From: Verrucomicrobium spinosum DSM 4136 = JCM 18804
Lineage (GTDB): Bacteria > Verrucomicrobiota > Verrucomicrobiia > Verrucomicrobiales > Verrucomicrobiaceae
Assembly (NCBI RefSeq): GCF_000172155.1
Contig: NZ_ABIZ01000001.1
Location: 7,783,105-7,847,104 of the forward strand
Direction: 5' to 3'
Length of the DNA: 64,000 bases
This document shows positions 1 through 64,000 of the stretch, piece by piece. The notes below the pieces were generated by a model. It saw nothing but the letters and a program-made list of their open reading frames with translations. It made no database searches and was not told the DNA's origin. Each line of letters opens with the position of its first letter. Position 1 is the stretch's first letter. Position numbers and translations under genes: made by a program.

Positions 1-2889
1 GCTGGCAGTGGTCGGAGCGATTTCCGGTGGCGTGGGCGACTTCTCACCAAGCAAGGCGATGCGCTTGCTGCTGAGTGACAGTGCCGCCGTGTATGTACCC
101 TTCTTGACAAAGATGAGCTTCCAGTCCCCCGCCTGGGAATTGGCTGCCGAAACGGCCGCCGAGATGGTCTTCTTCACGGTCGCTGTCTCGGGATTGACCG
201 CAGGGTCAACCGTCACATCGGGCACGAGAGCCACCGCCACAGCCGCGTCCGTACCACGGTTGTATTCATAAATATTAGGCACCCGGTCTCCATCCTTGTC
301 TTCTAGGGTATCTCTGGGATCGATTGGGTTCAACCCCTTGGCAATCTCATAGCCATCGGGAATGGTGTCGTCGTCGGTGTCAGTATCACGTGGGTTGGAG
401 CCAGCAGCCTGTTCAGCCCCATCATTGGCTCCGTCACCGTCTTCGTCTGCCACGGCTGGATTGGTTCCAAACAGAAATTCCCCGAGATCATTCAAACCAT
501 CACTGTCGCCATCTGCCGTGCCATCATGGCTGAGATTGCCGAAATGGAGCATCTCCCACCATTCCGGAAGACCATCAGCATCTGAATCCACATACTCATC
601 TGCCCCAATGTCGGGAGGAGAGGTTCTAGACTCACCATGAACATCCTGCGACGGAATGGAAAAGAGCAAACCACCAGCGGGGTTGATTGCCGGACTGGTC
701 AAGAGCAGGTGCCCGGAAGCCGTCAGCAGCGGATCACTCCCAGAGGCTCCATGCTCCGCTCCCAGGATGATCGAATTCAGCGCTTCGAATTGTGACCCGG
801 GATCCACCTGTACCTGAGTGCTGCCGACCGGGCCCCCCGGGTTCCACACAATCGTGTTTCGCAGGCGCAATGCACCATCGTCCACATAGATGGCAAGTCC
901 TTCGACAGGTTGAGAAGAGGAATGTCCAGTGGGAACGCCATTGCCGAAGAGAGTGCAGTGATCCAGACGGCACTCCCCGCCAGCAAGGTAGAGTCCGGCG
1001 CCGCCATATGACTGGAAGTTGGATGTGATGAACGTATTCGCCAGACGAACGGCACTCCCTTCATACAGGCTCACGTAGATACCCCGGGCACTGCTGGAAG
1101 CATCTGGATGTTTGATCACAAATCCGTCCACCACCACATCCCCAGCAGTGATGCTGACGGCACTGTAGTACATGGGGCCAACGATCTGCGGAAGATCGCT
1201 GCCCAGCTCCCCAAGCAGCAGGATGCGCTTGTCATACAGGTCGACGGCTTCGGAATAAGTTCCCTTCTTCACCAAGATCACCTGCCAGTCGCCGACGTAG
1301 TTGGCATCGGTGACGGCGTCGCCAATGGTCAGATGGGTGCCGGATCCATTCGCATCGACAGTGAAGTCCGGCACAAGCGTATCCGGCGTGCCAGCACTGG
1401 TGCTGCGGTGAAACTCATACAAGTTGGGCACACGATCGCCGTCCTTGTCATCCAGAGCATCCTTTGCGTCTCCTGGATTCAGGCCCTCGGCTATTTCATA
1501 GCCATCGGGAAGGTTGTCCCCATCCGAGTCGCTGGAGAAGGGATTGCTTCCGGCCGCGAACTCAGCCCCATCGTTGGCCCCATCGCCATCAGCATCTGCC
1601 AGCGCGGGATCTGATCCAAATCCATATTCCCCCAAGTCATTCAAACCGTCTGAGTCTCCATCAGCCGTGCCGTCATGCGACAGCCCGCCAAACACCTGCT
1701 GCTCCCAGGCATCAGGAAGATTATCCGCATCGGAATCCAGCCATTCATCAGCCCCGATGTCAGGCACCGTGGCGGTGGGGCGGGGTTCACCATGGACATC
1801 CTTGCCCGAGGTGTAGAGCGCCGCCGCCGCGTTGATGGCGGGTGAGTTGTGTTTGAGCGTGCCCTGCGGCGTCACTTGGGGATCTGACGACAAGTTGCCG
1901 GTTCCGGCATAGCCACCTCTGAAGATGGAGTTGGAAACTTCCAGCGTTGCGCCGTTTTCCAAAAGTGTCTCAAGACCTTGGCGGTTCCAGAAAATGGAGT
2001 TGTGAACCGTAATGGCACTGCTGTCGGCATGGATGCCATGGGGTGCATTCCCGACTGCCGTGCAATGCACCACCATCAGATCAGCCCCGGAAGTGTAAAT
2101 CGCTCCTCCCACGGTTCCATCAGATTTGTTGTTGAGAAGGATGCAGTTGATGATCGATGGGTTTCCGCTCGTAGCGTAAACGGCTCCTCCATAGTAGTTG
2201 GAAGTGTTCTTGATGGTAAACCCCTCAACCACCGCATTGCCATAAAGTGAGATCCCGGCATTGGTCCCCTGACCATCTATGATTGTGGTGGCCGCTCCAT
2301 CAGCTGAAATCAACAGGACGTCGCCATGCAGGGTAATGCCTGTGTTTTCCCATCCGGAGTAGGTGCCCGGCTGCACCAGAATGATCTCGTAGTTGTAGGC
2401 CCAGTAGCTCGGTTCATAGAGGCTGGTGTGTGTTCCACCGCCATTGGGATCCACCACGTAGTGAGGCGTGGGAATAGATCCAACCGCAAATGGATCAGAA
2501 GAATTTTTGACCTCGAAGATGTTGGGATAACGATCTCCGTCATAGTCGGCGTGAGCATCGTCCACCAGCGGATTGCATCCGGCGAAGATTTCCTCACTGT
2601 CCGTCATGCCATCGAAATCCGTGTCACCCGAGTACGGATTGGTTTCCTCCGTGGCCTCATCGGCATTGCTGACTCCGTCCGAGTCCAGATCCAGGCCTTG
2701 CATGTTCATGTCTGCCAAAGTCGTGGCAACCTGCGTTCCCGAATCTGTCCAGGTATCGTTGTCACCATCCATGTCTGCGTCAGACCAACTCGCCGGAACA
2801 AGCTCCGCGGTAACGAGCAGCAAACCTGCACCGAAAAGACACGACCAAATGCTTTTGCCATGTCGACACCTGCGGAATGGAGCGTTCAT
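1..2889 (-). CDS. Giant secreted Ca-binding/beta-helix repeat protein, 3' end cut by window
   Basis: This is the N-terminal 963 residues of a large exported protein whose C-terminus lies outside the window. The ATG at 2889 is followed by a basic stretch and a hydrophobic core (residues about 14-34), which reads as a signal peptide. Aspartate-rich thrombospondin type 3-like repeats follow (DMDGDNDTW, DLDSDGVSNADE, DTDFDGMTDSEE), then a right-handed beta-helix-like region with many short NxxxxG/INC-type rungs ending near HGEPRPTATVPDIGADEW. The set repeats: the segment starting LSHDGTADGDSDGLNDLGE occurs near residues 404 and 787, about 383 residues apart, and a third beta-helix module begins near residue 889. 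In the family such repeats bind calcium and are found in surface or adhesin-like proteins; substrate and role are unknown. The frame is open from 2889 to base 1. Confidence 0.85.
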   Translation of the reverse strand, partial: MNAPFRRCRHGKSIWSCLFGAGLLLVTAELVPASWSDADMDGDNDTWTDSGTQVATTLADMNMQGLDLDSDGVSNADEATEETNPYSGDTDFDGMTDSEEIFAGCNPLVDDAHADYDGDRYPNIFEVKNSSDPFAVGSIPTPHYVVDPNGGGTHTSLYEPSYWAYNYEIILVQPGTYSGWENTGITLHGDVLLISADGAATTIIDGQGTNAGISLYGNAVVEGFTIKNTSNYYGGAVYATSGNPSIINCILLNNKSDGTVGGAIYTSGADLMVVHCTAVGNAPHGIHADSSAITVHNSIFWNRQGLETLLENGATLEVSNSIFRGGYAGTGNLSSDPQVTPQGTLKHNSPAINAAAALYTSGKDVHGEPRPTATVPDIGADEWLDSDADNLPDAWEQQVFGGLSHDGTADGDSDGLNDLGEYGFGSDPALADADGDGANDGAEFAAGSNPFSSDSDGDNLPDGYEIAEGLNPGDAKDALDDKDGDRVPNLYEFHRSTSAGTPDTLVPDFTVDANGSGTHLTIGDAVTDANYVGDWQVILVKKGTYSEAVDLYDKRILLLGELGSDLPQIVGPMYYSAVSITAGDVVVDGFVIKHPDASSSARGIYVSLYEGSAVRLANTFITSNFQSYGGAGLYLAGGECRLDHCTLFGNGVPTGHSSSQPVEGLAIYVDDGALRLRNTIVWNPGGPVGSTQVQVDPGSQFEALNSIILGAEHGASGSDPLLTASGHLLLTSPAINPAGGLLFSIPSQDVHGESRTSPPDIGADEYVDSDADGLPEWWEMLHFGNLSHDGTADGDSDGLNDLGEFLFGTNPAVADEDGDGANDGAEQAAGSNPRDTDTDDDTIPDGYEIAKGLNPIDPRDTLEDKDGDRVPNIYEYNRGTDAAVAVALVPDVTVDPAVNPETATVKKTISAAVSAANSQAGDWKLIFVKKGTYTAALSLSSKRIALLGEKSPTPPEIAPTTAS

Positions 2890-3511
2890 AGAATGCGGCT
2901 TCCAAATGACACGCCTGCGTCAGACCGAACGCGGCAAAGCCCGATCAGCCATTGGCGGCGTGAATGCTGTTGTTGGGAATAGGGGGGGTGTTTCCCAGTG
3001 AAAATTCCAATAGGCTGTTCCACTAGGAACTCGCCTGATCCATGGCTGACAACCATCCGGACCTGTGATACCGCCGATACTTCATGATGTATCCCTGTTT
3101 TGCAATCCTATAATGTTAAAAATTTTGTTGTTGCATTGGTAGTATTCGAAAAGAATAATTTTCGACCACCGCATTAGTCTGCCTCATTCATTCGTCACAT
3201 CTTTGACATCCATCTCATAAATGAAACGACTATCCTTAAGGATAGTATTGCCAGCAACGCCGCAACTCTCGCCAGTTCTGCGATCCAGAACCAAAATAGG
3301 AATATGTTCTGCGTGATCGCGTTTATCCTTGAACCACATCTGGTTGCGCGAACGCTCTGGACAAAATGGTCAGCCCGTCAGACACCCAGGTCGTCCGCCC
3401 CCGCTGCGCACCATGAGAACAGTCAGGATAAGCACAGGCGGGCGGAGTTGCGCCGAAGTTCGCATGCCAGATGCACTTGGCCGGCACGATGATGCGCTTT
3501 CCGATAGAAGA
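2890..3511. other. Intergenic stretch, no convincing gene
   Basis: About 620 bases between the start of the giant secreted protein and the next minus-strand gene. It is more AT-rich than the surroundings around 3060-3250. It contains a short perfect palindrome, TATCCTTAAGGATA, near 3232-3245. No ORF in it has a credible protein sequence. It probably holds the promoter of the upstream minus-strand gene, but no clear -35/-10 pair could be assigned. Confidence 0.4.
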
Positions 3512-3973
3512 CTACTTCACCTCAGGCATCATCGTCACCCTGACCGGAAGCCATCGGCACTCAGCGCTTTGTTCGGGGCTGGGCACCGCCGCAAAGTTGG
3601 CATCCGGCCGGGTTGTGATGAAGACGAAGATGTAAACCATGGGAACAAGGGCCTCATTCCCCTCGGCTTCACCTAACCAAGCCCCGTTTTTGAGGATGAC
3701 ACAGGCTCCTCTCGGCAGACTTCCCGACTTGAAACAACGGCGTGATAGATCTGCCAGTCCCGGATGCTCCAGATCCAAATGGGAGTCCCCTCCGAGTGCT
3801 AATGCGTTGAAAAGCTCTGCCGTTTTTAGCGCCGCCACACCGTGCTTCGTCATCCAATCCTTAACGACAGCATTGAAACTGGTTGTTGCGTCGGCGAGAG
3901 ATGTCTCTTGTTTGATCTCGTAGGTCAAATACAGCGGAGCTTCAGCCCTGATCGTGGGACAGCAGATGAGCAC
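3512..3973 (-). CDS. Hypothetical secreted protein, start uncertain
   Basis: A 153-codon frame with a GTG start; the family is not recognised. The first residues (VLICCPTIRAEAP) look like the end of a signal peptide. The same frame stays open upstream for about 18 more codons that encode a strongly hydrophobic stretch (CIFRFALIVAVLICC), but there is no ATG, GTG or TTG there. Either translation starts at an unusual codon such as CTG near 4010, or the 5' end has decayed. The body is mixed alpha/beta in composition and contains a segment, PMVYIFVFITTRPDAN, that looks like a beta strand pair. Its neighbours are other small hypotheticals on the same strand. Confidence 0.55.
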   Translation of the reverse strand: MLICCPTIRAEAPLYLTYEIKQETSLADATTSFNAVVKDWMTKHGVAALKTAELFNALALGGDSHLDLEHPGLADLSRRCFKSGSLPRGACVILKNGAWLGEAEGNEALVPMVYIFVFITTRPDANFAAVPSPEQSAECRWLPVRVTMMPEVK

Positions 3974-4059
3974 GGCAACGATGAGTGCAAAACGAAAAAT
4001 GCAGGGGAGGATGCACGTCAGACTAACACGATACAGAGCTTAAACAGAAAGTGATTTCG

Positions 4060-4419
4060 TGTTTCGCGTTCTAAAAATGGAGACCCCACGCCAACGGCGT
4101 GATACGCAAGAGCCCGGGGACCATCGGAATACGCAGGAGCTCCAAGGGAGTTCAACAAACCGTCCAACCCACCCAGCGACGCCCCTCTTGCATGCAGTGG
4201 ACACCTCAGGGGTGCGGTCACAGTTTGTAGAACTCACTTTGGAGTTCTGGCCCGCCGTCCAAGCACCCAGGGTGGCAGCTCGTACCTCGCCTTACCCTGG
4301 GCTACTTTGTATGACGCCCTTGGCGTCACTGCGCTCTCGTGCAACAACGGTGACACTCATAGACCCGACGTGCAGATCGGAGGGGGCTAGACACGTGGAC
4401 CTCAACAGGCATCCCGTCC
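4060..4419. repeat. Cluster of short hairpins (intergenic repeat region)
   Basis: A non-coding stretch built from consecutive short palindromes: ACGCCAACGGCGT near 4089, GAACTCACTTTGGAGTTC near 4230, an arm pair CCCAGGGT / ACCCTGGG near 4267-4306, and GACGCCCTTGGCGTC near 4314. Frames crossing it on both strands translate to low-complexity, stop-rich peptides, so they were not called. The composition is typical of dispersed palindromic intergenic elements in Planctomycetes and Verrucomicrobia genomes (from memory). Function unknown. Confidence 0.5.
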
Positions 4420-4713
4420 TCAGTCGATAATCTGCAAATCACTGTCCGCGGGTTGAAAAAACACCACGCATATTTTTGTCAGCTTCACTCCCGCATCCTT
4501 GACAGCCCGTGTCGCCATGCGCAGCAACTTGCTCACATCGCAGTCAGGTGCGGGAGACACCAGAATCATGGCTCCCGGCAGCATGACCGGCGCCCCGGTA
4601 TAGCTGTCTATCGAGGCTACCGAATTCGGGACCGCCTCCAAGATCGCCTGCCGGGTGGTCGCGTGATCATCTTCATCGAACGGCTCAATTTCGTAAACGA
4701 TAAGGGCATTCAT
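4420..4713 (-). CDS. Small hypothetical protein (97 aa)
   Basis: Small cytoplasmic protein of unknown family. There is no signal peptide or membrane segment. It starts MNALIVYEIEPFDEDDHATT and shows an alternating strand/helix pattern, LIVYEI, ATTRQAILEAV, AMILVSPAPDCD, KICVVFFQP, like a small ferredoxin-like or dodecin-sized alpha/beta fold. It is acidic and well composed compared with the repeats on its left, which is why it is treated as a real gene. It lies 67 bp downstream of the next minus-strand gene, so the two could be co-transcribed. Function not assigned. Confidence 0.6.
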   Translation of the reverse strand: MNALIVYEIEPFDEDDHATTRQAILEAVPNSVASIDSYTGAPVMLPGAMILVSPAPDCDVSKLLRMATRAVKDAGVKLTKICVVFFQPADSDLQIID

Positions 4714-4780
4714 ACGCGATTGCGTGAACAGTTATCTGTAGCCTGGAAACGACCGAACTTCGGCGGCTTAATTTCTCCCT

Positions 4781-5521
4781 TCAGGGAACAAGTCCCCAGG
4801 AGAAGGAGCCTTCCTTCGTCACCTCATCGACAGTGATGCCGACGATCCTGCCCGTGCCCTCCCGTTGCGAAATACGAATCCGCCACTGCTCCACGCCGCC
4901 TTTGCCAGTGATGATCCAGCAGGTGAGGGTTTTTTCCGCCCCATTCCCTTCGATTTTGGGATCGATGAAGTATTGCTTCAGCGTGCGCTTCTCTTTGATC
5001 GCCCCCGCCATCCAGGCGTTCTGGGAGGGGTTTCGAGTCCAGAAGTCGGATGACAGATAAGTCCTCTTGGGCCCCTTATGCAGAACCGCGAGACTCCCAC
5101 AGAGGCGTCCCGCATCATCCTTGTTTGTTTCTGCGTTCAAAGCTCCCAGCCTCGTCCCGAACATGCCTGATATGATCTTGAGCCCTTCCTCGCCGCTGAG
5201 GCGGATCCATCGTCCTCGTTGAATCACATAGCGGCAGCTCTCCCAGTTCCCATCATAAAAGATCACCACGTGCTGAGGCGTGTCGCCATAGTCTATCATG
5301 TTGTTTACCATCCACTGCTCCACTGGAGACTTCAAGACTGTCATGGTCTGCCGCACCACCGCCTGGGGAACATCAACCCATGCCCATTGTGGTTTGGCGG
5401 GGTCGCCAACGCGGATGGTGGAGGGCCGTTCTGCGGCAGCCCCAGACGCGGACCAACCGACAAACCCGACAATGGTCACGAGCATTGCCATCCAGAATTT
5501 CACTCGTGCGACGCGTCCCAT
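4781..5521 (-). CDS. Hypothetical exported protein
   Basis: Exported protein of unknown family. The chosen ATG at 5521 gives MGRVARVKFWMAMLVTIVGF, with a basic start, a hydrophobic core and a likely cleavage after ASGAAA. A longer start at 5596 adds 25 residues that look like leader extension and weaken the signal peptide. The mature part has features of a soluble periplasmic domain (PQHVVIFYDGNWESCRYVIQRGRWIRL, then TLTCWIITGKGGVEQWRIRISQ), mostly beta with a single conserved-looking cysteine in each half. No catalytic motif is visible. It may be transcribed with the 97-aa gene that follows. Confidence 0.65.
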   Translation of the reverse strand: MGRVARVKFWMAMLVTIVGFVGWSASGAAAERPSTIRVGDPAKPQWAWVDVPQAVVRQTMTVLKSPVEQWMVNNMIDYGDTPQHVVIFYDGNWESCRYVIQRGRWIRLSGEEGLKIISGMFGTRLGALNAETNKDDAGRLCGSLAVLHKGPKRTYLSSDFWTRNPSQNAWMAGAIKEKRTLKQYFIDPKIEGNGAEKTLTCWIITGKGGVEQWRIRISQREGTGRIVGITVDEVTKEGSFSWGLVP

Positions 5522-5699
5522 GGCTGATTGAGTTGACGAACCTTCGGTAGCACAAAACCTGGCTTTCTTGGTGGCAGATGCCCGCCCGAAGTTCATTCAA
5601 GTACAAAGAAAAACCATGCACACCTCATACCCCGATCGAGGTCATGCATCAAGCCCGCCGCGTGAGGCGGATCGAGGTAGCGCCGAAGGTTACCTTTCT

Positions 5700-6203
5700 C
5701 TAACCAACGGACAGGTTTTTTTGCAAAGCGTCATAGCGAATGTCATAACCCTCGTCACCGGGGAACTTTCCGGCTTTGTCAGGCAAGAGGCATTGCATGG
5801 CCGGAAACGCCTGGGGAAGAGACCGGTAGAACCAAATCGCGTAGCCAAGATGCTCCCGATAGTGAGCAATATGGACGGGGCGAAACTCCACAGGGTATCC
5901 AGCCATATACTCAGCATCCCGACCCGGAGAAAGCACCTTTCCGGAGAGCAAGGTCTCGCCGATATGATTCAAGAGGTTGGCAGATTTCTCCACGCCCAGC
6001 CCCATGACCAGAACTTCAGGCTGTAGAAACTGATAGTAGAAGCCGATGGAAAAGGCGAACTGGGGCAAGTCTCCCTCAGGACCAATGTGCATCAGATGCC
6101 AGCCATGACGTTTGATGTCGCGAAGGACCACCTTGTCAGGTGGATCTTCCGGCTTGGGAAAGGTAAAGGGGGAGAGCCGGGGTTTCACAGGGTTGCTCTG
6201 CAT
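5700..6203 (-). CDS. DUF4262 domain-containing protein
   Basis: A 167-residue soluble protein resembling the DUF4262 family. Family-like features are the N-terminal IKRHGWHLMHI segment, the FAFSIGFYYQFLQPEVLVMGL strand-helix-strand unit, the LLNHIGETLLSGKVLSPG segment, and a later YREHLGYAIWFYRS block. The family has no established biochemical role. There is no signal peptide. It lies 37 bp downstream of the SGNH esterase gene on the same strand and may be the last gene of that transcription unit. Confidence 0.75.
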   Translation of the reverse strand: MQSNPVKPRLSPFTFPKPEDPPDKVVLRDIKRHGWHLMHIGPEGDLPQFAFSIGFYYQFLQPEVLVMGLGVEKSANLLNHIGETLLSGKVLSPGRDAEYMAGYPVEFRPVHIAHYREHLGYAIWFYRSLPQAFPAMQCLLPDKAGKFPGDEGYDIRYDALQKNLSVG

Positions 6204-6240
6204 CTCCAGGATTCAGCCCGCGGGCCGCTGGGTTCATTCC

Positions 6241-7572
6241 CTACCTTCCCACCGGCCCCAGCTCCTGCTTCACCTTCACGGGTTCTGCCGCCGGCTCGGC
6301 CGGTTTCAAGAGCTCCATGACCGCGGGCGTAAGTTCTTTGGCAAAGAGGTCATATCCCTTGGCCGTGAGGTGGATGTTGTCTGCTTGAAAGAGGCCCTCG
6401 AGGAATTTGCCGTCACGGCGGAGGAATTTGACGCCGGGGTTCAGGAAACTGACGTTGTTCCACTCCTCAAGCTGGGCAGCCAGGACGTTGAACTCCGTGG
6501 CCCGCTGGCGGTTGATGTCGGTGAGCTCGGCACCCACGGGCAGCAGCCCCACCACGAGGATCTGGCTGCTGGGAACGCTGCTGCGCAGCTTCTCCACCAC
6601 GGCACGCAGGCCCGCCACCACCTCTTCACTGCTGTTCTGCCCGCTCCAGAGGTTGTTGAGGCCCACCATGAGCACGACGACCTTGGGGGCGGGGTCCTGG
6701 TCTTCCAGAAGTCCGTTTTCCAGGCGCCAGAGGAGATTGCCGGTGGTATCGCCGCCGAGGCCAAAGTTGGCTGACTTCAGCGGGACCAGGATCTTCTGCC
6801 AGGCCTCACGGCCGGTGGTGGTCCAGCCCTGGGTGAGGGAATCGCCCAGGAAGGCCACCTCGAACCCGCCCTCTTCGGCACGACGCACCTGACTCTCATG
6901 AAAGAGCTTCCAGGCCCGGGGGCGATCAGGGAAATAACCCGGCACAGCCGTCACCGGCACCTTCTTCACCTCAGCGGGTGCTCCGGGCGCCTTGGGTTCT
7001 GCGCCCGGCTTCACGACGGCGACCTTGATGCCCTCCGCCTTCAGCTTCACATCATCCAGCCAGGCCTTGCCCTGCCCCTCCACATAGAGCGCGATGGCGA
7101 GCTTGCTGGCATTCTCCGGCACCGTGATCTCCGCCTCCAGTTCCTGCCAGTCATGCGTGCCCTCCAGCGTCTTCACCGGGAAGCAGTCGTTGGTGGTGAA
7201 TCGTTCATCAAAAAATTGGGCCGCGAAGTTCACCTTGCCCATGCCCTCCGTCTTCACCCAGCCGCTCAGCGTGATCTTCGAAGCGGGCTGGATGTTCACC
7301 ATCTGGTGGGCGCAGGCATTGCGATTGTCCGAAAGGGTGCTGCGATCCACACAGAGGCTGGCCTTGCCCGCATGAAATACCGCCGTGTCACGCGTGACAA
7401 TGCAGTCGCCAAATTTGCCCGTCCAGCCAAGCGGCACGCCCTCTCCACCTTCCATGCCTGGATTCTGCAGGCGCAGCTTCGGAGCCTTGTCTTTGTCCTC
7501 CTTCTGCTCCTTTTCCGCCGCACCCAAGGCAAACGGGAAGAGCAAACCCAGAGCAATGGTGCAGAGTTTCAT
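6241..7572 (-). CDS. SGNH/GDSL esterase with N-terminal carbohydrate-binding-like domain
   Basis: Secreted two-domain hydrolase of 443 residues. Residues 1-18 are a signal peptide. Residues about 32-180 form a beta-sandwich of the kind found in CBM4/9-like modules (LQNPGMEGGEGVPLGW at the start, AWLDDVKLKAE at the end). The catalytic SGNH domain begins near residue 235 with the block I motif GDSLT (243-247, nucleophile Ser245). Block II is FGLGGDTTGN, block III is VGLNN, and block V is DNIHLTAKGY with the Asp and His. It probably removes acyl groups (acetyl or similar) from polysaccharides outside the cytoplasm; substrate inferred only. It resembles PAF-acetylhydrolase-like SGNH enzymes. Next to it is a small membrane protein gene and the DUF1501/DUF1800 genes. 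Confidence 0.87.
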   Translation of the reverse strand: MKLCTIALGLLFPFALGAAEKEQKEDKDKAPKLRLQNPGMEGGEGVPLGWTGKFGDCIVTRDTAVFHAGKASLCVDRSTLSDNRNACAHQMVNIQPASKITLSGWVKTEGMGKVNFAAQFFDERFTTNDCFPVKTLEGTHDWQELEAEITVPENASKLAIALYVEGQGKAWLDDVKLKAEGIKVAVVKPGAEPKAPGAPAEVKKVPVTAVPGYFPDRPRAWKLFHESQVRRAEEGGFEVAFLGDSLTQGWTTTGREAWQKILVPLKSANFGLGGDTTGNLLWRLENGLLEDQDPAPKVVVLMVGLNNLWSGQNSSEEVVAGLRAVVEKLRSSVPSSQILVVGLLPVGAELTDINRQRATEFNVLAAQLEEWNNVSFLNPGVKFLRRDGKFLEGLFQADNIHLTAKGYDLFAKELTPAVMELLKPAEPAAEPVKVKQELGPVGR

Positions 7573-7590
7573 GGGGCAGGGCGGGAAACA

Positions 7591-8031
7591 TCATGTAGGC
7601 GACGACGCGGCGCTCGCATCGGATTCGTGGGAATCAGTTGACTGGTTGTCAGATTTTTTTCCACTGTGCAACCAGTTCAGCAGCCAGCCTTCAGCGATGA
7701 CCAGGACGAGCAACCCCGTGAAGCGCTTGTGCAACCAAATCGGCTCACCCAGCTTCATGAGCAGGGCCATGACCAGCGTCCAGCCGCCCACGGCCAGAAT
7801 CACCAGGCCCACAGCCTGCCAAAGCCCCTTTTTCTGCACCTGCCTCTTGGCCCGGGCCGCCAGCAGACCACCCCAGATCAAGAGAACGTAGCCAAGGGCA
7901 AAGGTGATCTTGCCGCCCAGGATCACGGATTTTTCATCCACATCCAGCCCCTTCATCAGCCAGCCAATGTATTGAAACAGCAGCCCAAAGGCGAGGCACT
8001 GGGAAATTTTGAGCTTGTGGGCGTACTCCAT
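7591..8031 (-). CDS. Small integral membrane protein, unknown function
   Basis: About 146 residues with four predicted membrane segments: ISQCLAFGLLFQYIGWLM, ITFALGYVLLIWGGLL, AVGLVILAVGGWTLVMALLM and GLLVLVIAEGWLLNWL. It has a hydrophilic Ser/Asp-rich tail. The ATG at 8031 was chosen because it directly precedes a membrane-protein-like N-terminus. An in-frame TTG at 8070 overlaps the stop of the upstream DUF1501 gene (TTGA) and could allow coupled translation. No known family was recognised. It sits between the DUF1501 gene and the SGNH esterase gene on the same strand. Confidence 0.6.
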   Translation of the reverse strand: MEYAHKLKISQCLAFGLLFQYIGWLMKGLDVDEKSVILGGKITFALGYVLLIWGGLLAARAKRQVQKKGLWQAVGLVILAVGGWTLVMALLMKLGEPIWLHKRFTGLLVLVIAEGWLLNWLHSGKKSDNQSTDSHESDASAASSPT

Positions 8032-8066
8032 GGCGAGTCCCGATACTGGCTCATCTGGAGCAAATC

Positions 8067-9254
8067 TCAAGCGAGCAATCCAACGGGCTGGGGGGTGAAC
8101 ACGGGGAACACCTCCTGCGGGCGATCCAGGCCCATCGCCCCCTTCAACACCTCGCCGAAGACACTGCGGTAGTCATGGCCAATCTTCATGCCCCCTGGGC
8201 CGGTGAGCGTCTCCTCCACCACGCAGGGCCAGCCCCCCAGGATCTGGCCGCCCCGCAACCGGTCGCTCAGCACCAGCGTGGCGAAGCCCCGGCCGTGATC
8301 GGTGCCCAGGGAGCTGTTCTCATAGATCCGGCGGCCAAACTCGGTCATCACCATCACGGTCACGTTCTGGCGATGCTCCTTGAGGTCGGCATCAAACGCC
8401 GCCAGACCGTCTCCCAACACCTTGGCCCGCTGGGCCTGGAGCCCCTCTGCCGCCCCCTGGATGAAGTGCGTGTCCCACCCACCCAGGTCCAGGCACGCCA
8501 CCTCCAGCCCCACCCGGGCCTTGATGAGCCGGGCCACCTCCCGCAGGCCGTTGCCAAAGCCCTCCTTCGGATACTGCGCCCCATGCGCGGGAGCGTAGTC
8601 GTTGGTCTGAAGCTGGCGGACCCGCTCAAACAAATCGAGCGTCTCCCGCCCCTGCTGCCCCAGTAGCGTGACATCCGCACCATACAGCTTTGCAAGCGCC
8701 TGAGCCGCGGCCTCCGTCTCGCCGGAGGGCGTCTTCAATGCAATCTCCTGGAGCGACTGGATGACACTCACCACGGGTGCCCCGCGCAATGACTCCGGGA
8801 GTGTGGTCCCGATGGCGACCGCGCTCAGCGGCCCCGTGGCGGGATTCGCCCGTGCCCGAAGAAACCGTCCCAGCCACCCTCCTCCCGCCGGGGTGCCTCC
8901 CATGGAGTCGCCATGCTCCATCTGGTCCTGACATTCAAAATGCGAACCGCTGGTGTTGTCTGTCCCCACCCCCTGGATGATCGCCAATCGACCCTCGGCA
9001 AACTTTTCCTGAAGCGGCTGCAACATGGGATGCAGCCCATAACGATCGTCCAGACGAACGGCGGACGCACTCCCGCCCCCTGGCGGCTTGATGCCGATGG
9101 TCGGCCGGGCCCGGTAGTACACATCGTCCGCATACGGCACCACGAGGTTCATCGTGTCTGCCCCGCCCCGGAGGAAAATGCACACCAGAGTGTGCTTGCC
9201 GGCCTCATCCACCACAGGGGATGAAGAAACGGCCAGGTTGGTGAGGAGGCGCAT
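8067..9254 (-). CDS. DUF1501 domain-containing protein
   Basis: A 395-residue DUF1501 protein. The family is distantly related to alkaline-phosphatase/sulfatase-fold proteins and is common in Planctomycetes and Verrucomicrobia. Typical elements are the N-terminal LVCIFLRGGADTMNLVVPY, SHFECQDQMEHG, LGGWDTHFIQGAAEGLQ, VTVMVMTEFGRRIYENSSLGTDHGRG, and GDVL-like C-terminal part. The annotated start lacks an obvious Tat leader. It follows the DUF1800 gene by 65 bp on the same strand, the usual gene order for this pair. The pair is generally thought to act outside the cytoplasm; the reaction is unknown. Confidence 0.9.
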   Translation of the reverse strand: MRLLTNLAVSSSPVVDEAGKHTLVCIFLRGGADTMNLVVPYADDVYYRARPTIGIKPPGGGSASAVRLDDRYGLHPMLQPLQEKFAEGRLAIIQGVGTDNTSGSHFECQDQMEHGDSMGGTPAGGGWLGRFLRARANPATGPLSAVAIGTTLPESLRGAPVVSVIQSLQEIALKTPSGETEAAAQALAKLYGADVTLLGQQGRETLDLFERVRQLQTNDYAPAHGAQYPKEGFGNGLREVARLIKARVGLEVACLDLGGWDTHFIQGAAEGLQAQRAKVLGDGLAAFDADLKEHRQNVTVMVMTEFGRRIYENSSLGTDHGRGFATLVLSDRLRGGQILGGWPCVVEETLTGPGGMKIGHDYRSVFGEVLKGAMGLDRPQEVFPVFTPQPVGLLA

Positions 9255-9319
9255 GGGGAATGAAGTTCTTAGTTCTTGGTGCTTCGTGCTTGGTTAACGG
9301 GACGGCACCTCAATCCCTT

Positions 9320-10852
9320 TTAGCACCTCTGAAAAGCCGGGGAGGCCAGGACGGCACCGAGCAGTTCACCGGGATCCGTCAGGTGCGTCAGCGCCTCCTG
9401 CTCCGCTGCCACAGGGCGGCGGCCGCAGGCGTGGGCGAAGAGGTTGTCGGCAAACTTTGCCGAAGGCGGGTCCTTGAGTTTGGCACCGGGTTCGAGGACA
9501 CGACGCAACGCGCGGCCATCGATCTCAACCGTCGGCACCTTGCCACCCGCGAGCCCGAAGGCGAAGTTCCAGCGCCAGAGCAGCGTGCCCAGCCAGGGTG
9601 CCTCTTCGTCCGGATAGCCATCCGGGGTCGGGTGCTGGAAGAGCCCCTGCCCCATCCGGTGCAGATAATCCAGGAGCGGTTTGTGAGCATGGGTATCCGC
9701 CGCCACCGCCCGCAAGGCGGAGACCACAAAGCGGAACGGCCGTTTGAAAAGGGCGCTACGTGACTCCGCGAACTCCTGGCTGTTCAGGATCACCCGCAGG
9801 AGACTCTTGATGTCTCCCGAGGTGCGGGTGAACTCCGCCGCCACCCGGTCCACCAGCTGAGAAACGGGCGCGTGGCTGACAAAACGGTGGCAAAGCTTGC
9901 CCGCCAGATAACGCGCCGTGGCGGGGTGGTTGCAGACAATGTCCACCAGCCGCTCCAGATCCGCCTCGCCGCCTCCGGCGGGAATCCTCTGCCCCAGCAC
10001 CGTCTTGGCCCCATCATCATGCCAGTCTGGCTTGAAGTAAGTGACGCCACGGGCAGGGGCGAAGAAATTTAGATCCTTCAGCATGCCGCGTTTCAGATCC
10101 ACCGTCCACCCGGTGAGACAGCGCGCCGCCTCGTGCACATCCTCCTGCGAGTAGCCGCCTGCCACGCCCAACGTGTGCAACTCCATGAGCTCCCGGGCAT
10201 AGTTCTCATTGGGGGCATCCTTGGGGAAATGCTTCCGCACCTTGTTGTCCCGCCCGTCCAGGTAGGTGAGCATGGCCGGCGATTTCGCCGAGGCGAGGAT
10301 GAGCTCGCGAAAGTTGCCCAGAGCGTGCCGGCGCACCACCCGGAGGTCATCGCTGGGTTTCAGGTAAATGCAGTCCCCTTTTTCGAGGTCGATGTTCAGG
10401 TGATCCGTCCAGAACTCCACCATCACCTCAAAGAGCTGCCGACGGCTGTACACCGCCCGCAGAAATGCATGCCGGGTGATCTCGTCACGCAATACCTCCT
10501 TGCGGAACTCCCACGCATTGCCCGGCTCGAAATGGAGCGACTCAAACGCCCCGGTGCGCAGGTCACAGAGGGTGTCATCCAGAGACTCCGGTTGGAGTTG
10601 TTCCTCGATCCACGCCTCCCGCCCCATGGCCCGGAGCCGCTCCACCTCGCCCGGCCAGGGGCCAAAGGTGGCCCGGCTCAGCAGGTGAAAGCCCGGATCC
10701 ACCTCCACCGCATCGCACACCGTCAGGGAGTCCGGCAGGCGCTGCCCCGCCTCATGGCTCAGCAGGCTGGTGGCCCGCTCGCAGGAGGCCAGCATGCCCA
10801 CACCGCCCGCCAGCGCGGAGGATACGAGGAAATCACGTCGGCTCGTTTTCAT
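9320..10852 (-). CDS. DUF1800 domain-containing protein with Tat-type leader
   Basis: A 510-residue DUF1800 protein. The N-terminus MKTSRRDFLVSSALAGGVGM carries a twin-arginine (SRRDFL) motif followed by a hydrophobic stretch and a Cys (LASCE), so it is either a Tat-exported protein or a lipoprotein. Family hallmarks are HLLSRATFGPWPGEVERLRAMG near the start, FWTDHLNI, NYARELMELHTLGV, and a C-terminal FKRPFRFVVSALRA block. DUF1800 proteins are usually encoded next to DUF1501 proteins, as here. Their molecular activity is not established. A small membrane protein gene lies just upstream. Confidence 0.9.
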   Translation of the reverse strand: MKTSRRDFLVSSALAGGVGMLASCERATSLLSHEAGQRLPDSLTVCDAVEVDPGFHLLSRATFGPWPGEVERLRAMGREAWIEEQLQPESLDDTLCDLRTGAFESLHFEPGNAWEFRKEVLRDEITRHAFLRAVYSRRQLFEVMVEFWTDHLNIDLEKGDCIYLKPSDDLRVVRRHALGNFRELILASAKSPAMLTYLDGRDNKVRKHFPKDAPNENYARELMELHTLGVAGGYSQEDVHEAARCLTGWTVDLKRGMLKDLNFFAPARGVTYFKPDWHDDGAKTVLGQRIPAGGGEADLERLVDIVCNHPATARYLAGKLCHRFVSHAPVSQLVDRVAAEFTRTSGDIKSLLRVILNSQEFAESRSALFKRPFRFVVSALRAVAADTHAHKPLLDYLHRMGQGLFQHPTPDGYPDEEAPWLGTLLWRWNFAFGLAGGKVPTVEIDGRALRRVLEPGAKLKDPPSAKFADNLFAHACGRRPVAAEQEALTHLTDPGELLGAVLASPAFQRC

Positions 10853-10901
10853 GTCAGGACCCCGCTGTCACACGTGGACGACTGGCGCATTCAAAGCCGG
10901 A

Positions 10902-11480
10902 TCATGCCTGCGGCAGACTGGGCGGCCCCGGCACCAGCGCAGACGGCAGGGGCGGAGCGGCGACAGGCTGCGGTAGAGGGGCCTGCCTGCGCCCGAACCA
11001 CGAACGCACCTGGATGCCCGCACCCAGCACCGGCATCATCAGCAGCAGGAAGAACCAGCCGATGAAGGGTATCAGTAAACAACCCACCACGACGAGCCCG
11101 CCTTTCCATGTCGCCCGCCACGCCTCATCCCCGGTTTTGAATTGGGGCCACAGCACCTCCCCCACATGGGTGGCCAGGCCCGCCAGTCCGGCCAATGCCC
11201 ATAGAAGCGTCCCACCGGCCAGCAGCACGTTCGCGATCTGGAACACGGGCTTGCCACCGGTGCTCAGCCCCTTGGCCGCCAGAAGGACAACCGCCACCAC
11301 GGGCAGCCCCACCAGCAGACTGACCAGCAGCCGTCGGGTGGAAGCGTTCCGATTGCGTTCCACCATCGCAGGCCACCTGGCCCGGGTGAAAAGCCACAAC
11401 GCCGGCAGTCCCACGGCCGTACCCAGCCCCATCAGAAGGTAGAAGAATGTTTGGGAGAATAGCATGGTGATACAACGCAT
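10902..11480 (-). CDS. Hypothetical multi-pass membrane protein
   Basis: A 192-residue protein with about four to five hydrophobic segments (FFYLLMGLGTAVGLPALWLF, LLVSLLVGLPVVAVVLLAA, FQIANVLLAGGTLLWALAGLAGL, GLVVVGCLLIPFIGWFFLLLMM). A proline-rich cytoplasmic tail ends the protein (LPQPVAAPPLPSALVPGPP). The ATG at 11480 is used; another ATG five codons later at 11465 is equally possible. No family recognised. It lies 49 bp upstream of the DUF1800 gene on the same strand, so it may belong to that operon. Confidence 0.6.
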   Translation of the reverse strand: MRCITMLFSQTFFYLLMGLGTAVGLPALWLFTRARWPAMVERNRNASTRRLLVSLLVGLPVVAVVLLAAKGLSTGGKPVFQIANVLLAGGTLLWALAGLAGLATHVGEVLWPQFKTGDEAWRATWKGGLVVVGCLLIPFIGWFFLLLMMPVLGAGIQVRSWFGRRQAPLPQPVAAPPLPSALVPGPPSLPQA

Positions 11481-11570
11481 GACGCCGTATCAGCCCGCTG
11501 GTTACACGCGAATTCAGCCCAAGTGATCCAGAGTTGAAAATGCATCACCGTCTGAAACGGCGTCTCCGCC

Positions 11571-12452
11571 TCACACCGCCACCCGGGAGACACGCCAGGC
11601 GCCGCTTTGGTCGCGATGCATCGCCAGCGCCCCCAGATAGTCCGTTCGCGACGCCCCCTTCTCATACAGGGCAAAGAGGAAACCCTCTGAGGGGGCAACC
11701 ACCTCGGTCAGAATCCTCCGTTCCTGCGGAGGTTTGGCCACGGCCTTGGCAATCGATGCTGACCAATCAGCACCGGCAGGCAGAGGCACCCCTTCGTTCC
11801 CCCAGGCATCAGAGATCAAAAAGCTCCGGCCCGCTGCATTCAGCAACGAGAGCTCTTCCCAAGCCGCGATCTCCAAGACTGGAATCACCGCACCGGGAGG
11901 GAGCAGCGTGGGATCCATGATCCACGAGCCCGGCAGCATGCCGCCCAGCACCTGCACGTGATTGCGCCGCAACGGCTGCTCCCAGTCAGCCTGGAATGGC
12001 TGCAGGTGCAGCAGCGCAGGCCAGAGCGGGGCATTGGCCAGGGCTGGCATCGCCACCTGCGGCGGCAGGGTTCGAGGAGCATCGGGCTGCACGCGGTGCC
12101 ATGCGTCCAACACCACACCGACGAGAGCATCCGGAATGACCGCTGGCTGCAAGCTCCAGCCCCCTGCATGCGCACCGAGCGCGAGTGCAAAGATGCCTTC
12201 GCCAGCGAGGGCGATTTCCGGGTTCTCTGACAAGCCCTCCAGCATCGGCGAAAGGACCGGCCAGGGGTTCTCCGCGCGCAGCCTTTCCAGCTCGCTCGCA
12301 CTTGCGGAGAGGAACCGGTCCAGCAAATGGCCCACAGAGGTCAGATCCTTGTGCCGAGCCCGTCCCAGGTGAACGGGAGCCGATGGTGCGAACGCCCCCA
12401 GTTGGGAAAGGTCTTGAAGTGCGGCGTGTGCGGGAAGGGCCTCAAAGAACAT
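11571..12452 (-). CDS. Hypothetical protein
   Basis: About 293 residues, no family recognised and no signal peptide. The ATG at 12452 (MFFEALPAHAALQDLSQLG) was chosen because the longer frame to 12770 would overlap the zinc-finger end of the glycosylase gene and has an arginine/glycine-rich, non-protein-like composition. The protein is rich in Ala, Pro and Leu, with a central NAPLWPALLHLQPFQADWEQPL segment and a C-terminal SEGFLFALYEKGASRTDYLGAL part. It could be a cytoplasmic helper protein. It follows the Fpg/Nei gene by 53 bp on the same strand. Confidence 0.6.
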   Translation of the reverse strand: MFFEALPAHAALQDLSQLGAFAPSAPVHLGRARHKDLTSVGHLLDRFLSASASELERLRAENPWPVLSPMLEGLSENPEIALAGEGIFALALGAHAGGWSLQPAVIPDALVGVVLDAWHRVQPDAPRTLPPQVAMPALANAPLWPALLHLQPFQADWEQPLRRNHVQVLGGMLPGSWIMDPTLLPPGAVIPVLEIAAWEELSLLNAAGRSFLISDAWGNEGVPLPAGADWSASIAKAVAKPPQERRILTEVVAPSEGFLFALYEKGASRTDYLGALAMHRDQSGAWRVSRVAV

Positions 12453-12505
12453 TGGGAAAGTACTCGTCAAAAGAGATGATGGGGTGGGTCGAGCGTAAGC
12501 GAACG

Positions 12506-13306
12506 CTAGTTCCGTTTCTGGCACACAGGGCACCAGCAGGCAGTACGCCCACGCAGAGATTCCCTCACCAGTTCTGCCTGACAACGCGGACAAACGTGAC
12601 CGTCTTCCCACCGGTAGCGGAAGAGCCAGTCTTGCGGAGGATCGCTCCAGTCCACCCCCACCGTGTCCATGGCCCCTTTGCACACCTTCTTCACGGTACG
12701 GTGTAGGGCAGTGACCTGCTTGCCGGTCAGGCTTCCAGAGGGGGTGGCAGGAGGCAACTTCATCTGCCACATGATTTCGTCCGCCATCCAGTTCCCGACG
12801 CCGGGAAAATAGCGCTGATCGAGAAGGAGCATCTTGAGCGGCACCCGGGCATGACGTTGCAGCACCCCAGTAAGCAGCGCAGTGGTGAAGGCATCACTCC
12901 CGATTTCGGGTGGCAGCGCCTGCCAGAACTCCGGCAGAGCGTTCCCCTGGTGGTACTGCACCAGGCCAAACTGGCGTGGATCCGTGAAAATCAGCGCTCG
13001 ATCGCGCAGGTGGAGCACGAGGTGGTCATGCTTGGCGGCTTCATAGGGCTGCGGTGCCACCCGCGTCTCCCCGGTCATGCCCAGGTGCACCGCCAGCCAT
13101 TGCCCCCGGCTGAACTTGAACAACATCTGCTTCCCGTGGGTCAGTATCTCCTTGAGCGCCGCTCCGTTCAGCCCCTCCTCCAGCTCCCCGGTGTCACAGC
13201 CGCGAAAGACACGCGATTTTGCGTGCAGTTCCACCCTGCTGACCGGCTTGCCCTTCCCAGCCGCCCACTGCTTCGCGTAATAATAGACTTCTGCCAGTTC
13301 CGGCAT
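12506..13306 (-). CDS. Fpg/Nei family DNA glycosylase
   Basis: Base-excision DNA glycosylase/AP lyase of the formamidopyrimidine/endonuclease VIII family. The ATG at 13306 (MPELAEVYYYAKQW) was chosen because it places the catalytic Pro2-Glu3 dipeptide right after the initiator Met and is preceded by GGGAGG. A longer upstream start would bury the catalytic proline, which must be N-terminal. The central part shows the HGKQMLFKF segment with the conserved Lys, LGMTGE, the FTDPRQFGLV block, and YFPGVGNWMADEIMW of the helix-two-turn-helix. The C-terminus has the CPRC...CWCPVC zinc finger. PELAEV rather than PELPEV suggests an Fpg-like paralogue rather than the main MutM. Confidence 0.9.
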   Translation of the reverse strand: MPELAEVYYYAKQWAAGKGKPVSRVELHAKSRVFRGCDTGELEEGLNGAALKEILTHGKQMLFKFSRGQWLAVHLGMTGETRVAPQPYEAAKHDHLVLHLRDRALIFTDPRQFGLVQYHQGNALPEFWQALPPEIGSDAFTTALLTGVLQRHARVPLKMLLLDQRYFPGVGNWMADEIMWQMKLPPATPSGSLTGKQVTALHRTVKKVCKGAMDTVGVDWSDPPQDWLFRYRWEDGHVCPRCQAELVRESLRGRTACWCPVCQKRN

Positions 13307-13478
13307 GTTGACCTCCCGTTGCAAGCCCAGCTTCCACTTTGGGCTCAAGCCTCACCTTGACACGGGTCCCCTGAAGCACAAGCGCCCAGTCCCAGTCCCG
13401 CTCCTGCGCGGGTGGGCACGAAACATTCCCCCTGCCGGGAACGTTCTCCTCTGAAGCCCTTTTTGATCCGCCCCCGGC

Positions 13479-15719
13479 ATGCCGTTCCGTCTGCTCCAAG
13501 CCCTGCCCTCCGCGCTTGCCCTTGCACCTCTGCTGGGTTGCGGCGCGCTTGTGGCTGGAGAGATCTCCTACACGAATGACGTGCAAGCGGTGATCGCCAA
13601 GGCGGGCTGCAATCTGGGCACCTGCCACGGCAACGCCACAGGAAAGGGCGGCTTCAAGATGTCGCTCCGGGGCGATGATTTGGACTACGACTACGCCGCG
13701 CTCATCCAGGACGTGAGCGGTCGGCGGGTGAACCTCTTTGACCCTGATCGCAGCCTGCTGCTGCTCAAGGCCACCCAGGCCCTCGCGCACGAGGGCGGCA
13801 AACGCTTTGCCAAAGACTCCTGGGAATACCGCACCCTCCGCGACTGGATTGCCCAAGGGGCCACTCGGAATCAACCCGGCGAACGCAAGCTCATCAAGCT
13901 GGACGTCACGCCGCAGGAGCAGATCCTGGTGGAGCCCGCTGCCGAAGTGCAGCTCAAGGCGACCGCCACCTTCTCTGACGGGTCGCAAGAGGACGTCACT
14001 TCTCAAGCCGTGTATGAGCCTGCCCAAGTGGGCCTGATTCAGATCACACCCGGAGGCAAAATCACCAAACTGCAGAATGGCGAGCCCACCCTCATCGTCC
14101 GCTATCTGAACAAGCAGCAACCGGTACGGCTGGCCTTTGTGGCCGCCAGACCGGACTTTGAGTGGACGCCGACGCAGCAGAACAACTACGTGGACCGCCA
14201 CGTTTTTGCCAAACTGGAGTCCCTGCGCATGACCCCTTCCCCTCTGGGATCGGACGAAGTCTTTGTGCGTCGCGCCTACCTGGATCTTTGCGGTATCCCA
14301 CCCACAGGAGAAGAGGCACGTCGCTTTGTGGCGGATCAGGCACCCGACAAGCGCGAGCGCTTGGTGGACCGGCTCATGGCGAGCCAGGAGTTCGCCGATT
14401 TTTGGACGCTGAAATGGGCCGACTCCCTCCGCGTCGAGTCCCGCACGATGGACAAGCGCGGCATGACCGCCTTCCACCAGTGGATTCGGCACGCCGTGGC
14501 CACCAACGTCCCCGTAAACCAGTTTGCGCGAACCATTCTGGTCGCCCAAGGCAGCACCTATGACGTGCCGGAGGCAAACTTCTACCGTGCCATGCGCGAG
14601 CCCAATGCCCGGGCAGAAGGCATCGCCCGCGTCTTTCTGGGCACCCGGCTGCAGTGCGCCCAGTGTCACAACCACCCCTTTGACCGCTGGACACAGGATG
14701 ACTACTTCCAGTGGAGTGCCGTCTTTGGTCGCGTGGACTACAAGGTGCTGGAGAACAAGGGCGTGGACAAGAATGACAAACACGCCTTCAACGGTGAGCA
14801 GGTCGTGGAGCTGATGAAGGAGGTGAAGTTCACCAACCCTCGCACTGGGGAGAAACTGAAGCCGAAGCTGCTGGGCGCCGCTGAACTCGATGCCCAGACG
14901 CTCTCGGCCAAGAACGACCTCAAAGCCGCGGCGGACTGGATCACGAATCCCGCCAATGCCCTCTTCGCCGAAGCCCAGGTGAACCGCATCTGGGCCCATC
15001 TCATGGGGCGGGGCCTCGTGGACCCCGTCGATGACTTCCGCGCCACGAACCCGCCCACCCATCCCGAGCTGCTCAAGCAGCTTGCCCGTGAGTTCGTGGA
15101 CTCAGGCTATGATCTTCGTCAGATCGTCCGGCGGATCATGACCTCCCGCACCTATCAGCTCACCAGCGAGCCCAACGCCACCAACAAAGACGACCAGCAG
15201 AACTATTCGCACGCGCTGGTGCGCCGTCTCGGTGCCGAGCAGTTGTTTGACTCCTTGCACCAATTCGCAGGCATCACACCGGAGTTCCGCGGCTGGGGGC
15301 CGGAGATCACCCGCGCCGTGCAGCGTCCCGGCCCCACCAACGGTCGCAAACGCGACACCGTGGGCGGCGACAGCGAGCAGCTCCTCGCCCAGTTCGGCCA
15401 GCCTCCACGCCTGCTGGCCTGTGAGTGCGAGCGGACCGATGAAACCACCATGGGCCAGGCATTCACCCTCATCAGCGGGCCCAAGGTGAATGAACTGCTC
15501 AAACGCCGCGGCAACGCCCTCAGCCGCCTGATGGACAGCAAGGCCCCACCGGAGGAGCAGGTGGACACTCTCTTCTGGAACGCCCTTTCCCGCGCCCCCT
15601 CCCCTGAAGAACACACCACCCTCGCCAAACTCCTTTCCCAGTCCTCCGACAAACGCGCCACCCTCGAAGACCTCGCCTGGACGCTCGTCAACGCGAAGGA
15701 ATTCGTGCTCAGGCGATGA
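13479..15719 (+). CDS. PSD1-type protein (DUF1549/DUF1553) with cytochrome-like and Big2 domains
   Basis: A 746-residue exported protein of the Planctomycetes/Verrucomicrobia cytochrome-linked DUF1549-DUF1553 group. After a signal peptide it has a cytochrome-like domain with an unusual CX4CH motif (CNLGTCH, Cys44-His50). A Big2-like Ig domain follows (residues about 140-215, TATFSDGSQEDVTSQAVY). Then comes DUF1549 (NYVDRHVFAKLESLRMTPSP, AYLDLCGIPPT) with a normal CAQCHNHPFDRW motif, and DUF1553 (NRIWAHLMGRGLVDPVDDFRATNPP, RRIMTSRTYQLTSEPN). Such proteins are usually co-encoded with a DUF1501 protein, and that partner follows at 15886. Function unproven; a periplasmic oxidoreductive role is commonly inferred. 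Confidence 0.9.
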   Translation: MPFRLLQALPSALALAPLLGCGALVAGEISYTNDVQAVIAKAGCNLGTCHGNATGKGGFKMSLRGDDLDYDYAALIQDVSGRRVNLFDPDRSLLLLKATQALAHEGGKRFAKDSWEYRTLRDWIAQGATRNQPGERKLIKLDVTPQEQILVEPAAEVQLKATATFSDGSQEDVTSQAVYEPAQVGLIQITPGGKITKLQNGEPTLIVRYLNKQQPVRLAFVAARPDFEWTPTQQNNYVDRHVFAKLESLRMTPSPLGSDEVFVRRAYLDLCGIPPTGEEARRFVADQAPDKRERLVDRLMASQEFADFWTLKWADSLRVESRTMDKRGMTAFHQWIRHAVATNVPVNQFARTILVAQGSTYDVPEANFYRAMREPNARAEGIARVFLGTRLQCAQCHNHPFDRWTQDDYFQWSAVFGRVDYKVLENKGVDKNDKHAFNGEQVVELMKEVKFTNPRTGEKLKPKLLGAAELDAQTLSAKNDLKAAADWITNPANALFAEAQVNRIWAHLMGRGLVDPVDDFRATNPPTHPELLKQLAREFVDSGYDLRQIVRRIMTSRTYQLTSEPNATNKDDQQNYSHALVRRLGAEQLFDSLHQFAGITPEFRGWGPEITRAVQRPGPTNGRKRDTVGGDSEQLLAQFGQPPRLLACECERTDETTMGQAFTLISGPKVNELLKRRGNALSRLMDSKAPPEEQVDTLFWNALSRAPSPEEHTTLAKLLSQSSDKRATLEDLAWTLVNAKEFVLRR

Positions 15720-15739
15720 GTTTGCGGAAGATGAGATTC

Positions 15740-15860
15740 AGACAGAATTAACGGAATTAACAAAATTTAGAACTCATGTGAGACCCGCGTGAAGCCAAGT
15801 ACGCCCCAGCAGAACTCCAATTCAATTCCGTAAATTCCGTAAATTCTGTTAATCCTGTCT
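15740..15860. repeat. Imperfect inverted repeat element between PSD1 and DUF1501 genes
   Basis: Arm 1 (15740-15767, beginning AGACAGAATTAACGG) and arm 2 (15824-15860, ending GTTAATCCTGTCT) are imperfect reverse complements separated by about 56 bases. Arm 2 contains a duplicated AATTCCGTAA unit. A related element occurs at 60725-60840 and one arm-like copy at 63497-63533, so it is a dispersed family in this genome. It fills almost all the gap between the two genes; it could form a long hairpin in the transcript. Confidence 0.7.
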
Positions 15861-15885
15861 AAAAAACCTCCTCTGTTTTGCCTCC

Positions 15886-17301
15886 ATGAACCCTCCCTCC
15901 CACGCCTGCACAAACTTCGCCGCCACCCGGCTGCTGAGCCGGCGCTCGATCCTGCGTGTGGGCGGCATGGGCCTCTTTGGCATGAGCCTGCCGAAGCTCA
16001 TCTTTGCCGAGGAAGCAGCGCGCAACCCCAAGCTCGTGGCCAAGGCGAAGTCGGTGATCTTCCTTTTCCAATGGGGTGGCCCGAGTCATCTGGAGACCTT
16101 TGACATGAAGCCGGACGCCCCCAGCGGCATCCGCGGCTTTCACAAACCGATGTCTTCCAATGTGGACGGCATCCAGGTGAACTCACTGCTGCCCAAGACG
16201 GCCAAGGTCATGGACAAGGTCACGCTCATCCGCAGCGTGCACCACAACATGAAGAACCACAACTCCGCCGGCTACTATGCGCTGACGGGACATGCGCCGC
16301 CCAGTGATGACCAGCGGCTCAAGGACACTCCGGATCTCTTTCCTGCCTACACCAGCGTCGTGGATCGCATGAGCCCTGCGATGGGAGAGGTTCCCACCTC
16401 CGTACATCTGCCCTATGTGGTCAGCGATGGCACCCAAACGCCGGGACAGTTTGCCAGCTTCCTCGGCAAGGGCCGCGACCCCTTCCTCGTCACCCAGGAT
16501 CCCAACCAGCCCAAATTCGCCCTGCCGGAGCTGAGCCTCCCTGAGGGCATCAGCTACGAGCGCCTGCGTTCCCGCCGGGAGATGCAGAAGCTCGTGGACT
16601 CCCAGAGCCGCCTGCTGGAATTCTCCGCCGCCGCCCAGGGTCTGGACGGCTACTATGAAAAAGCGCTGGGCATGCTGGAGAGCACCCAGCTCCGCGAGGC
16701 GTTTGACCTCAGCAAGGAGCCAGACAAGGTTCGAGACGCCTACGGTCGCACCACCTACGGCCAGAGCTGCCTGCTCGCCCGCCGCCTCGTTGAGGCCGGG
16801 GTGAAGTTTGTCACCGTCACGTTCTCAGAGAGCATTGGCGGACGCACCACCACCGATGGCGGCTGGGACACGCACGGGTTCGACAACACCCGCATGTTCC
16901 CCATCATCGAGCAGCGTCACCTGCCCATAACAGAGCAGACACTGCCCACCCTGCTGACCGATCTGGATGAGCGTGGGTTATTGGATGAAACCCTCGTGAT
17001 CTGGGTCGGCGAATTCGGCCGCACGCCCAGGGTGAACAAGGCCCTGAGCCGCGACCACTGGCCCTTCTGCTACACCGCCTTGTTGGCGGGTGGCGGCACC
17101 AAGCGCGGCTTCGTGTACGGGGCATCCGACAAGACCGGGGAGCACCCTGCCGACAAACCGGTAACGCCCGATGATCTGGCCGCCACCATGTATCAGCTCA
17201 TGGGCATCGATCCCCACACCGAGGTGCGCGACGTGGCCAACCGGCCCGTGCCGCTGAGCTATGGCAACGCGATTGAAGGCGTGATGGCCACCCAAGGTTG
17301 A
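15886..17301 (+). CDS. DUF1501 domain-containing protein
   Basis: A 471-residue DUF1501 protein and the partner of the preceding PSD1 gene. The N-terminus has a twin-arginine-like signal (LLSRRSILRVGGMGLFGMSL). Family motifs are VIFLFQWGGPSHLETFDMKPDAPSGIRG, VHHNMKNHNSAGYYALTGHAP, GGWDTHGFDNTRMFP, VIWVGEFGRTPRVN and a C-terminal GIDPHTEVRDVANRPVPL. The His, Asp and Glu positions in these motifs match the metal-binding positions of the alkaline-phosphatase-like fold. Export by Tat would put it outside the cytoplasm with the PSD1 protein. Substrate unknown. Confidence 0.92.
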   Translation: MNPPSHACTNFAATRLLSRRSILRVGGMGLFGMSLPKLIFAEEAARNPKLVAKAKSVIFLFQWGGPSHLETFDMKPDAPSGIRGFHKPMSSNVDGIQVNSLLPKTAKVMDKVTLIRSVHHNMKNHNSAGYYALTGHAPPSDDQRLKDTPDLFPAYTSVVDRMSPAMGEVPTSVHLPYVVSDGTQTPGQFASFLGKGRDPFLVTQDPNQPKFALPELSLPEGISYERLRSRREMQKLVDSQSRLLEFSAAAQGLDGYYEKALGMLESTQLREAFDLSKEPDKVRDAYGRTTYGQSCLLARRLVEAGVKFVTVTFSESIGGRTTTDGGWDTHGFDNTRMFPIIEQRHLPITEQTLPTLLTDLDERGLLDETLVIWVGEFGRTPRVNKALSRDHWPFCYTALLAGGGTKRGFVYGASDKTGEHPADKPVTPDDLAATMYQLMGIDPHTEVRDVANRPVPLSYGNAIEGVMATQG

Positions 17302-18022
17302 CTCGCTTAAGGCTCGACCAACCATTGGGCCGTGCTACGGCCCCCATACTGGGATCAACTTCGGTCTGAGGCGGGCACCTCAAGGTCCCATTCCAGCCTG
17401 CTTGCTCGCGCCGGCAGCAGGGCGTCGCGGTAAGCACTGTCCGAAAAAGGTCCGCGCCAGGGTTGGAGTACCGCTTTTAAGCGGAATCAGGAGACACATG
17501 GTCCACGATGTCGCATGGGATGATCTCATCCGACCAACTGGCGACAAATGAATGTCATGGGACACACGTGGGGTGATTCCGCTTAAAAGCGGTACTCCAA
17601 CCCTGCTGTAGAACGAAAATGCTGATTGGGCTGGGTAATTCGGGAAGGCGTCGTATAAATGGCAGCAATAGCCCGTCTCCTCGCAAGGGCGTCGGTCTGA
17701 GTCGATACCAGTATGGGATCTGTAGCACAGCCCAGTGGTTGGACGAGTCAACGTTGGGTACGCCCGCGGAGGAGGATCAAGTGGGAAGGCCGACAGTATC
17801 CGCTGTTTCCCCACCGCGCCCCCCCACGTCAGCCCCCCGGGCTCCTTGGCAGGCACTCGCTGAAGCGTCTGCAAGCTACGTCCTCACGCGGTGAGTCACC
17901 AAGCTTCGACAGACGCTTATTCTCCGCGATCAAGACGTGGAAATAACCTCACGACCTCAGCCTGCTAAAGACACCGTCATACAGGAACGCCCCATATGAC
18001 GGATCTCAGATTGACACCCCCA
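17302..18022. other. 720-bp spacer with a long perfect inverted repeat
   Basis: No convincing gene on either strand; the frames translate to Pro/Arg-rich or mixed sequence. The main structure is a perfect 32-bp inverted repeat: 17458-17489 (starting CAGGGTTGGAGTACCGC) and 17574-17605, with an 84-bp loop. The core of each arm, CCGCTTTTAAGCGG, is itself palindromic. Convergent genes flank the region (DUF1501 ends at 17301; the minus-strand lipoprotein gene ends at 18023), so a bidirectional terminator role or a mobile REP-like element are both possible. Confidence 0.6.
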
Positions 18023-19129
18023 TCAATCAAACCGGATCGTGATGTCCTGCTGCACCGGCATCACGGCCGCGGGGGGTGGCGTTGCGGCAGCCGGAGCCGC
18101 GCCACGGGAGGGTGCTGCTGGCGCAGGGGCGGGGGCTGAGCCACCAGGCCCTGGAGGAGTGAAGTTGGCAATCGGCGTATTACCTTGAACCGGAGCGGGA
18201 GCGGGAGCTGTCGGCTGGGCTGCGGGACGAGGGGCCTGGGCCTGGGGTTGGGCACCACCTCCACGGGAATCACCCCAGCTGAAGACAAACGTGTTGGCAT
18301 CCACCTGCCTCATCCCGGAATGGCCACCAGAACTGGCTGGGGCCTGAGGGGCGGAGGGGGCGGGGGCGGAAGCCGCTACTTGAGGCGGGGCTGCGGGCGT
18401 TGGGGTGGAGGCAGGTGTCGGGCTCTCGTTGGGCGCGATTTCGGATCCCGCCCCTGCCCAGGCTGCCCCACTGCTGCTTGATCCTGCGGGCTGGCTCTGG
18501 GCCTGCACATAGGCCGCCTGCACTTCCGCCGGAGCCGGGAGCTTCCAGGTACCACCGAGGTCCGCCGTCACTGGAAAAACCAGACGCAACTTCTGCCCGC
18601 CTTCCGAGAGGATGTTGAACGTGATGGCAGAGTTAAAGGTGACCAGAAGTTCACGTGGATACTCAATGGACTTCAGGGAGATTTCATCCACACGCCCACC
18701 CGGCGTCTGTTTCTGCACCAGTTCACGCAGCTGTTTGGCCTTGCGGGTGAGATCGTCTTCCAAACGGGAGGCGATGGCATCCATGTCGAACTTGGCCGGA
18801 GCATCGGACGTGGAAGTTTGCTTCCGCGCGGCAGCCAGCTGGTCTTCCAGTTCCGCATTGCGCGCCTTGAGCCGGGCGACCTCATCGGATGAAGCGGAAG
18901 CCCCGCTCATGCGCTGCATTTTCTCCTTCAGTTCATTGAGCTGGGACTGGGTTTGTTCCAGCTCGCGATTGCGCTGTTCCATGGCAGCTCGGGTCTCAAT
19001 GATTTGTGACTGCAGAGCATCATCCTCCCTCGCGCAGGAGCTCAAAGACACCATGCCGAGCACTGCCAGCAGGCTGCTTGCGTTTCGCAAGGGGTTGGAA
19101 AATCGGGTCGGGGTGTACCTTGTTTTCAT
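18023..19129 (-). CDS. Coiled-coil, Pro/Ala-rich putative lipoprotein
   Basis: A 368-residue envelope protein. Residues 1-32 are a basic then hydrophobic leader ending LSSC, a likely lipoprotein signal. Residues about 36-125 form a coiled coil (TRAAMEQRNRELEQTQSQLN, VARLKARNAELEDQLAAAR). A small globular part follows (IEYPRELLVTFNSAITFNIL ... LVFPVTADLGGTWKLP). The C-terminal third is very rich in Ala, Pro and Gly (AQPTAPAPAPVQG) with one embedded motif VDANTFVFSWGD. The low-complexity tail looks like a cell-wall spacer. No enzyme motif. Its start is divergent from the gene at 19208, so the two share a 78-bp promoter region. Confidence 0.75.
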   Translation of the reverse strand: MKTRYTPTRFSNPLRNASSLLAVLGMVSLSSCAREDDALQSQIIETRAAMEQRNRELEQTQSQLNELKEKMQRMSGASASSDEVARLKARNAELEDQLAAARKQTSTSDAPAKFDMDAIASRLEDDLTRKAKQLRELVQKQTPGGRVDEISLKSIEYPRELLVTFNSAITFNILSEGGQKLRLVFPVTADLGGTWKLPAPAEVQAAYVQAQSQPAGSSSSGAAWAGAGSEIAPNESPTPASTPTPAAPPQVAASAPAPSAPQAPASSGGHSGMRQVDANTFVFSWGDSRGGGAQPQAQAPRPAAQPTAPAPAPVQGNTPIANFTPPGPGGSAPAPAPAAPSRGAAPAAATPPPAAVMPVQQDITIRFD

Positions 19130-19207
19130 AAAGTTTGGCTTGCTTTGCTGCTGGCAAAAACCTTAGTTCGAACGCTATTTTACATCACCCCGCGCCATTC
19201 GCCAGCC

Positions 19208-20029
19208 ATGATGCTTCGATTTCGCCCCCTTCTTCTCGGATGCCTCGTTCTTCCATTCGCCCTCACCCAACCCGCTCCTGCCCAGGAAAAGGCCGGTTTT
19301 GACCCCAGCAAGGCAGAGATTGCCCCGCTGGGTCTGCCCAGCCCCTATGACAAGTTCCTTGGTCTGGACCAGGTGCTCAGCCTGAACTTCGACGACTGGA
19401 AAAAGGTTTATGGCGACATCGCCACAGACGTGGTGGTGGACAAGTTCACCAACGAGTCCGACGTGGCCCTCGCGCTCGGCGTCAAAATCGCCGACGGCGT
19501 CATGGCCATCAAGGCGCGCAACGTCCAGGGCCTTAATGATTGCTCCAAGCAGATCGAAGACCTGGCCAAAAAACTGGGCGTGAAAGACGAGGAGATGAGC
19601 CGTGCGAAGACCGTGCGTGCCCATGCCAACAAGGGAGAATGGCTCCAGGTTTTCATGGAACTCGGGTTCCTGCAGACGGACATCATGAAGTCCCTCCGCG
19701 CCCAGGGCAATACGAAGCGCCGCTCCCTCATCATCACCGCCGGGTGGATGCAGGGCCTGCAGTACACGGCCTATGTGGTAAAGAACCACTACTCCGCAGC
19801 AGCCTCCAACTACCTGCGTGAACCAGTGCTGGTGAAGGCCATGCAGGCTGATCTCAACAACCTTCCGGAGGACATCAAGACCTCCCCCAAGGTTGCCGCC
19901 ATCATCTCGGCACTGCCCGAAATCCTCCAGGGTGTGAACATCCCGCTCGATGGCTCGATCTCCAAAGACGGTGTTGAAAAATTGAATAGCTCGGCAAAAG
20001 GCATTGTGGAAAAAATTACTGGGGATTGA
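19208..20029 (+). CDS. Hypothetical exported protein
   Basis: Exported protein of about 273 residues, family not recognised. The ATG at 19208 (MMLRFRPLLLGCLVLPFALT) was chosen because it gives a clean signal peptide cleaved after APA; the frame extends upstream to 19145 but those residues are not signal-like. The mature protein is largely alpha-helical (LDQVLSLNFDDWKKVYGDIA, IKARNVQGLNDCSKQIEDLAKKLG). It is acidic overall, with no cysteine pairs and no catalytic motif. It leads a same-strand group with the next two small exported proteins (gaps 79 and 61 bp), ended by a terminator at 20929. Confidence 0.75.
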   Translation: MMLRFRPLLLGCLVLPFALTQPAPAQEKAGFDPSKAEIAPLGLPSPYDKFLGLDQVLSLNFDDWKKVYGDIATDVVVDKFTNESDVALALGVKIADGVMAIKARNVQGLNDCSKQIEDLAKKLGVKDEEMSRAKTVRAHANKGEWLQVFMELGFLQTDIMKSLRAQGNTKRRSLIITAGWMQGLQYTAYVVKNHYSAAASNYLREPVLVKAMQADLNNLPEDIKTSPKVAAIISALPEILQGVNIPLDGSISKDGVEKLNSSAKGIVEKITGD

Positions 20030-20108
20030 AAAAGTTTGTCACAGCGGCGTGTCCCTCCACATGCATGCAGCAACCCCTTAAACCATCTTGCCAAACAACT
20101 ACAATACC

Positions 20109-20597
20109 ATGAAACACCGTGTTAAGTCCCTGATCGTTGGCGCTCTCATGCTCGCCTCCACCACCGCCCTCAAGGCTGACCCCCGTGAGGCCGAAGACGT
20201 AGCCTACCGCATGGCCACCAGCTATGTGGCGAAGGGCTTCTCCATGGCTCCCACCGACCACAGCGGCGTGCTGGGCGGCGGCCAGGCCGTTCGTTTCCTC
20301 ATCCCCGTCACCAAGGGCCTGGACTATGTGTTCCTGTCCGGTGCGGACCGCAGCGCCCTCGACGTGGACGTGTATGTGTACGATGAAGTGGGCAACCTGA
20401 TCCTGGATGACCGCCGCGGCTCCAAGCTGGCGGGTGTGCAGTTCCGCGCCGCCTACAACGGCACCGCCATGGTGTACCTGCACATGGCCCGCGCCAACGG
20501 CCTCGCCTCCTACTACGTGCTGGTCGGCCGCCGCGGTGTTGCCAAAGACAGCGGCCCCGCCGCCGTGACCGGTGAAGCCGGTGTGCAACCCAACTAA
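20109..20597 (+). CDS. Small hypothetical exported protein
   Basis: A 162-residue exported protein of unknown family. The ATG at 20109 gives MKHRVKSLIVGALMLASTTALKA, a good signal peptide. The mature part is mostly beta (QAVRFLIPVTKGLDYVFLSG, DVDVYVYDEVGNLILDDRR, YNGTAMVYLHMARANG), similar in feel to pre-peptidase C-terminal or other beta-sandwich domains that stabilise exported enzymes. That similarity is an impression from strand pattern only. It shares transcription direction and close spacing with its neighbours. Confidence 0.7.
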   Translation: MKHRVKSLIVGALMLASTTALKADPREAEDVAYRMATSYVAKGFSMAPTDHSGVLGGGQAVRFLIPVTKGLDYVFLSGADRSALDVDVYVYDEVGNLILDDRRGSKLAGVQFRAAYNGTAMVYLHMARANGLASYYVLVGRRGVAKDSGPAAVTGEAGVQPN

Positions 20598-20658
20598 GCC
20601 AACCGGACAAGTTCGTTCTCCAACGTCTCCTTTGCCAAACTCAAACCCAGTGATCCAA

Positions 20659-20880
20659 ATGAAAAGCATCCTCAAGCTGACCATCCTGGCCGCCGTCTCC
20701 GCCTCGCTCATGAGCTGTGCCTCTGACCCGCCGCCAGAAGTGCACAACCACTACTACCCGACCCGCACGGTCCGCCCCACCACCACCTACACGAAGTCCG
20801 CTTCCGTGAGCACCGGCGGGTACAGCAAGACGCCTGAGAGCTTCGAGGCCGTGACGCCCCCCCACAGCTACTCCCAGTAG
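20659..20880 (+). CDS. Small putative lipoprotein (73 aa)
   Basis: A short envelope protein. The ATG at 20659 gives MKSILKLTILAAVSASLMSC, a lipoprotein signal with the LMSC lipobox. The mature chain (about 53 residues) is rich in His, Thr, Tyr and Pro (EVHNHYYPTRTVRPTTTYTK) and ends in HSYSQ. No known family. It is the last gene of a three-gene group and is followed after 48 bp by a strong terminator. Confidence 0.65.
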   Translation: MKSILKLTILAAVSASLMSCASDPPPEVHNHYYPTRTVRPTTTYTKSASVSTGGYSKTPESFEAVTPPHSYSQ

Positions 20881-20928
20881 CCCGTCACAAAAAGCCAAAC
20901 ATCACCTGCAGCTCTTGCGCTGCATAGT

Positions 20929-20966
20929 GCGCCAGCTCGGGGAGCCCGGGCTGGCGCCTTTATTTT
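20929..20966 (+). terminator. Rho-independent terminator
   Basis: Perfect 8-bp stem GCGCCAGC (20929-20936) with GCTGGCGC (20950-20957), a GC-rich loop and a following T-rich tract CTTTATTTT. It closes the three-gene group at 19208-20880 before the kinase locus. Confidence 0.75.
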
Positions 20967-21091
20967 GATCGCATCTCCCGCCGCAGCCAAAATGGCAACG
21001 GGCCTGGTTTCCAACAATTATCAGCCCCAGCACCTGATCATTTGCAAAGCGGCGCTCTTCCCCGACTATATCCCGCTTTTGCTCCCCAGCC

Positions 21092-23752
21092 ATGTCTGAC
21101 GAGAAGCCGCCTATCAACCTGGATGACATCGATTTTGGTCACACAATCCGTGGGCACCAGAAAGGCGACCGCGTCTTTGAACGATTCATCCTGCAACGCC
21201 TGCTAGGTCGTGGTGGCATGGGGGTGGTCTGGCTGGCCAAGGATGAGCGCCTCGGGCGCGAAGTGGCCCTCAAGTTCGCCCCGGAAGCCGTCCGCTATGA
21301 CGACGTGGCCGTGGATGAGCTGAAAGAAGAGACGCTCAAAGGTCTCAACCTGGCCCATCCGGGCATCGTCAAAATCTACGATTTCCTGCTCGATGACGAC
21401 CATGCTGCCATCAGCATGGAGTTCATTGATGGGGAAAACTTGGGCGTGCTGCGCACCCGCCAGCCCAACAAGGTGTTCGAGCCCCGCCAGATTTCCGCGT
21501 GGGTCAGCCAGTTCCTGGAGGCGCTCGACTACGCCCACCGCATCGCCAAGGTCATCCATCGCGACCTGAAGCCGGCCAACCTGATGGTGGACCGGGACGG
21601 CAACCTCCGCGTGACCGACTTTGGCATCGCCCGAAGCATTTCGGACGCGATGAACCGGGCCACCATGGCCGTGGGCAACTCCACCGGCACGCTGGCCTAC
21701 ATGAGCCCCCAGCAGGCCGACGGGAAGAAGCCCCACGTCAGCGATGATATCTATGCTTTCGGCAGCACGCTCTATGAACTGCTCACAGGCAAGCCTCCCT
21801 TCTTTAGCGGGAATATCATCCACCAGTTGAAGGAAGATGCCGTGCAGTCCCTCTCGGAACGGCGTCAGGAGTTCGGCCTCATCAATGCCGAGCCCATCCC
21901 CGTAGAATGGGAGCAAACCATCCTGGCCTGCCTGGAAAAAGCCCCTGAGAACCGCCCTACCAGCGCGCAAATCGTTCGCCAGCGGCTGGGTCTGGCCCCC
22001 GCCAGTGGCCCGGAAATCCCGCCGCTACCACCGACGACCGGTCATGCGACTGCTACGGGTGCCATGCCACCCGCCTTCCCCGGTCACCTCACTTCCCACG
22101 CCAGTGCCACCCAGACCTATGTCCGGGCTGGTGCCGGGATGACGGAAATGAGCGTCCCGACTCGGGGCATCGGTGCCGGAGCGGTGCGAGTGGGTCCGGG
22201 TGTCACCCCGGCCACGGCGAGCACCCACCCTTCCACCGGGACGGCTACAGGCACCAGCACGGGTGGCGCTGCCCCCAAGAAATCCAACGGCATCATCATC
22301 ATGGTGGTGCTCGTCATTCTGCTCATGGGAGTCGGTGTCATGGGAGCAGGGGGTTGGTGGGCCTACAACAACCTGGCCTACTTCAAGAAAAAGCCGGTGC
22401 CGGCCGATCCGCATCTGGCATCCCATCAGGCGACGCCTCCCACTCCGAATTCCAATTCCAATTCAAATTCATATTCAAATTCAAATTCCGAACCCCACAC
22501 CAGCCCCCCGGTAATCGTTAAGCACGAAACCAAGCCGGAGCCGCCTCCCATTCCGCCAACTCCCAAGACGGAGCCCACGCCGTCCAATCCGACACCTCCT
22601 CCCACTCCCCCGCAAAATCCGCCCACCCCGCCGCCTTCCACCCCCGGCAAGGTGACCACCCTCCAGGCGGCCATCAACGCCGCCAAGGCTGGGGACACCG
22701 TGACCATTCCTGCGGGCATCTATGAAGAGCAGATTCGTTTCAAGTCCGGAGTGAATCTCAAGGCTGAAGCCACTGGCAAGGTCATTGTGCAGACGGACGG
22801 AAAGGTTGGCTCTGCCTTGCTGGCCGAGAATTGCGAGGGCGGGTCCATCAAGGGCTTTATTTTCCAACACACTGGCGATGAGGTTCCTGACAAGGTCAGC
22901 TGGCCGGTCGCAATGCTGAAATCCAGCAGCCTCGTGCTGGAAGACTGCACCTTCCAATCCGGCATTGGCGACGGCCTCCTCGTCACCGGGGCGGGCAAAC
23001 CTCAGATAGTTCGCTGCAGTTTTCAGAAGAACACCCGCAATGGCGTGACCCTGGAAAGCGGCGTGAACGGCAGCCTCACAGAGTGCGAATCCCGTAAAAA
23101 CGGCGAAAACGGGGTGGAAATCCGCCATACCGGCACCTTCCCCGTCCTCCAGGCCTGCATCCTTGCCGAGAATGGACTGTCTGGCGTCGTCGTGAAGGAT
23201 GGAGCTTCCGTCGATGTCATCGCCAAGACCCAGTGCCGATCCAACGCGGAGGCCGGACTGGCCGCCGCTGGCGACGGCACCAAGTTGACCGCCAGCGACA
23301 TCGTCTGTGAGGACAATGGCGTGGGGGTGGCCGTCCAGCAAAACGCCATGGTGAAACTCGAGAACAACAAGGTGCTTCTGAGCAAGCAAGCCGGGATTCA
23401 GCTCGACTCTCCAGGTACCGGCAGCGCCATCCTCACCAATGAAGTGGAGAAGTCCAAACGTGACGGCATTCTGGCAGTTGGGGGCAACGCCGTCTCCATC
23501 AGCATCGTGGGCAACAAGGTCAAAGGCAATGCAGGCACGGGCATTGTGGTGTTCGGCCAGGGTTTCAAACCGCGTGTGGAACAGAACGAATGTTCCACAA
23601 ACGGTGAATATGGGATCCTCGCTTCCGAAGGGGTGGGAGGATCCATCACGGACAACACGGCCCGGGGCAATCATTTGGCCGGAGTTTCCAACCAAGGTGG
23701 AGCCAAAGACCTCATCATTCAGGGCAACATTGCCGATCAAGGCGGCAATTGA
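21092..23752 (+). CDS. Membrane Ser/Thr protein kinase with extracytoplasmic beta-helix
   Basis: An 886-residue Hanks-type kinase. Residues about 29-302 are the kinase domain, with glycine loop GRGGMGVV, catalytic Lys61 (VALKF), HRDLKPANLM (156-165), DFG (176-178) and an APE-like MSPQQ, so it should be active. A flexible Thr/Ala/Gly-rich region follows. A single membrane span (residues about 398-418, IIIMVVLVILLMGVGVMG) then separates the cytoplasmic kinase from a low-complexity Asn-Ser linker, a Pro-rich stretch and a right-handed beta-helix (residues about 520-886, rungs such as NGVTLESGVNGSLTECESR). Beta-helices of this type bind polysaccharide in many families, so a cell-envelope sensor is a plausible role. 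It heads a same-strand locus with a TPR protein and a pseudokinase fusion. Confidence 0.93.
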   Translation: MSDEKPPINLDDIDFGHTIRGHQKGDRVFERFILQRLLGRGGMGVVWLAKDERLGREVALKFAPEAVRYDDVAVDELKEETLKGLNLAHPGIVKIYDFLLDDDHAAISMEFIDGENLGVLRTRQPNKVFEPRQISAWVSQFLEALDYAHRIAKVIHRDLKPANLMVDRDGNLRVTDFGIARSISDAMNRATMAVGNSTGTLAYMSPQQADGKKPHVSDDIYAFGSTLYELLTGKPPFFSGNIIHQLKEDAVQSLSERRQEFGLINAEPIPVEWEQTILACLEKAPENRPTSAQIVRQRLGLAPASGPEIPPLPPTTGHATATGAMPPAFPGHLTSHASATQTYVRAGAGMTEMSVPTRGIGAGAVRVGPGVTPATASTHPSTGTATGTSTGGAAPKKSNGIIIMVVLVILLMGVGVMGAGGWWAYNNLAYFKKKPVPADPHLASHQATPPTPNSNSNSNSYSNSNSEPHTSPPVIVKHETKPEPPPIPPTPKTEPTPSNPTPPPTPPQNPPTPPPSTPGKVTTLQAAINAAKAGDTVTIPAGIYEEQIRFKSGVNLKAEATGKVIVQTDGKVGSALLAENCEGGSIKGFIFQHTGDEVPDKVSWPVAMLKSSSLVLEDCTFQSGIGDGLLVTGAGKPQIVRCSFQKNTRNGVTLESGVNGSLTECESRKNGENGVEIRHTGTFPVLQACILAENGLSGVVVKDGASVDVIAKTQCRSNAEAGLAAAGDGTKLTASDIVCEDNGVGVAVQQNAMVKLENNKVLLSKQAGIQLDSPGTGSAILTNEVEKSKRDGILAVGGNAVSISIVGNKVKGNAGTGIVVFGQGFKPRVEQNECSTNGEYGILASEGVGGSITDNTARGNHLAGVSNQGGAKDLIIQGNIADQGGN

Positions 23753-23773
23753 GTTGAGCACCAAAGCCATCCG

Positions 23774-23823
23774 ATTGTCGCACCCTCTGCGACAATTAAC
23801 CACTCCCTCGCACAAGGGAGTGG
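23774..23823. other. Two tandem 9-bp stem-loops
   Basis: Stem ATTGTCGCA (23774-23782) pairs with 23788-23796 around CCCTC. Then CCACTCCCT (23800-23808) pairs with 23815-23823 around a 6-base loop. Both stems are perfect. The pair lies in the gap between the kinase gene and the TPR gene. No U-tract follows, so it may attenuate or stabilise the transcript rather than end it. Confidence 0.5.
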
Positions 23824-23877
23824 ATGATTGACACCCCCTGCTCCAGCCCCTAGGATCACCTTTTTCTAAAATTCTTC

Positions 23878-24933
23878 ATGGTCAAGCCTGTCGCCATCCT
23901 CAGTCCCGAATCCAACAAGTCCCATCATGTGGCCCAAGGCGCGTTGTACACGCTGGCTGGGATCACAGTGGCCGGAGTCGTCTGGGCGCTCGGCCTGCGA
24001 TCCGGAAACGAAGCCCGTCAATCGGGTGTCACTTCGGTGGGTCTCGAAACACCCAGCCAAGTGGGAGTGATCCCGCCACCTGCGCTACCTCCATCTGCGG
24101 CCACGCTCTCCACGGCGGCCCCGCTGCCCGCACCTGCGCCCGTCGGCTCCACACAGCGACCGCTCCTGCCCGCAGGTCGGGAACTGACCCAGCCGCAAAT
24201 TCTGGAAGCCATGGAAGTCGGCCGCCGTGCCCGCGCCCAAGGGGACATCCAGGGCTCGCTCCAAGCCTTCCGTCAAGCCGACTTGCAACAGCCTAACCAT
24301 CCTGAAATCCTGTCCGAGATGGCCATTTCTTATGAGGCCATGGGGATCATGACCAAGGCTGAAGCCCTGTGGCGCTCCATCGCTGCGATGGGCGATGCCG
24401 GAGCCGGAGGTTACGCTTCCCTGGCCAAGGCCAAACTCAGTGGGGGCACAGGCCGCCCGGAGTTGACCGCTCCAGCCTCATCCGGCAGCCCCGTCACCCT
24501 CGGTGCCTGCACGATCATCAAGGATCCCACGGTGACGAAGGGAGAACGGATCGCTGTCCGTGTGCCTCTGATTGCCACACCGGGAACCGTGATTGATCCC
24601 GCCCAGATGGACATTCACGTGTTCCTCTTCGAGAAAGTGAACGGCGAGCGGGTTGAGCAAGCCCGCGCTGCCGCCCCCACACTCAACTGGGTCTCTGCCC
24701 CGGTGAACTGGAAAGATGCCAACGAAGAACTGGTGGATGTGGTGTACGATTTGCCCCCACCCAAGCCTGAAGAAGTGCGGGACCTCGGTCGGAGAACTTT
24801 CCATGGATTCGTGGTCAAACTGTTCTACCAGAACAAACTCGCAGGGGAACAGGCCCAACCTCGGGACTTGCTCGACTTCTCGTCACAACCCAGCGCCCCC
24901 GCTGGTCTGGACAATGCTCTCTTTCCCAAGTGA
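23878..24933 (+). CDS. Membrane-anchored TPR protein
   Basis: A 351-residue protein. It has a short cytoplasmic N-terminus and a membrane span at residues about 20-41 (GALYTLAGITVAGVVWALGL). A Pro/Ala-rich linker follows, then tetratricopeptide-like helices at about 103-185 (ILEAMEVGRRARAQGDIQGS, PEILSEMAISYEAMGIMTKA). The C-terminal part is a beta-rich domain (VFLFEKVNGERVEQ). It lies between the active kinase gene and the receiver/pseudokinase gene and overlaps the latter by 4 bp (its TGA is inside the GTGA start), indicating translational coupling. A scaffold role in the same signalling complex is inferred from this arrangement. Confidence 0.8.
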   Translation: MVKPVAILSPESNKSHHVAQGALYTLAGITVAGVVWALGLRSGNEARQSGVTSVGLETPSQVGVIPPPALPPSAATLSTAAPLPAPAPVGSTQRPLLPAGRELTQPQILEAMEVGRRARAQGDIQGSLQAFRQADLQQPNHPEILSEMAISYEAMGIMTKAEALWRSIAAMGDAGAGGYASLAKAKLSGGTGRPELTAPASSGSPVTLGACTIIKDPTVTKGERIAVRVPLIATPGTVIDPAQMDIHVFLFEKVNGERVEQARAAAPTLNWVSAPVNWKDANEELVDVVYDLPPPKPEEVRDLGRRTFHGFVVKLFYQNKLAGEQAQPRDLLDFSSQPSAPAGLDNALFPK

Positions 24934-27227
24934 ACGGATCCCCCCAAGCGATGGTAGTCCTGTACGTTGACCCCAATGTCGAAGTTCGCTCCACCCGGGT
25001 GGCGAGCCTCGCAGAACAAGGGTACACCGTGCATGAGGCCGACGACGCCGAAACGGCAGTGGGCGTGGCTCAGGACCTCCCCGAGCTGAACGTCCTCATC
25101 TGCGAAGGCGTGCTCGGAGAGTTTACTGGCTTCGACCTGCGTGATGCCATCACGGAAAAGTTCCCGGCGCTGCAGACGGTCTTCACCAGCCGATATGACC
25201 TCACGGGTTTCGAGGAGGCCATCAACGGATGCCCCCTTGTTTACGATCCCGTCCCGGTCTCCAAACTGATCAGCATCATCAAGGAGGCAGCCGCCGTCTC
25301 AGGTGCAGGACAGAATGCCGTGGAGACTGCAGTGGCAGTCGCCGTCTCGCCCATTGTTCAGGCGGCCGGACCCGAGGCCACGCCAGTCGTGGCCCAAGCT
25401 ATCCTCGCTACCGCCAAGGTGGCCCGCCCCTCCGCCCCTGCGCCGGTCCCTGCCCCCGCAGCGGTTCCCCACAAGAACGAACCGCCCAAGCCCGTCAAGC
25501 CGCCGGCCCAGTCTGCTCGCGCCACCGCAGTGGTCGGCGCGGGTCCGGCCAAGGTCGCACGTGCCGTCCCGGTCTCCGGCAGCGAGACCGGCGTGCTTCA
25601 GGCAGCCCTCGTCAGCGCAGACGAGGACGAGGAATACAAAAAGCCCCCGTTGCTCGCCCCGGAAACAGTACTGGGAAATTACGTCATCAAAGAGCGGCTC
25701 TATGCGGAGCCGGACACCGAGTCCTACATTGCGGTGCAAAAGGGCGTGCATCGTGAGGTGGTGCTCGTCGTCCTCAAGCCGGAAAAAATCGCCAACCCAT
25801 CCGCCGTCTCTGACTTTCAGGAGCGGCAGCGGGTGAAGGCTGCGGTGGCGCATCCGCGCATTGCCCCCCTCTACGAAGGGCTGCAGATCGGTCGCTATCA
25901 CTTCTACACCCGGGAAATGCCCCACGGCATGACCGTGGACAAGCTTCACGAGACGGGCGAAAAGTTCGGGGAGAAAATCCTTGCTGACATCATCGGCCAC
26001 ATCGCGGAAGCCATGAGCTATGCCACCCACCGTGGCTATCATTACCGCATGTTGTCCGGTCGTGACGTCTTCGTGGACAGCGAGCATCAAGCCAGCATCG
26101 TCAACGTCTTCCGTCCGGCGGGCAGCCGTACCCGTGACTTCGTCGCGGATACCAAAAAGCTGCTCTACATGCTTCGCACCGTCGCAGACGGTCCACGCGC
26201 CCGGCACTTGATTGACGATCTCGTCAAAGAGAACTTGGACTGGGAAGGGCTTCGCCAGCAGGCGATTGAGTTTCAGGAAGAATTTCGCGAGCGCAGTCTG
26301 CTGAAACGGGCCGACACCAAGGAAGCCCAAGTCATCGAGTCTGCCCGCCAGTCAAGGGTGCCCGCCTGGGCCTACGCGATTGCAGGGGTGCTCTTGATCG
26401 GTCTGGGCGCGGTCGTGGTGCAGCGCATCACGGGCAGCCCCAAACCCGCCGCCCCGGTCGAGCAGACCATGAAGCTCATCCCGGAAGGCAAGTTTCTCTT
26501 TCGCCGTGGCGAGACCAAGGAACTGCCCGCCTTCTGGATGGACACCCATGAAGTCACCATAGGTCAGTATGCGATGTTTCTGGATGCCCTGGAAAAAGAT
26601 CCCTCCGCGTCCAAGGCCTACGACCACCCCGACCAGCCGAAGACCAAGAAAAATCACCGCCCTGAGCGCTGGGAGGCCTATCTGGCTGCAGCGCGCACTG
26701 GAGGCTTCTTCAACAACCAGCCCATGGACCTCAACTGTCCCATCGTGAATGTGGACTGGTGGGACGCTTTCGCCTTCGCCAAATGGCGGGGTCACCGGCT
26801 TCCCAGTGAGGAAGAATGGGAGAAAGGCGCGCGAGGCACGGACGGGCGCAGCTTTCCCTGGGGCCCCGAGCCCCTCCCCGCCGCCGCCAACTTGGGCACG
26901 GACTACGATCCCAAAGGCAAGGGGGGGGATGTGGACGGCTACAACTACTGGGCCCCTGTAAACAAAATCTCCAAAGACGTCAGCCCGGAGGGCATCGTGG
27001 GCATGGCGGGCAACGTGGAGGAGTGGACCTCCACCTGGAGCACGCATCCAGACTATCCGGACCTTCTTGTGCCGGTGGTGCGCGGCGGGCATTTCGCCCA
27101 GAAGACCCCCAGCAACGTCCTCTCCAGCCGAACTTACGCTCAATCTGCCTCTGAGGCCACCCTCGCAAGAGGCTTCCGCACCGTCAGTGACAAGGCTCCT
27201 GAGACGGATGCCAAATCAAAGTCCTGA
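24930..27227 (+). CDS. Degenerate receiver - pseudokinase - TM - SUMF1-type fusion
   Basis: A 765-residue multidomain protein with a GTG start overlapping the TPR gene stop. Residues about 8-120 resemble a response-regulator receiver (VVLYVDPNVEVRSTRV). The phospho-acceptor Asp is replaced by Glu59 (LICEGVLGEFTGFDL), and the usual C-terminal Lys is absent. A Pro/Ala linker is followed by a kinase-like domain (about 237-480). It keeps a VLVVLKPEK Lys but has no HRD (YHYRMLSGRDVF stands in its place) and no DFG, so it is a probable pseudokinase. A membrane span lies near 478-500. The C-terminal domain (about 515-757) is a formylglycine-generating-enzyme/SUMF1 fold (EVTIGQYAMF, WWDAFAFAKWRGHRLPSEEEWEKGARG, GNVEEWTS, RGFRTVSD). 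It lacks the catalytic Cys pair that active FGE enzymes have near RGG, so it is likely structural or binding. From memory, chlamydial Pkn1 also joins a kinase and this domain. Confidence 0.88.
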   Translation: MNGSPQAMVVLYVDPNVEVRSTRVASLAEQGYTVHEADDAETAVGVAQDLPELNVLICEGVLGEFTGFDLRDAITEKFPALQTVFTSRYDLTGFEEAINGCPLVYDPVPVSKLISIIKEAAAVSGAGQNAVETAVAVAVSPIVQAAGPEATPVVAQAILATAKVARPSAPAPVPAPAAVPHKNEPPKPVKPPAQSARATAVVGAGPAKVARAVPVSGSETGVLQAALVSADEDEEYKKPPLLAPETVLGNYVIKERLYAEPDTESYIAVQKGVHREVVLVVLKPEKIANPSAVSDFQERQRVKAAVAHPRIAPLYEGLQIGRYHFYTREMPHGMTVDKLHETGEKFGEKILADIIGHIAEAMSYATHRGYHYRMLSGRDVFVDSEHQASIVNVFRPAGSRTRDFVADTKKLLYMLRTVADGPRARHLIDDLVKENLDWEGLRQQAIEFQEEFRERSLLKRADTKEAQVIESARQSRVPAWAYAIAGVLLIGLGAVVVQRITGSPKPAAPVEQTMKLIPEGKFLFRRGETKELPAFWMDTHEVTIGQYAMFLDALEKDPSASKAYDHPDQPKTKKNHRPERWEAYLAAARTGGFFNNQPMDLNCPIVNVDWWDAFAFAKWRGHRLPSEEEWEKGARGTDGRSFPWGPEPLPAAANLGTDYDPKGKGGDVDGYNYWAPVNKISKDVSPEGIVGMAGNVEEWTSTWSTHPDYPDLLVPVVRGGHFAQKTPSNVLSSRTYAQSASEATLARGFRTVSDKAPETDAKSKS

Positions 27228-27232
27228 GCTGG

Positions 27233-27271
27233 CGGAGCGCTGCGCTGGATTGAACATCCGGCAGCGCTCCG
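27233..27271. terminator. Possible terminator stem-loop
   Basis: An 11-bp perfect stem, CGGAGCGCTGC (27233-27243) with 27261-27271, loop of 17 bases, just after the pseudokinase stop. No U-run follows, so it is a weak terminator at best; it could partially separate the next gene from the operon. Confidence 0.45.
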
Positions 27272-27313
27272 GTTCTCATCCACCCGCCCTCCATCTTCAT
27301 CCCTCTCTGCTCC

Positions 27314-28210
27314 ATGCCGACCCGCCTTTTCCGCCTTGTTCTTTTCGTTGCCGTGGCCATGGGCGCATGGTCCACCCACGCCCACGCCCAGTTCCTGACG
27401 AACGTCAAACTCAACAAGGCCACCTACCTGACCTATGAGGCGGTGGAGGCCACCATCACCATCAACAACCGCTCCGGCACAGACGTGGTCATGGGCGGAC
27501 CCAACGGGTTGGCCTGGCTCGCCTTTGAAGTCATCAATCCCGCTGGCAACCAGGTGCCAACCATCCGGCTGAATACAGATGAGAGCATCATCTTCAAGGC
27601 TGGCGCGACCATCAGCCGCAAGGTGCTGATCTCCGACTCTTACTCCTTCTCCGAGTACGGCCAGTACACCATCGCTGCCAGCGTGTACCACCCGCCGTCG
27701 CAGCAATACTTTATCTCGAACAAGGCCAGGGCCCAGTTCGTGGATGCCAGACCACTGGACATTCCGAATCTGAACTTCGGCGTGCCTCCCGGTCTTCCCG
27801 GTGAAGGCCAGATTCGCAAGTACTCCCTCTCCGTGCTGCGGGACTTTGACCGGTCTTACCTGTATGTCCGCCTGCTTGAAGAAAAGACGGGGCTCAAACT
27901 GGCCACATTCTCTTTGGGCACTTGCATTCTGGTTTCCGCTGACCCCCAGGTCACGGTGGATCGGGAAAACAGGCTTCACATTCTTTTCATGGCGGCTCCC
28001 CACATCTACGCCCACGTGTGCGTGGACACCCAGGGCAAGATCATCCGCCGGGCTTATCATAGAGAGATCAAGTCCGATCGCCCGGAACTCGTGGTGCAGG
28101 CTGACCAGAGCATCGGCGTTGTAGGCGGTGAGACCTATGATCCCAGCGCACCGGTCGCAGACAACAAGCCCAAAGGCCGTTCTATCAAGGAGCGCCCTCC
28201 AGGATTGTAG
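27314..28210 (+). CDS. Hypothetical secreted protein
   Basis: A 298-residue secreted protein. The N-terminus (MPTRLFRLVLFVAVAMGAWS) is a signal peptide ending near AHAQ. The first half is an Ig-like beta-sandwich (VKLNKATYLTYEAVEATITINNRSG), the kind of fold used in binding or spacer domains. The second half (VDRENRLHILFMAAPHIYAH, VCVDTQGKIIRRAYHREIK) is also strand-rich. No catalytic motif. It is 86 bp from the pseudokinase gene on the same strand and is followed by the repeat array, so it is probably the last gene of the signalling locus. Role unknown. Confidence 0.75.
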   Translation: MPTRLFRLVLFVAVAMGAWSTHAHAQFLTNVKLNKATYLTYEAVEATITINNRSGTDVVMGGPNGLAWLAFEVINPAGNQVPTIRLNTDESIIFKAGATISRKVLISDSYSFSEYGQYTIAASVYHPPSQQYFISNKARAQFVDARPLDIPNLNFGVPPGLPGEGQIRKYSLSVLRDFDRSYLYVRLLEEKTGLKLATFSLGTCILVSADPQVTVDRENRLHILFMAAPHIYAHVCVDTQGKIIRRAYHREIKSDRPELVVQADQSIGVVGGETYDPSAPVADNKPKGRSIKERPPGL

Positions 28211-28217
28211 GGCGGTT

Positions 28218-28963
28218 GCTGAAAGCAGTGTAGAGCTTCAGCTAGGTATGGGAGGACATGGGGAGTCCGAATGACGAGCCATGCTCTGCGCGGCTTTGCC
28301 TCCGCCCCTGACGCACTGTAGGGCGAGCGCCCCGCTTGCCACGCGCCACCCCTGATGAGGCAACCGATGCGGTCGCCCTACAACCCAAGATGGCTGGATC
28401 CGCGGTCGAAAACAGAGCACCCGAAGACCTTCGCACACCCAACCCACCCCAGACGCTGTAGGGCAAGCGCCCCGCTTGCCACGCGCCACCCCTGATGAGG
28501 CAACCGATGCGGTCGCCCTACAGACCCAGGGTGGCTGGATCCGCGGTCGAAAACAGAGCACCCGAAGACCTTCGCACACCCAACCCGCCCCAGACGCTGT
28601 AGGGCAAGCGCCCCGCTTGCCACGCGCCACCTGACTGAGGCAACCGATGCGGTCGCCCTACAACCCAAGATGGCTGGATCCGCGGTCGAAAACAGAGCAC
28701 CCGAAGACCTTCGCACACCCAACCCACCCCTGACGCACTGTAGGGCAAGCGCCCCGCTTGCCACGCGCCACCCCAGACGCCACAGACCTCTTCACGCCCA
28801 AACGCCCAACATCCTACACACCTCCGCTCCCATAGCCGGTTGGCACAACCGGACTACACCGCACGCGGCTGCTTAATGCAGTCCAGAGCTTCAGCTCGGT
28901 ATTGGAAGACATGGGTAGTCCGACTGACGAGCCAAGCTCTGCACGACTTTGCTCCGCCCCTGA
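28218..28963. repeat. 140-bp palindromic tandem repeat array with flanking direct repeats
   Basis: Three full units and a partial fourth begin (TGTAGGGC) at 28318, 28457, 28598 and 28739, a period of 139-141 bp. Each unit has a hairpin core GGCAAGCGCCCCGCTTGCC (first unit GGCGAGCG) and outer arms TGTAGGGC / GCCCTACA. The array is flanked by an imperfect direct repeat of about 95 bp, 28218-28311 and 28868-28963; each copy contains a palindromic arm pair (AGAGCTT / AAGCTCT in the right copy). A single diverged unit lies at 38719-38790. No coding potential; frames across it only mirror the repeat. Confidence 0.85.
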
Positions 28964-29065
28964 ACTCGAGTCTTGCGTCTTGCGTCTTCCAGTCTTGCGT
29001 CTCCCCCAACCCTTCCCCTCAAAGATTGATTGCGCACCCTGGCGGCCGCGCTTTTTGTCGGGGCG

Positions 29066-30727
29066 ATGCCGATGCCCCCAATTCGAGTCATCTCAGCTCT
29101 GTTTCTTCTCACGGCTCTCCTCTTCTCTTCCTGCGCGGGAAGTGGAAGCGGAAGCGGCTCGCCATTCCAGTCTCCCCCTATGGATCGAGCGGCTTCGGCA
29201 TGGAAGGTCCTCGGAAAGGAAAAACTCACGCCCTTCAGCCGTGAGGTGGCCGTGAGCCGGTATCGTGAAGCGGTCACCGACATCATCCAGAAACTCAGCA
29301 CTCAACCTCCCCATCAGTGGCCAAACACCGTCACCCTGCCGGGCCGTGACGGTCCATGGAATGTCCAGATAGACCCTGGTATTGCCCGAGGGTCCGGTCA
29401 CGAGGTCTGGAATCCAGCACTGATCGACAAGGTCCGCCCGCTGGCGCTGGAAACCCGGCGCACCCCGGAATATTCCCGGCTCCGGCGCAAAGGCGTGGGC
29501 GCTCCCTACCTCGCCATTCACAAACCTCGAGACGGTGAGGCAACCAGAAAGTTCACCCCAGACAAGGGACAGTACCTGCCGATGACTGCGCTAGTACAGT
29601 TCGACGGCCCCCAGCAGGCGACCCTCAAGCTGGCCGACCCTCGCGAGCTGAGCGAGGTTTTAGCCGGTGACCGCCCTTGGCCAGTTGCGGCCGATTTCTC
29701 CATGCCAGTGAGGAAGTCCCTTCAGCCAGCAACGTTTGTCCGGGCCACTGTCGGCGGCCTGATGCGGCCCGGCGACTATGTCAGCCGCAACGGTCTTTAT
29801 CTCATGGAGCCCTACCGCGCAGACAAGGTGCCGATCATCTTCGTCCATGGTCTGATGGCGGACCCGCACATCTGGCAGGCTCATGCAGCCGCCTTGATGG
29901 CCGATCCCGAGTTGGGACCGCGAATCCAATGCTGGTACTATGTTTACCCGACAGGCTTGCCGGTCGTGTCGTCATCCACCTGGTTCCGCCAAGCGCTGGC
30001 GGAGCTCAAACAGCGGGTGGACCCTGAGGGCAATGACCCCGCTTTTCAGAACATCCTGGTCGTAGGCCACAGCATGGGCGGCCTGATCGCCCGCATGCAG
30101 GTCACGGAATCCAAAGATCTTTTCTGGAAGACTTGGTTCGCCAGTGCCCCTGAACACCTGAAACTCAGTGCACCGCTGCGGGACGAACTGCGGAACATGC
30201 TGATCTTCCGCGCTAATCCGGACGTTAAGCGGATCATCTTCATGAACACGCCGCACCGGGGCAGCCGCATGGCAGGGAGCTGGCTGGGGCGCTGGGGATC
30301 CTCGATGGTCCGCACCCCAGGGCAGATGGTGGATCTTGTGACCGCGGTTGCCAGGCTCGATGTGGCGCACCTCAATCCCAACCGGGGGCGGTTTGACGGG
30401 TTCGGCGTGGACGGCATCAAGTCCATGCAACCGGACCACCCGCTCATTTCGGATCTCTCCCGGCAGCCCATCCGCGCGAAGTATCACACCATCATCGGCG
30501 AATTGTTCGAGACCTCAGACCTCACCAAGTCCAGCGACGGGGTCGTACCCTATGAAAGCGCTCATTTGGACGGCGCAGAGTCAGAAATGATTGTGCCCTC
30601 GTGGCACGGCGACGTAACCAATCGACGAACCATTAACGAGATCCGCCGTATCGCACGTCTGCATGTTCTGGGCAAAGCTGCTGCTGACCGCCGGGACAGC
30701 GGACCTGATTCCGATGCAAGCCGATAG
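29066..30727 (+). CDS. Alpha/beta hydrolase (lipase-like) lipoprotein
   Basis: A 553-residue hydrolase. The ATG at 29066 gives MPMPPIRVISALFLLTALLF and then SSCAGSGSGSGS, a lipoprotein signal with a Gly/Ser linker after the acylated Cys. An in-frame TTG at 29030 would add 12 residues before this signal and is less likely. The N-terminal half (about 1-230) is a family-specific region. The lipase core includes the oxyanion segment VPIIFVHGLMADPHIW, the nucleophile elbow VVGHSMGGLIARM (Ser near 335), and a late HGDV/His region. It should hydrolyse esters at the cell envelope; the natural substrate cannot be told from sequence. The gene stands alone on its strand and ends just before a strong bidirectional terminator. 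Confidence 0.85.
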   Translation: MPMPPIRVISALFLLTALLFSSCAGSGSGSGSPFQSPPMDRAASAWKVLGKEKLTPFSREVAVSRYREAVTDIIQKLSTQPPHQWPNTVTLPGRDGPWNVQIDPGIARGSGHEVWNPALIDKVRPLALETRRTPEYSRLRRKGVGAPYLAIHKPRDGEATRKFTPDKGQYLPMTALVQFDGPQQATLKLADPRELSEVLAGDRPWPVAADFSMPVRKSLQPATFVRATVGGLMRPGDYVSRNGLYLMEPYRADKVPIIFVHGLMADPHIWQAHAAALMADPELGPRIQCWYYVYPTGLPVVSSSTWFRQALAELKQRVDPEGNDPAFQNILVVGHSMGGLIARMQVTESKDLFWKTWFASAPEHLKLSAPLRDELRNMLIFRANPDVKRIIFMNTPHRGSRMAGSWLGRWGSSMVRTPGQMVDLVTAVARLDVAHLNPNRGRFDGFGVDGIKSMQPDHPLISDLSRQPIRAKYHTIIGELFETSDLTKSSDGVVPYESAHLDGAESEMIVPSWHGDVTNRRTINEIRRIARLHVLGKAAADRRDSGPDSDASR

Positions 30728-30753
30728 TCGCGTGGTGAACGGACAAAAAAAAT

Positions 30754-30777
30754 CCGCCTCCCACGGAAGGGAGGCGG
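30754..30777. terminator. Bidirectional rho-independent terminator
   Basis: A 9-bp perfect stem CCGCCTCCC (30754-30762) / GGGAGGCGG (30769-30777) with A-runs before it (30744-30752) and after it, so the RNA has a U-tract in both directions. It separates the convergent lipase and glutaredoxin genes. Confidence 0.85.
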
Positions 30778-30797
30778 CAAAGTAAAAAACGCTCTGG

Positions 30798-31151
30798 TTA
30801 CGCGATAAACTTCACGGCACCGGACTGCTTGGCCATGGCGGCGTGCTGTTCGTCGGTGCAGGAGGAGTTGATCGGAGCATCGGGTTCAGCGTCATTCTGT
30901 TCCAGCAGATGGTTCTCGAGCATCCAGCGCTCCACTTCTTCACCGCTGATGTCCGCCAGCATCGTGTCATTGATCTCCACGCAGGGGCTCAGAGGCTGGC
31001 CGCTCTTCTGTTCCATTTCCCAACGAAAGGCAGGGTTCTTGATGATGTCCTTCTCCTCGTAAGGCAGGTTGTACTTGCGGAAGATGGCGCGCACACCTTC
31101 GCTCCAGCCACAGTAGGTCTTGAGGTAGGCAGTAATTTTTGGTTGGCTCAT
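30798..31151 (-). CDS. Glutaredoxin-like protein with CGWS active site
   Basis: A 117-residue cytoplasmic redox protein. It has the thioredoxin-fold start (ITAYLKTYCGWSEGVRAIF) with a monothiol-type CGWS site, a variant of the CGFS of class II glutaredoxins. It also has the cis-Pro region SPCVEINDTMLADISGEEVERW. It lacks the canonical GG and CDxD motifs of Fe-S-binding CGFS proteins, so cluster binding is uncertain. A short C-terminal extension carries a further Cys (SSCTDEQH). It is the last gene of a minus-strand run with the ligase and mtnA and is closed by the terminator at 30754. Confidence 0.82.
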   Translation of the reverse strand: MSQPKITAYLKTYCGWSEGVRAIFRKYNLPYEEKDIIKNPAFRWEMEQKSGQPLSPCVEINDTMLADISGEEVERWMLENHLLEQNDAEPDAPINSSCTDEQHAAMAKQSGAVKFIA

Positions 31152-31264
31152 GGAGAGGGCAGGTTTGGAATGAAATTGAGGAAAGGGTACGCCCCCAACC
31201 TAGGGTCCGGCAGGGAAAATGCAACCCGCCAAACCAGTAGGGGAGAGTGTGTACCCGCTGTCTG

Positions 31265-33454
31265 CTACCAGCCGCCGGCGCTTTTCGCGAGACGTTCACA
31301 GGCCTTGACGTCCAGCTTGCCGCTCGCCAGGACGGGAATCTCCTGCACGCGAACCATCTTTTTGGGGATCCAGAGCGGCGGCATGCCGCGGTCGAGCAAC
31401 TTGTAGCGCAGATCGAGGATCTCCTGCTGCACATTTCCACCGGAAACAGAAGTGAGCAGCACCAGAGCTTCGCCTTTCTCCTGGTCAGGAACACCCACTA
31501 CGGCAATGCGCCGGGCGAGTTCGTGCTCCAGACCGAGGGTCTTGTTGACAGAATCCTCCACCGTCTCATGCGGCACCATCTCTCCTCCGATCTTGGAGAA
31601 GCGGCTGATGCGCCCTTCAATGTAAAGGAAGCCATCGGAATCCAGGCGGCCGATGTCGCCAGTGCGAAACCATTCCTCCTTGATGACTTCCTCGGACTTC
31701 TTCGGGTTCTTGAGATAACCTTCGAAAACGTTGGCACCCTTGAACCACACCATGCCACTCTTCAAGACGGGCAGCGGCTCATCACTTTCGGGATCAGTGA
31801 TCCGCAGGGCCAGACCGGGGAGCAACTGGCCGACACTCCCTTGCCGATGACTTGGGAAGACGGCGGCAGCGCTTCCCTCACCCTCAGGAGCGGGATCATG
31901 CAGGTTGACGTTGGTGGCTGGTGAGGTCTCCGTCAGGCCATAGCCTTCGAGCACCTTTTTCCCAAACCGGCCTTCGAATGCGTCCGCCACGGCTTTGGGC
32001 AGCTTTTCAGCGCCCGTCACCACCAGCTTCAGTGAGGCAAACAACTCGGGGTTGATCCCCTTGAGGTAACCGCGCAGGAAGGTTGGGGTGGCAATCTTGA
32101 GGGTGACTTTGTGCTTGTAGATCAGTTCCGCGAGCTTCTTCGTTTCAAGCGGGGTCGGGTAAGTGACCAGCGAAAGGCCCTGAATGATGGGGAACCACAG
32201 AGTCACCGTGCAGCCAAAGCTGTGAAAGAGCGGGAGGCAGCCCAAAATGCTGTCGCTGGCGTTCAGGTTCAGGCGGCTGCCAAACTGGCAGACGTTGGCC
32301 ATGAGATTGCGGTGAGTGAGTACCACGCCTTTGGGTTCGCCGCTGCTGCCGCTCGTGAAGAGCAGCAGGGCCTCCTGATGGCCTCCTTTTTTCGAAATGC
32401 CCAATAACGCAGCGATGGCGCTGGCGGGAAGCAGTTTGCACAACACAAACCACTGCGAGATGGCAGCCCGCTTGAGCGGCAGAAGGCGCTCAATGAACGT
32501 GAGCTGCCGGTTGGGCGGCCAAGGGAACGTCTGTAGCTTCCGGACAAAGAGATCCGCCGTGAGATAGTGGTCCAGATCCGCCTGCTTCATGGCACTCTCC
32601 ACCGACTGGCGACCTGCGGTGAAGTTGAGGTTCACCGGCGTCTTGCCAGCGAACAGGACGGCAAGGTTCGCCACCATGGCCCCAAAACCTGGGGGCAGGA
32701 TGACGCCCACCCGGGACTTCTGGGTTACGGACTTCACGTGCTTGCTCAGCACGATGGCTGCAGCGAGCACTTTGTCGTAACGCCAGGCCTGATCATCTTT
32801 GCCATCAAACAGATGCGCCTTGGAACCATGCTTCTTCAGCCCTTGCAGAAGGGCATAGGCCAGGTTGCGGTCCAGCAGCGGATTCTTGGCAAAGCAGGCC
32901 TCCGCCAGCACCAGCATGGACTCCAAAAGCGCTGCGGTGTTGACCTTCTCCCCCTTCAGCACGGGGCCGAAGGCAAACACGGCATCACCCTTGGGCTTGG
33001 GAGACTCGATGGCCAGCACCACATCGTTCGTGTGCAAGATGTGCAGCGGCTGCAGTGATACCCCCAGAGAAACAAACAAATCCAGCCGGGCTCCTGGAAC
33101 GGAAGAAAGGGCGGCCGGCTGGGTGGCAGTGTCTGGTGTCACGTAAACCAGAACGGACCCCTTTGCCACCTCCTCCTTCACAGACGCGGAGAGAGCAGCC
33201 ACATCGGGGGCAGTCCCGTCGAACTCAATCACCCGGACGCTTTCGCCGTGCAGATGACTTTCCACAAGAGCCTCCACCCGCGCAGACTTGTCCTTCACAT
33301 AAACCACCGGGCGCCCCGAAAGGAATTTTTCCAGATGCAGGAGGTCAAAATACGCCAACTGGCTGGGGATGAGAAAGACTCCCCCGGATAGCACATGCTC
33401 CTGTCCGAGTATGAGGATTTCCTTGAGCTTGGGCGGTTCGTGGAGAGTCGACAT
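31265..33454 (-). CDS. AMP-binding acyl ligase with degenerate N-terminal acyltransferase
   Basis: A 729-residue ANL-superfamily ligase. The main domain (about 220-729) has the AMP-binding P-loop ALLLFTSGSSGEPKGVVLTH, VTGAEKLP, YGLTETSPATN, and the TGDIGRLDSDGFLYIEGRISRFSKIGGE hinge and Lys-containing C-terminus, as in fatty-acyl-AMP/acyl-CoA or acyl-ACP ligases. Residues 1-200 match the layout of the PlsC acyltransferase domain of Aas-like proteins, but the HX4D catalytic motif is replaced (IPSQLAYFDLLHL). The FPEGTR-type block is also altered (VLVYVTPDTATQPAAL). The acyltransferase half is therefore probably inactive. The likely role is activation of fatty acids for lipid recycling; this is inferred. 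It lies between mtnA and the glutaredoxin gene on the minus strand. Confidence 0.85.
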   Translation of the reverse strand: MSTLHEPPKLKEILILGQEHVLSGGVFLIPSQLAYFDLLHLEKFLSGRPVVYVKDKSARVEALVESHLHGESVRVIEFDGTAPDVAALSASVKEEVAKGSVLVYVTPDTATQPAALSSVPGARLDLFVSLGVSLQPLHILHTNDVVLAIESPKPKGDAVFAFGPVLKGEKVNTAALLESMLVLAEACFAKNPLLDRNLAYALLQGLKKHGSKAHLFDGKDDQAWRYDKVLAAAIVLSKHVKSVTQKSRVGVILPPGFGAMVANLAVLFAGKTPVNLNFTAGRQSVESAMKQADLDHYLTADLFVRKLQTFPWPPNRQLTFIERLLPLKRAAISQWFVLCKLLPASAIAALLGISKKGGHQEALLLFTSGSSGEPKGVVLTHRNLMANVCQFGSRLNLNASDSILGCLPLFHSFGCTVTLWFPIIQGLSLVTYPTPLETKKLAELIYKHKVTLKIATPTFLRGYLKGINPELFASLKLVVTGAEKLPKAVADAFEGRFGKKVLEGYGLTETSPATNVNLHDPAPEGEGSAAAVFPSHRQGSVGQLLPGLALRITDPESDEPLPVLKSGMVWFKGANVFEGYLKNPKKSEEVIKEEWFRTGDIGRLDSDGFLYIEGRISRFSKIGGEMVPHETVEDSVNKTLGLEHELARRIAVVGVPDQEKGEALVLLTSVSGGNVQQEILDLRYKLLDRGMPPLWIPKKMVRVQEIPVLASGKLDVKACERLAKSAGGW

Positions 33455-33563
33455 GGATGGGATTGAATGCTAGCAAGGTTTCTGCCCGATACCAAACGAG
33501 GAATTGACAAAGTACGGCCGCAAAAAACGCTGAAATTCGGTCTGGGACAAGAAGGGCCTCAAG

Positions 33564-34682
33564 TCAACCTTCCTCCGTTTTTTTTCGAAGGTGACGAAGT
33601 CGTTGCGGGTTGGTTTCAAAGATCCCATGTTCGGTGATCAATCCGGTGACAAGGCGCGCCGGGGTGACGTCAAACGCGTAGTTGGCCGCAGGACTCGCCG
33701 CAGGGAACAACCGTACCGTCTCCAGAGCGCCTGCAGCCGTGAGTCCTTCCATGCAGGCCACTTCATCTCCGTTCCGTTGCTCGATGGGGATTTCCTTCAG
33801 TCCGTCACCCATCGTCCAGTCCATCGTGCTGGAGGGGAGAGCCACGTAGAAAGGCACGCCGTTGTCGCGTGCAGCCAGGGCTTTCAGGTAAGTCCCGATC
33901 TTGTTGGCGACATCCCCATTTCCAGTAACCCTGTCTGCGCCAGTGATCACCAGATCCACCAAGCCGTGTTGCATGAGGTGACCTCCGGTGTTGTCGGCAA
34001 TCACTGTATGGGGCACCTCCTCCTGTGCCAGCTCCCAGGCGGTGAGTCGAGCTCCCTGATTGCGCGGGCGGGTCTCATCCACCCAGACATGCACGGGCAC
34101 GCCTGCGGCGTGCGCAGCGTAGATCGGAGCCGTGGCGCTGCCGTGATCCACAAACGCCAGCCAGCCGGCATTGCAATGGGTAAGGATGTTCACCGGCTCT
34201 CCCGCAGGTTTGTTCTCGTGTAGGGCACGAATGAGATGCAGCCCGTGCTGGCCGATGAGGCGACAGGCCTGGACGTCCTCTTCCGCAATCTCCTCTGCGA
34301 GAGCCTGGGCACGGGGCAGGAAGTCAGACGGCTCCGGGTGCTCCTGAAGAAGGCGGAGATGCCGGTCCACCGCGTAAGCAAGGTTCACCGCCGTCGGCCG
34401 TGTCCGCTTGAGCTGGTCCGCCCGCTGGCGGAAGGCGGCATGGAAATCAGGCTCCCCGGTTGCCTCCAGGGCGGCGAGCCACATGCCGTAGCCAGCTGTG
34501 GCACCAATGCACCCGGCCCCACGCACCCACATGTCCTTGATGGCCACAGCGACCTCTGCCACGGAACGGAGTTCGACCAGCTCAAAGGCCCACGGGAGCT
34601 TCAACTGGTCAATGATCTCGATCACATGCGGCTCACCAGGTTTGAGCTGGACGGTGCGGTGAGGGGTACCATGGATGTGCAT
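33564..34682 (-). CDS. mtnA: S-methyl-5-thioribose-1-phosphate isomerase (MtnA)
   Basis: Enzyme of the methionine salvage pathway that converts 5-methylthioribose-1-phosphate to 5-methylthioribulose-1-phosphate. It is a 372-residue cytoplasmic protein of the eIF2B-alpha/MtnA family. Family motifs: MWVRGAGCIGATAGYG near residue 50 (usually RGAPAIG), ILTHCNAGWLA with the active-site Cys, VWVDETRPRNQGARLTAWEL, NTGGHLMQHGLVDLVITGADRVTGNGDVANKIGTY, the last with the catalytic Asp. The C-terminal part (VTGLITEHGIFET) is also typical. The Gly-Cys-Ile change in the first motif is conservative. No other methionine salvage genes are adjacent in this window. Confidence 0.95.
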   Translation of the reverse strand: MHIHGTPHRTVQLKPGEPHVIEIIDQLKLPWAFELVELRSVAEVAVAIKDMWVRGAGCIGATAGYGMWLAALEATGEPDFHAAFRQRADQLKRTRPTAVNLAYAVDRHLRLLQEHPEPSDFLPRAQALAEEIAEEDVQACRLIGQHGLHLIRALHENKPAGEPVNILTHCNAGWLAFVDHGSATAPIYAAHAAGVPVHVWVDETRPRNQGARLTAWELAQEEVPHTVIADNTGGHLMQHGLVDLVITGADRVTGNGDVANKIGTYLKALAARDNGVPFYVALPSSTMDWTMGDGLKEIPIEQRNGDEVACMEGLTAAGALETVRLFPAASPAANYAFDVTPARLVTGLITEHGIFETNPQRLRHLRKKTEEG

Positions 34683-34847
34683 GAGCTTGGAGCGCGGATG
34701 TGAGGCTTCTTTTCAGTGGGCAGCGGCGGTCAACAGGTGCATAGACTGGACCAGAATCCGGCAGATTTGGGACCAAACACCCGTCCGGCCGCTGCGGAAA
34801 CAAAATTAACGCCACCTCCCCACTCACTCTTCATCTTCACGCCCAAC

Positions 34848-35783
34848 ATGTCTCCCGCTGCCGTTCTGACTGCAACGATGCCCGTTTACCTGACGATGCT
34901 GGCAGGAGCGCTGGCGCGAAAGTTTGGCTGGCTGAAGAAGGAGTCCGATGCGGGAATCATGACGCTGGCCATCAGGCTGCTTTTTCCGTGTCTGGCGGTC
35001 GAGCGTATTGTGGGCAACCCGGCGCTCAAGAACGGTCTGCAGGTGCTGCTGGCAGCCACCCTTGGTTTCGGGCTGGTCGTGGTGGCCATGGTCCTTTGCT
35101 ACTGGATCACCCCCCTGCTCGGCCTCAAACGTGGCGAGGGAGCCCGCACCTTTGCCCTCTGCACCAGCTTTCAAAACTACGGATTCGTGGCCATCCCGGT
35201 CACGGAGGCCCTCTTTGGCAAGTCCCTGGTCGGCGTGCTCTTCACCTACACCCTTGGGGTGGAAATCGCCATGTGGACGGCTGGCGTGGGGTTGCTCACT
35301 GGCTTTGGCAAGGCTCCCTGGCGGCATGCCATCAATCCGCCCGTCCTCAGCATCCTCGTGGCACTGGGGCTTCACTATGCCGGAGTGGGCGCGTACATCC
35401 CCACCATGCTGCATACGCTGATGGGCCAGCTCGGGGCCTGTGCCGTGCCTCTGTGTGTGATTCTAATCGGCGCCAGCATCATGGACCTTATTGGCGAGGA
35501 GCGATTTGCCTGGGGTACGGCCGTCTCCAGCGCGGTGCTGCGCCAACTGGTGCTGCCCTGGACCTTTTTGCTGGCAGGAGCGCTCCTCCCCCTCGGTACG
35601 GAAATGAAACAAATCCTCTCTGTGCAGGCAGCCATGCCTGCAGCCGTGTTCACCATGGTGCTGGCCCGCCACTATGGTGGCCACCCGCCCACGGCCATGC
35701 TGGTCATTGTGGCGACCACCATCGCCAGCATCTTCACCGCCCCATTTGCCATCGGCTTTGCCCTGCGGTGGTTTGGCATCTGA
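34848..35783 (+). CDS. AEC (auxin efflux carrier) family transporter
   Basis: A 311-residue membrane transporter with about 10 hydrophobic segments. The ATG at 34848 (MSPAAVLTATMPVYLTMLAG) was chosen; the frame continues upstream to 34716 but those residues are hydrophilic and low in coding quality. The family pattern is clear: an N-terminal five-helix half with GWLKKESDAGIMTLAIRLLFPCLAV, the central ALCTSFQNYGFVAIPV motif typical of AEC proteins, and a C-terminal half with VPLCVILIGASI and AAMPAAVFTMVLARHYGG. AEC members export anionic or weak-acid metabolites; the substrate here is unknown. It stands alone between divergent mtnA and a DUF1080 gene. Confidence 0.88.
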   Translation: MSPAAVLTATMPVYLTMLAGALARKFGWLKKESDAGIMTLAIRLLFPCLAVERIVGNPALKNGLQVLLAATLGFGLVVVAMVLCYWITPLLGLKRGEGARTFALCTSFQNYGFVAIPVTEALFGKSLVGVLFTYTLGVEIAMWTAGVGLLTGFGKAPWRHAINPPVLSILVALGLHYAGVGAYIPTMLHTLMGQLGACAVPLCVILIGASIMDLIGEERFAWGTAVSSAVLRQLVLPWTFLLAGALLPLGTEMKQILSVQAAMPAAVFTMVLARHYGGHPPTAMLVIVATTIASIFTAPFAIGFALRWFGI

Positions 35784-35909
35784 GCAGGAAGGAGTCACAG
35801 GCGGTGGAACTGCACCACGAGTGCCTGTATCTGATGCGAAAGTGACTGCCTCGCAAGGGACAGGGGCTGGGCTGCGTTCTCTGCCTCTCTCAGCCAACTC
35901 CTTCTCCCC

Positions 35910-36578
35910 ATGCCCCTCCCTGCCATTCTCCGCCCATTTTACCGGGCGCTCCCCCTGCTGGCCCTAGTCTCCTTGATCCCGCTGACCAGCCCCGCTGCGG
36001 ACGAGGGTTTCACCTCTCTGTTCGACGGCTCAACCTTTGCGGGCTGGAAGGCCGAAACCGCGACCGGCTACCAGGCAGAAAAGGGCGTGCTCAGATGCAC
36101 CCCCGAGGGCAAACATCTGGTGAGCGAGAAGACCTATGGCAATTTCCACCTGAAGTTTGAGTTCAAGCTCTCTGAGGGGGCCAACAACGGCATGGGCATC
36201 CGCTGCGATGACATCAAGCCCGGCAGCAAGGCCGCTCCGCACCTCAACGGGATGGAAATCCAGATCATCGACGCCAACGTGCCCAAGCACGCCACCATCA
36301 AGGACTGGCAACACCACGGCAGCATCTACGGAGTCGTCCCGGCCAGACGCGAGGGCATGAAGCCGGTCGGCGAGTGGAACACGGAGGAAATCATCGCCCA
36401 GGGCACCAGGGTGAAAGTCATTCTCAATGGCGTGACCATCGTGGACGCCGACCTGGCCACGCAAAAGCCCATCGACGGGCACGAACACCCGGGGCTGCTT
36501 AACAAAGAGGGCCATCTGGTGATCTGCGGTCACAAAGACCCCGTCGAGTTCAAGAACCTCCAGATCAAGACGCTTTAG
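35910..36578 (+). CDS. DUF1080 (LamG-like) secreted protein
   Basis: A 222-residue exported protein. Residues 1-30 are a signal peptide (ALPLLALVSLIPLTSPAA). The remainder is the DUF1080/3-keto-disaccharide hydrolase family beta-jellyroll: GFTSLFDGSTFAGWKAE near the start, GNFHLKFEFKLSEGANNGMGIR, HLNGMEIQIIDAN, GSIYGVVPA, EWNTEEIIAQGTRVKVILNG and HLVICGHKDPVEFKNLQIK at the end. Members of this family act on 3-ketoglycosides or bind sugars; either is possible here. It lies 49 bp before the SGNH hydrolase gene on the same strand, which fits a small polysaccharide-degrading unit. Confidence 0.9.
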   Translation: MPLPAILRPFYRALPLLALVSLIPLTSPAADEGFTSLFDGSTFAGWKAETATGYQAEKGVLRCTPEGKHLVSEKTYGNFHLKFEFKLSEGANNGMGIRCDDIKPGSKAAPHLNGMEIQIIDANVPKHATIKDWQHHGSIYGVVPARREGMKPVGEWNTEEIIAQGTRVKVILNGVTIVDADLATQKPIDGHEHPGLLNKEGHLVICGHKDPVEFKNLQIKTL

Positions 36579-36627
36579 GCTGGGATGCCCCCCCGCTTTT
36601 TGATTCAATAGCTCCAACTCTTTCCCC

Positions 36628-38109
36628 ATGAAACCACGCTTCCTTTTCACCACCACCGCCCTGGCTGCGGGTCTGGCATTCCACTCCGCCCACGCTCAGG
36701 AAAAGCAGCCTGCTGCGACACCAGCGGCTCCCGCACCCGGGGCAGTGGCCAAGCCGAAACCCGCAGCCCAACCAAAGGGCCTGGGTCTCAAGAACGATGA
36801 CCGCTTCATCTTCATCGGCGACTCCATCACCCACCAGTGCCTCTACACCCAGTTTGTGGAGAACTTCTTCTACACCCGCTATCCCAATCTGCGGCTGCAC
36901 TTCCGCAATGCCGGGATCAGCGGCGACCGCGCGCAGGACGCCCTCAATCGGTTCGAGGAAGACATCGCCGCCTTCAAGCCCACCGTGGCCACCATCCTGC
37001 TGGGCATGAACGACGGCAGCTACAAGGACTTCGACAAGGCCACCTTCGACACCTATGCGAAGGGCATGACTGAGCTCATGAATCGTCTTGATGCCATCAA
37101 GTGCCGGGTCATCGTGATGAGTCCGACCATGTTTGACCACCAGGCCTGGGACGTCCGGATCAAGGAAAAACCCGACTACGCCAAGGGCCGCATCGTGGAC
37201 AACTACAACGCCGTGCTGGCGTACTACGGCAAGTGGTTGCAGGAAACGGCCTGGAAGCGCGGCTACCAGTTCGTGGATCTCTTTGGCCCCCTCAACACCC
37301 TGACCGTGGACCAGCGTCGCACGGATCCAAACTTCACCCTCATCGCCGATGCCATCCACCCCGGCAACGACGGACAGTTCGTCATGGCATACTCCCTCCT
37401 CAAACAGACGGGTGAAACCGGCGGCATCCTGGGTGCCGGTGTCAAGGTGGTGAACGGGCAGTGGAAAACCCTGAACCCCGGCGTGGTGACGGAGGTAAAA
37501 GGCAACCCTGGCCGCTCCGTGAGCTACACCGTCAAGCCGCGCGCCCTGCCCTGGACCCCCTATGCGGATGCCCCCATCGGGGCCAGGCTCACGAAGGCCG
37601 GTCACACCGCCTCCCAGGAGTCCCTGGTTGTCTCCGGCCTCATCAACGGCCGCTACGACCTCCTGGTGAACGGCAAGATGGTCGGCACCTGGGATGAGCG
37701 CCAGTTCGCCGTGCATGCCGAGATCCAGGAAGACCCGGACTCCCCCACCTACCAGCAGTCCATGCAGGTGGCGGCGCTCAACAAGAAGCGCAATGACGAG
37801 GCCGTGCGCCCGCTCCGCAACCTGTGGGGCAAGCAGAAGGGCATGTTCAACAAGCGGGAAGCCGATCCCGCCGCCTATGAAACCTGGCAGGTCGAGTTCA
37901 AGGCCAAACGCGCCGAACTCGATGCCCTGGCCGCCAAATACGAGGAAGAGATCTACAAGATCAACAAGCCCCCGGTGCTGAAGGTGGACGTGCATCCCAC
38001 CGTGGTACCCGCTCCCGCCGTGACCGCACCCCCCGCCAAGCCCGCAGCAAAGCCTGCGCCATCACCCGCTCCAGCAGCCCCCGCTGCGGAGCAGAAGAAG
38101 GCAGCGTAA
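36628..38109 (+). CDS. Secreted SGNH/GDSL hydrolase
   Basis: A 493-residue exported esterase. Signal peptide MKPRFLFTTTALAAGLAFHS then a Pro/Ala linker. The SGNH domain has block I FIFIGDSIT (near 61-69, Ser nucleophile at 66), block II FRNAGISGDRAQDAL, block III LLGMNDG and block V DAIHPGNDG. The C-terminal third is a mostly helical region (RNDEAVRPLRNLWGKQKGMF) and an Ala/Pro/Lys-rich tail, which may attach or space it in the envelope. It probably deacylates polysaccharides; the substrate is inferred from the DUF1080 neighbour. A stem-loop terminator follows its stop. Confidence 0.88.
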   Translation: MKPRFLFTTTALAAGLAFHSAHAQEKQPAATPAAPAPGAVAKPKPAAQPKGLGLKNDDRFIFIGDSITHQCLYTQFVENFFYTRYPNLRLHFRNAGISGDRAQDALNRFEEDIAAFKPTVATILLGMNDGSYKDFDKATFDTYAKGMTELMNRLDAIKCRVIVMSPTMFDHQAWDVRIKEKPDYAKGRIVDNYNAVLAYYGKWLQETAWKRGYQFVDLFGPLNTLTVDQRRTDPNFTLIADAIHPGNDGQFVMAYSLLKQTGETGGILGAGVKVVNGQWKTLNPGVVTEVKGNPGRSVSYTVKPRALPWTPYADAPIGARLTKAGHTASQESLVVSGLINGRYDLLVNGKMVGTWDERQFAVHAEIQEDPDSPTYQQSMQVAALNKKRNDEAVRPLRNLWGKQKGMFNKREADPAAYETWQVEFKAKRAELDALAAKYEEEIYKINKPPVLKVDVHPTVVPAPAVTAPPAKPAAKPAPSPAPAAPAAEQKKAA

Positions 38110-38136
38110 TCCCAGCACCCGCTGCGCGGCGGGACG

Positions 38137-38176
38137 AAAGGAGTGCTGGCTCAAAATGCGGGACCAGCACTCCTTT
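38137..38176. terminator. Stem-loop after SGNH hydrolase gene
   Basis: A 13-bp perfect stem, AAAGGAGTGCTGG (38137-38149) with CCAGCACTCCTTT (38164-38176), 14-base loop, starting 28 bp after the stop of the hydrolase gene. A short T-run is part of the stem itself. It is a good candidate terminator. Confidence 0.7.
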
Positions 38177-39026
38177 CAGCTGCCGCCGCGGGCGTTGTCC
38201 AGTTGTGCCAACCGGCTGTGGGAGCGGCGGGACGCAGCGCGGTGCGGCATTTGATCGTGATGAGGTCTGCTGCGTCAGGGACCGCACGTCCGACCGGGAC
38301 AGGAATGTCCCTCGCTCTTTTCTTGAAGGGTCACTGGACGCGAACTGCCATACGAGAGCTCAAGTCTTCTGTCTCCCGCGCAGCGGGCGGCACGTCCGGA
38401 CTACGCCCGGGGCGACGGTCTCCGTCGGGGCGGGAGCGGAGAGATTGGGCAAGCGGATGTCGATGGGTGTGAGTAACACGAGAAGATGGCCGCCTCATCG
38501 GGAAGTTGGCTTGCCGACTTTGACGATCGGGTGGTGTCCCAGCCCGGATTGCCCGATGCCGGAGGCATCAAAGCCATTAGCCGGAAGGTTGAAGGAGCGG
38601 AGCGACTGATACCTCCGGAAGATCAGATTCAGTATTGCATCCCGGAGCGGATGCCAGCGACGTCGCCTCCGGCATCTCAACTTCCCTGGAACACTGTTCC
38701 GATTTTAATCGGTTATTGACGCTGTAGGGCAAGCGCTCCGCTTGCCGCGAACGGCGCCTGATTGAGGCAACCGGAGCGGTCGCCCTACAGCCCGGGGTGG
38801 TTGGAGGTTGGGACGGGATGCAACGTCATGGGACGTTTGGGGCGGACCGGGACAGGAATGTCCCTCGCTCCTGTTGCTGACCAACCTGACCAACTCCACT
38901 GAGCATGGACTCCTTTGCGCCAGCTCAAGTCTGGTGTCTGGTGTCTGGTGTCTGGCAGTCTGGTGTCTCCCGCGCAGCGGGTCACCTTGAAGTTTGGCTT
39001 TTGCTTTTTGAAGTTTAGCATCTCCG
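38177..39026. repeat. Repeat-rich spacer, no gene
   Basis: About 850 bp without a credible ORF. It contains (i) two copies of a short unit GACCGGGACAGGAATGTCCC near 38295 and 38848, with an inner GGGAC/GTCCC palindrome; (ii) two copies of a GTCTCCCGCGCAGCGGG motif near 38370 and 38964, the second preceded by a GTCTGGT heptamer repeat; (iii) one diverged unit of the 140-bp family at 38719-38790 (TGTAGGGCAAGCG ... CGGTCGCCCTACA). These link the spacer to the repeats at 28.3 and 53.3 kb. Confidence 0.6.
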
Positions 39027-39503
39027 ATGCTCCATATCGTCCTCTACCAGCCAGAAATCCCTCACAACACCGGCGCAGTGGGCCGCTTGTGTCTGGCCAC
39101 CGGAGCGAGACTGCACCTCATCAAGCCGCTGGGCTTCAGCATTGATGACAAGCAGCTCAAACGGGCCGGGCTGGACTACTGGAAGGACGTGGATGTCCGG
39201 GTCTGGGACCGGTTCGAGGACTTGCAGGCCGAGGCGGCCCCGAGCGGAGCCCCATTCTACTACCTCACCACGAAGACGACCCAGACCTACTGGAACGCCA
39301 CCTTCCCCGCCGAGTGCTACCTCGTCTTCGGCCCTGAAACCCGCGGACTCCCTGAATCCCTCCTGGCAGAGCAGCCCGCGTCCTGCCTCCGCATCCCCAT
39401 GCTGGACACCCGCAGCCTGAATCTGGCCACCGCAGTCGGCATCGTGCTCTATGAGGCAGTGCGGCAGACGGGAAGTGTTCCCAATCCGCAGGCAGTCCAG
39501 TAA
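39027..39503 (+). CDS. trmL: tRNA (cytidine/uridine(34)-2'-O)-methyltransferase TrmL
   Basis: SPOUT-class methyltransferase of 158 residues that methylates the ribose of the wobble nucleotide (position 34) in certain tRNA-Leu isoacceptors using S-adenosylmethionine. The trefoil-knot motifs are present in order: IVLYQPEIPHNTGAVGRLCL at the N-terminus, ECYLVFGPETRGLPESLL in the middle, and RIPMLDTRSLNLATAVGIVL at the C-terminus. Size matches the minimal TrmL family. It is a housekeeping gene on its own, with repeat-rich spacer upstream and the nucleotidyltransferase pair downstream. Confidence 0.93.
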   Translation: MLHIVLYQPEIPHNTGAVGRLCLATGARLHLIKPLGFSIDDKQLKRAGLDYWKDVDVRVWDRFEDLQAEAAPSGAPFYYLTTKTTQTYWNATFPAECYLVFGPETRGLPESLLAEQPASCLRIPMLDTRSLNLATAVGIVLYEAVRQTGSVPNPQAVQ

Positions 39504-39562
39504 ATTGGCGGCTAGGAGCGCCTTCCGGGCCGGTCCGTCAGCGGGCTTCGGTTCAACTCAAC

Positions 39563-39623
39563 TTGCGCACCAGCAAATAGCGCATACAATACGCATTAAA
39601 TGCGCATTTAATACTCGCATAAT
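39563..39623 (+). promoter_or_regulatory. Candidate promoter with phased CGCAT operator boxes
   Basis: A sigma70-like -35 TTGCGC (39563-39568) and -10 TACAAT (39585-39590) with a 16-bp spacer are visible before the nucleotidyltransferase gene. Four CGCAT pentamers start at 39581, 39592, 39603 and 39616, i.e. spaced 11, 11 and 13 bp, about one helical turn. An 18-bp perfect palindrome ATTAAATGCGCATTTAAT lies at 39595-39612, overlapping the third box. This looks like an operator for a dimeric DNA-binding protein; the winged-helix partner gene at 40197 is the obvious candidate regulator (inference). Confidence 0.55.
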
Positions 39624-39634
39624 ATGCTGAAACG

Positions 39635-40222
39635 ATGAAAATTGATGCGGACACTTTCCTAGGCGCAATTCAAGCGTTGGGTGACCTGCTGGAAGAGGCA
39701 GGGGGCGAGCCGCAGCATCTGGTCGTGGTGGGAGGATCTGCTCTGTTAGCTCAGGGCCTCATCTCTCGCACCACCCGCGATGTGGATATCCTGGCCATCG
39801 TGGACCCCAAGGACGAACTACAGGATCCGCGTCCTCTTTCAGAGTCGCTCAAACTTGCCGCCGCCCAAGTGGCTGCGGAGCTTCAGCTCGACCCTGACTG
39901 GTTGAATACGGGGCCTGCAGATCAGGTTTCAGCCGGTTTGCCGGAGGGCTTCTTTTCTCGCCTTACGAAAAAGGAGTTCGGCCCGGTGCTCACCATCTAT
40001 CTGCCTGCCCGGTTCGACTTGATTCACCTCAAGCTATTCGCCGTGGTGGATCAGGGGCAAGGGCGTCATTCCCACGATCTCAAGATCTTGGCCCCCACAG
40101 ATGAAGAGCTGCTTGCCGCCTCGCGGTGGGTTCTCACCCAAGACGCGAGCGTGGTTTTTCCCGGGCTGGTTCACAACACTCTTAAAGCTCTCGGCTATGG
40201 AAACTTGGTTGCACGACTTTAG
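39635..40222 (+). CDS. Nucleotidyltransferase-like protein (DUF6036/AbiEii type)
   Basis: A 195-residue protein with a nucleotidyltransferase-like N-terminus: LVVVGGSALLAQGLISRTTRDVDILAIVD gives the GGSA...TRDVD motif of minimal nucleotidyltransferases (Gly-Gly-Ser and paired Asp). Later parts (LTIYLPARFDLIHLKLFAVVDQG) match the helical/strand pattern of DUF6036 and AbiEii-like proteins. These families include toxin components of toxin-antitoxin systems and uncharacterised regulators. The second catalytic carboxylate is not obvious. Its stop is 26 bp inside the next gene, so the two are translated together from one message. Confidence 0.78.
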   Translation: MKIDADTFLGAIQALGDLLEEAGGEPQHLVVVGGSALLAQGLISRTTRDVDILAIVDPKDELQDPRPLSESLKLAAAQVAAELQLDPDWLNTGPADQVSAGLPEGFFSRLTKKEFGPVLTIYLPARFDLIHLKLFAVVDQGQGRHSHDLKILAPTDEELLAASRWVLTQDASVVFPGLVHNTLKALGYGNLVARL

Positions 40223-41234
40223 GCAAAACTGCCTCCAAGCCTCGCTCGACCTGCTCTGGCGGCAGTGGTGCAGCTTGGGCGTGGCAGGGCACGGGCAGAA
40301 AGCCCCGCCAGACAGGATGATTGATCCTGAAGCCCTTGTCCTGGCAACCACAGTCCTCGGCCGTGAGGACCCCCGCTTGTTTGAAGAGGTGTTGGATTGG
40401 CTGGCCCAGTTTGGCACGCTTTTGAACCTTCAAAGGTTGAAGAATCTACAGTCGTCCACAGCACTGGGAGACCCGACCGTGCTGGGAGCGATGGCAGAGT
40501 GGTTGGGCAAGAACGCCGGGCAACCCAGATGGAAGGCCGTAAACGCCAAGGAATTGCACCCCGCCCCCAAGCAGCAGCTGTTTTGCCACGAACCCAGCAA
40601 TCTGATTCACGATCCCGACCCGGAATTTGCAACCTACGGGGTTGACCGCCCCCGCGTTCAGTTGCGAGGCATGAGCGGCCCACCGGATCATCGTCAAATT
40701 GCCAACCTCGTCGTGACACTGCGATCCCTTATTGGGGTGAGTGCGAGAGTGGAGATCATCCTTGCACTGGCCGGAGGCTCGCCCATCCATGCGTCCGAGC
40801 TTGCCAGAATGACGGGATACGCACCGCGCACCTTACAAACTCTTTTACAGGAGATGACGCTTTCGGGTCATCTCCTGACCGCAGAGGTGCCCGTGCGATA
40901 CAACAAAGTGCGCCGAGGAGCCAACCGACGGTATCAGATCCGACCGTCCGACTGGGCTTTCCTCTCGGACGGTCAGCCCATTCCCCAGTGGTTCCGGTGG
41001 GCACCTTTCTTCCAGTTGATTCAAGAAGTGCTCGCGACCATTCCTCCGGCAGGTGCCAAGCCCAAATCTCAGGTGACGATTTCATCGAAACTCCGGGAAG
41101 TGCTGGCCAAACACGGCGAGGCGTACATGGCCGACGGGCTTCTAGCCTCGCTGGATCTTCGAGTTCGCTCCGGGAGTGAAGAACTGCTCAAGAGTCTGGC
41201 CAGTCATCTCCCACCTCTCATCGCACGCCTCTAA
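40197..41234 (+). CDS. Winged-helix DNA-binding protein, partner of nucleotidyltransferase
   Basis: A 345-residue protein overlapping the nucleotidyltransferase gene by 26 bp. The ATG at 40197 (METWLHDFRQNCLQASLDLL) was chosen; the frame is open further upstream inside the neighbour gene. The N-terminal half is helical and of unknown family (ALVLATTVLGREDPRLFEEVLDWL). A winged helix-turn-helix lies near residues 185-255 (RVEIILALAGGSPIHASELA, then RMTGYAPRTLQTLLQEMTLSGHL), typical of MarR/ArsR-like readers. The C-terminal part is helical. It may autoregulate the pair through the CGCAT boxes upstream. A toxin-antitoxin or phage-defence function is an inference from gene arrangement, not from a motif. 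Confidence 0.72.
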   Translation: METWLHDFRQNCLQASLDLLWRQWCSLGVAGHGQKAPPDRMIDPEALVLATTVLGREDPRLFEEVLDWLAQFGTLLNLQRLKNLQSSTALGDPTVLGAMAEWLGKNAGQPRWKAVNAKELHPAPKQQLFCHEPSNLIHDPDPEFATYGVDRPRVQLRGMSGPPDHRQIANLVVTLRSLIGVSARVEIILALAGGSPIHASELARMTGYAPRTLQTLLQEMTLSGHLLTAEVPVRYNKVRRGANRRYQIRPSDWAFLSDGQPIPQWFRWAPFFQLIQEVLATIPPAGAKPKSQVTISSKLREVLAKHGEAYMADGLLASLDLRVRSGSEELLKSLASHLPPLIARL

Positions 41235-41313
41235 GAGATGACCTGTCTCTTTGCCCCCCTCCCTCCCCCACCTTTCCCCTTTCCTGTTGCCGGGGATCGG
41301 TTAATCTCGCGCC

Positions 41314-41931
41314 ATGTTGCGACGAGTCCTGCTGGCCGGCCTGGCCATGGTTTCTTTTTCCTCGATGGTTCATGCGGGTCCGGTGACGACGGTGCCGCAA
41401 GAGACTGCGTATGATCCCGTCAAGCACTGGGAGTTCGACCTCGAGACCGGGGCGCTGTGGAGCGTGGGGCACAATGCCTCCCCGCTAAACTATGTGATCC
41501 TGCCGCAGATGCTCACGTTCAAGTCCCCGGCCGTGCTGCAGGGCGGGCTGTGGGGAGGTGATCTGGTGCTGCGCAACCGCTTCAGCCTGCTGATCGAGCC
41601 GATCATTGAGGGGCCGGAAAGCTATTTCATCGGCGCGAACGCCTCGGGCATCCTGGAGTGGTGGAACCCATCCCGCAGCTTCAACCTCTTCTTCTCCGCC
41701 GGCGGTGGTCTGGGGCTCATGGACAGCAAGGGCTATGAAGTGGAAGGTGGCCAGGGGCAGGACCTGAATTTCACGTACTTCGCCTACACTGGTGCACGCC
41801 TGCGGGTGTGCGAACGCGGCAGCCTGGCTCTCGGTCTCTACTACCAGCACATCTCCAACACGGATCTGGATGACATCAACCCCGGTATCGATTCCCTGGG
41901 ACCCATGCTGAGCTTTGGCTGGCATTTTTGA
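41314..41931 (+). CDS. PagL-like acyloxyacyl hydrolase (outer membrane)
   Basis: A 205-residue protein with a signal peptide (MLRRVLLAGLAMVSFSSMVHA) and an outer-membrane beta-barrel pattern. The C-terminus carries ALGLYYQHISNTDLDDINPGIDSLGPMLSFGWHF, with the HxSN arrangement of lipid A 3-O-deacylase PagL (catalytic His and Ser) and a terminal Phe for barrel assembly. The expected Glu is less clear, being replaced by Asp in the NPGID segment. It is probably an outer-membrane lipid-modifying enzyme or a structural relative. It stands before the secreted esterase gene with a 64-bp gap. Confidence 0.78.
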   Translation: MLRRVLLAGLAMVSFSSMVHAGPVTTVPQETAYDPVKHWEFDLETGALWSVGHNASPLNYVILPQMLTFKSPAVLQGGLWGGDLVLRNRFSLLIEPIIEGPESYFIGANASGILEWWNPSRSFNLFFSAGGGLGLMDSKGYEVEGGQGQDLNFTYFAYTGARLRVCERGSLALGLYYQHISNTDLDDINPGIDSLGPMLSFGWHF

Positions 41932-41995
41932 CAGACGAGTGTGGGGATGACGTTTCCAGCGGGCGCTTGCCAAAAGGCCCGCTGCCATTCCCGTC

Positions 41996-42889
41996 ATGAA
42001 AATTCTCCCCCTCTGGTCTCTCATTTTTGTCTTCGCGCTCTCTGCTCCTGCGATCCAAGTCGTGTGGAGTCAGGAGCCCTCCCCACCCACCTCGGCGAAG
42101 GGCGCTCAAGCGCTCCCGCAACCTTCGGAAAAGAAGGTGTACAAGGAGGTGGGAGGCCGAAAGCTGGAACTCTGGATCTGGAAGCCCGAGGGGTGGAAGG
42201 CGGAGGACCGCCGCAGCGCCATCGTCTTCTACCACGGCGGCGGATGGAAGAACGGCAGCCCCACTGCCTTCGCCCGCCAGTCAGCCAAGCTGGCAGAGCG
42301 GGGCATGGTGGCTATCTCTGTAGAATATCGGCTCACTTCCCAAGAGGGCGTGACGCTGGTGGACTGCATCAAGGATGCACGCTCGGCCTTCCGCTGGGTG
42401 CGGGGCCATGCTGCTGAGTTGGGGATCGAACCTGCCAAGATCGCCGGCGGGGGCGGCTCCGCTGGCGGACACCTGGCCGCGACGCTGACCACGCTGGATG
42501 AAATCAACGATGCAGGCGATGACCTGAAGGTTGAAACCCAGCCAGCAGCCCTGGTTTTGTTCAATCCGGCGGTAAACTTGGATATCGCCGCCGCCCGGGC
42601 CGGCATGACCCCGGAGAAACTGGCAGATTTGCTCAAGCTCAGTCCCTACCAGCACCTCAAGGCGGGAGCCCCGCCCACGATCATCTTCCACGGATCGGCC
42701 GATACGACGGTGCCTCTCAAATCTGTGCAGGACTACTCGGCGCGGGTGAAGGAGCTGGGCGGCGAGTGCGAGATCTCCGTCTTTGAGGGCAAGACGCATG
42801 CATTCTTCAACAAGGAGCCTGAAGTCTGGGAAACATTGCGCCAGGCTAAGACATTTATGGAGAAACACGGGCTACTCACCGCGAAGTAG
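41996..42889 (+). CDS. Secreted alpha/beta hydrolase (acetyl-esterase type)
   Basis: A 297-residue secreted esterase. After a signal peptide (MKILPLWSLIFVFALSAPAI) the fold is clear: oxyanion HGGGW (80-84), nucleophile elbow GGGGSAGGHL (Ser155), catalytic Asp in HGSADTTVP and catalytic His in GKTHAFF. This is the HGGG esterase type that includes carboxylesterases and feruloyl/acetyl esterases; the substrate cannot be fixed. It precedes the sialate O-acetylesterase gene on the same strand (91-bp gap), consistent with a group of secreted carbohydrate esterases. Confidence 0.88.
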   Translation: MKILPLWSLIFVFALSAPAIQVVWSQEPSPPTSAKGAQALPQPSEKKVYKEVGGRKLELWIWKPEGWKAEDRRSAIVFYHGGGWKNGSPTAFARQSAKLAERGMVAISVEYRLTSQEGVTLVDCIKDARSAFRWVRGHAAELGIEPAKIAGGGGSAGGHLAATLTTLDEINDAGDDLKVETQPAALVLFNPAVNLDIAAARAGMTPEKLADLLKLSPYQHLKAGAPPTIIFHGSADTTVPLKSVQDYSARVKELGGECEISVFEGKTHAFFNKEPEVWETLRQAKTFMEKHGLLTAK

Positions 42890-42980
42890 CGATCCGCGCC
42901 GGACGGGCTCCTTCTGCTTGCCAGGCCCGGGCTGGCCCGCTTCAATTGGGCACTTTGCGATCTGTTGTCTCACCTCAACC

Positions 42981-44681
42981 ATGAAATACTCTCTCTTCCT
43001 TGCGACCCTGCTGTCTGGCGGGTTGCTCCATGCCGACGTCAAACTTCCCGCTGTATTCTCCGATCACCTGGTGCTGCAACGCGACAAACCTGTTGCAGTA
43101 TGGGGCACCGCCGATGCGGGTGAGGCGGTGACCGTCACCTTTGGCGGCCAGAGCAAGCAGGTCACAGCCGGAGCTGATGGTTCCTGGAAGGTGGCACTGG
43201 ACGCCCTGAAGGCCAGTGCAGAACCCGCCGAACTGAAGGTGAAGGGGAAGAATGAGGTCGTGTTCAAAGACATCCTCGTGGGTGAGGTTTGGGTCTGCTC
43301 CGGCCAGTCCAACATGGAATGGACGGTGGACAGGGCGGTGAATCCCGAGCAGGAGATCCCTGCCGCCAATCACCCGAAGATCCGTCTCTTCAGCGTGCCC
43401 AAGGCCGTGTCGGATGTGCCGCTCAAAGACATTGAGAAGCGCCCCTCCTGGCAGGTCTGCTCACCCGAAACGGTGAAGAGCTTCTCCGCCGTGGGTTATT
43501 TCTTCGGCCGTGAGCTCAACAAGGCGCTGGACGTGCCGGTGGGGCTGATCAACACCTCCTGGGGCGGGACCCGCGCGGAAGCCTGGACCAGCAAGCCAGC
43601 CCTGGAGGCCGTACCCACCTGTGCCGCGATCATCACAGCCTGGGACGATTTCCTAAAAACCTACAACGCGCAAGAAGCCAGGGCCAAGCATGAGGCGGCC
43701 GCCGCTGCGACCAAGGAGAAGATCGAGAAGATCAAAGCCGAGAACGCCAAACCCGGTGCCACCCAACAACCCGTCCCCGGAGCTCCGCGCCCGTTTGAGA
43801 ACCAGCAGACGACCCAGCATCGCCCTGCGGTGTTGTTCAACGGCATGGTGGCCCCCATCGTGCCCTACACCGTGAAGGGTGCCATCTGGTACCAGGGCGA
43901 GTCCAACCAGCCGCGCGCGGTGCAATACCAAACGCTCATGCCCACACTCATCGCCGACTGGCGCAAGCAATGGGGGGACGAGTTGAGTTTCTACATCGTG
44001 CAGCTGGCGGGATTTGGCAACGGCCGCACCTGGCCCCAGCCGGTTGGGGCCGCCGATACCTGGGCGGAGTTGCAGTGGGCCCAGCTCCAGACTGCCCTGC
44101 GGGTGAAAAAGAGCGGGCTGGCCGTGGCCAACGACATCGGTGAGGAGAAAGACATCCACCCGCGCAACAAGCAGGAAGTGGGACGCCGTCTGGCACTACA
44201 GGCCCTTGTGAAAGACTACAAGAAGAAGGACTATCAGCCCAATGGCATCAGCGGTGGCCCCATCTTTGGCGGCGCGTCCGTCACCGGGAACAAAATCGTG
44301 GTGAGCTGGAGCAACGTGGGCGGCGGTCTGACGACCCGGGACGGCGGGGAGCTCAAAGGCTTCATCATCGCTGGGGAAGACAAAGTGTGGAAGTCGGCCA
44401 AAGCCCGCATCGTGGGCAAGCAGATCCATGTCTCGAGTGAGGAAGTGAAGAACCCTGTGGCCGTGCGCTATGCCTGGACCGCCTGGTGCCCCGAGGCCAA
44501 TCTGATCAACAAGGAAGGCTTCCCTGCCAGCCTCTTCCGTTCCGACAAATGGGAACTGTCCACCGAAGGGGTGGAAAGCCCTTTCGCTGCGCCAAAACCG
44601 GCGGCACCGGCCGCAGCCCCTGTCCCCGCCGTCAAACCCGCTGAGAAGGACGCTCCCAAAGCCCTGCCGAAGGCCGCTTAG
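42981..44681 (+). CDS. Sialate O-acetylesterase-type (SASA) esterase
   Basis: A 566-residue secreted enzyme of the SASA/DUF303 family, which removes O-acetyl groups from sialic acid or other sugars. The ATG at 42981 gives MKYSLFLATLLSGGLLHADV, a signal peptide. The N-terminal jelly-roll (KLPAVFSDHLVLQRDKPVAV) precedes the SGNH-like catalytic core with GEVWVCSGQSNMEW (Ser110), VGLINTSWGGTRAEAW, GAIWYQGESNQPRA and DIGEEKDIHPRNKQEVG (Asp, His). A Lys/Glu-rich insertion around residues 230-265 and an Ala/Pro tail are extra. A terminator follows. Usual role: polysaccharide deacetylation during degradation. Confidence 0.93.
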   Translation: MKYSLFLATLLSGGLLHADVKLPAVFSDHLVLQRDKPVAVWGTADAGEAVTVTFGGQSKQVTAGADGSWKVALDALKASAEPAELKVKGKNEVVFKDILVGEVWVCSGQSNMEWTVDRAVNPEQEIPAANHPKIRLFSVPKAVSDVPLKDIEKRPSWQVCSPETVKSFSAVGYFFGRELNKALDVPVGLINTSWGGTRAEAWTSKPALEAVPTCAAIITAWDDFLKTYNAQEARAKHEAAAAATKEKIEKIKAENAKPGATQQPVPGAPRPFENQQTTQHRPAVLFNGMVAPIVPYTVKGAIWYQGESNQPRAVQYQTLMPTLIADWRKQWGDELSFYIVQLAGFGNGRTWPQPVGAADTWAELQWAQLQTALRVKKSGLAVANDIGEEKDIHPRNKQEVGRRLALQALVKDYKKKDYQPNGISGGPIFGGASVTGNKIVVSWSNVGGGLTTRDGGELKGFIIAGEDKVWKSAKARIVGKQIHVSSEEVKNPVAVRYAWTAWCPEANLINKEGFPASLFRSDKWELSTEGVESPFAAPKPAAPAAAPVPAVKPAEKDAPKALPKAA

Positions 44682-44708
44682 TCGCTCTCGCTCAAAGTCC
44701 ATCTTCAT

Positions 44709-44756
44709 CCCGGATCTTCCACGGCGCGCCGTGTGCAGGATCCGGGATTTTTCTTT
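44709..44756 (+). terminator. Terminator after SASA gene
   Basis: Outer stem CCCGGATC (44709-44716) pairs with GATCCGGG (44739-44746). An inner palindrome CACGGCGCGCCGTG can fold too. It is followed by ATTTTTCTTT, a good U-tract. Confidence 0.75.
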
Positions 44757-44845
44757 GGCTGGCGTCTTCCATTCTGGAAAGACCCACCACAAGATTCCCG
44801 GCACTTTTGACAAACTCTGGGCGATGTTGTGAAGTAGCCTTTGCC

Positions 44846-45529
44846 ATGCGCCTTTGGGGCTTAGCCATGTTGATGTTGCTCACCAGCGGAGCCCCAAGTT
44901 GGGGAAAGCCTCCCGTGGCCACGCCTCCGGCCCAAGGGTCCATTTTGTTTCAAAACCTGTGCGTGCACTGCCATGGCACCAAAGGGGAAGGCAATGCAAC
45001 GATCAAAGCCCCTCCCATCGCCGGATTGCCAGACTGGTACGTGGTGGCTCAGTTGCAGAATTTCCAACTCGACCGGCGAGGCGTGCACGCGTCTGACAGC
45101 GAAGGCCAGATGATGCGGGCCATCTCCAAGGCTCTGACCGCCCAGCAGATTCCCGAGGTGGCCGCCCACGTGACCCAGCTCCCCCGAGTGACACCACCCC
45201 CCGCCAATCCCAATGTGGATCTGGCACGGGGCAGGGAGTTGTATGAGGAACGCTGCATGGAGTGCCATCGGTACAATGGCGAGGGTGAACTCGTCTTCCG
45301 CAGCCCTCCCCTGGTGAGTCTGCCAGACTGGTATCTGACGGCTCAGTTGCGCAAGTTCCAGCGGGGGCTGCGGGGAGCGGAGATCGGTGATGAGTATGGC
45401 AAGAAGATGATCCTGTCCTCCAGCTACGTGGACGATGAAGCGCTGTTGCAATCTCTGGTAGCCTATCTCCTCACCCTGCAAACCCCCGCGGCTCCTCCAG
45501 CGAAGTCAGGCGGCTTTGGCGAGGATTAG
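44846..45529 (+). CDS. Secreted diheme c-type cytochrome
   Basis: A 227-residue periplasmic cytochrome with two class I heme domains. The ATG at 44846 (MRLWGLAMLMLLTSGAPSWG) gives a signal peptide. Heme 1 site CVHCH (39-43) and heme 2 site CMECH (137-141) each sit in a domain of similar layout, with the paired phrases LPDWYVVAQLQNFQ and LPDWYLTAQLRKFQ showing an internal duplication. Methionines for axial ligation occur at GQMMRAI and GKKMILSS. It probably carries electrons to an oxidase or PSD1-type partner; no dedicated partner is adjacent. Confidence 0.9.
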   Translation: MRLWGLAMLMLLTSGAPSWGKPPVATPPAQGSILFQNLCVHCHGTKGEGNATIKAPPIAGLPDWYVVAQLQNFQLDRRGVHASDSEGQMMRAISKALTAQQIPEVAAHVTQLPRVTPPPANPNVDLARGRELYEERCMECHRYNGEGELVFRSPPLVSLPDWYLTAQLRKFQRGLRGAEIGDEYGKKMILSSSYVDDEALLQSLVAYLLTLQTPAAPPAKSGGFGED

Positions 45530-45774
45530 GATGCCATGGTCTCACGCAGAATAGCCTGAAAATAAGGGACCCGTTTGGCGCAGGCTCAGGTGGTTGAGAT
45601 GGCCATCTGGCTGTTGCCGCGTCGCAGCCAACACCCGGCCGGAAGTTTTCTACAACGGCTGGCCAGGGGCAATGGGGCTGAAGCGCCCGCCCGTTCGACT
45701 TGTGAGTGCGACCATGCCTTCGCCCTGCAAGCCAATGGAAGAATCCCGCCCTGGTCCACCGTTCCTCTTTCTCC

Positions 45775-46866
45775 ATGAAGCTCCTCTCCCGACTTGCCTC
45801 GCTCACCCTGGCCGTCAGCATGCTGCACGCCAGCGGTGTCCACGCCCGAACCCTGGACATCTACTGGATCGACTCCGAGGGCGGGGGTTCCACGTTGATC
45901 GTGACTCCGGAGGGCGAATCCGTGCTGGTGGACACGGGCAATCCCGGAGGCCGGGATGCCGCCCGCATTCACAAGGTAGCCACGCAGGAAGCAGGGCTGA
46001 AGCAGATCGATCATGTCGTGATCACCCACTTCCATGTGGATCACTTCGGCGGGATGGCGGAGCTGGCCGCGCTGCTTCCCATCAAGGCCCTCTATGACAA
46101 AGGGATCCCAGAGGCAGATGTCAGCCCGGACAACAAGCCCAATGACACCCGCTGGGCTCTGGCCAGCCGTCCCTATCGCGCCGCCTCAGTAGGCAGGCGG
46201 GTAACCCTTGCAGCAGGCGACCTCGTTCCGCTCCAGCCTGCGAAGGAAGGCACCGGAGCCTCCACAACACTCCGTTGCCTGGGGGCCAACCAGAAGTTCA
46301 TCCCTCCCACCGCCGAGCAGGCCAAGGTGACCAACCCACTGGCGGGCAGTGTGCCCCAGAAGCCGGTGGACACCTCGGACAACGCCAACAGCGTGGTCCT
46401 GATCCTGGAGCATGGCGGGTTCCGCTTCTTTGATGGGGGCGACCTGACCTGGAATCTGGAGGAGAAGCTGGTGGCCCCGCACAATGTGGCGGGCACGGTG
46501 GACCTGTACCAAGTGAACCACCATGGACTGGACTCCAGCAACAATCCGATCCTCATTCAATCGCTCTCACCTACGGTGTCGGTCATGAACAACGGACCGC
46601 GCAAAGGCACGAGCCCCAGCGCGATGGAGGCCCTCAAGAGTACGCCCTCCATCAAAGCCATGTACCAGATGCATGAAAACGTGCGGGATGATGGCGCAGC
46701 CAACAACACCGTGAAGAATCTCATCGCCAACCAGGGTGACCTTGCCGAGGGGTGCGTGGCCAATTTCATCAAGTGCAGCGTGGATGCCGCCAAGGGCACC
46801 TTCACCATTCAGGTACCGGCGACGAAGCACAGCCAGACCTACCCTTTCTCAGCAAAGAAGTCCTGA
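45775..46866 (+). CDS. Secreted metallo-beta-lactamase-fold hydrolase
   Basis: A 363-residue exported protein of the MBL-fold (ComEC-like) type. The ATG at 45775 gives [20 protein letters not shown], a signal peptide. The metal motif is HFHVDH (85-90), preceded by [20 protein letters not shown] second set of ligands is expected around [11 protein letters not shown] (Asp) and [17 protein letters not shown] (His). The enzyme probably hydrolyses a phosphoester or related bond in the periplasm; substrate unknown. It stands alone between the cytochrome and the WD40-PSD1 gene. Confidence 0.85.
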
Positions 46867-47003
46867 AGCGCGAAATGTGACGCAGTATGATACAAATGTA
46901 ACTCAATACTGCACGCCCCCTTCAGTTATCGCGGCAACCGGCGTCAGTTTAGTATCATGAATGGCAAGACGCAGCAGAGAGAGGCCGTATTGACCGCTGC
47001 CCC

Positions 47004-50000
47004 ATGCGTGTCTCTTCTGGCCTCTTTTTCGGTCTCGCCCTTCTGAGTGCTCCCCAGGTCTTTGCCGCGGCCCCCATGCCGCCAAAGCCTGCGGAGGTCA
47101 TGGGCTTGCTCAAAACGCACTGCATCAGCTGCCACAGCACGTCCAAGCAGAAGGGTGGTCTCTCCCTGGAAACGCGTGAGGCTGCCCTTCACGGCGGTGA
47201 TCAGGGAGCCTCCCTGGTGCCCGGCAAGGGAGCTGAAAGTGCGCTCATTCACGCACTGACGGCGGAGGGCGATGCGCACATGCCGCCCAAGAAGCAGCTT
47301 CCAGAAAAACAGATTGCCCTGCTCAAGGCCTGGGTGGATGCGGGCGCTCATTGGGATGACAAGGCGCTGGCAGCCTTCGGAGAGCCAGCCGATGCGGACA
47401 AACTGGGCGATCTCCCGCCCGGAAAGCTGCCCGTGGTGGCTCTCAGCCTCAATCCCGCAGGAACAAGGCTCGCCGCTGCCAATGGAAACGAGGTGCGCAT
47501 TCATGATGTGACCCAGCCCAGCCGGCCCGTCGTCGCCACGCTCAAGGGACATCGCGACGTGGTGCAATCCCTGGCCTGGAGCCCCGATGGCTCCAAGCTG
47601 GCCGCAGGCGGCTACCGGCTGGTAAAGATCTGGAACCCTGCCGACGGAACGGAACTGGCCTCCTGGACAGCCCCGCTGCAAGGTCGCGTTTCGGCCCTGG
47701 CCTTCCTGCCGGACCAGGCCACCCTGCTGGTTGCCGACGGGGCCACTGCTCAACGGGGTGTTTTGCACCACTGGAAACTGGGCACCGACAAGCCCGAAGC
47801 CACCTGGGAGGCCCATACGGACAACATCGTCGCAATGACCCTGTCTCAGGATGGCCGGCTCTTCGCCACGGGCGGGGCGGACAACGTGGCCCGCGTGTGG
47901 GACACCGCCAGCCATAAGCCGCTGGGCAAGTTCGAGGGGCATACCGGCGCGGTCATGGGCGTGGCATTCAACAAGGACGCCAGCTGGCTGGCCACCGGAA
48001 GTGCCGACAAGGAACTCAAGGTGTGGGATGTGAAGACCAAGGAGCAGCTCGTGCAGCTGAGCCGCGCCAACACTCCCATCACGGGCCTGCAGTGGAGCGC
48101 AGACGGCCAGCGCCTGATTTCCATCAATGACGAGGGTCTGCCCCGGGTGTTCACCGAGCTCAAGGCGCACGAGGGCGCCCAGTCCCAGGCCAATTCCGCC
48201 AAGGAGACCAAGCTGGCCGTTGCAGGCACAAACCTGCAGGCCGTGACCGCAACCGCCGATGGCATGACGGTGTATGCCGGGGGAGGCGACGGCAGCATCA
48301 TCGCCTGGGCACCCGATGGAAAGTTGGCCCGCCTTGAGGAAACAACGGCGACACCGGCGCCAGAAAAGCAGCACGGGCAGCCCCTGAGCTTCACACAGGA
48401 CATTCTGCCCATCTTCGGCAAGGCGGGCTGCAGCATGGGCAGCTGTCATGCCAAGGCCTCAGGCCAGGCGGGCTTCAAGCTTTCGGTGTTCTCCTTTGAT
48501 CCCCGTTCAGACTGGGCGGAGGTGGTGCAGGACACCCGGGGCCGACGTGTGTTCCCGGCCCTGGCCGGGGAGAGCCTGCTCCTGCGGAAGGCCACCGGCA
48601 GCGTGGCCCATGAGGGCGGGCAGCGGTTCGAAGAAACTTCAGAGTTCTACAAGACGGTCGCCAGCTGGATCCGGCAGGGCATGCCCTATGAGGTGCCCAA
48701 TCAGCCCAAGCTGACAGGCATCGATGTGGATCCTCCCGACAAGACTTACCAGAAGAACGAGAGCCTGAATCTGAAGGTGACGGCTCGCTACAGCGACGGC
48801 ACCAGCCGCGACGTCACCGCGCTGACGGAGTATGCCTCCAATGACGCCGGAGTGGTGACCGTGGATGAGCACGGGCATGTGCAGGCCACACCCTATAGCG
48901 GGGAGGCCGTGGTGGTGGCGCGCTACATGGGCCATGTGGGCATCTCAAAAGCGGCGATCCCTTCCGAGAAGGTCCTGCCCGCAGAGCGATACGCGGGCCT
49001 GCCGGAGAACAACGAGATTGACCGGCTGGTCTATGCCCGGCTCAAACAACTGGGCCATCTGCCCAGTGAAACCTGCACCGATGCGGAATTCATCCGCCGC
49101 GTCTCCCTGGATGGTGCCGGCCTGCTGCCCACGGTGGAGGAAACCAGGGCCTTCCTCGCCAGTTCAGATCCTCAAAAACGGGAGAAATGGATCGACCAGA
49201 TCCTGCAACGCCCGGAATGGGCCGATCACTGGGCCGTAAAGTGGGGCGATCTCATTCGCCCCAACCCATCCCGTGTGGGCGTGAAGCCGGTGCTGCTGAT
49301 GGACACGTGGATCCGGCAGTCGTTCCGCGACAACAAGCCCTGGGACCAGTTTGTCCGCGAACTGCTCACCGCCCAGGGCAGCAGCCATCAGGATGGGCGG
49401 GTGGCCTTTCTCAGGGACAAGCGCGAGCCCATCGATGCCGCCGCGTTCGTCGGCCAGATCTTCCTGGGGGTGCGCCTGGAGTGCGCGAAGTGCCACCAGC
49501 ATCCCAGCGAGCGCTGGAACCAGAGCGACTATTACCAGCTCGCGGCGTTCTTCACCCAGATGAAGCGCAAGGGACAGGGCATCTCCGCCCCCATCAGCGG
49601 GGAGCCGGAGTACTGGTGGTTCGCCCCGGGTGAGGCGAACATCCCCCACCCAGTGACCAATGAGCCGCTCAAGCCCAAGGCACCTGCTGCGGAGCAGGTG
49701 GCGATACCCGCGAACCAGGACCCGCGTACCGTGCTGGTAGACTGGATGGTGCGGCCGGAGAATCCGCTCTTCGCCCGCGCCACGGTGAACCGGGTGTGGC
49801 AGGTGCTCATGGGCCGCGGCATTGTGGAGCCGGTGGACGACTTCCGGGCGTCCAACCCGCCGAGCAACGGCCCGCTCCTGGACTGGCTGGCCCGGGATTT
49901 CGTCGCCCACAAGTTCGATCTCAAGCACCTGATGCGCACGATCATGCGTTCCCAGGTGTACCAGCTCAGCAGCCTGCCCAATGAGACGAACCTGGCGGAT

Positions 50001-50501
50001 ACCAGAAACTACTCCCGGGCCTACCGCAAGCGCCTGCCTGCGGAGGTGCTGCTGGACGCCGTTTCGGATGTGACCCAGACCAGCGAGACCTTCACCAGCA
50101 CCCCGGCAGGAACACTCGCCAAACAGACCTGGAACCACAAACTGCAAAGCGAGTTCATGGACGCCTTTGGCCGCCCCAATGCCAGCGCCGAATGCCCGTG
50201 CGAACGCGATGCCAGGCCCAGTGTGGTTCAAGCCCTGCACCTCATGAACAGCACCCGGCTGCAGGCCCGGCTCGTGGATGCGACCGGGCGCGCCGGCCGT
50301 CTGGCAGCGGGCACGTTGGCTCCTGAATCCGTGGTGGATGAGCTCTACCTGGCCACGTTCTCACGCCTGCCCCAGCCGGAGGAAAAGGCAGTGGCAGTGC
50401 AGGTGATCGCCGCTGCGGCGGCGGGAGACGCACGCAAGGCGGCGGTGGAAGATGTGCTGTGGGCCCTGCTGAACTCCGCGGAGTTTGTGTTCAATCATTA
50501 G
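47004..50501 (+). CDS. Giant WD40 - cytochrome - PSD1 (DUF1549/DUF1553) protein
   Basis: A 1165-residue exported protein of the PSD1 group. A signal peptide is followed by a cytochrome-like CISCH site (residues about 40-44) in the PSC-type domain KGGLSLETREAAL. A WD40 beta-propeller follows (about 140-440, repeats such as LKGHRDVVQSLAWSPDGSKL and WEAHTDNIVAMTLSQDGRLF). A second domain has an atypical CX4CH site (CSMGSCH), then a Big2-like domain (TARYSDGTSRDVTALTEY). DUF1549 (NEIDRLVYARLKQLGHLP, VRLECAKCHQHPSERW) and DUF1553 (NRVWQVLMGRGIVEPVDDFRASNPP) end the protein. No DUF1501 gene is next to it, unlike the pair at 13.5-17.3 kb. Role inferred: extracytoplasmic redox or sugar-processing enzyme. 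Confidence 0.92.
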   Translation: MRVSSGLFFGLALLSAPQVFAAAPMPPKPAEVMGLLKTHCISCHSTSKQKGGLSLETREAALHGGDQGASLVPGKGAESALIHALTAEGDAHMPPKKQLPEKQIALLKAWVDAGAHWDDKALAAFGEPADADKLGDLPPGKLPVVALSLNPAGTRLAAANGNEVRIHDVTQPSRPVVATLKGHRDVVQSLAWSPDGSKLAAGGYRLVKIWNPADGTELASWTAPLQGRVSALAFLPDQATLLVADGATAQRGVLHHWKLGTDKPEATWEAHTDNIVAMTLSQDGRLFATGGADNVARVWDTASHKPLGKFEGHTGAVMGVAFNKDASWLATGSADKELKVWDVKTKEQLVQLSRANTPITGLQWSADGQRLISINDEGLPRVFTELKAHEGAQSQANSAKETKLAVAGTNLQAVTATADGMTVYAGGGDGSIIAWAPDGKLARLEETTATPAPEKQHGQPLSFTQDILPIFGKAGCSMGSCHAKASGQAGFKLSVFSFDPRSDWAEVVQDTRGRRVFPALAGESLLLRKATGSVAHEGGQRFEETSEFYKTVASWIRQGMPYEVPNQPKLTGIDVDPPDKTYQKNESLNLKVTARYSDGTSRDVTALTEYASNDAGVVTVDEHGHVQATPYSGEAVVVARYMGHVGISKAAIPSEKVLPAERYAGLPENNEIDRLVYARLKQLGHLPSETCTDAEFIRRVSLDGAGLLPTVEETRAFLASSDPQKREKWIDQILQRPEWADHWAVKWGDLIRPNPSRVGVKPVLLMDTWIRQSFRDNKPWDQFVRELLTAQGSSHQDGRVAFLRDKREPIDAAAFVGQIFLGVRLECAKCHQHPSERWNQSDYYQLAAFFTQMKRKGQGISAPISGEPEYWWFAPGEANIPHPVTNEPLKPKAPAAEQVAIPANQDPRTVLVDWMVRPENPLFARATVNRVWQVLMGRGIVEPVDDFRASNPPSNGPLLDWLARDFVAHKFDLKHLMRTIMRSQVYQLSSLPNETNLADTRNYSRAYRKRLPAEVLLDAVSDVTQTSETFTSTPAGTLAKQTWNHKLQSEFMDAFGRPNASAECPCERDARPSVVQALHLMNSTRLQARLVDATGRAGRLAAGTLAPESVVDELYLATFSRLPQPEEKAVAVQVIAAAAAGDARKAAVEDVLWALLNSAEFVFNH

Positions 50502-50547
50502 CCGGCGTGGTGCGGGAGACACAGAACGGAAGCCGGGCGAAGCGGAA

Positions 50548-53202
50548 TCACTCCTCATCACTGACGGCATACGCGGTCGCAGCCTCCAGGCTGAGCGAGC
50601 CGCCCTCCCGCCGGGCGGCATCGACGGCGGGCCCTTGAAAGTCCCCTCCGGCAGCCGTCAGCACAGCTCTCAACGCAGGGTGGTCTGCCGCCTGGGGCAC
50701 CAGACCGCTGCGCAGACGCTGGGCCTCTGCCGCCCCCATGAGACGGGCGGCGCGGGTGTACTTCTTCTCGGCCACGGCCAGCACGGCAAAGGCATCCAGC
50801 GGATACGAGGCCCCCCAGCGGTTCCCCAGCTCAATGCCCACCTGCAGACACTCCCGCAGGTGCTCATGTGCCACCTTGAACTCCCCCAGGGCGGCGGCGT
50901 TCGCTCCCACGGCCCAGGCCATGATGATGGCCTGCCAGGTGTCACCCTCCTCCCGATACATCGCGAGGTTCCGCGCATCCAGATCATAAGCGAGGCGGAA
51001 ATCGCCGGCGGCGGCCGCGAAGACGGCCTGGACATGCTGCACATGGGCCGTGAGCCGACGATCCCCGAGCGGAGCCGCCCAAGCCGCCGCCTCCTCCACG
51101 AGGGCGCTGGCATGGGTCATCTCACCCTGATCAAACGCAAGGTAACCCAGATCCGCCAGAGCCCGGGCGATGCCGGCGGGCAGGCCAAGCTCCCGGTAAA
51201 TGGAGAGGGCCTCCTCCTGATATCGGCGACAGGCAGGGAGGTCATCCGCCACCCAGGCCAGACGCCCGGCCGCAGCCAGGGCTGCGGCCCGCCTCTCATC
51301 CCGCAGCGCGGTGTCGGAATGCGAAAACAGGCGCGCAAAGCTGTCGCCCGTCTCCTTGAACAGACCTCGAACCTCCACATACCGCTGGGTCGCTGCAAGC
51401 ATCTGCAATCCTTTCGGTGCCTGCCCTGGCAGCTCCAGCGCCGCCTCCACCGCAAACCGGATGTTGAACTCCTCCTGCCCCACGGTCTCCAGCCATTCCC
51501 CCTGGCCATGACCACGGATTTTGGGAGCGGCCTGGATGGCGAAGTTTAGGAAATAATCCAGATGGCGGATGCGAAAGGCCTCCGCCTCGCCGGCGTCAGC
51601 CAGCTTCTCATTCGCATAGTCCCAGATGGACTCCAGGATGAAATAACGTGCGCCATGCCGGGGATGCTTCTCCACATAGACCAGGGACTTGTCCACGAGC
51701 TGGGTCAGCAGGTCGATGATCTCAAACTCCTCCACGCCCGCTCCGGAGCAGATGGCCTCGATCGCCTCCAGCGTGCGGCCCCGGGCAAAGACGGAGAGCC
51801 GGCGGAAAAGACGGCGCTCGGGATCGCTGAGGAGATCGTGACTCCAGTCGATGAGCAGTCGCAGCGTCTGCTGGCGGGGCACGGCATTGCGGCTCCCCGT
51901 CGTCAGCAGGTGAAAGCGGTCGTCCAGCCGGTCCACGATCTGCTGCAGGGTGAGCACGCGGATGCGGGAGGCGGCCAGCTCAATGGCGAGCGGAATGCCA
52001 TCCAGCCGCCAGCAGATCTGCGCCACGAGCGGGGCGGTCTCGGCATTCAGATGGAAGGCCGGGCGCACCATGCGGGCCCGTTCGGCAAAGAGGCGCACCG
52101 CCTCATGGCCGCCCAGACGCTCCAGCGCCCCCGGCGCGGTGCTGATCTCCCGCCAGTCGTCAGGGAGGGACATCGGCGGCACAGGCCACGCCGTTTCCCC
52201 CGCGATGCTCATGGCCTCCCGGCTGCTGGCGAGGATGCTGAGGCGGGGGCAGGCGCGAAGCAGCACCTCAGACAATCGGGCACAGGCGGCGACCACGTGC
52301 TCGCAGTTGTCGAGGATCAGCAGCAGATGCCGGTCCCGCAGAAACTGGGTGAGCGTGCTCGTGAGGGGGCGCTCCGCCTCCTGGCGCAGATTCAGCGCCG
52401 CCGCGACGGTCTCCAGCACGAGACTGTCATCATCAATGGTGGCGAACTCCACGAGCCAGACGCCATCCGGGTAGTGGTCCAGCACGTCCGCCGCCACCTG
52501 GAGGGAGAGGCGCGTCTTCCCCGTTCCACCCATCCCGGTGAGCGTAAGCAGGCGGGTGGTGCCCAGCGCGCGCTTCACCTCCGCCATCTCACGCTCGCGC
52601 CCGATGAAAGTGCTGAGCTGGATGGGCAGATTGTTGGCGACGCTCTCCAGCGACCGCAGCCCCCCGAACTCCGAAGGCAGGTCCGCAGCCACGAGCTGGT
52701 ACAGCTGCTCCGGCCGGGCCAGATCGCGCAAGCGATGCTCCCCCAGATGGCGGAGGCTCACGCCCTGCGGGATGTGATCGCGCAGCAGCTCCTCCGTCGG
52801 CAGGGACACCAGCACCTGCCCACCATGGGCAGCAGAGAGAATGCGGGCCGTGCGGTTCAGCGCCTGGCCGAAGTAGTCCCCATCCCGGTGCTCGGCAGCC
52901 CCAGTGTGCAGGGCCATGCGCACGCGCAGTCCCCCCACCTCCCGCCAGTCGGCATCCCGCAGCGCCCGCTGGCACTCCAGCGCCGCCGCCAGGGCCCATT
53001 GCGCCGTGTCGAACGCCACGCAAAAGGCATCGCCGATGGTCTTGAAAACATAGCCGGAGCACGCGGCAAAGATCTCGCGCAGCATCCGGTCGTGCTTGCC
53101 CAGCGCCACCTGCATCGCGTCAGGGTGCTGATCCCACTTCTTCGTGCTGCCCTCAATGTCGCTGAACAAAAAGGTGATGGTGCCGGTAGGCGCTACGGTC
53201 AT
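50548..53202 (-). CDS. Class III nucleotidyl cyclase - NTPase (NB-ARC type) - TPR regulator
   Basis: An 884-residue cytoplasmic regulator. The ATG at 53202 (MTVAPTGTITFLFSDIEGST) was chosen because the cyclase domain begins immediately; the upstream extension to 53334 is not domain-like. The cyclase (1-170) has metal-site Asp15 (FSDIEGST), FKTIGDAFCVAF with the second Asp, and DYFGQALNRTARI for the transition-state residues. Next is an NTPase with P-loop TGMGGTGKTRLS, Walker B LLLILDN and IPLAIELAASR, like LuxR/NB-ARC STAND regulators. The C-terminus is helical TPR-like repeats (EEALSIYRELGLPAGIARAL). Such cyclase-STAND-TPR proteins are signal-transducing; output by cNMP or by oligomerisation is not decided by sequence. 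It has no HTH. Confidence 0.9.
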   Translation of the reverse strand: MTVAPTGTITFLFSDIEGSTKKWDQHPDAMQVALGKHDRMLREIFAACSGYVFKTIGDAFCVAFDTAQWALAAALECQRALRDADWREVGGLRVRMALHTGAAEHRDGDYFGQALNRTARILSAAHGGQVLVSLPTEELLRDHIPQGVSLRHLGEHRLRDLARPEQLYQLVAADLPSEFGGLRSLESVANNLPIQLSTFIGREREMAEVKRALGTTRLLTLTGMGGTGKTRLSLQVAADVLDHYPDGVWLVEFATIDDDSLVLETVAAALNLRQEAERPLTSTLTQFLRDRHLLLILDNCEHVVAACARLSEVLLRACPRLSILASSREAMSIAGETAWPVPPMSLPDDWREISTAPGALERLGGHEAVRLFAERARMVRPAFHLNAETAPLVAQICWRLDGIPLAIELAASRIRVLTLQQIVDRLDDRFHLLTTGSRNAVPRQQTLRLLIDWSHDLLSDPERRLFRRLSVFARGRTLEAIEAICSGAGVEEFEIIDLLTQLVDKSLVYVEKHPRHGARYFILESIWDYANEKLADAGEAEAFRIRHLDYFLNFAIQAAPKIRGHGQGEWLETVGQEEFNIRFAVEAALELPGQAPKGLQMLAATQRYVEVRGLFKETGDSFARLFSHSDTALRDERRAAALAAAGRLAWVADDLPACRRYQEEALSIYRELGLPAGIARALADLGYLAFDQGEMTHASALVEEAAAWAAPLGDRRLTAHVQHVQAVFAAAAGDFRLAYDLDARNLAMYREEGDTWQAIIMAWAVGANAAALGEFKVAHEHLRECLQVGIELGNRWGASYPLDAFAVLAVAEKKYTRAARLMGAAEAQRLRSGLVPQAADHPALRAVLTAAGGDFQGPAVDAARREGGSLSLEAATAYAVSDEE

Positions 53203-53414
53203 GACCGCGCAATGTGGGACAGGCCCCGCGCTTCTCAATGATTCACAGTGAAAAGTTGAGAGTAAAAAGTGAAAAGTGACGGCTCCAGGCACCCTCAGGG
53301 GACTCTCGCCGCTGGCCGCCGCCTCCCGTGCCATGCCTGAGCTCCGGTCTTTCGTCTTTTGGCTTCAAGCCTTCTGTCTCCCGCGAAGCGCCACTGGGCA
53401 GAAACTCGAAGATC

Positions 53415-53675
53415 ATGCGACTCCACCAAAAAGCCATCCTCATCTACGGAGCCGGTGCCTTTGCCTCGATCATGATCGCCTCCTTTTTCATGGGTCGATC
53501 CAGTTACGGCATATTTCTCGCCTTGCTGCCCGCATTGGCGACTACCAGGTTGGCAAACCGGCACCTGGTTTGCCCGCACTGTCAAAAACGCGCCACCGTG
53601 CTGCAAGGCGGCATAAAGACACCCTGGGTGGGCAGCAAATGCCGCTCATGTGGGAAGCAGGGCCGGGCCCAGTAG
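53415..53675 (+). CDS. Small membrane protein with zinc-ribbon-like motif
   Basis: An 86-residue protein. The ATG at 53415 (MRLHQKAILIYGAGAFASIM) is chosen over a longer frame from 53328 because it starts directly before the hydrophobic part. Two hydrophobic segments (residues about 8-24 and 30-44) are followed by CPHC and CRSC pairs (VCPHCQKRATVLQ, GSKCRSCGKQG), which look like a zinc ribbon. No family recognised. It lies just upstream of the low-GC island and downstream of a GTGAAAAGT-type microsatellite (53250-53280). Confidence 0.6.
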   Translation: MRLHQKAILIYGAGAFASIMIASFFMGRSSYGIFLALLPALATTRLANRHLVCPHCQKRATVLQGGIKTPWVGSKCRSCGKQGRAQ

Positions 53676-54149
53676 TGTGTTAGTGTTTGATTGCCAAGAC
53701 GAAAACCGGGCCATGTACCAGACTTAAGCAGCAACACAGTGTACACAGGCAAAGCTGAAGCTTCAAACTCTGGGTGGCAGGCGTGGGGAGGCGAACTTTC
53801 AGTGGGACACCTTTTCAGCGAGGCGGCCGCCTGCTGTTGCACAACAGGGATCCTTGGCTGTCAAACCATAGCATATGAGAAATGCATACTGGCAGGCTTC
53901 CAAATCCCCCCTTAAATTATACGTTCCGCACGATCGCCTTGACGCTTGGCCGCGTAGAGTTCAGGCAATGATTTGGGTGGAGAATGGTGTATTTCATCTT
54001 TCCGCATGGCCCCCCCCGCACAAACAGCTAACGTTCGGTTCCAGCATCAAACCACTGTTGACTAATAGGCACCCTGTGACAGGGTGTAGCACAAATCTAT
54101 TCTGCACGCTTCTCAGCAAGCGTCCGGCCAATTTTTCATCGAAAAAGGT
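53676..54149. other. Spacer at left edge of low-GC island
   Basis: About 470 bp with no convincing gene. Base composition becomes clearly more AT-rich after about 53880. A perfect hairpin CACCCTG (54070-54076) / CAGGGTG (54080-54086) with a 3-base loop sits about 65 bp before the coupled gene pair and could be an operator or a hairpin leader. TTGACT at 54058 is a possible -35, but no good -10 is spaced correctly, so no promoter is called. Confidence 0.4.
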
Positions 54150-54614
54150 ATGCCTCAAAAACTAGCAGGGATGACCATTGGAGGAAATTCCGTCAAACTT
54201 GTTGTCTTGGTTTTGGAAGATGACAAGTCATTTACTTTCGAAGATCAGACAACATTCAATCTCCAAGCCGGCTCTCGTCCTAGTGCGTACTGCTACATTA
54301 GGGATCAAATCAACGAATATCTCAGACACCGACACGTCAGCTGCGTGGGTGTAAAAGAAAGCGCCCTCAGCAGATCGGGCATGCGAATGTCGCACCTTTA
54401 CTCAGCCGAATTGAGGGGGGTCGCGCTCGCCGCCGCCGCCGCCGCCTGCGAAAATGTTAAGCTGACCAACAAGTCTCAGGTTAGTAAGAACTTTGGCGAA
54501 AGAAAGGTGGACGAGTATCTTGGTGATGACAAATGGTGGCAGGAGCGATCACTCGATTCCATCCAGAAGGGAATGCGTGAAGCCGCCTTTGCTGTCATCA
54601 ACCATTTCGCATAA
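54150..54614 (+). CDS. Small RuvC/DUF3010-like protein coupled to a Ser/Thr kinase
   Basis: A 154-residue protein with no signal peptide. Its strand-helix order resembles the RNase H/RuvC fold, and especially DUF3010: a first strand AGMTIGGNSVKLVVL, a helix-strand unit INEYLRHRHVSCVGVKES with Glu70, a helix AELRGVALAAAAAACENVKL, NKSQVSKNFG, and a final helix MREAAFAVINHF. In RuvC enzymes the first strand carries a catalytic Asp; here that position is Gly-Asn, so nuclease activity is doubtful. The similarity is from memory of fold patterns and needs profile search. The start at 54150 keeps the whole first strand. Its TAA overlaps the kinase ATG by one base (TAATG), indicating coupled translation. 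Lower GC than the flanks suggests acquisition. Confidence 0.7.
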   Translation: MPQKLAGMTIGGNSVKLVVLVLEDDKSFTFEDQTTFNLQAGSRPSAYCYIRDQINEYLRHRHVSCVGVKESALSRSGMRMSHLYSAELRGVALAAAAAACENVKLTNKSQVSKNFGERKVDEYLGDDKWWQERSLDSIQKGMREAAFAVINHFA

Positions 54615-55657
54615 TGCCATTCGAGAGCGACCTCCAGCTGGGACCTATTCTGGGATCAGGACACTTTGGCGAAGTGCTTGAGGGCAATGAACCTGCTCAT
54701 GGACTAGTGGCAGTAAAAAGGCTAAAGCAAGCCGCGGGTGAAACACAGGCCGCATTCATTGCCCGCAACTCACACCTTCTTCAGGAAGCCCAGCATTTGA
54801 GTGCCGCCGCCCACACAAATGTAGTTAAAGTTCACTCGGTTGTCACAGAGACCAGTTCAGGGGCGGCTCATATGGTAGTGGAATTTTGCGAAGGTGGCTC
54901 GTTGCTTACGGAATATGAGGCGGGCCCTTTGAGTGTGATGCGCACCCGCACAATTATGACTCAAGTGGCCGCAGGTTTAGAGCATATTCATAATTTGGGG
55001 TTGTTGCATAGGGATATAAAGCCTGCAAACATTCTTTGCAAAGGAAGTGCTTGTAAACTAGGGGACTTTGGACTTGTGACAGATGACCTCGTGCTAGGAT
55101 ATGCGAGCGCGGCAGGATATTTGGACCATCTTGCACCTGAAGTTTATCATGATGGCGTGACTAGCGTCCGCACGGACGTATGGGCAATGGGAATGACAAC
55201 TTATAGGCTGCTCCATGGCCACGATTTTTATCAGCGGCATTTTGGTGCCGCCAATCCAGCGGCCCTCATTCCACTTGGAAAATTTGCAGGGTCACTGCCT
55301 TGGTTGCCGCATATCTCTAAAGAGTGGCGGAAATTTGTCTGCGATTGTTTGCGAGATAATCCAGCAACAAGAATTCAATCCGCTCATGATTTTCAACAAA
55401 AGTTGGCTCGGATCCGAGTGTCTCGAGATTGGCGATGCACGCTTGCTACCGATTCCACCCAGTGGGAGTGCGATGAGAAAAATGGTCGGACCGCAATTGT
55501 GGAGCTGACAGTGCACAGCGCGAATGAACACGAGTGGACTGCGCATCGGGAAGGCGCTGGAATCCTCCGCAGGAAAATAAGTGGTGTAGGATCGAACGGA
55601 CGACTCGCTCCCAAAGATGCCCACCAACAGCTATCGGCCTTTTTTGCCCAGTTTTGA
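54614..55657 (+). CDS. Ser/Thr protein kinase of the coupled accessory pair
   Basis: A 347-residue cytoplasmic Hanks-type kinase with no membrane span. Catalytic features look intact: glycine loop GSGHFGEV (14-21), Lys35 in VAVKRL, HRDIKPANIL (132-141), DFG (151-153), APE (174-176), and DVWAMGMTTYRLL. After the kinase core (to about 270) is an 80-residue unknown C-terminal domain (RDWRCTLATDSTQWECDEKNG, then EHEWTAHREGAGILRRKI), which may bind a target. The kinase is translated right after the RuvC-like gene. Codon and base use differ from the high-GC neighbours. This may be a stress- or phage-response pair; no direct evidence. Confidence 0.85.
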   Translation: MPFESDLQLGPILGSGHFGEVLEGNEPAHGLVAVKRLKQAAGETQAAFIARNSHLLQEAQHLSAAAHTNVVKVHSVVTETSSGAAHMVVEFCEGGSLLTEYEAGPLSVMRTRTIMTQVAAGLEHIHNLGLLHRDIKPANILCKGSACKLGDFGLVTDDLVLGYASAAGYLDHLAPEVYHDGVTSVRTDVWAMGMTTYRLLHGHDFYQRHFGAANPAALIPLGKFAGSLPWLPHISKEWRKFVCDCLRDNPATRIQSAHDFQQKLARIRVSRDWRCTLATDSTQWECDEKNGRTAIVELTVHSANEHEWTAHREGAGILRRKISGVGSNGRLAPKDAHQQLSAFFAQF

Positions 55658-55843
55658 GATTTGCCTACCTGTAGGAATTAGATATTTGGCGTCGAGAATT
55701 GATGCACCCTTGCTCTCAAAATAAGCTTTTGCACATTTCACACGTTGACAACTGCAATCTGAGCAATGGGGAGAGCGCCTCATTGCGGATGAAATGTGCA
55801 TATTGCCACAGTATTCACAATGGCCAGAATTGATACGCATCAT
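55631..55843 (-). CDS. Possible small Cys-rich protein overlapping kinase 3' end
   Basis: A 70-codon frame, convergent with the kinase and overlapping its 3' end by 27 bp. It encodes two Cys clusters (HCEYCGNMHIS and HCSDCSCQRVKC), which look like a zinc finger, and a basic C-terminus (ISKLGKKGR). The upstream region is AT-rich as expected for a promoter (ATAAAATTATTAAATTGC near 55857). The Cys/His spacing is not random-looking, but short overlapping ORFs are often spurious. It could be a third member of the accessory unit. Confidence 0.4.
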   Translation of the reverse strand: MMRINSGHCEYCGNMHISSAMRRSPHCSDCSCQRVKCAKAYFESKGASILDAKYLIPTGRQISKLGKKGR

Positions 55844-55984
55844 TTGAACAGTACTATAAAATTATTAAATTGCAATTGCTTTTTCTGAAAACATCGTATG
55901 CGTTGTCCCGATGTGTGGAACTGTAACTTGGCACCCTGACCAAAATCCACGAGAACCCAATTCCGCAGTACATAAGCAAGACGG

Positions 55985-56060
55985 TTTCTATGGGGCAGTT
56001 GACGAAGGTAACCACCGCGCGTGGCGAAACCTTTCACAACTGCAAGGCACTGGCCACTTC
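55985..56060 (+). pseudogene. Fragment copy of the secreted-protein gene at 56925
   Basis: A short stretch encoding QLTKVTTARGETFHNCK closely matches QLLKVTTSRGETFHNCK encoded near 57009-57060, with the same bases at most positions (for example the run CCTTTCACAACTGCAAGG). The copy is cut on both sides and has no signal peptide or downstream domain. It is separated from the intact copy by the truncated transposase, which suggests a duplication or insertion event split or copied this region. Confidence 0.7.
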
Positions 56061-56321
56061 GGAGTTGTTGAGCCCTTTTGTGCATGGATTGCCACCTGAT
56101 ACCGCAAGGCTACCGCCTGGCTGGTCTCGTGGTGCCAAACTCGAAGTCCAAGGGCAAAAGGATGTCTGGAAAAACAAGACTTCGCTGCCGCCCCTCCAGG
56201 GTGGAATATCCTATCACTCATCAGGGGTATTGGTCACTACGCCCCCCCTCAGCCACCCAGCAATCTCTTTGAGGTGCCACCTCCGGCACTGAGAGGCGTG
56301 AATGGCATTCGCACGGCTGCA

Positions 56322-56657
56322 TTATGCTGCCTCCACGCTGGTAGTTATACTGCGTGTCAGGAGGCTTTTGAGTTCGGCTAGGTAGTCGGTGGCCATGCGT
56401 TGGAGACATTCGTCAACGGCGAGGCGAAAGTCCCGGAACGTTGGGTACTGCCGGTTGCACAAGCACTTCTTCTTGGTGAGCTTCCAAAGCCTTTCGATGA
56501 GGTTGAGATTGGGGCTGTAGGCTGGCAGGTAGAGCAGTTCAATGTCTTGGGCCGCCGCATGGGCGGCCACTTCCTGGCAACGCTGGTAGCGGGCGTTGTC
56601 CAGGATCAAGGTGATGGGCGCAGTGGGATGAGCCCTGCGTATCTGCCAGTTCCACCA
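56322..56657 (-). pseudogene. Truncated IS630-type transposase
   Basis: C-terminal remnant of an IS630/Tc1-mariner-like DDE transposase. Visible parts are HPTAPITLILDNARYQRC (the second catalytic Asp region), LLYLPAYSPNLNLIERLWKL (the third acidic residue region) and KKKCLCNRQYPTFRDF. The reading frame is stopped upstream at 56658-56660 (TGA), so the N-terminal DNA-binding domain and first catalytic Asp are gone. No terminal inverted repeats were found. It marks past mobile-element activity at the accessory island. Confidence 0.8.
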
Positions 56658-56924
56658 TCAACTGCGGAATGGCTAATCCGTCTGCATGCCATGCTCACGG
56701 ATGCCCCGGAAGAAGGTGTCATTGCCCAACGGGTTGCAAACCACCGCGCCAGCAAGGCAACTCAAAAATCTGGACTCGCCAGCGATCCCCACAGAGCGAA
56801 GGGCCGACTTGCCCGACCTTAGCTGCCGTACCACAGTGATCTTGAACGGCTGAGGTAAAACTCTCACCCACTCCCATTCACCTTCTCCCTTGACCAACCG
56901 GGGTTTGTTTGGTTCGTTGCGACC

Positions 56925-57629
56925 ATGAAACCCTCCCCCCTGGGCCTCATCTTTGGTGCACTGTGCACCATTGCACCTTTTGCTGTGGCCGCAGACGATT
57001 TTGCGGTGCAGTTGCTCAAGGTGACCACCTCGCGTGGCGAGACCTTTCACAACTGCAAGGTGTTGAACTTCACTCCGGATACGGTCACCCTCATGCATGA
57101 CGATGGGGTGAAGAAGGTGAAGATGCACCAGCTTCCCGAGGCGCTGCAACAGCGGTTCCACTACGATGAGGACCGGGCCACGGCTTTTGCCGAGGCGGAG
57201 CGGGCGCAGCGGAAGGAACAAGAGGAGCAGGCCCGGAAGCAGGAGGCTGAGGAGGCACGCCAGGCGCAGATTGCGGCGGCTGACCACCTGTCCCGGATGC
57301 CGGTCTATCCGGATCAATCGTCCAGCGTCGCGGGTCTGGAGCGGCAGGTCCTGGCGGCGGCCGGATACAGCAGCGGCTACTACGTCCCCAACTACAGTGA
57401 CTACAGCAGCCGGTACTACGCCCGGCGCAGCGCCTACCGGGCGTCTTCGTACTACTATTCCTCGGTGCGGCGGCCGGTGGTGATCTACTACACCGCACCA
57501 AGCTGCTACGCTTATTCGAGCTCCATCATCAGCCCCTGCCGGTCCCAGGCCGCGGGGCGTTCGGCGTCGGCGATGCGAACCTCACGCCCGCGGACATCCG
57601 TGCAGCGCTGGGTGAGCCGGCCACGGTAG
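56925..57629 (+). CDS. Secreted Tyr/Ser-rich protein, probable frameshift at 3' end
   Basis: A 234-residue exported protein. The signal peptide MKPSPLGLIFGALCTIAPFA is followed by a small domain (VQLLKVTTSRGETFHNCKVL), a coiled coil (AEAERAQRKEQEEQARKQEAE) and a Tyr/Ser/Arg-rich region (YYVPNYSDYSSRYYARR). In the current frame the last about 30 residues are Arg/Ser-rich nonsense. In the frame with GCG at 57557 the same DNA reads AFGVGDANLTPADIRAALGEP, a SmpA/OmlA-like ending that looks genuine. A one- or two-base indel between about 57515 and 57545 would join the two parts. The gene may therefore be a pseudogene, or the sequence has an error there. The 380 bp to 58010 hold nothing else recognisable. 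Confidence 0.6.
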   Translation: MKPSPLGLIFGALCTIAPFAVAADDFAVQLLKVTTSRGETFHNCKVLNFTPDTVTLMHDDGVKKVKMHQLPEALQQRFHYDEDRATAFAEAERAQRKEQEEQARKQEAEEARQAQIAAADHLSRMPVYPDQSSSVAGLERQVLAAAGYSSGYYVPNYSDYSSRYYARRSAYRASSYYYSSVRRPVVIYYTAPSCYAYSSSIISPCRSQAAGRSASAMRTSRPRTSVQRWVSRPR

Positions 57630-58010
57630 AGCGCAGACACAGACGGGAAGCGGCCCCATGCCAGTCAAGAGGCAGATGGGCTGGACTGGCGATAAAAGAG
57701 AAAACAGCCCATTTCCGCGAACCTTCATGATCAAACTGGCTCCTGATGCCAAAGCGCACCTTCCAGTGACGCATCGGCACGAGCCCGGCGGCTATGAATC
57801 CGGGCTCTGGATGTCCCCAACGGCCTGAAAGACGCCTCCCTGATCATGGCCCGGCCCCTTCTGGGGATGCTCGTGAAGCTGAAGCCCCCGGGATTGCGAC
57901 TTAAAACACTCGCCTGAGACTTCTGCCTGCGCCAGAATGGATGCCCTGACTTCCACTCTGTGATGCTCCCGAGTCCATGCGACACCCATCCAGCGGGAGG
58001 CAGCCGGGAA

Positions 58011-60038
58011 ATGTCCGGCGCTCCCGTCTCCCTCTGCCATCGCCCTCTGGCGTGGGCACGGTGGCGGTGTTGGGCCGTTTTCATCGCGGTCGCGACGCTG
58101 CCTGCGCTGGCCAGCCCGCTCCGGGCAGCCTCCGTCTGGTCATGGTTTCACGCACCTCTCCGGACCCTGGAGCAGGAGTCACAGGCACTGGATGCGCGCC
58201 TGGCTCAGTTGCCAGCCCTGCCCAACCCCCAGTCTCATGAGCGGGCCGGTTACCACAGTGGCTGGGCGGCGGACGCCGATAGCGTGCGCTGGGTGCAGGT
58301 GGATCTCGGGCGCGAGATGCCTCTCGACGCGGTGGTGGTGATCCCCGCCTTTCTCGGCGGCTCCACCGCCTACGGTTTCCCCGCCCGCTTCCGCGTGGAC
58401 CTCTCACGCGATTCCGAGTTCGCGGAGTCCACCACGCTCTTTGACCACACCGGCCAGGACTACCATCAGGCCATGGCCCCTGTCTATCTGCCCGCAGAGG
58501 GGCAGAAGGGGCGCTACGTCCGCTTCACCGCCACCCGCATCACTTCCGGCACCGCCCCCCGCCACTATTTCTGTCTGGGTGAGCTCCTGGTCTTTTCGCA
58601 TGGGGCGGTCGTCTCGGCGCGCTGCCCCGTCACCTCCTCCAAGTCCAGCGACACCGCCCCCACCTGGAGCAAGACCAATCTGGTGGACGGGATCAGCGCC
58701 CTGGGCCTGCCGGTCCTGCCGGGAGCACAGGCCACCAATGGCTGGCATTCCGCCATTCACAAGACCCCGAACCGCCAGAGCTGGGTGCAGATGGATCTCG
58801 GCGGCATCCGACCGCTCGATGAGATCCGCTTCATCCCCACCCACCCGGCAGACTTCCCGGACCGGGCCGGCTTTGGCTTCCCCGAGTGGTTCCGGCTGGA
58901 GGCCTCCGATGACGAAAATTTCCTGAACCCGCAGCTCCTCTTTGGTGCCGTCACCGCCCCCTTCCCCAATCCGGGCGACAACCCGGTGCCCTTCCCCGTG
59001 CAGGGACACCGGGCCCGCTACGTGCGCATGACCGCCACGCAACTCTGGCCGCGCAGTGACGACTACGTCATCGCCTTCTCGGAAATGCAGGTGTTCTCTG
59101 AAGGGCACAACATCGCCATGGCCGATGGAGTAAAGGTCACCGCTTCCGACGATGTCTTTGCCCCACTCTGGCAGCGGGAATGGCTCATGGACGGCCTGGC
59201 GGCCAACGGACGCCTGGTGGACTGGCCGGTCTGGTTGCAACAGCTCTCCCAGCGACGGGAGCTGGAAGGCGAGCAGGAGGACTTGAAAGCCCGCACCGCC
59301 CTCGCGCTCGCCATCGCCCAGCGCCATGCCACCTGGTGGGGGGCGGCTCTGGCGGCGGCAGTCGTGGGACTGGTCATTGTTTCCTCGATGCGCAGCCGGC
59401 GGGCCCGGCTGCGGGAGATGGAAGCCCTGCGGCAGCGCATTGCCCGCGACCTCCATGATGAGGTGGGCAGCCACCTCGGCAGCATCTCCCTGGCCAGCGA
59501 GCTCGCCCTGCGCGAGTCCCCGGAGGAGGCTCATGCCACGCTGGACGAAATCCACCGCATGTCCCGCCAGGCGGCCGAGTCCATGCGCGGCATCGTCTGG
59601 CTGGTGAGAGAGGGGGGTGAGCCCACGCTGGACCGTCTCATGCAGGCGCTCCGGGACAGCGCCACCACCCAGCTCCAGGGCTACGCGTGGGATCTTCATG
59701 TTCCGGACCATGCGCCCCGCCTCGCGGCCTCGCTGGACTTTCACCGCCACGTTTTCCTCTTCTTCAAGGAGGCCGTGCACAATGTCGTACGCCACGCCCA
59801 TGCCACCGCCGTGCATCTGGAGGTGACCTGGAACCAGGACCGCTTCCAGCTCCTCATTGAGGACAACGGCCGCGGCTTCGATCCCGCCGTTGCATCCAGC
59901 GGCAGCGGCATGGCCAACCTCCGGCATCGCGCCGCCGCCCTCCATGGGGAGGTGTCTATTTCCTCGCATCCCGGTGTCACCGGCTCCCGCGTCACCCTCA
60001 CCGTTCCTCTTTCATCCCCTTCCCCCTCCCGCCCATGA
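58011..60038 (+). CDS. Sensor histidine kinase with two discoidin-like domains
   Basis: A 675-residue two-component sensor. The ATG at 58011 is preceded by GGGAGG at 10 bases and gives a leader through WAVFIAVATLPALA; an ATG at 57963 is an alternative. Two discoidin-like (F5/8 type C) sugar/lipid-binding domains lie outside the membrane: GWAADADSVRWVQVDLGREM with ALDAVVVIPAF-like strands, then NRQSWVQMDLGGIRPLDEIR. A membrane span (WWGAALAAAVVGLVIVSSMR) precedes the HisKA_3 box RQRIARDLHDEVGSHLGSIS (phospho-His near residue 482) and the HATPase with FFKEAVHNVVRHAHA and DNGRGFDP. It resembles NarL/DesK-type kinases. It overlaps the response regulator gene by 4 bp (ATGA). Confidence 0.92.
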   Translation: MSGAPVSLCHRPLAWARWRCWAVFIAVATLPALASPLRAASVWSWFHAPLRTLEQESQALDARLAQLPALPNPQSHERAGYHSGWAADADSVRWVQVDLGREMPLDAVVVIPAFLGGSTAYGFPARFRVDLSRDSEFAESTTLFDHTGQDYHQAMAPVYLPAEGQKGRYVRFTATRITSGTAPRHYFCLGELLVFSHGAVVSARCPVTSSKSSDTAPTWSKTNLVDGISALGLPVLPGAQATNGWHSAIHKTPNRQSWVQMDLGGIRPLDEIRFIPTHPADFPDRAGFGFPEWFRLEASDDENFLNPQLLFGAVTAPFPNPGDNPVPFPVQGHRARYVRMTATQLWPRSDDYVIAFSEMQVFSEGHNIAMADGVKVTASDDVFAPLWQREWLMDGLAANGRLVDWPVWLQQLSQRRELEGEQEDLKARTALALAIAQRHATWWGAALAAAVVGLVIVSSMRSRRARLREMEALRQRIARDLHDEVGSHLGSISLASELALRESPEEAHATLDEIHRMSRQAAESMRGIVWLVREGGEPTLDRLMQALRDSATTQLQGYAWDLHVPDHAPRLAASLDFHRHVFLFFKEAVHNVVRHAHATAVHLEVTWNQDRFQLLIEDNGRGFDPAVASSGSGMANLRHRAAALHGEVSISSHPGVTGSRVTLTVPLSSPSPSRP

Positions 60039-60697
60039 CGGACTCGCCCGCCGACAGCTCCGCCCCCAGGATCATCTGGATCGTGGAAGACCACGCCTCC
60101 TTCCGCCGCACCCTCGCCCGCGTGGTGCAGAGCGAGCCGGACCTCTCCTGCGCCCATGACTTCGACTCCTGCGAGACCGCCCTCGAGGGCATGACCCGCT
60201 TCACCCGGCCCGACGTGATCCTCCTCGATGTCGGCCTGCCCGGCATGAGCGGTCTGCAGGGCATCCGTCTTTTTCGCGAGCGCAGCCCCGACACCCTCGT
60301 CATCATCCTCACCGTGTTTGAAGACGACGAGAAGATCTTCGATGCCATCTGTGCCGGTGCCGCCGGCTACCTCCTGAAAACCGCCGGAGCCGATGCCATT
60401 GTTTCCGCGATCCGCGAAGCCCTTGCGGGTGGCTCGCCCATGAATCCCCGCATCGCCCGCCGCGTGCTGGAGATGTTCTCCAAGCTCGCGCCCAAGACCC
60501 ACGACTACGGCCTCAGTGCCCGGGAAAAAGAAATCCTCGACCTCATGGTCAAAGGCCTCATCAAAAAAGAGATCGCCGACCGCCTCACCCTCAGCGTCCA
60601 CACCGTGGATACCTACCTGAGAAGGATCTATGAAAAACTCGAGGTCAACACCCGGACTGGGGCGGTGGCGAAGGCATTGAAGGAAAGACTGATTTAG
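60035..60697 (+). CDS. LuxR/NarL-family response regulator
   Basis: A 220-residue DNA-binding response regulator and partner of the sensor gene, overlapping it by 4 bp. The receiver has the acidic pair (IWIVEDHASFRRT, Glu18-Asp19), phosphorylation site Asp65 (VILLDVGLPGMSGLQ), Thr in ILTVFEDD and Lys in YLLKTAGAD. The LuxR-type helix-turn-helix is LSAREKEILDLMVKGLIKKE then IADRLTLSVHTVDTYLRRIY. It should activate or repress target genes when phosphorylated by the sensor. Its stop codon TAG falls inside the repeat element that starts at 60696. Confidence 0.95.
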   Translation: MTDSPADSSAPRIIWIVEDHASFRRTLARVVQSEPDLSCAHDFDSCETALEGMTRFTRPDVILLDVGLPGMSGLQGIRLFRERSPDTLVIILTVFEDDEKIFDAICAGAAGYLLKTAGADAIVSAIREALAGGSPMNPRIARRVLEMFSKLAPKTHDYGLSAREKEILDLMVKGLIKKEIADRLTLSVHTVDTYLRRIYEKLEVNTRTGAVAKALKERLI

Positions 60698-60884
60698 CCA
60701 CAGAGAACACAGAGGAATGATTTTTTAGACAGAATTAACGGAATTAACAAAATTCAGGTTCGAGCTGCGGACAGGATCGTGAACACACGGTCATTCAGAA
60801 GCTGAACTCTAATTCCGTAAATTCTGTTAATTCTGTCTAAACCTCAGTCTCATTCCTCTGTGTTCTCTGTGCCTCTGTGGTTAA
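60696..60884. repeat. Nested inverted-repeat element
   Basis: Outer arms: CCACAGAGAACACAGAGGAA (near 60698-60717) and its imperfect complement at 60850-60884, which has an extra segment GCCTCTGTGG. Inner arms: TTAGACAGAATTAACGG (60725-) and AATTCCGTAAATTCTG (60811-60840), the same family as 15740-15860. The outer arms begin inside the response regulator stop codon. No coding function. Confidence 0.8.
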
Positions 60885-60965
60885 ACCCCAATCCCCTCCC
60901 ACCCCTGACGTAATTTTCCCTCACGTCATCCGTATTCTACCTCTCACCACTTACCTCTTACCAGA

Positions 60966-62327
60966 ATGCGCCTCACGCTCGCCCTTTGTCTCAGCCTCAG
61001 CCTCCCGCTCCTCGCCCCTGCGCTGGAGCCCAAGGACCGCAGTGTCGTGCTCATCAGCGTGGACGGCTTCCCGGCTTACATGTGGAAGGATCCCTCGCTG
61101 CCAATCCCGAATCTGCGCAAGCTGGCCGCTGAAGGTGCCAGCACGGAGGCGATGACCGTTTCCAATCCCTCCATCACCTGGATCAATCACACCACGCTGG
61201 TCACCGGCGTTTCTCCCCGGAAGCATGGCGTGCTTTTCAACGGTCTGCTGGTCCGTCAGGGTGTGGACAAGCCGCCGGTGATTGAACAATGGGTGGACAA
61301 GGACAAGCTCGTGTTTGCCCCCACGCTCTATGATCTGGCGCATGCCGCCAATCTCACGACGGCGGAAGCCGATTGGGTCGCGGTGACGCGCGCCCCCACC
61401 ATCACGTGGAGTTTCCCTGAACTCCCCAACGCCGAAGGCCCCATTGAGAAAGAAATGATCGCCAAGGGCCTCCTCACGCCCGAGCAGGTCACGTGGTTTC
61501 ACAAAGGCCCCCAAGGCAAGAACATCGCCTGGCGCGACTCCACCTGGACCCAGGCCGCCATTCACATGCTCACCGAGCACAAGCCGAACTTCCTGATGTA
61601 TCACACGCTGAACACAGATGCGAACCACCACCGTTACGGTCCGCAGAGCTGGCCCAGCTACACCGCGCTCGCTTACGCAGACCGTCTCATCGGTGACGTC
61701 GTGGCAGCAGTGGAAAAGGCCGGCATGAAGGACCGCACCACCTTTTTCATCGCCACCGACCACGGGTTCAAGAAGGTGCAGAAGTACGTGTACCCCAACG
61801 TCATCCTCAAGCAGGCCGGCCTGGTGCGAGCCCTCGGCCCCAACATCCGCCAGTGCGAAGCGGCCGCCGTCCCCCAGGGCGGCATGGCCTTTGTTTATGT
61901 CACCGATCCCGCCCGCCGGGCCGAGTTCCTGCCCAAGCTCAAGGAACTCTTCAGCCAGGCCGAGGGCATCGACAAGGTCATCGAGGGAACCGACGGCCCC
62001 ACCCTGGGCATGCCCACTCCCGAGGAGAACCAGGGCGTCGGCGACCTCATCCTCTATCCCAAAGCGGGCTATGCCTTCAACAACAGCGCCGCCGGGGATG
62101 TGACCACCGGTCCCACCGAGAACTACGCCGGCACCCACGGCTACCTCGCCAGCGATCCCGAGCTCGACGGCATCTTCATCGCCTCCGGCCCCGGCATCAA
62201 ACCCGGCGTCGTCCTCCCCCGCATGGCCAACCTCGACGTCGCCCCCACCATCGCCAAGCTGCTGAAGCTTCAGATCCCCAATGTGGAAGGGCGCGTGCTG
62301 GAGGAGATTTTGGAGAGCGGGAAGTAG
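60966..62327 (+). CDS. Secreted alkaline-phosphatase-fold nucleotide pyrophosphatase/phosphodiesterase
   Basis: A 453-residue exported enzyme of the NPP family. Signal peptide MRLTLALCLSLSLPLLAPAL. The active-site residues of the alkaline-phosphatase superfamily are visible: VVLISVDGFPAYMW (Asp metal ligand), SITWINHTTLVTG (nucleophile Thr), TLNTDANHHRYGP (Asp, His), FFIATDHGFKKV (Asp-His pair) and the distal His in NYAGTHGYLA. It should hydrolyse nucleotide or phosphodiester bonds outside the cytoplasm; the exact substrate is unknown. It stands alone between two palindromic spacer regions. Confidence 0.92.
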   Translation: MRLTLALCLSLSLPLLAPALEPKDRSVVLISVDGFPAYMWKDPSLPIPNLRKLAAEGASTEAMTVSNPSITWINHTTLVTGVSPRKHGVLFNGLLVRQGVDKPPVIEQWVDKDKLVFAPTLYDLAHAANLTTAEADWVAVTRAPTITWSFPELPNAEGPIEKEMIAKGLLTPEQVTWFHKGPQGKNIAWRDSTWTQAAIHMLTEHKPNFLMYHTLNTDANHHRYGPQSWPSYTALAYADRLIGDVVAAVEKAGMKDRTTFFIATDHGFKKVQKYVYPNVILKQAGLVRALGPNIRQCEAAAVPQGGMAFVYVTDPARRAEFLPKLKELFSQAEGIDKVIEGTDGPTLGMPTPEENQGVGDLILYPKAGYAFNNSAAGDVTTGPTENYAGTHGYLASDPELDGIFIASGPGIKPGVVLPRMANLDVAPTIAKLLKLQIPNVEGRVLEEILESGK

Positions 62328-63009
62328 AGCCCTACCACACGCCGGGCCCAAGTGGATTTATCGAGCCGCACCGGTGGCTGAATAGCTATCAGACAAAGTA
62401 GCGTATTCTCCACCTGGCGGCGCAGCCGCTGTGGAGTGCGTGCGTGAAGCGCCGCTTTTGCCTGCTGAGTAAACGTGTGTGACGGCAGATGACACCTCAG
62501 CATGACGAACCTTTGCTGGGCACCTCGATCTCTCCACGACACCCCCTGTTCATCGCCTCGGGTTCGATTAAACTACCCCGATCCACGAAAGCGGCGCTTC
62601 ACGCACGCACTCCACAATCCCGCAAGCGGGATCAGGTGATGTAAATCAGTCGATGTCAGGACGCATATACCGCCTCCAATCTCAATGTCCTATGTTGCCC
62701 GATCCAAACCCGAGATCGGATCACTCCACCAACACACCCTGGGTCCTCGAACCCGAAGGGTTCACCATGCATAGCCATGGGTGAAACGAGCGGAGCGAGT
62801 GCAACCCATGGAATACGAGCAAACGCAATTTCTACCGCGGAGCGGTAGGCCGTCAGCGCGATCAAACGTCTCACGGAGGAACCACCCGCCCAAGGCCTAC
62901 CGCTCCGCGGTAGCGCGGCATTGACGCTTTCCACGGGTTTGGCTCGCTGGACTCGCCCAACCCGTGGCTATTCATGGTGAACCCTCCGGGTTCGGTATTC
63001 ACCTCCCCC
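62328..63009. repeat. Spacer with several nested inverted repeats
   Basis: No gene is evident. Structures: a 28-bp perfect inverted repeat 62431-62458 / 62588-62615 (starting GTGGAGTGCGTGCGTGAAGC); an outer 34-bp pair 62748-62781 / 62961-62994 with about 3 mismatches; and inside it a 19-bp perfect pair 62832-62850 / 62895-62913 (CTACCGCGGAGCGGTAGGC). The second group is a nested palindrome about 250 bp long, similar in style to the element at 60696. Confidence 0.7.
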
Positions 63010-63330
63010 TCACACGTTGTCCTCCCAATCCTCAATCTCCAGGGTGGTCATCACCTCCGCGATGTATTCATCTGCCCGCTCGGCCTCTTCGGTCTCCTCG
63101 TCTTCAAAGGCGATGGTCAGCTTCTGGGCCAGGTGAAAGATGTCCTCCACTTCCGCCCCACGCTTCAGGGCCATGACGACCGCCTGAATGAACGTGTTCA
63201 CCATCCGCTCACAGTCTTCCCGGATCTCCTCCGTAGGGGCACCGGCGTAGTACTCCTCTTCGTTGAACTTCACCTGCTCAATCAGCATATGCAGGTCGGC
63301 GAGGGTGGCAGAGGAGTAGGAGAGTGGCAT
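63010..63330 (-). CDS. Small acidic cytoplasmic protein, possibly DUF5713-like
   Basis: A 106-residue acidic helical protein. The ATG at 63330 (MPLSYSSATLADLHMLIEQV) was chosen; the frame is open upstream to 63468 but those residues (Gly/Ser/Trp-rich) look non-coding. The pattern NEEEYYAGAPTEEIREDCER then VMALKRGAEVEDIFHLAQKLT and a C-terminal EEAERADEYIAEVMTTL is reminiscent of DUF5713-type helical proteins, but the match is weak. No partner gene. Function unknown. Confidence 0.6.
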   Translation of the reverse strand: MPLSYSSATLADLHMLIEQVKFNEEEYYAGAPTEEIREDCERMVNTFIQAVVMALKRGAEVEDIFHLAQKLTIAFEDEETEEAERADEYIAEVMTTLEIEDWEDNV

Positions 63331-63496
63331 GCGAATGCATAGCGCGACTCCGTAGCGCTGAAAACAAAAACTATGGAGCCCGCCCGATGAGCCCCATCCG
63401 CATCCCCCGCGCCCTCTACCAACGCACCCGTCGAGATGAGACCACGCCAAACCTCCCACGCCAATCATCTATCATAAGAAAAGACCTGTAGACCCC

Positions 63497-63533
63497 ATCC
63501 TGTTAATCTTAAAAAATCTTGTCAATCCTGTCT
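63497..63533. repeat. Isolated arm of the AGACAGAATTAA repeat family
   Basis: ATCCTGTTAATCTTAAAAAA followed by TCTTGTCAATCCTGTCT is a diverged single or double arm of the inverted-repeat family at 15740 and 60725. It lies between the small acidic gene and the adaptor gene. Confidence 0.5.
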
Positions 63534-63556
63534 CAAAAAGCGTCTCCCCGCTCCCG

Positions 63557-64000
63557 TCACCCCTCCCCACGCGCGATCACCGCCACGCCGTCCTTCACGA
63601 TGTCCGGCGGATGCAGCAGCACTTTGGTTCCCACCTCGATCCCGCCCAACACCTGCGTCTGGCGGCCGTCGGTACGACCTGCGTTGACATCGATCTTCTT
63701 CGCCTTGGCGCTCACGCCATTCTTCACCTTGTCTCCCACCGCGGACTTGAGCCGGTCCATCGTGCCGTTTCCGCTGCTATGGGCCTCATTGCCACCGCTG
63801 CCTGAGCCATGACTGCCAGTATCATACACAAAGGTCTTCCACGCGTTCCCCTCGCGGAACAAGGCCCCTGCGGGGATGAGCGTCACGTCCGGCTGCTGCC
63901 ATACGGCCACACGCACCTCCACCCGGTAGCGGTCGCCCAGCGCCGCGGCTTCCTTGGGCGGATCCACCAGATCACTCAGCACATACACGCGTTGTTCCTC
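63557..64000 (-). CDS. RND/HlyD-type efflux periplasmic adaptor, 5' part cut
   Basis: C-terminal 148 residues of a membrane-fusion protein; the N-terminus lies beyond the right edge. The fragment has the family-typical order: a segment LGDRYRVEVRVAVWQQPDVTL, the beta-barrel motif IPAGALFREGNAWKTFVYD, a Gly/Ser-rich insertion (TGSHGSGSGGNEAHSSGNG), and the C-terminal KKIDVNAGRTDGRQTQVLGGIEVGTKVLLHPPDIVKDG. Such proteins connect an inner-membrane transporter to an outer-membrane channel. The insertion of about 45 residues is unusual and may be a lineage-specific loop. Its transporter partner would be outside the window. Confidence 0.8.
   Translation of the reverse strand, partial: EEQRVYVLSDLVDPPKEAAALGDRYRVEVRVAVWQQPDVTLIPAGALFREGNAWKTFVYDTGSHGSGSGGNEAHSSGNGTMDRLKSAVGDKVKNGVSAKAKKIDVNAGRTDGRQTQVLGGIEVGTKVLLHPPDIVKDGVAVIARGEG

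Follow-up and report, generated by a model that had tools for sequence, protein, structure and literature searches.

The gene pair and its surroundings

The window, which is the whole 64,000-nucleotide stretch of Verrucomicrobium spinosum DNA that was analyzed and comes from an 8.2 Mb genome in a single contig, carries two plus-strand genes, 54150-54614 and 54614-55657, that share one base (TAATG). The GC content was 0.49-0.53 over the gene pair and 0.63-0.70 in the flanks. The original prediction had described an overlapping pair of this kind, lower in GC than its flanks and close to a truncated transposase, and all of this was found: both open reading frames are present, and a C-terminal fragment of an IS630-type (DDE_3) transposase lies nearby as a mark of past mobility. 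The prediction had also counted two genes in the system. The pair itself was confirmed, but the module has three genes, because a convergent gene for a four-cysteine protein had been overlooked. The features of the locus are as follows.

54150-54614, plus strand: RuvC-fold, DUF3010-related protein of 154 amino acids, a probable pseudo-nuclease and predicted sensor or regulator (AlphaFold2 model, VIA-align, replaced acids, DUF3010 profile)
54614-55657, plus strand: Hanks-type Ser/Thr protein kinase of 347 amino acids with intact motifs, its start overlapping the upstream stop (PF00069, AlphaFold2 model, PknB match)
55430-55654, plus strand: kinase C-terminal domain, roughly residues 273-347, with no family assigned (secondary structure, pLDDT, alignment)
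55631-55843, minus strand: zinc-ribbon-like protein (CxxC...CxxC) of 70 amino acids, the third module gene, running convergently toward the kinase gene (four invariant cysteines, adjacency in all loci examined)
56322-56609, minus strand: truncated IS630-type transposase remnant of 95 amino acids, outside the module (PF13358 DDE_3, model positions 83-145 of 146 only)

The 3' end of the third gene overlaps the 3' end of the kinase gene by 27 nt. A short gene on the opposite strand, encoding about 75 amino acids, lies directly past the kinase at every paired locus examined, and its four cysteines are invariant across 12 loci. The third-gene protein matched no Pfam or NCBIfam family.

Several other observations were made around the module. 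A direct repeat (88% over 56 nt) was present at window positions 55992-56047 and 57005-57060: the gene at 56925-57629 has its 5' part partially copied next to the module and the transposase fragment, which suggests a duplication linked to insertion. Synteny with two genomes of the same genus breaks abruptly at about window position 57683, and the inspected stretch to the left of this point was not found beside it in either of them. Upstream of the module, the minus strand at 50548-53334 encodes a 928-amino-acid protein with guanylate cyclase and NB-ARC/STAND-like ATPase domains. In the part of the neighborhood of the window copy that was examined, no known defense gene was found.

The small protein and its kinase partner

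The small protein was searched against family and structure databases by sequence. No Pfam family matched the window protein at an E-value of 1, neither RuvC (PF02075) nor DUF3010 (PF11215), and the DUF3010 match was absent in all 12 paired members scanned. NCBIfam gave no significant family, and in the PDB both phmmer and a profile search returned insignificant matches only. The matches to Csx1 in PADLOC and penta_Alr5209 in NCBIfam were weak and insignificant and were rejected.

The structure of the small protein was modeled with AlphaFold2 from 18 sequences, and the model (pLDDT 87.2) had its strands and helices in the order of RuvC. The best 12 Foldseek matches of the model were all RuvC structures (E-value 3.2e-9). 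VIA-align placed 149 residues on the Pseudomonas RuvC with a Z score of 17.3 and an rmsd of 2.7, and Z was at least 15.5 for the eight top bacterial RuvC entries; the groups that followed, chloroplast MOC1 and TEFM, reached about 12. The profile of the small protein was aligned with that of genuine DUF3010 proteins using hhalign, which gave a score of 37.3 over 134 columns, while the maximum of 40 column shuffles was 20.9. Given the AlphaFold2 model, the Foldseek and VIA-align matches and the DUF3010 profile score, the small protein as modeled is a RuvC-fold protein related to DUF3010. It thus does match the RuvC/RNase H-like fold, and the RuvC/DUF3010-like assignment in the original prediction was borne out in fold and in profile kinship, although the protein falls below the Pfam threshold for DUF3010.

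Three unpaired relatives of the small protein (L002, L003, and L004; Lentisphaera-type), with 27-30% identity, were obtained from the 388 genomes of the phylum searched. There was no kinase beside any of them, which indicates that the fold of the small protein can function without the kinase. The unpaired relative L003 passed the Pfam threshold for RuvC (27.1 against 22.2 bits), and another touched DUF3010 weakly. The genomes of all three also encode a genuine DUF3010 gene. A further match, L005 (E-value 0.005, four in-frame stops), was dropped as chance. Compared with the RuvC resolvase, the small protein has the full-length fold in common, but it is without the catalytic acids and is partnered with a kinase, and the host has a normal RuvC of its own (L085). 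With DUF3010 it shares homology over the whole length of the profile; however, its C-terminal part is longer, with a conserved RKVDEYLKDD block, and it is paired with a kinase.

We aligned the 18 sequences, 15 kinase-paired and three unpaired, with the host RuvC and read the active-site positions in E. coli RuvC numbering from the global alignment, since a local alignment misplaces the last helix. In all 18 sequences Asp7 was replaced by Thr, Val, Ala, or Arg, Glu66 by an invariant Lys, and Asp138 by Gly, Ser, or Thr. The Asp141 position kept an acid, Glu in the sequences paired with a kinase and Asp in the three unpaired ones. The Lys at the Glu66 position was also present in most of the genuine DUF3010 proteins aligned. 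Because three of the four RuvC catalytic acids are missing in every sequence, the small protein is very probably a pseudo-nuclease. The absence of the first-strand acid had been predicted and was confirmed, but the loss is larger than the single residue predicted. Nine residues (R43, K69, S71, E87, R89, G116, K119, D127, and R143) were invariant in all 18 sequences. All 15 paired forms have K108, R118, and D121, none of the unpaired forms does, and S112 is kept in every paired form but one (Cys). Since these four residues are confined to the paired forms, they are candidates for contact with the kinase.

The kinase carries a Pkinase domain (PF00069, 150 bits), in which Lys35 (VAVK), Glu58, HRD, Asn139, and DFG were invariant in 15 kinase sequences, so that the full set of catalytic motifs ascribed to it at the outset is present. 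The pLDDT of its AlphaFold2 model was 86, and the closest structure was PknB (Z 27.5); this whole-kinase structure search covered mainly residues 1-271. Five strands and one helix make up a separate domain at residues of about 273-347, which was modeled with high confidence and is kept in all members with the pattern W..WE..R..VEW..W.AWSE. The original prediction had called the C-terminal domain unknown, and it indeed showed no significant sequence match in Pfam or the PDB. The PD-T4-6 models matched kinase residues of about 8-300, a range over which generic kinase similarity is inseparable from membership, and the kinase scored 105 bits against the NCBIfam equivalog MADS Mad6, for which the cutoff is 460.

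Distribution of the module and its neighborhoods

The occurrence of the module was surveyed in 84,980 species genomes, with the small-protein profile as the only query. The survey returned 13 loci, and the same kinase lay directly downstream in 12 of them, the 13th being an unpaired Lentisphaera gene. It had been predicted that the two genes would be found together in other genomes, and this was the case. The 12 paired loci were from Pseudomonas, Derxia, Roseateles, Paucibacter, Janthinobacterium, a Proteobacteria MAG, Rhizobium, another member of the Rhizobiales, and Anaeromyxobacter, and their kinases were 32-47% identical to that of the window. Three further pairs came from three more Pseudomonadaceae genomes, which brought the homologous pairs in the same order to 15 loci besides the window. 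The overlap between the stop of the small gene and the start of the kinase gene was examined in 15 pairs (that of the window and 14 others) and was always present, at 1, 4, or 8 nt; dN/dS was 0-0.14 where it could be computed, indicating purifying selection. The recurrence of homologous pairs with the same order, the overlap and purifying selection argues that the pairing is more than chance. The distances of the small protein and of the kinase were correlated (0.90), as expected of a unit inherited together.

The module spans Verrucomicrobiota, Pseudomonadota, and Myxococcota. It was present in five of 348 Pseudomonadaceae, in two of 401 genomes from the family of the Roseateles genome, and in one of 388 genomes of the phylum of the window. 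The small protein was absent from the three other genomes of the same genus, and from all 95 other genomes searched in the same genus, family, and order. A sporadic, patchy distribution of this kind is typical of mobile accessory genes. The small protein was found on one plasmid among 72,556, and the Sinorhizobium meliloti conjugative plasmid pHRB800 (L052) carries the module; no relatives were found in phages, viral contigs, or E. coli. The family was opened only by a profile that includes the three distant Lentisphaera-type relatives, and single-sequence scans of viral contigs, plasmids, phages, and genome contigs with the small protein gave no matches.

We analyzed neighborhoods of up to 19.5 kb around 14 module loci. 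Known anti-phage genes lay within 10 kb in eight of these 14, compared with at most one of ten control neighborhoods (116 proteins) taken from the same genomes, an enrichment near defense genes of the kind that had been anticipated. The genes found were type I restriction-modification (L062 and L064), a class I-C reverse transcriptase of DRT type (L064), GapS6b with an LmuA-like gene (L066), an anti-phage dCTP deaminase (L067 and L069), LmuB (L072), and a ShosA-like DprA with a more weakly ShosT-like PRTase and a HAD gene (L070 and L071). L067 also has an integrase-type transposase. The PADLOC matches below 1e-30 in the control belonged to helicase-type families only (DpdE, ZorD, DrmD, and mad3), with one member each, and probably represent one SNF2-type helicase. 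The one-sided Fisher test gave P = 0.024, or P = 0.026 after the related contexts L059/L060 and L067/L069 were merged. The enrichment is suggestive and not strong, because the control was small and the proteins scanned on the module side had been chosen by hand.

At all three Rhizobiales loci (L018, which is L070; L021, which is L071; and L052), a ShosTA-like DprA-PRTase pair and a HAD gene lay directly upstream in divergent orientation, one of the three being on a conjugative plasmid. In this cassette the DprA was a strong ShosA match and the PRTase only weakly ShosT-like. The pair of DprA and PRTase has been validated experimentally as protecting against T7 and lambda (PMC9122126). The cassette may be an enlarged form of ShosTA linked to the kinase module, but ShosTA is a neighbor of the module and not a homologue, and it is absent beside the window copy and the other loci.

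Proposed role of the module

Because the module recurs in very different bacteria, often beside anti-virus genes, it is probably an undescribed defense switch. We hold it to be somewhat probable that it is a mobile module of anti-phage or toxin-antitoxin-like type, directed against phages or other mobile DNA, in which the dead RuvC-fold protein acts as a nucleic-acid sensor that controls the kinase. In the scheme that we infer, the small protein would be made in step with the kinase, form a complex with it and either hold it in check or activate it, probably through K108, S112, R118, and D121 together with the C-terminal domain of the kinase. The small protein would bind an unusual nucleic-acid structure; judging from its fold, one would naturally guess at branched or recombining DNA. 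On this trigger the kinase, as the effector, would phosphorylate host or phage proteins, so that growth or phage replication stops, as with Stk2. The convergent four-cysteine protein is probably a regulator or an antitoxin. In a more specific version, branched or recombining DNA would be read by the pseudo-resolvase, which would itself gate a eukaryotic-type kinase directly, and the zinc-ribbon protein would be a third component. This would amount to a new class of immune switch and is conceivable but doubtful. If true, it would couple the sensing of nucleic-acid structure to protein phosphorylation.

Anti-phage kinases are known, and for most of them we know of no account of how infection is sensed. 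A kinase gene overlapping the gene of a dead RuvC protein offers a concrete candidate for such a sensor, and a role of this kind would give a function to the DUF3010-like branch of RuvC proteins. No member of the module was annotated by PADLOC or NCBIfam as defense beyond the generic kinase domain, no PADLOC 2.0 or NCBIfam model names the combination, and a full-text literature search outside most subscription papers and bioRxiv returned no description of the combination. As a candidate, the module belongs to a known kind, kinase-based defense, with unusual parts.

The module was compared with known kinase systems. To our knowledge, Stk2, 933W Stk, and PD-T4-6 act without a RuvC-fold partner. 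They resemble the module in having a Hanks-type kinase in a mobile or defense context, but the module kinase has its own C-terminal domain and stands in a conserved three-gene arrangement. Among anti-phage kinases, Stk2 and one encoded by a prophage are cited in PMC9122126. The DS-6 system consists of a HipA-like kinase and a DUF3037/DUF1829 protein predicted to bind DNA, and its defense requires kinase activity (PMC13092281). It is like the module in being a two-gene kinase system with a predicted DNA-binding partner, but its kinase is of HipA type rather than Hanks type and the partners are unrelated.

The main rival to defense is a pure toxin-antitoxin role in the manner of HipA, in which the kinase would be a growth-arresting toxin, the small or the zinc-ribbon protein its antitoxin, and the module would be kept mainly by addiction, with phage defense secondary. 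The small upstream gene with its overlapping start follows the usual antitoxin-first order, and the module has a mobile, sporadic distribution that includes a conjugative plasmid. DS-6, which combines a HipA-like kinase and a DNA-binding partner, has been described as toxin-antitoxin-like defense (PMC13092281). However, the small protein is well conserved and folded as a RuvC domain, without the disordered tail of an antitoxin, and the reading overlaps with the defense reading, the two being inseparable at the sequence level; as a separate explanation we consider it unlikely. Less probable again is a host regulatory kinase module for signaling or control of DNA repair that lies in islands by chance, with the small protein as substrate or scaffold. 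The genome of the window has 29 Pkinase-domain matches, so kinase signaling is common in this lineage, and solo relatives of the small protein exist, but none of the 95 related genomes has the small protein, and the neighborhoods are variable islands rich in defense and transposition genes. A small protein that has kept nuclease activity and is regulated by the kinase is very improbable. The RuvC fold match is strong, and a rearranged site might conceivably be built from the invariant E87 and D127 together with the position-144 acid, but D7, E66, and D138 are replaced throughout, E66 by a Lys shared with most DUF3010 proteins aligned.

Two observations concern individual copies of the module. 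In pHRB800, an IS5-type element (L052, about 7221-8054) interrupts or adjoins the end of the small gene, and this copy is therefore probably broken. The copies at L072 and L062 adjoin gyrB in a dnaA-dnaN-gyrB-like region, in which the genes were named by eye, and possibly mark an insertion hotspot near the replication origin.
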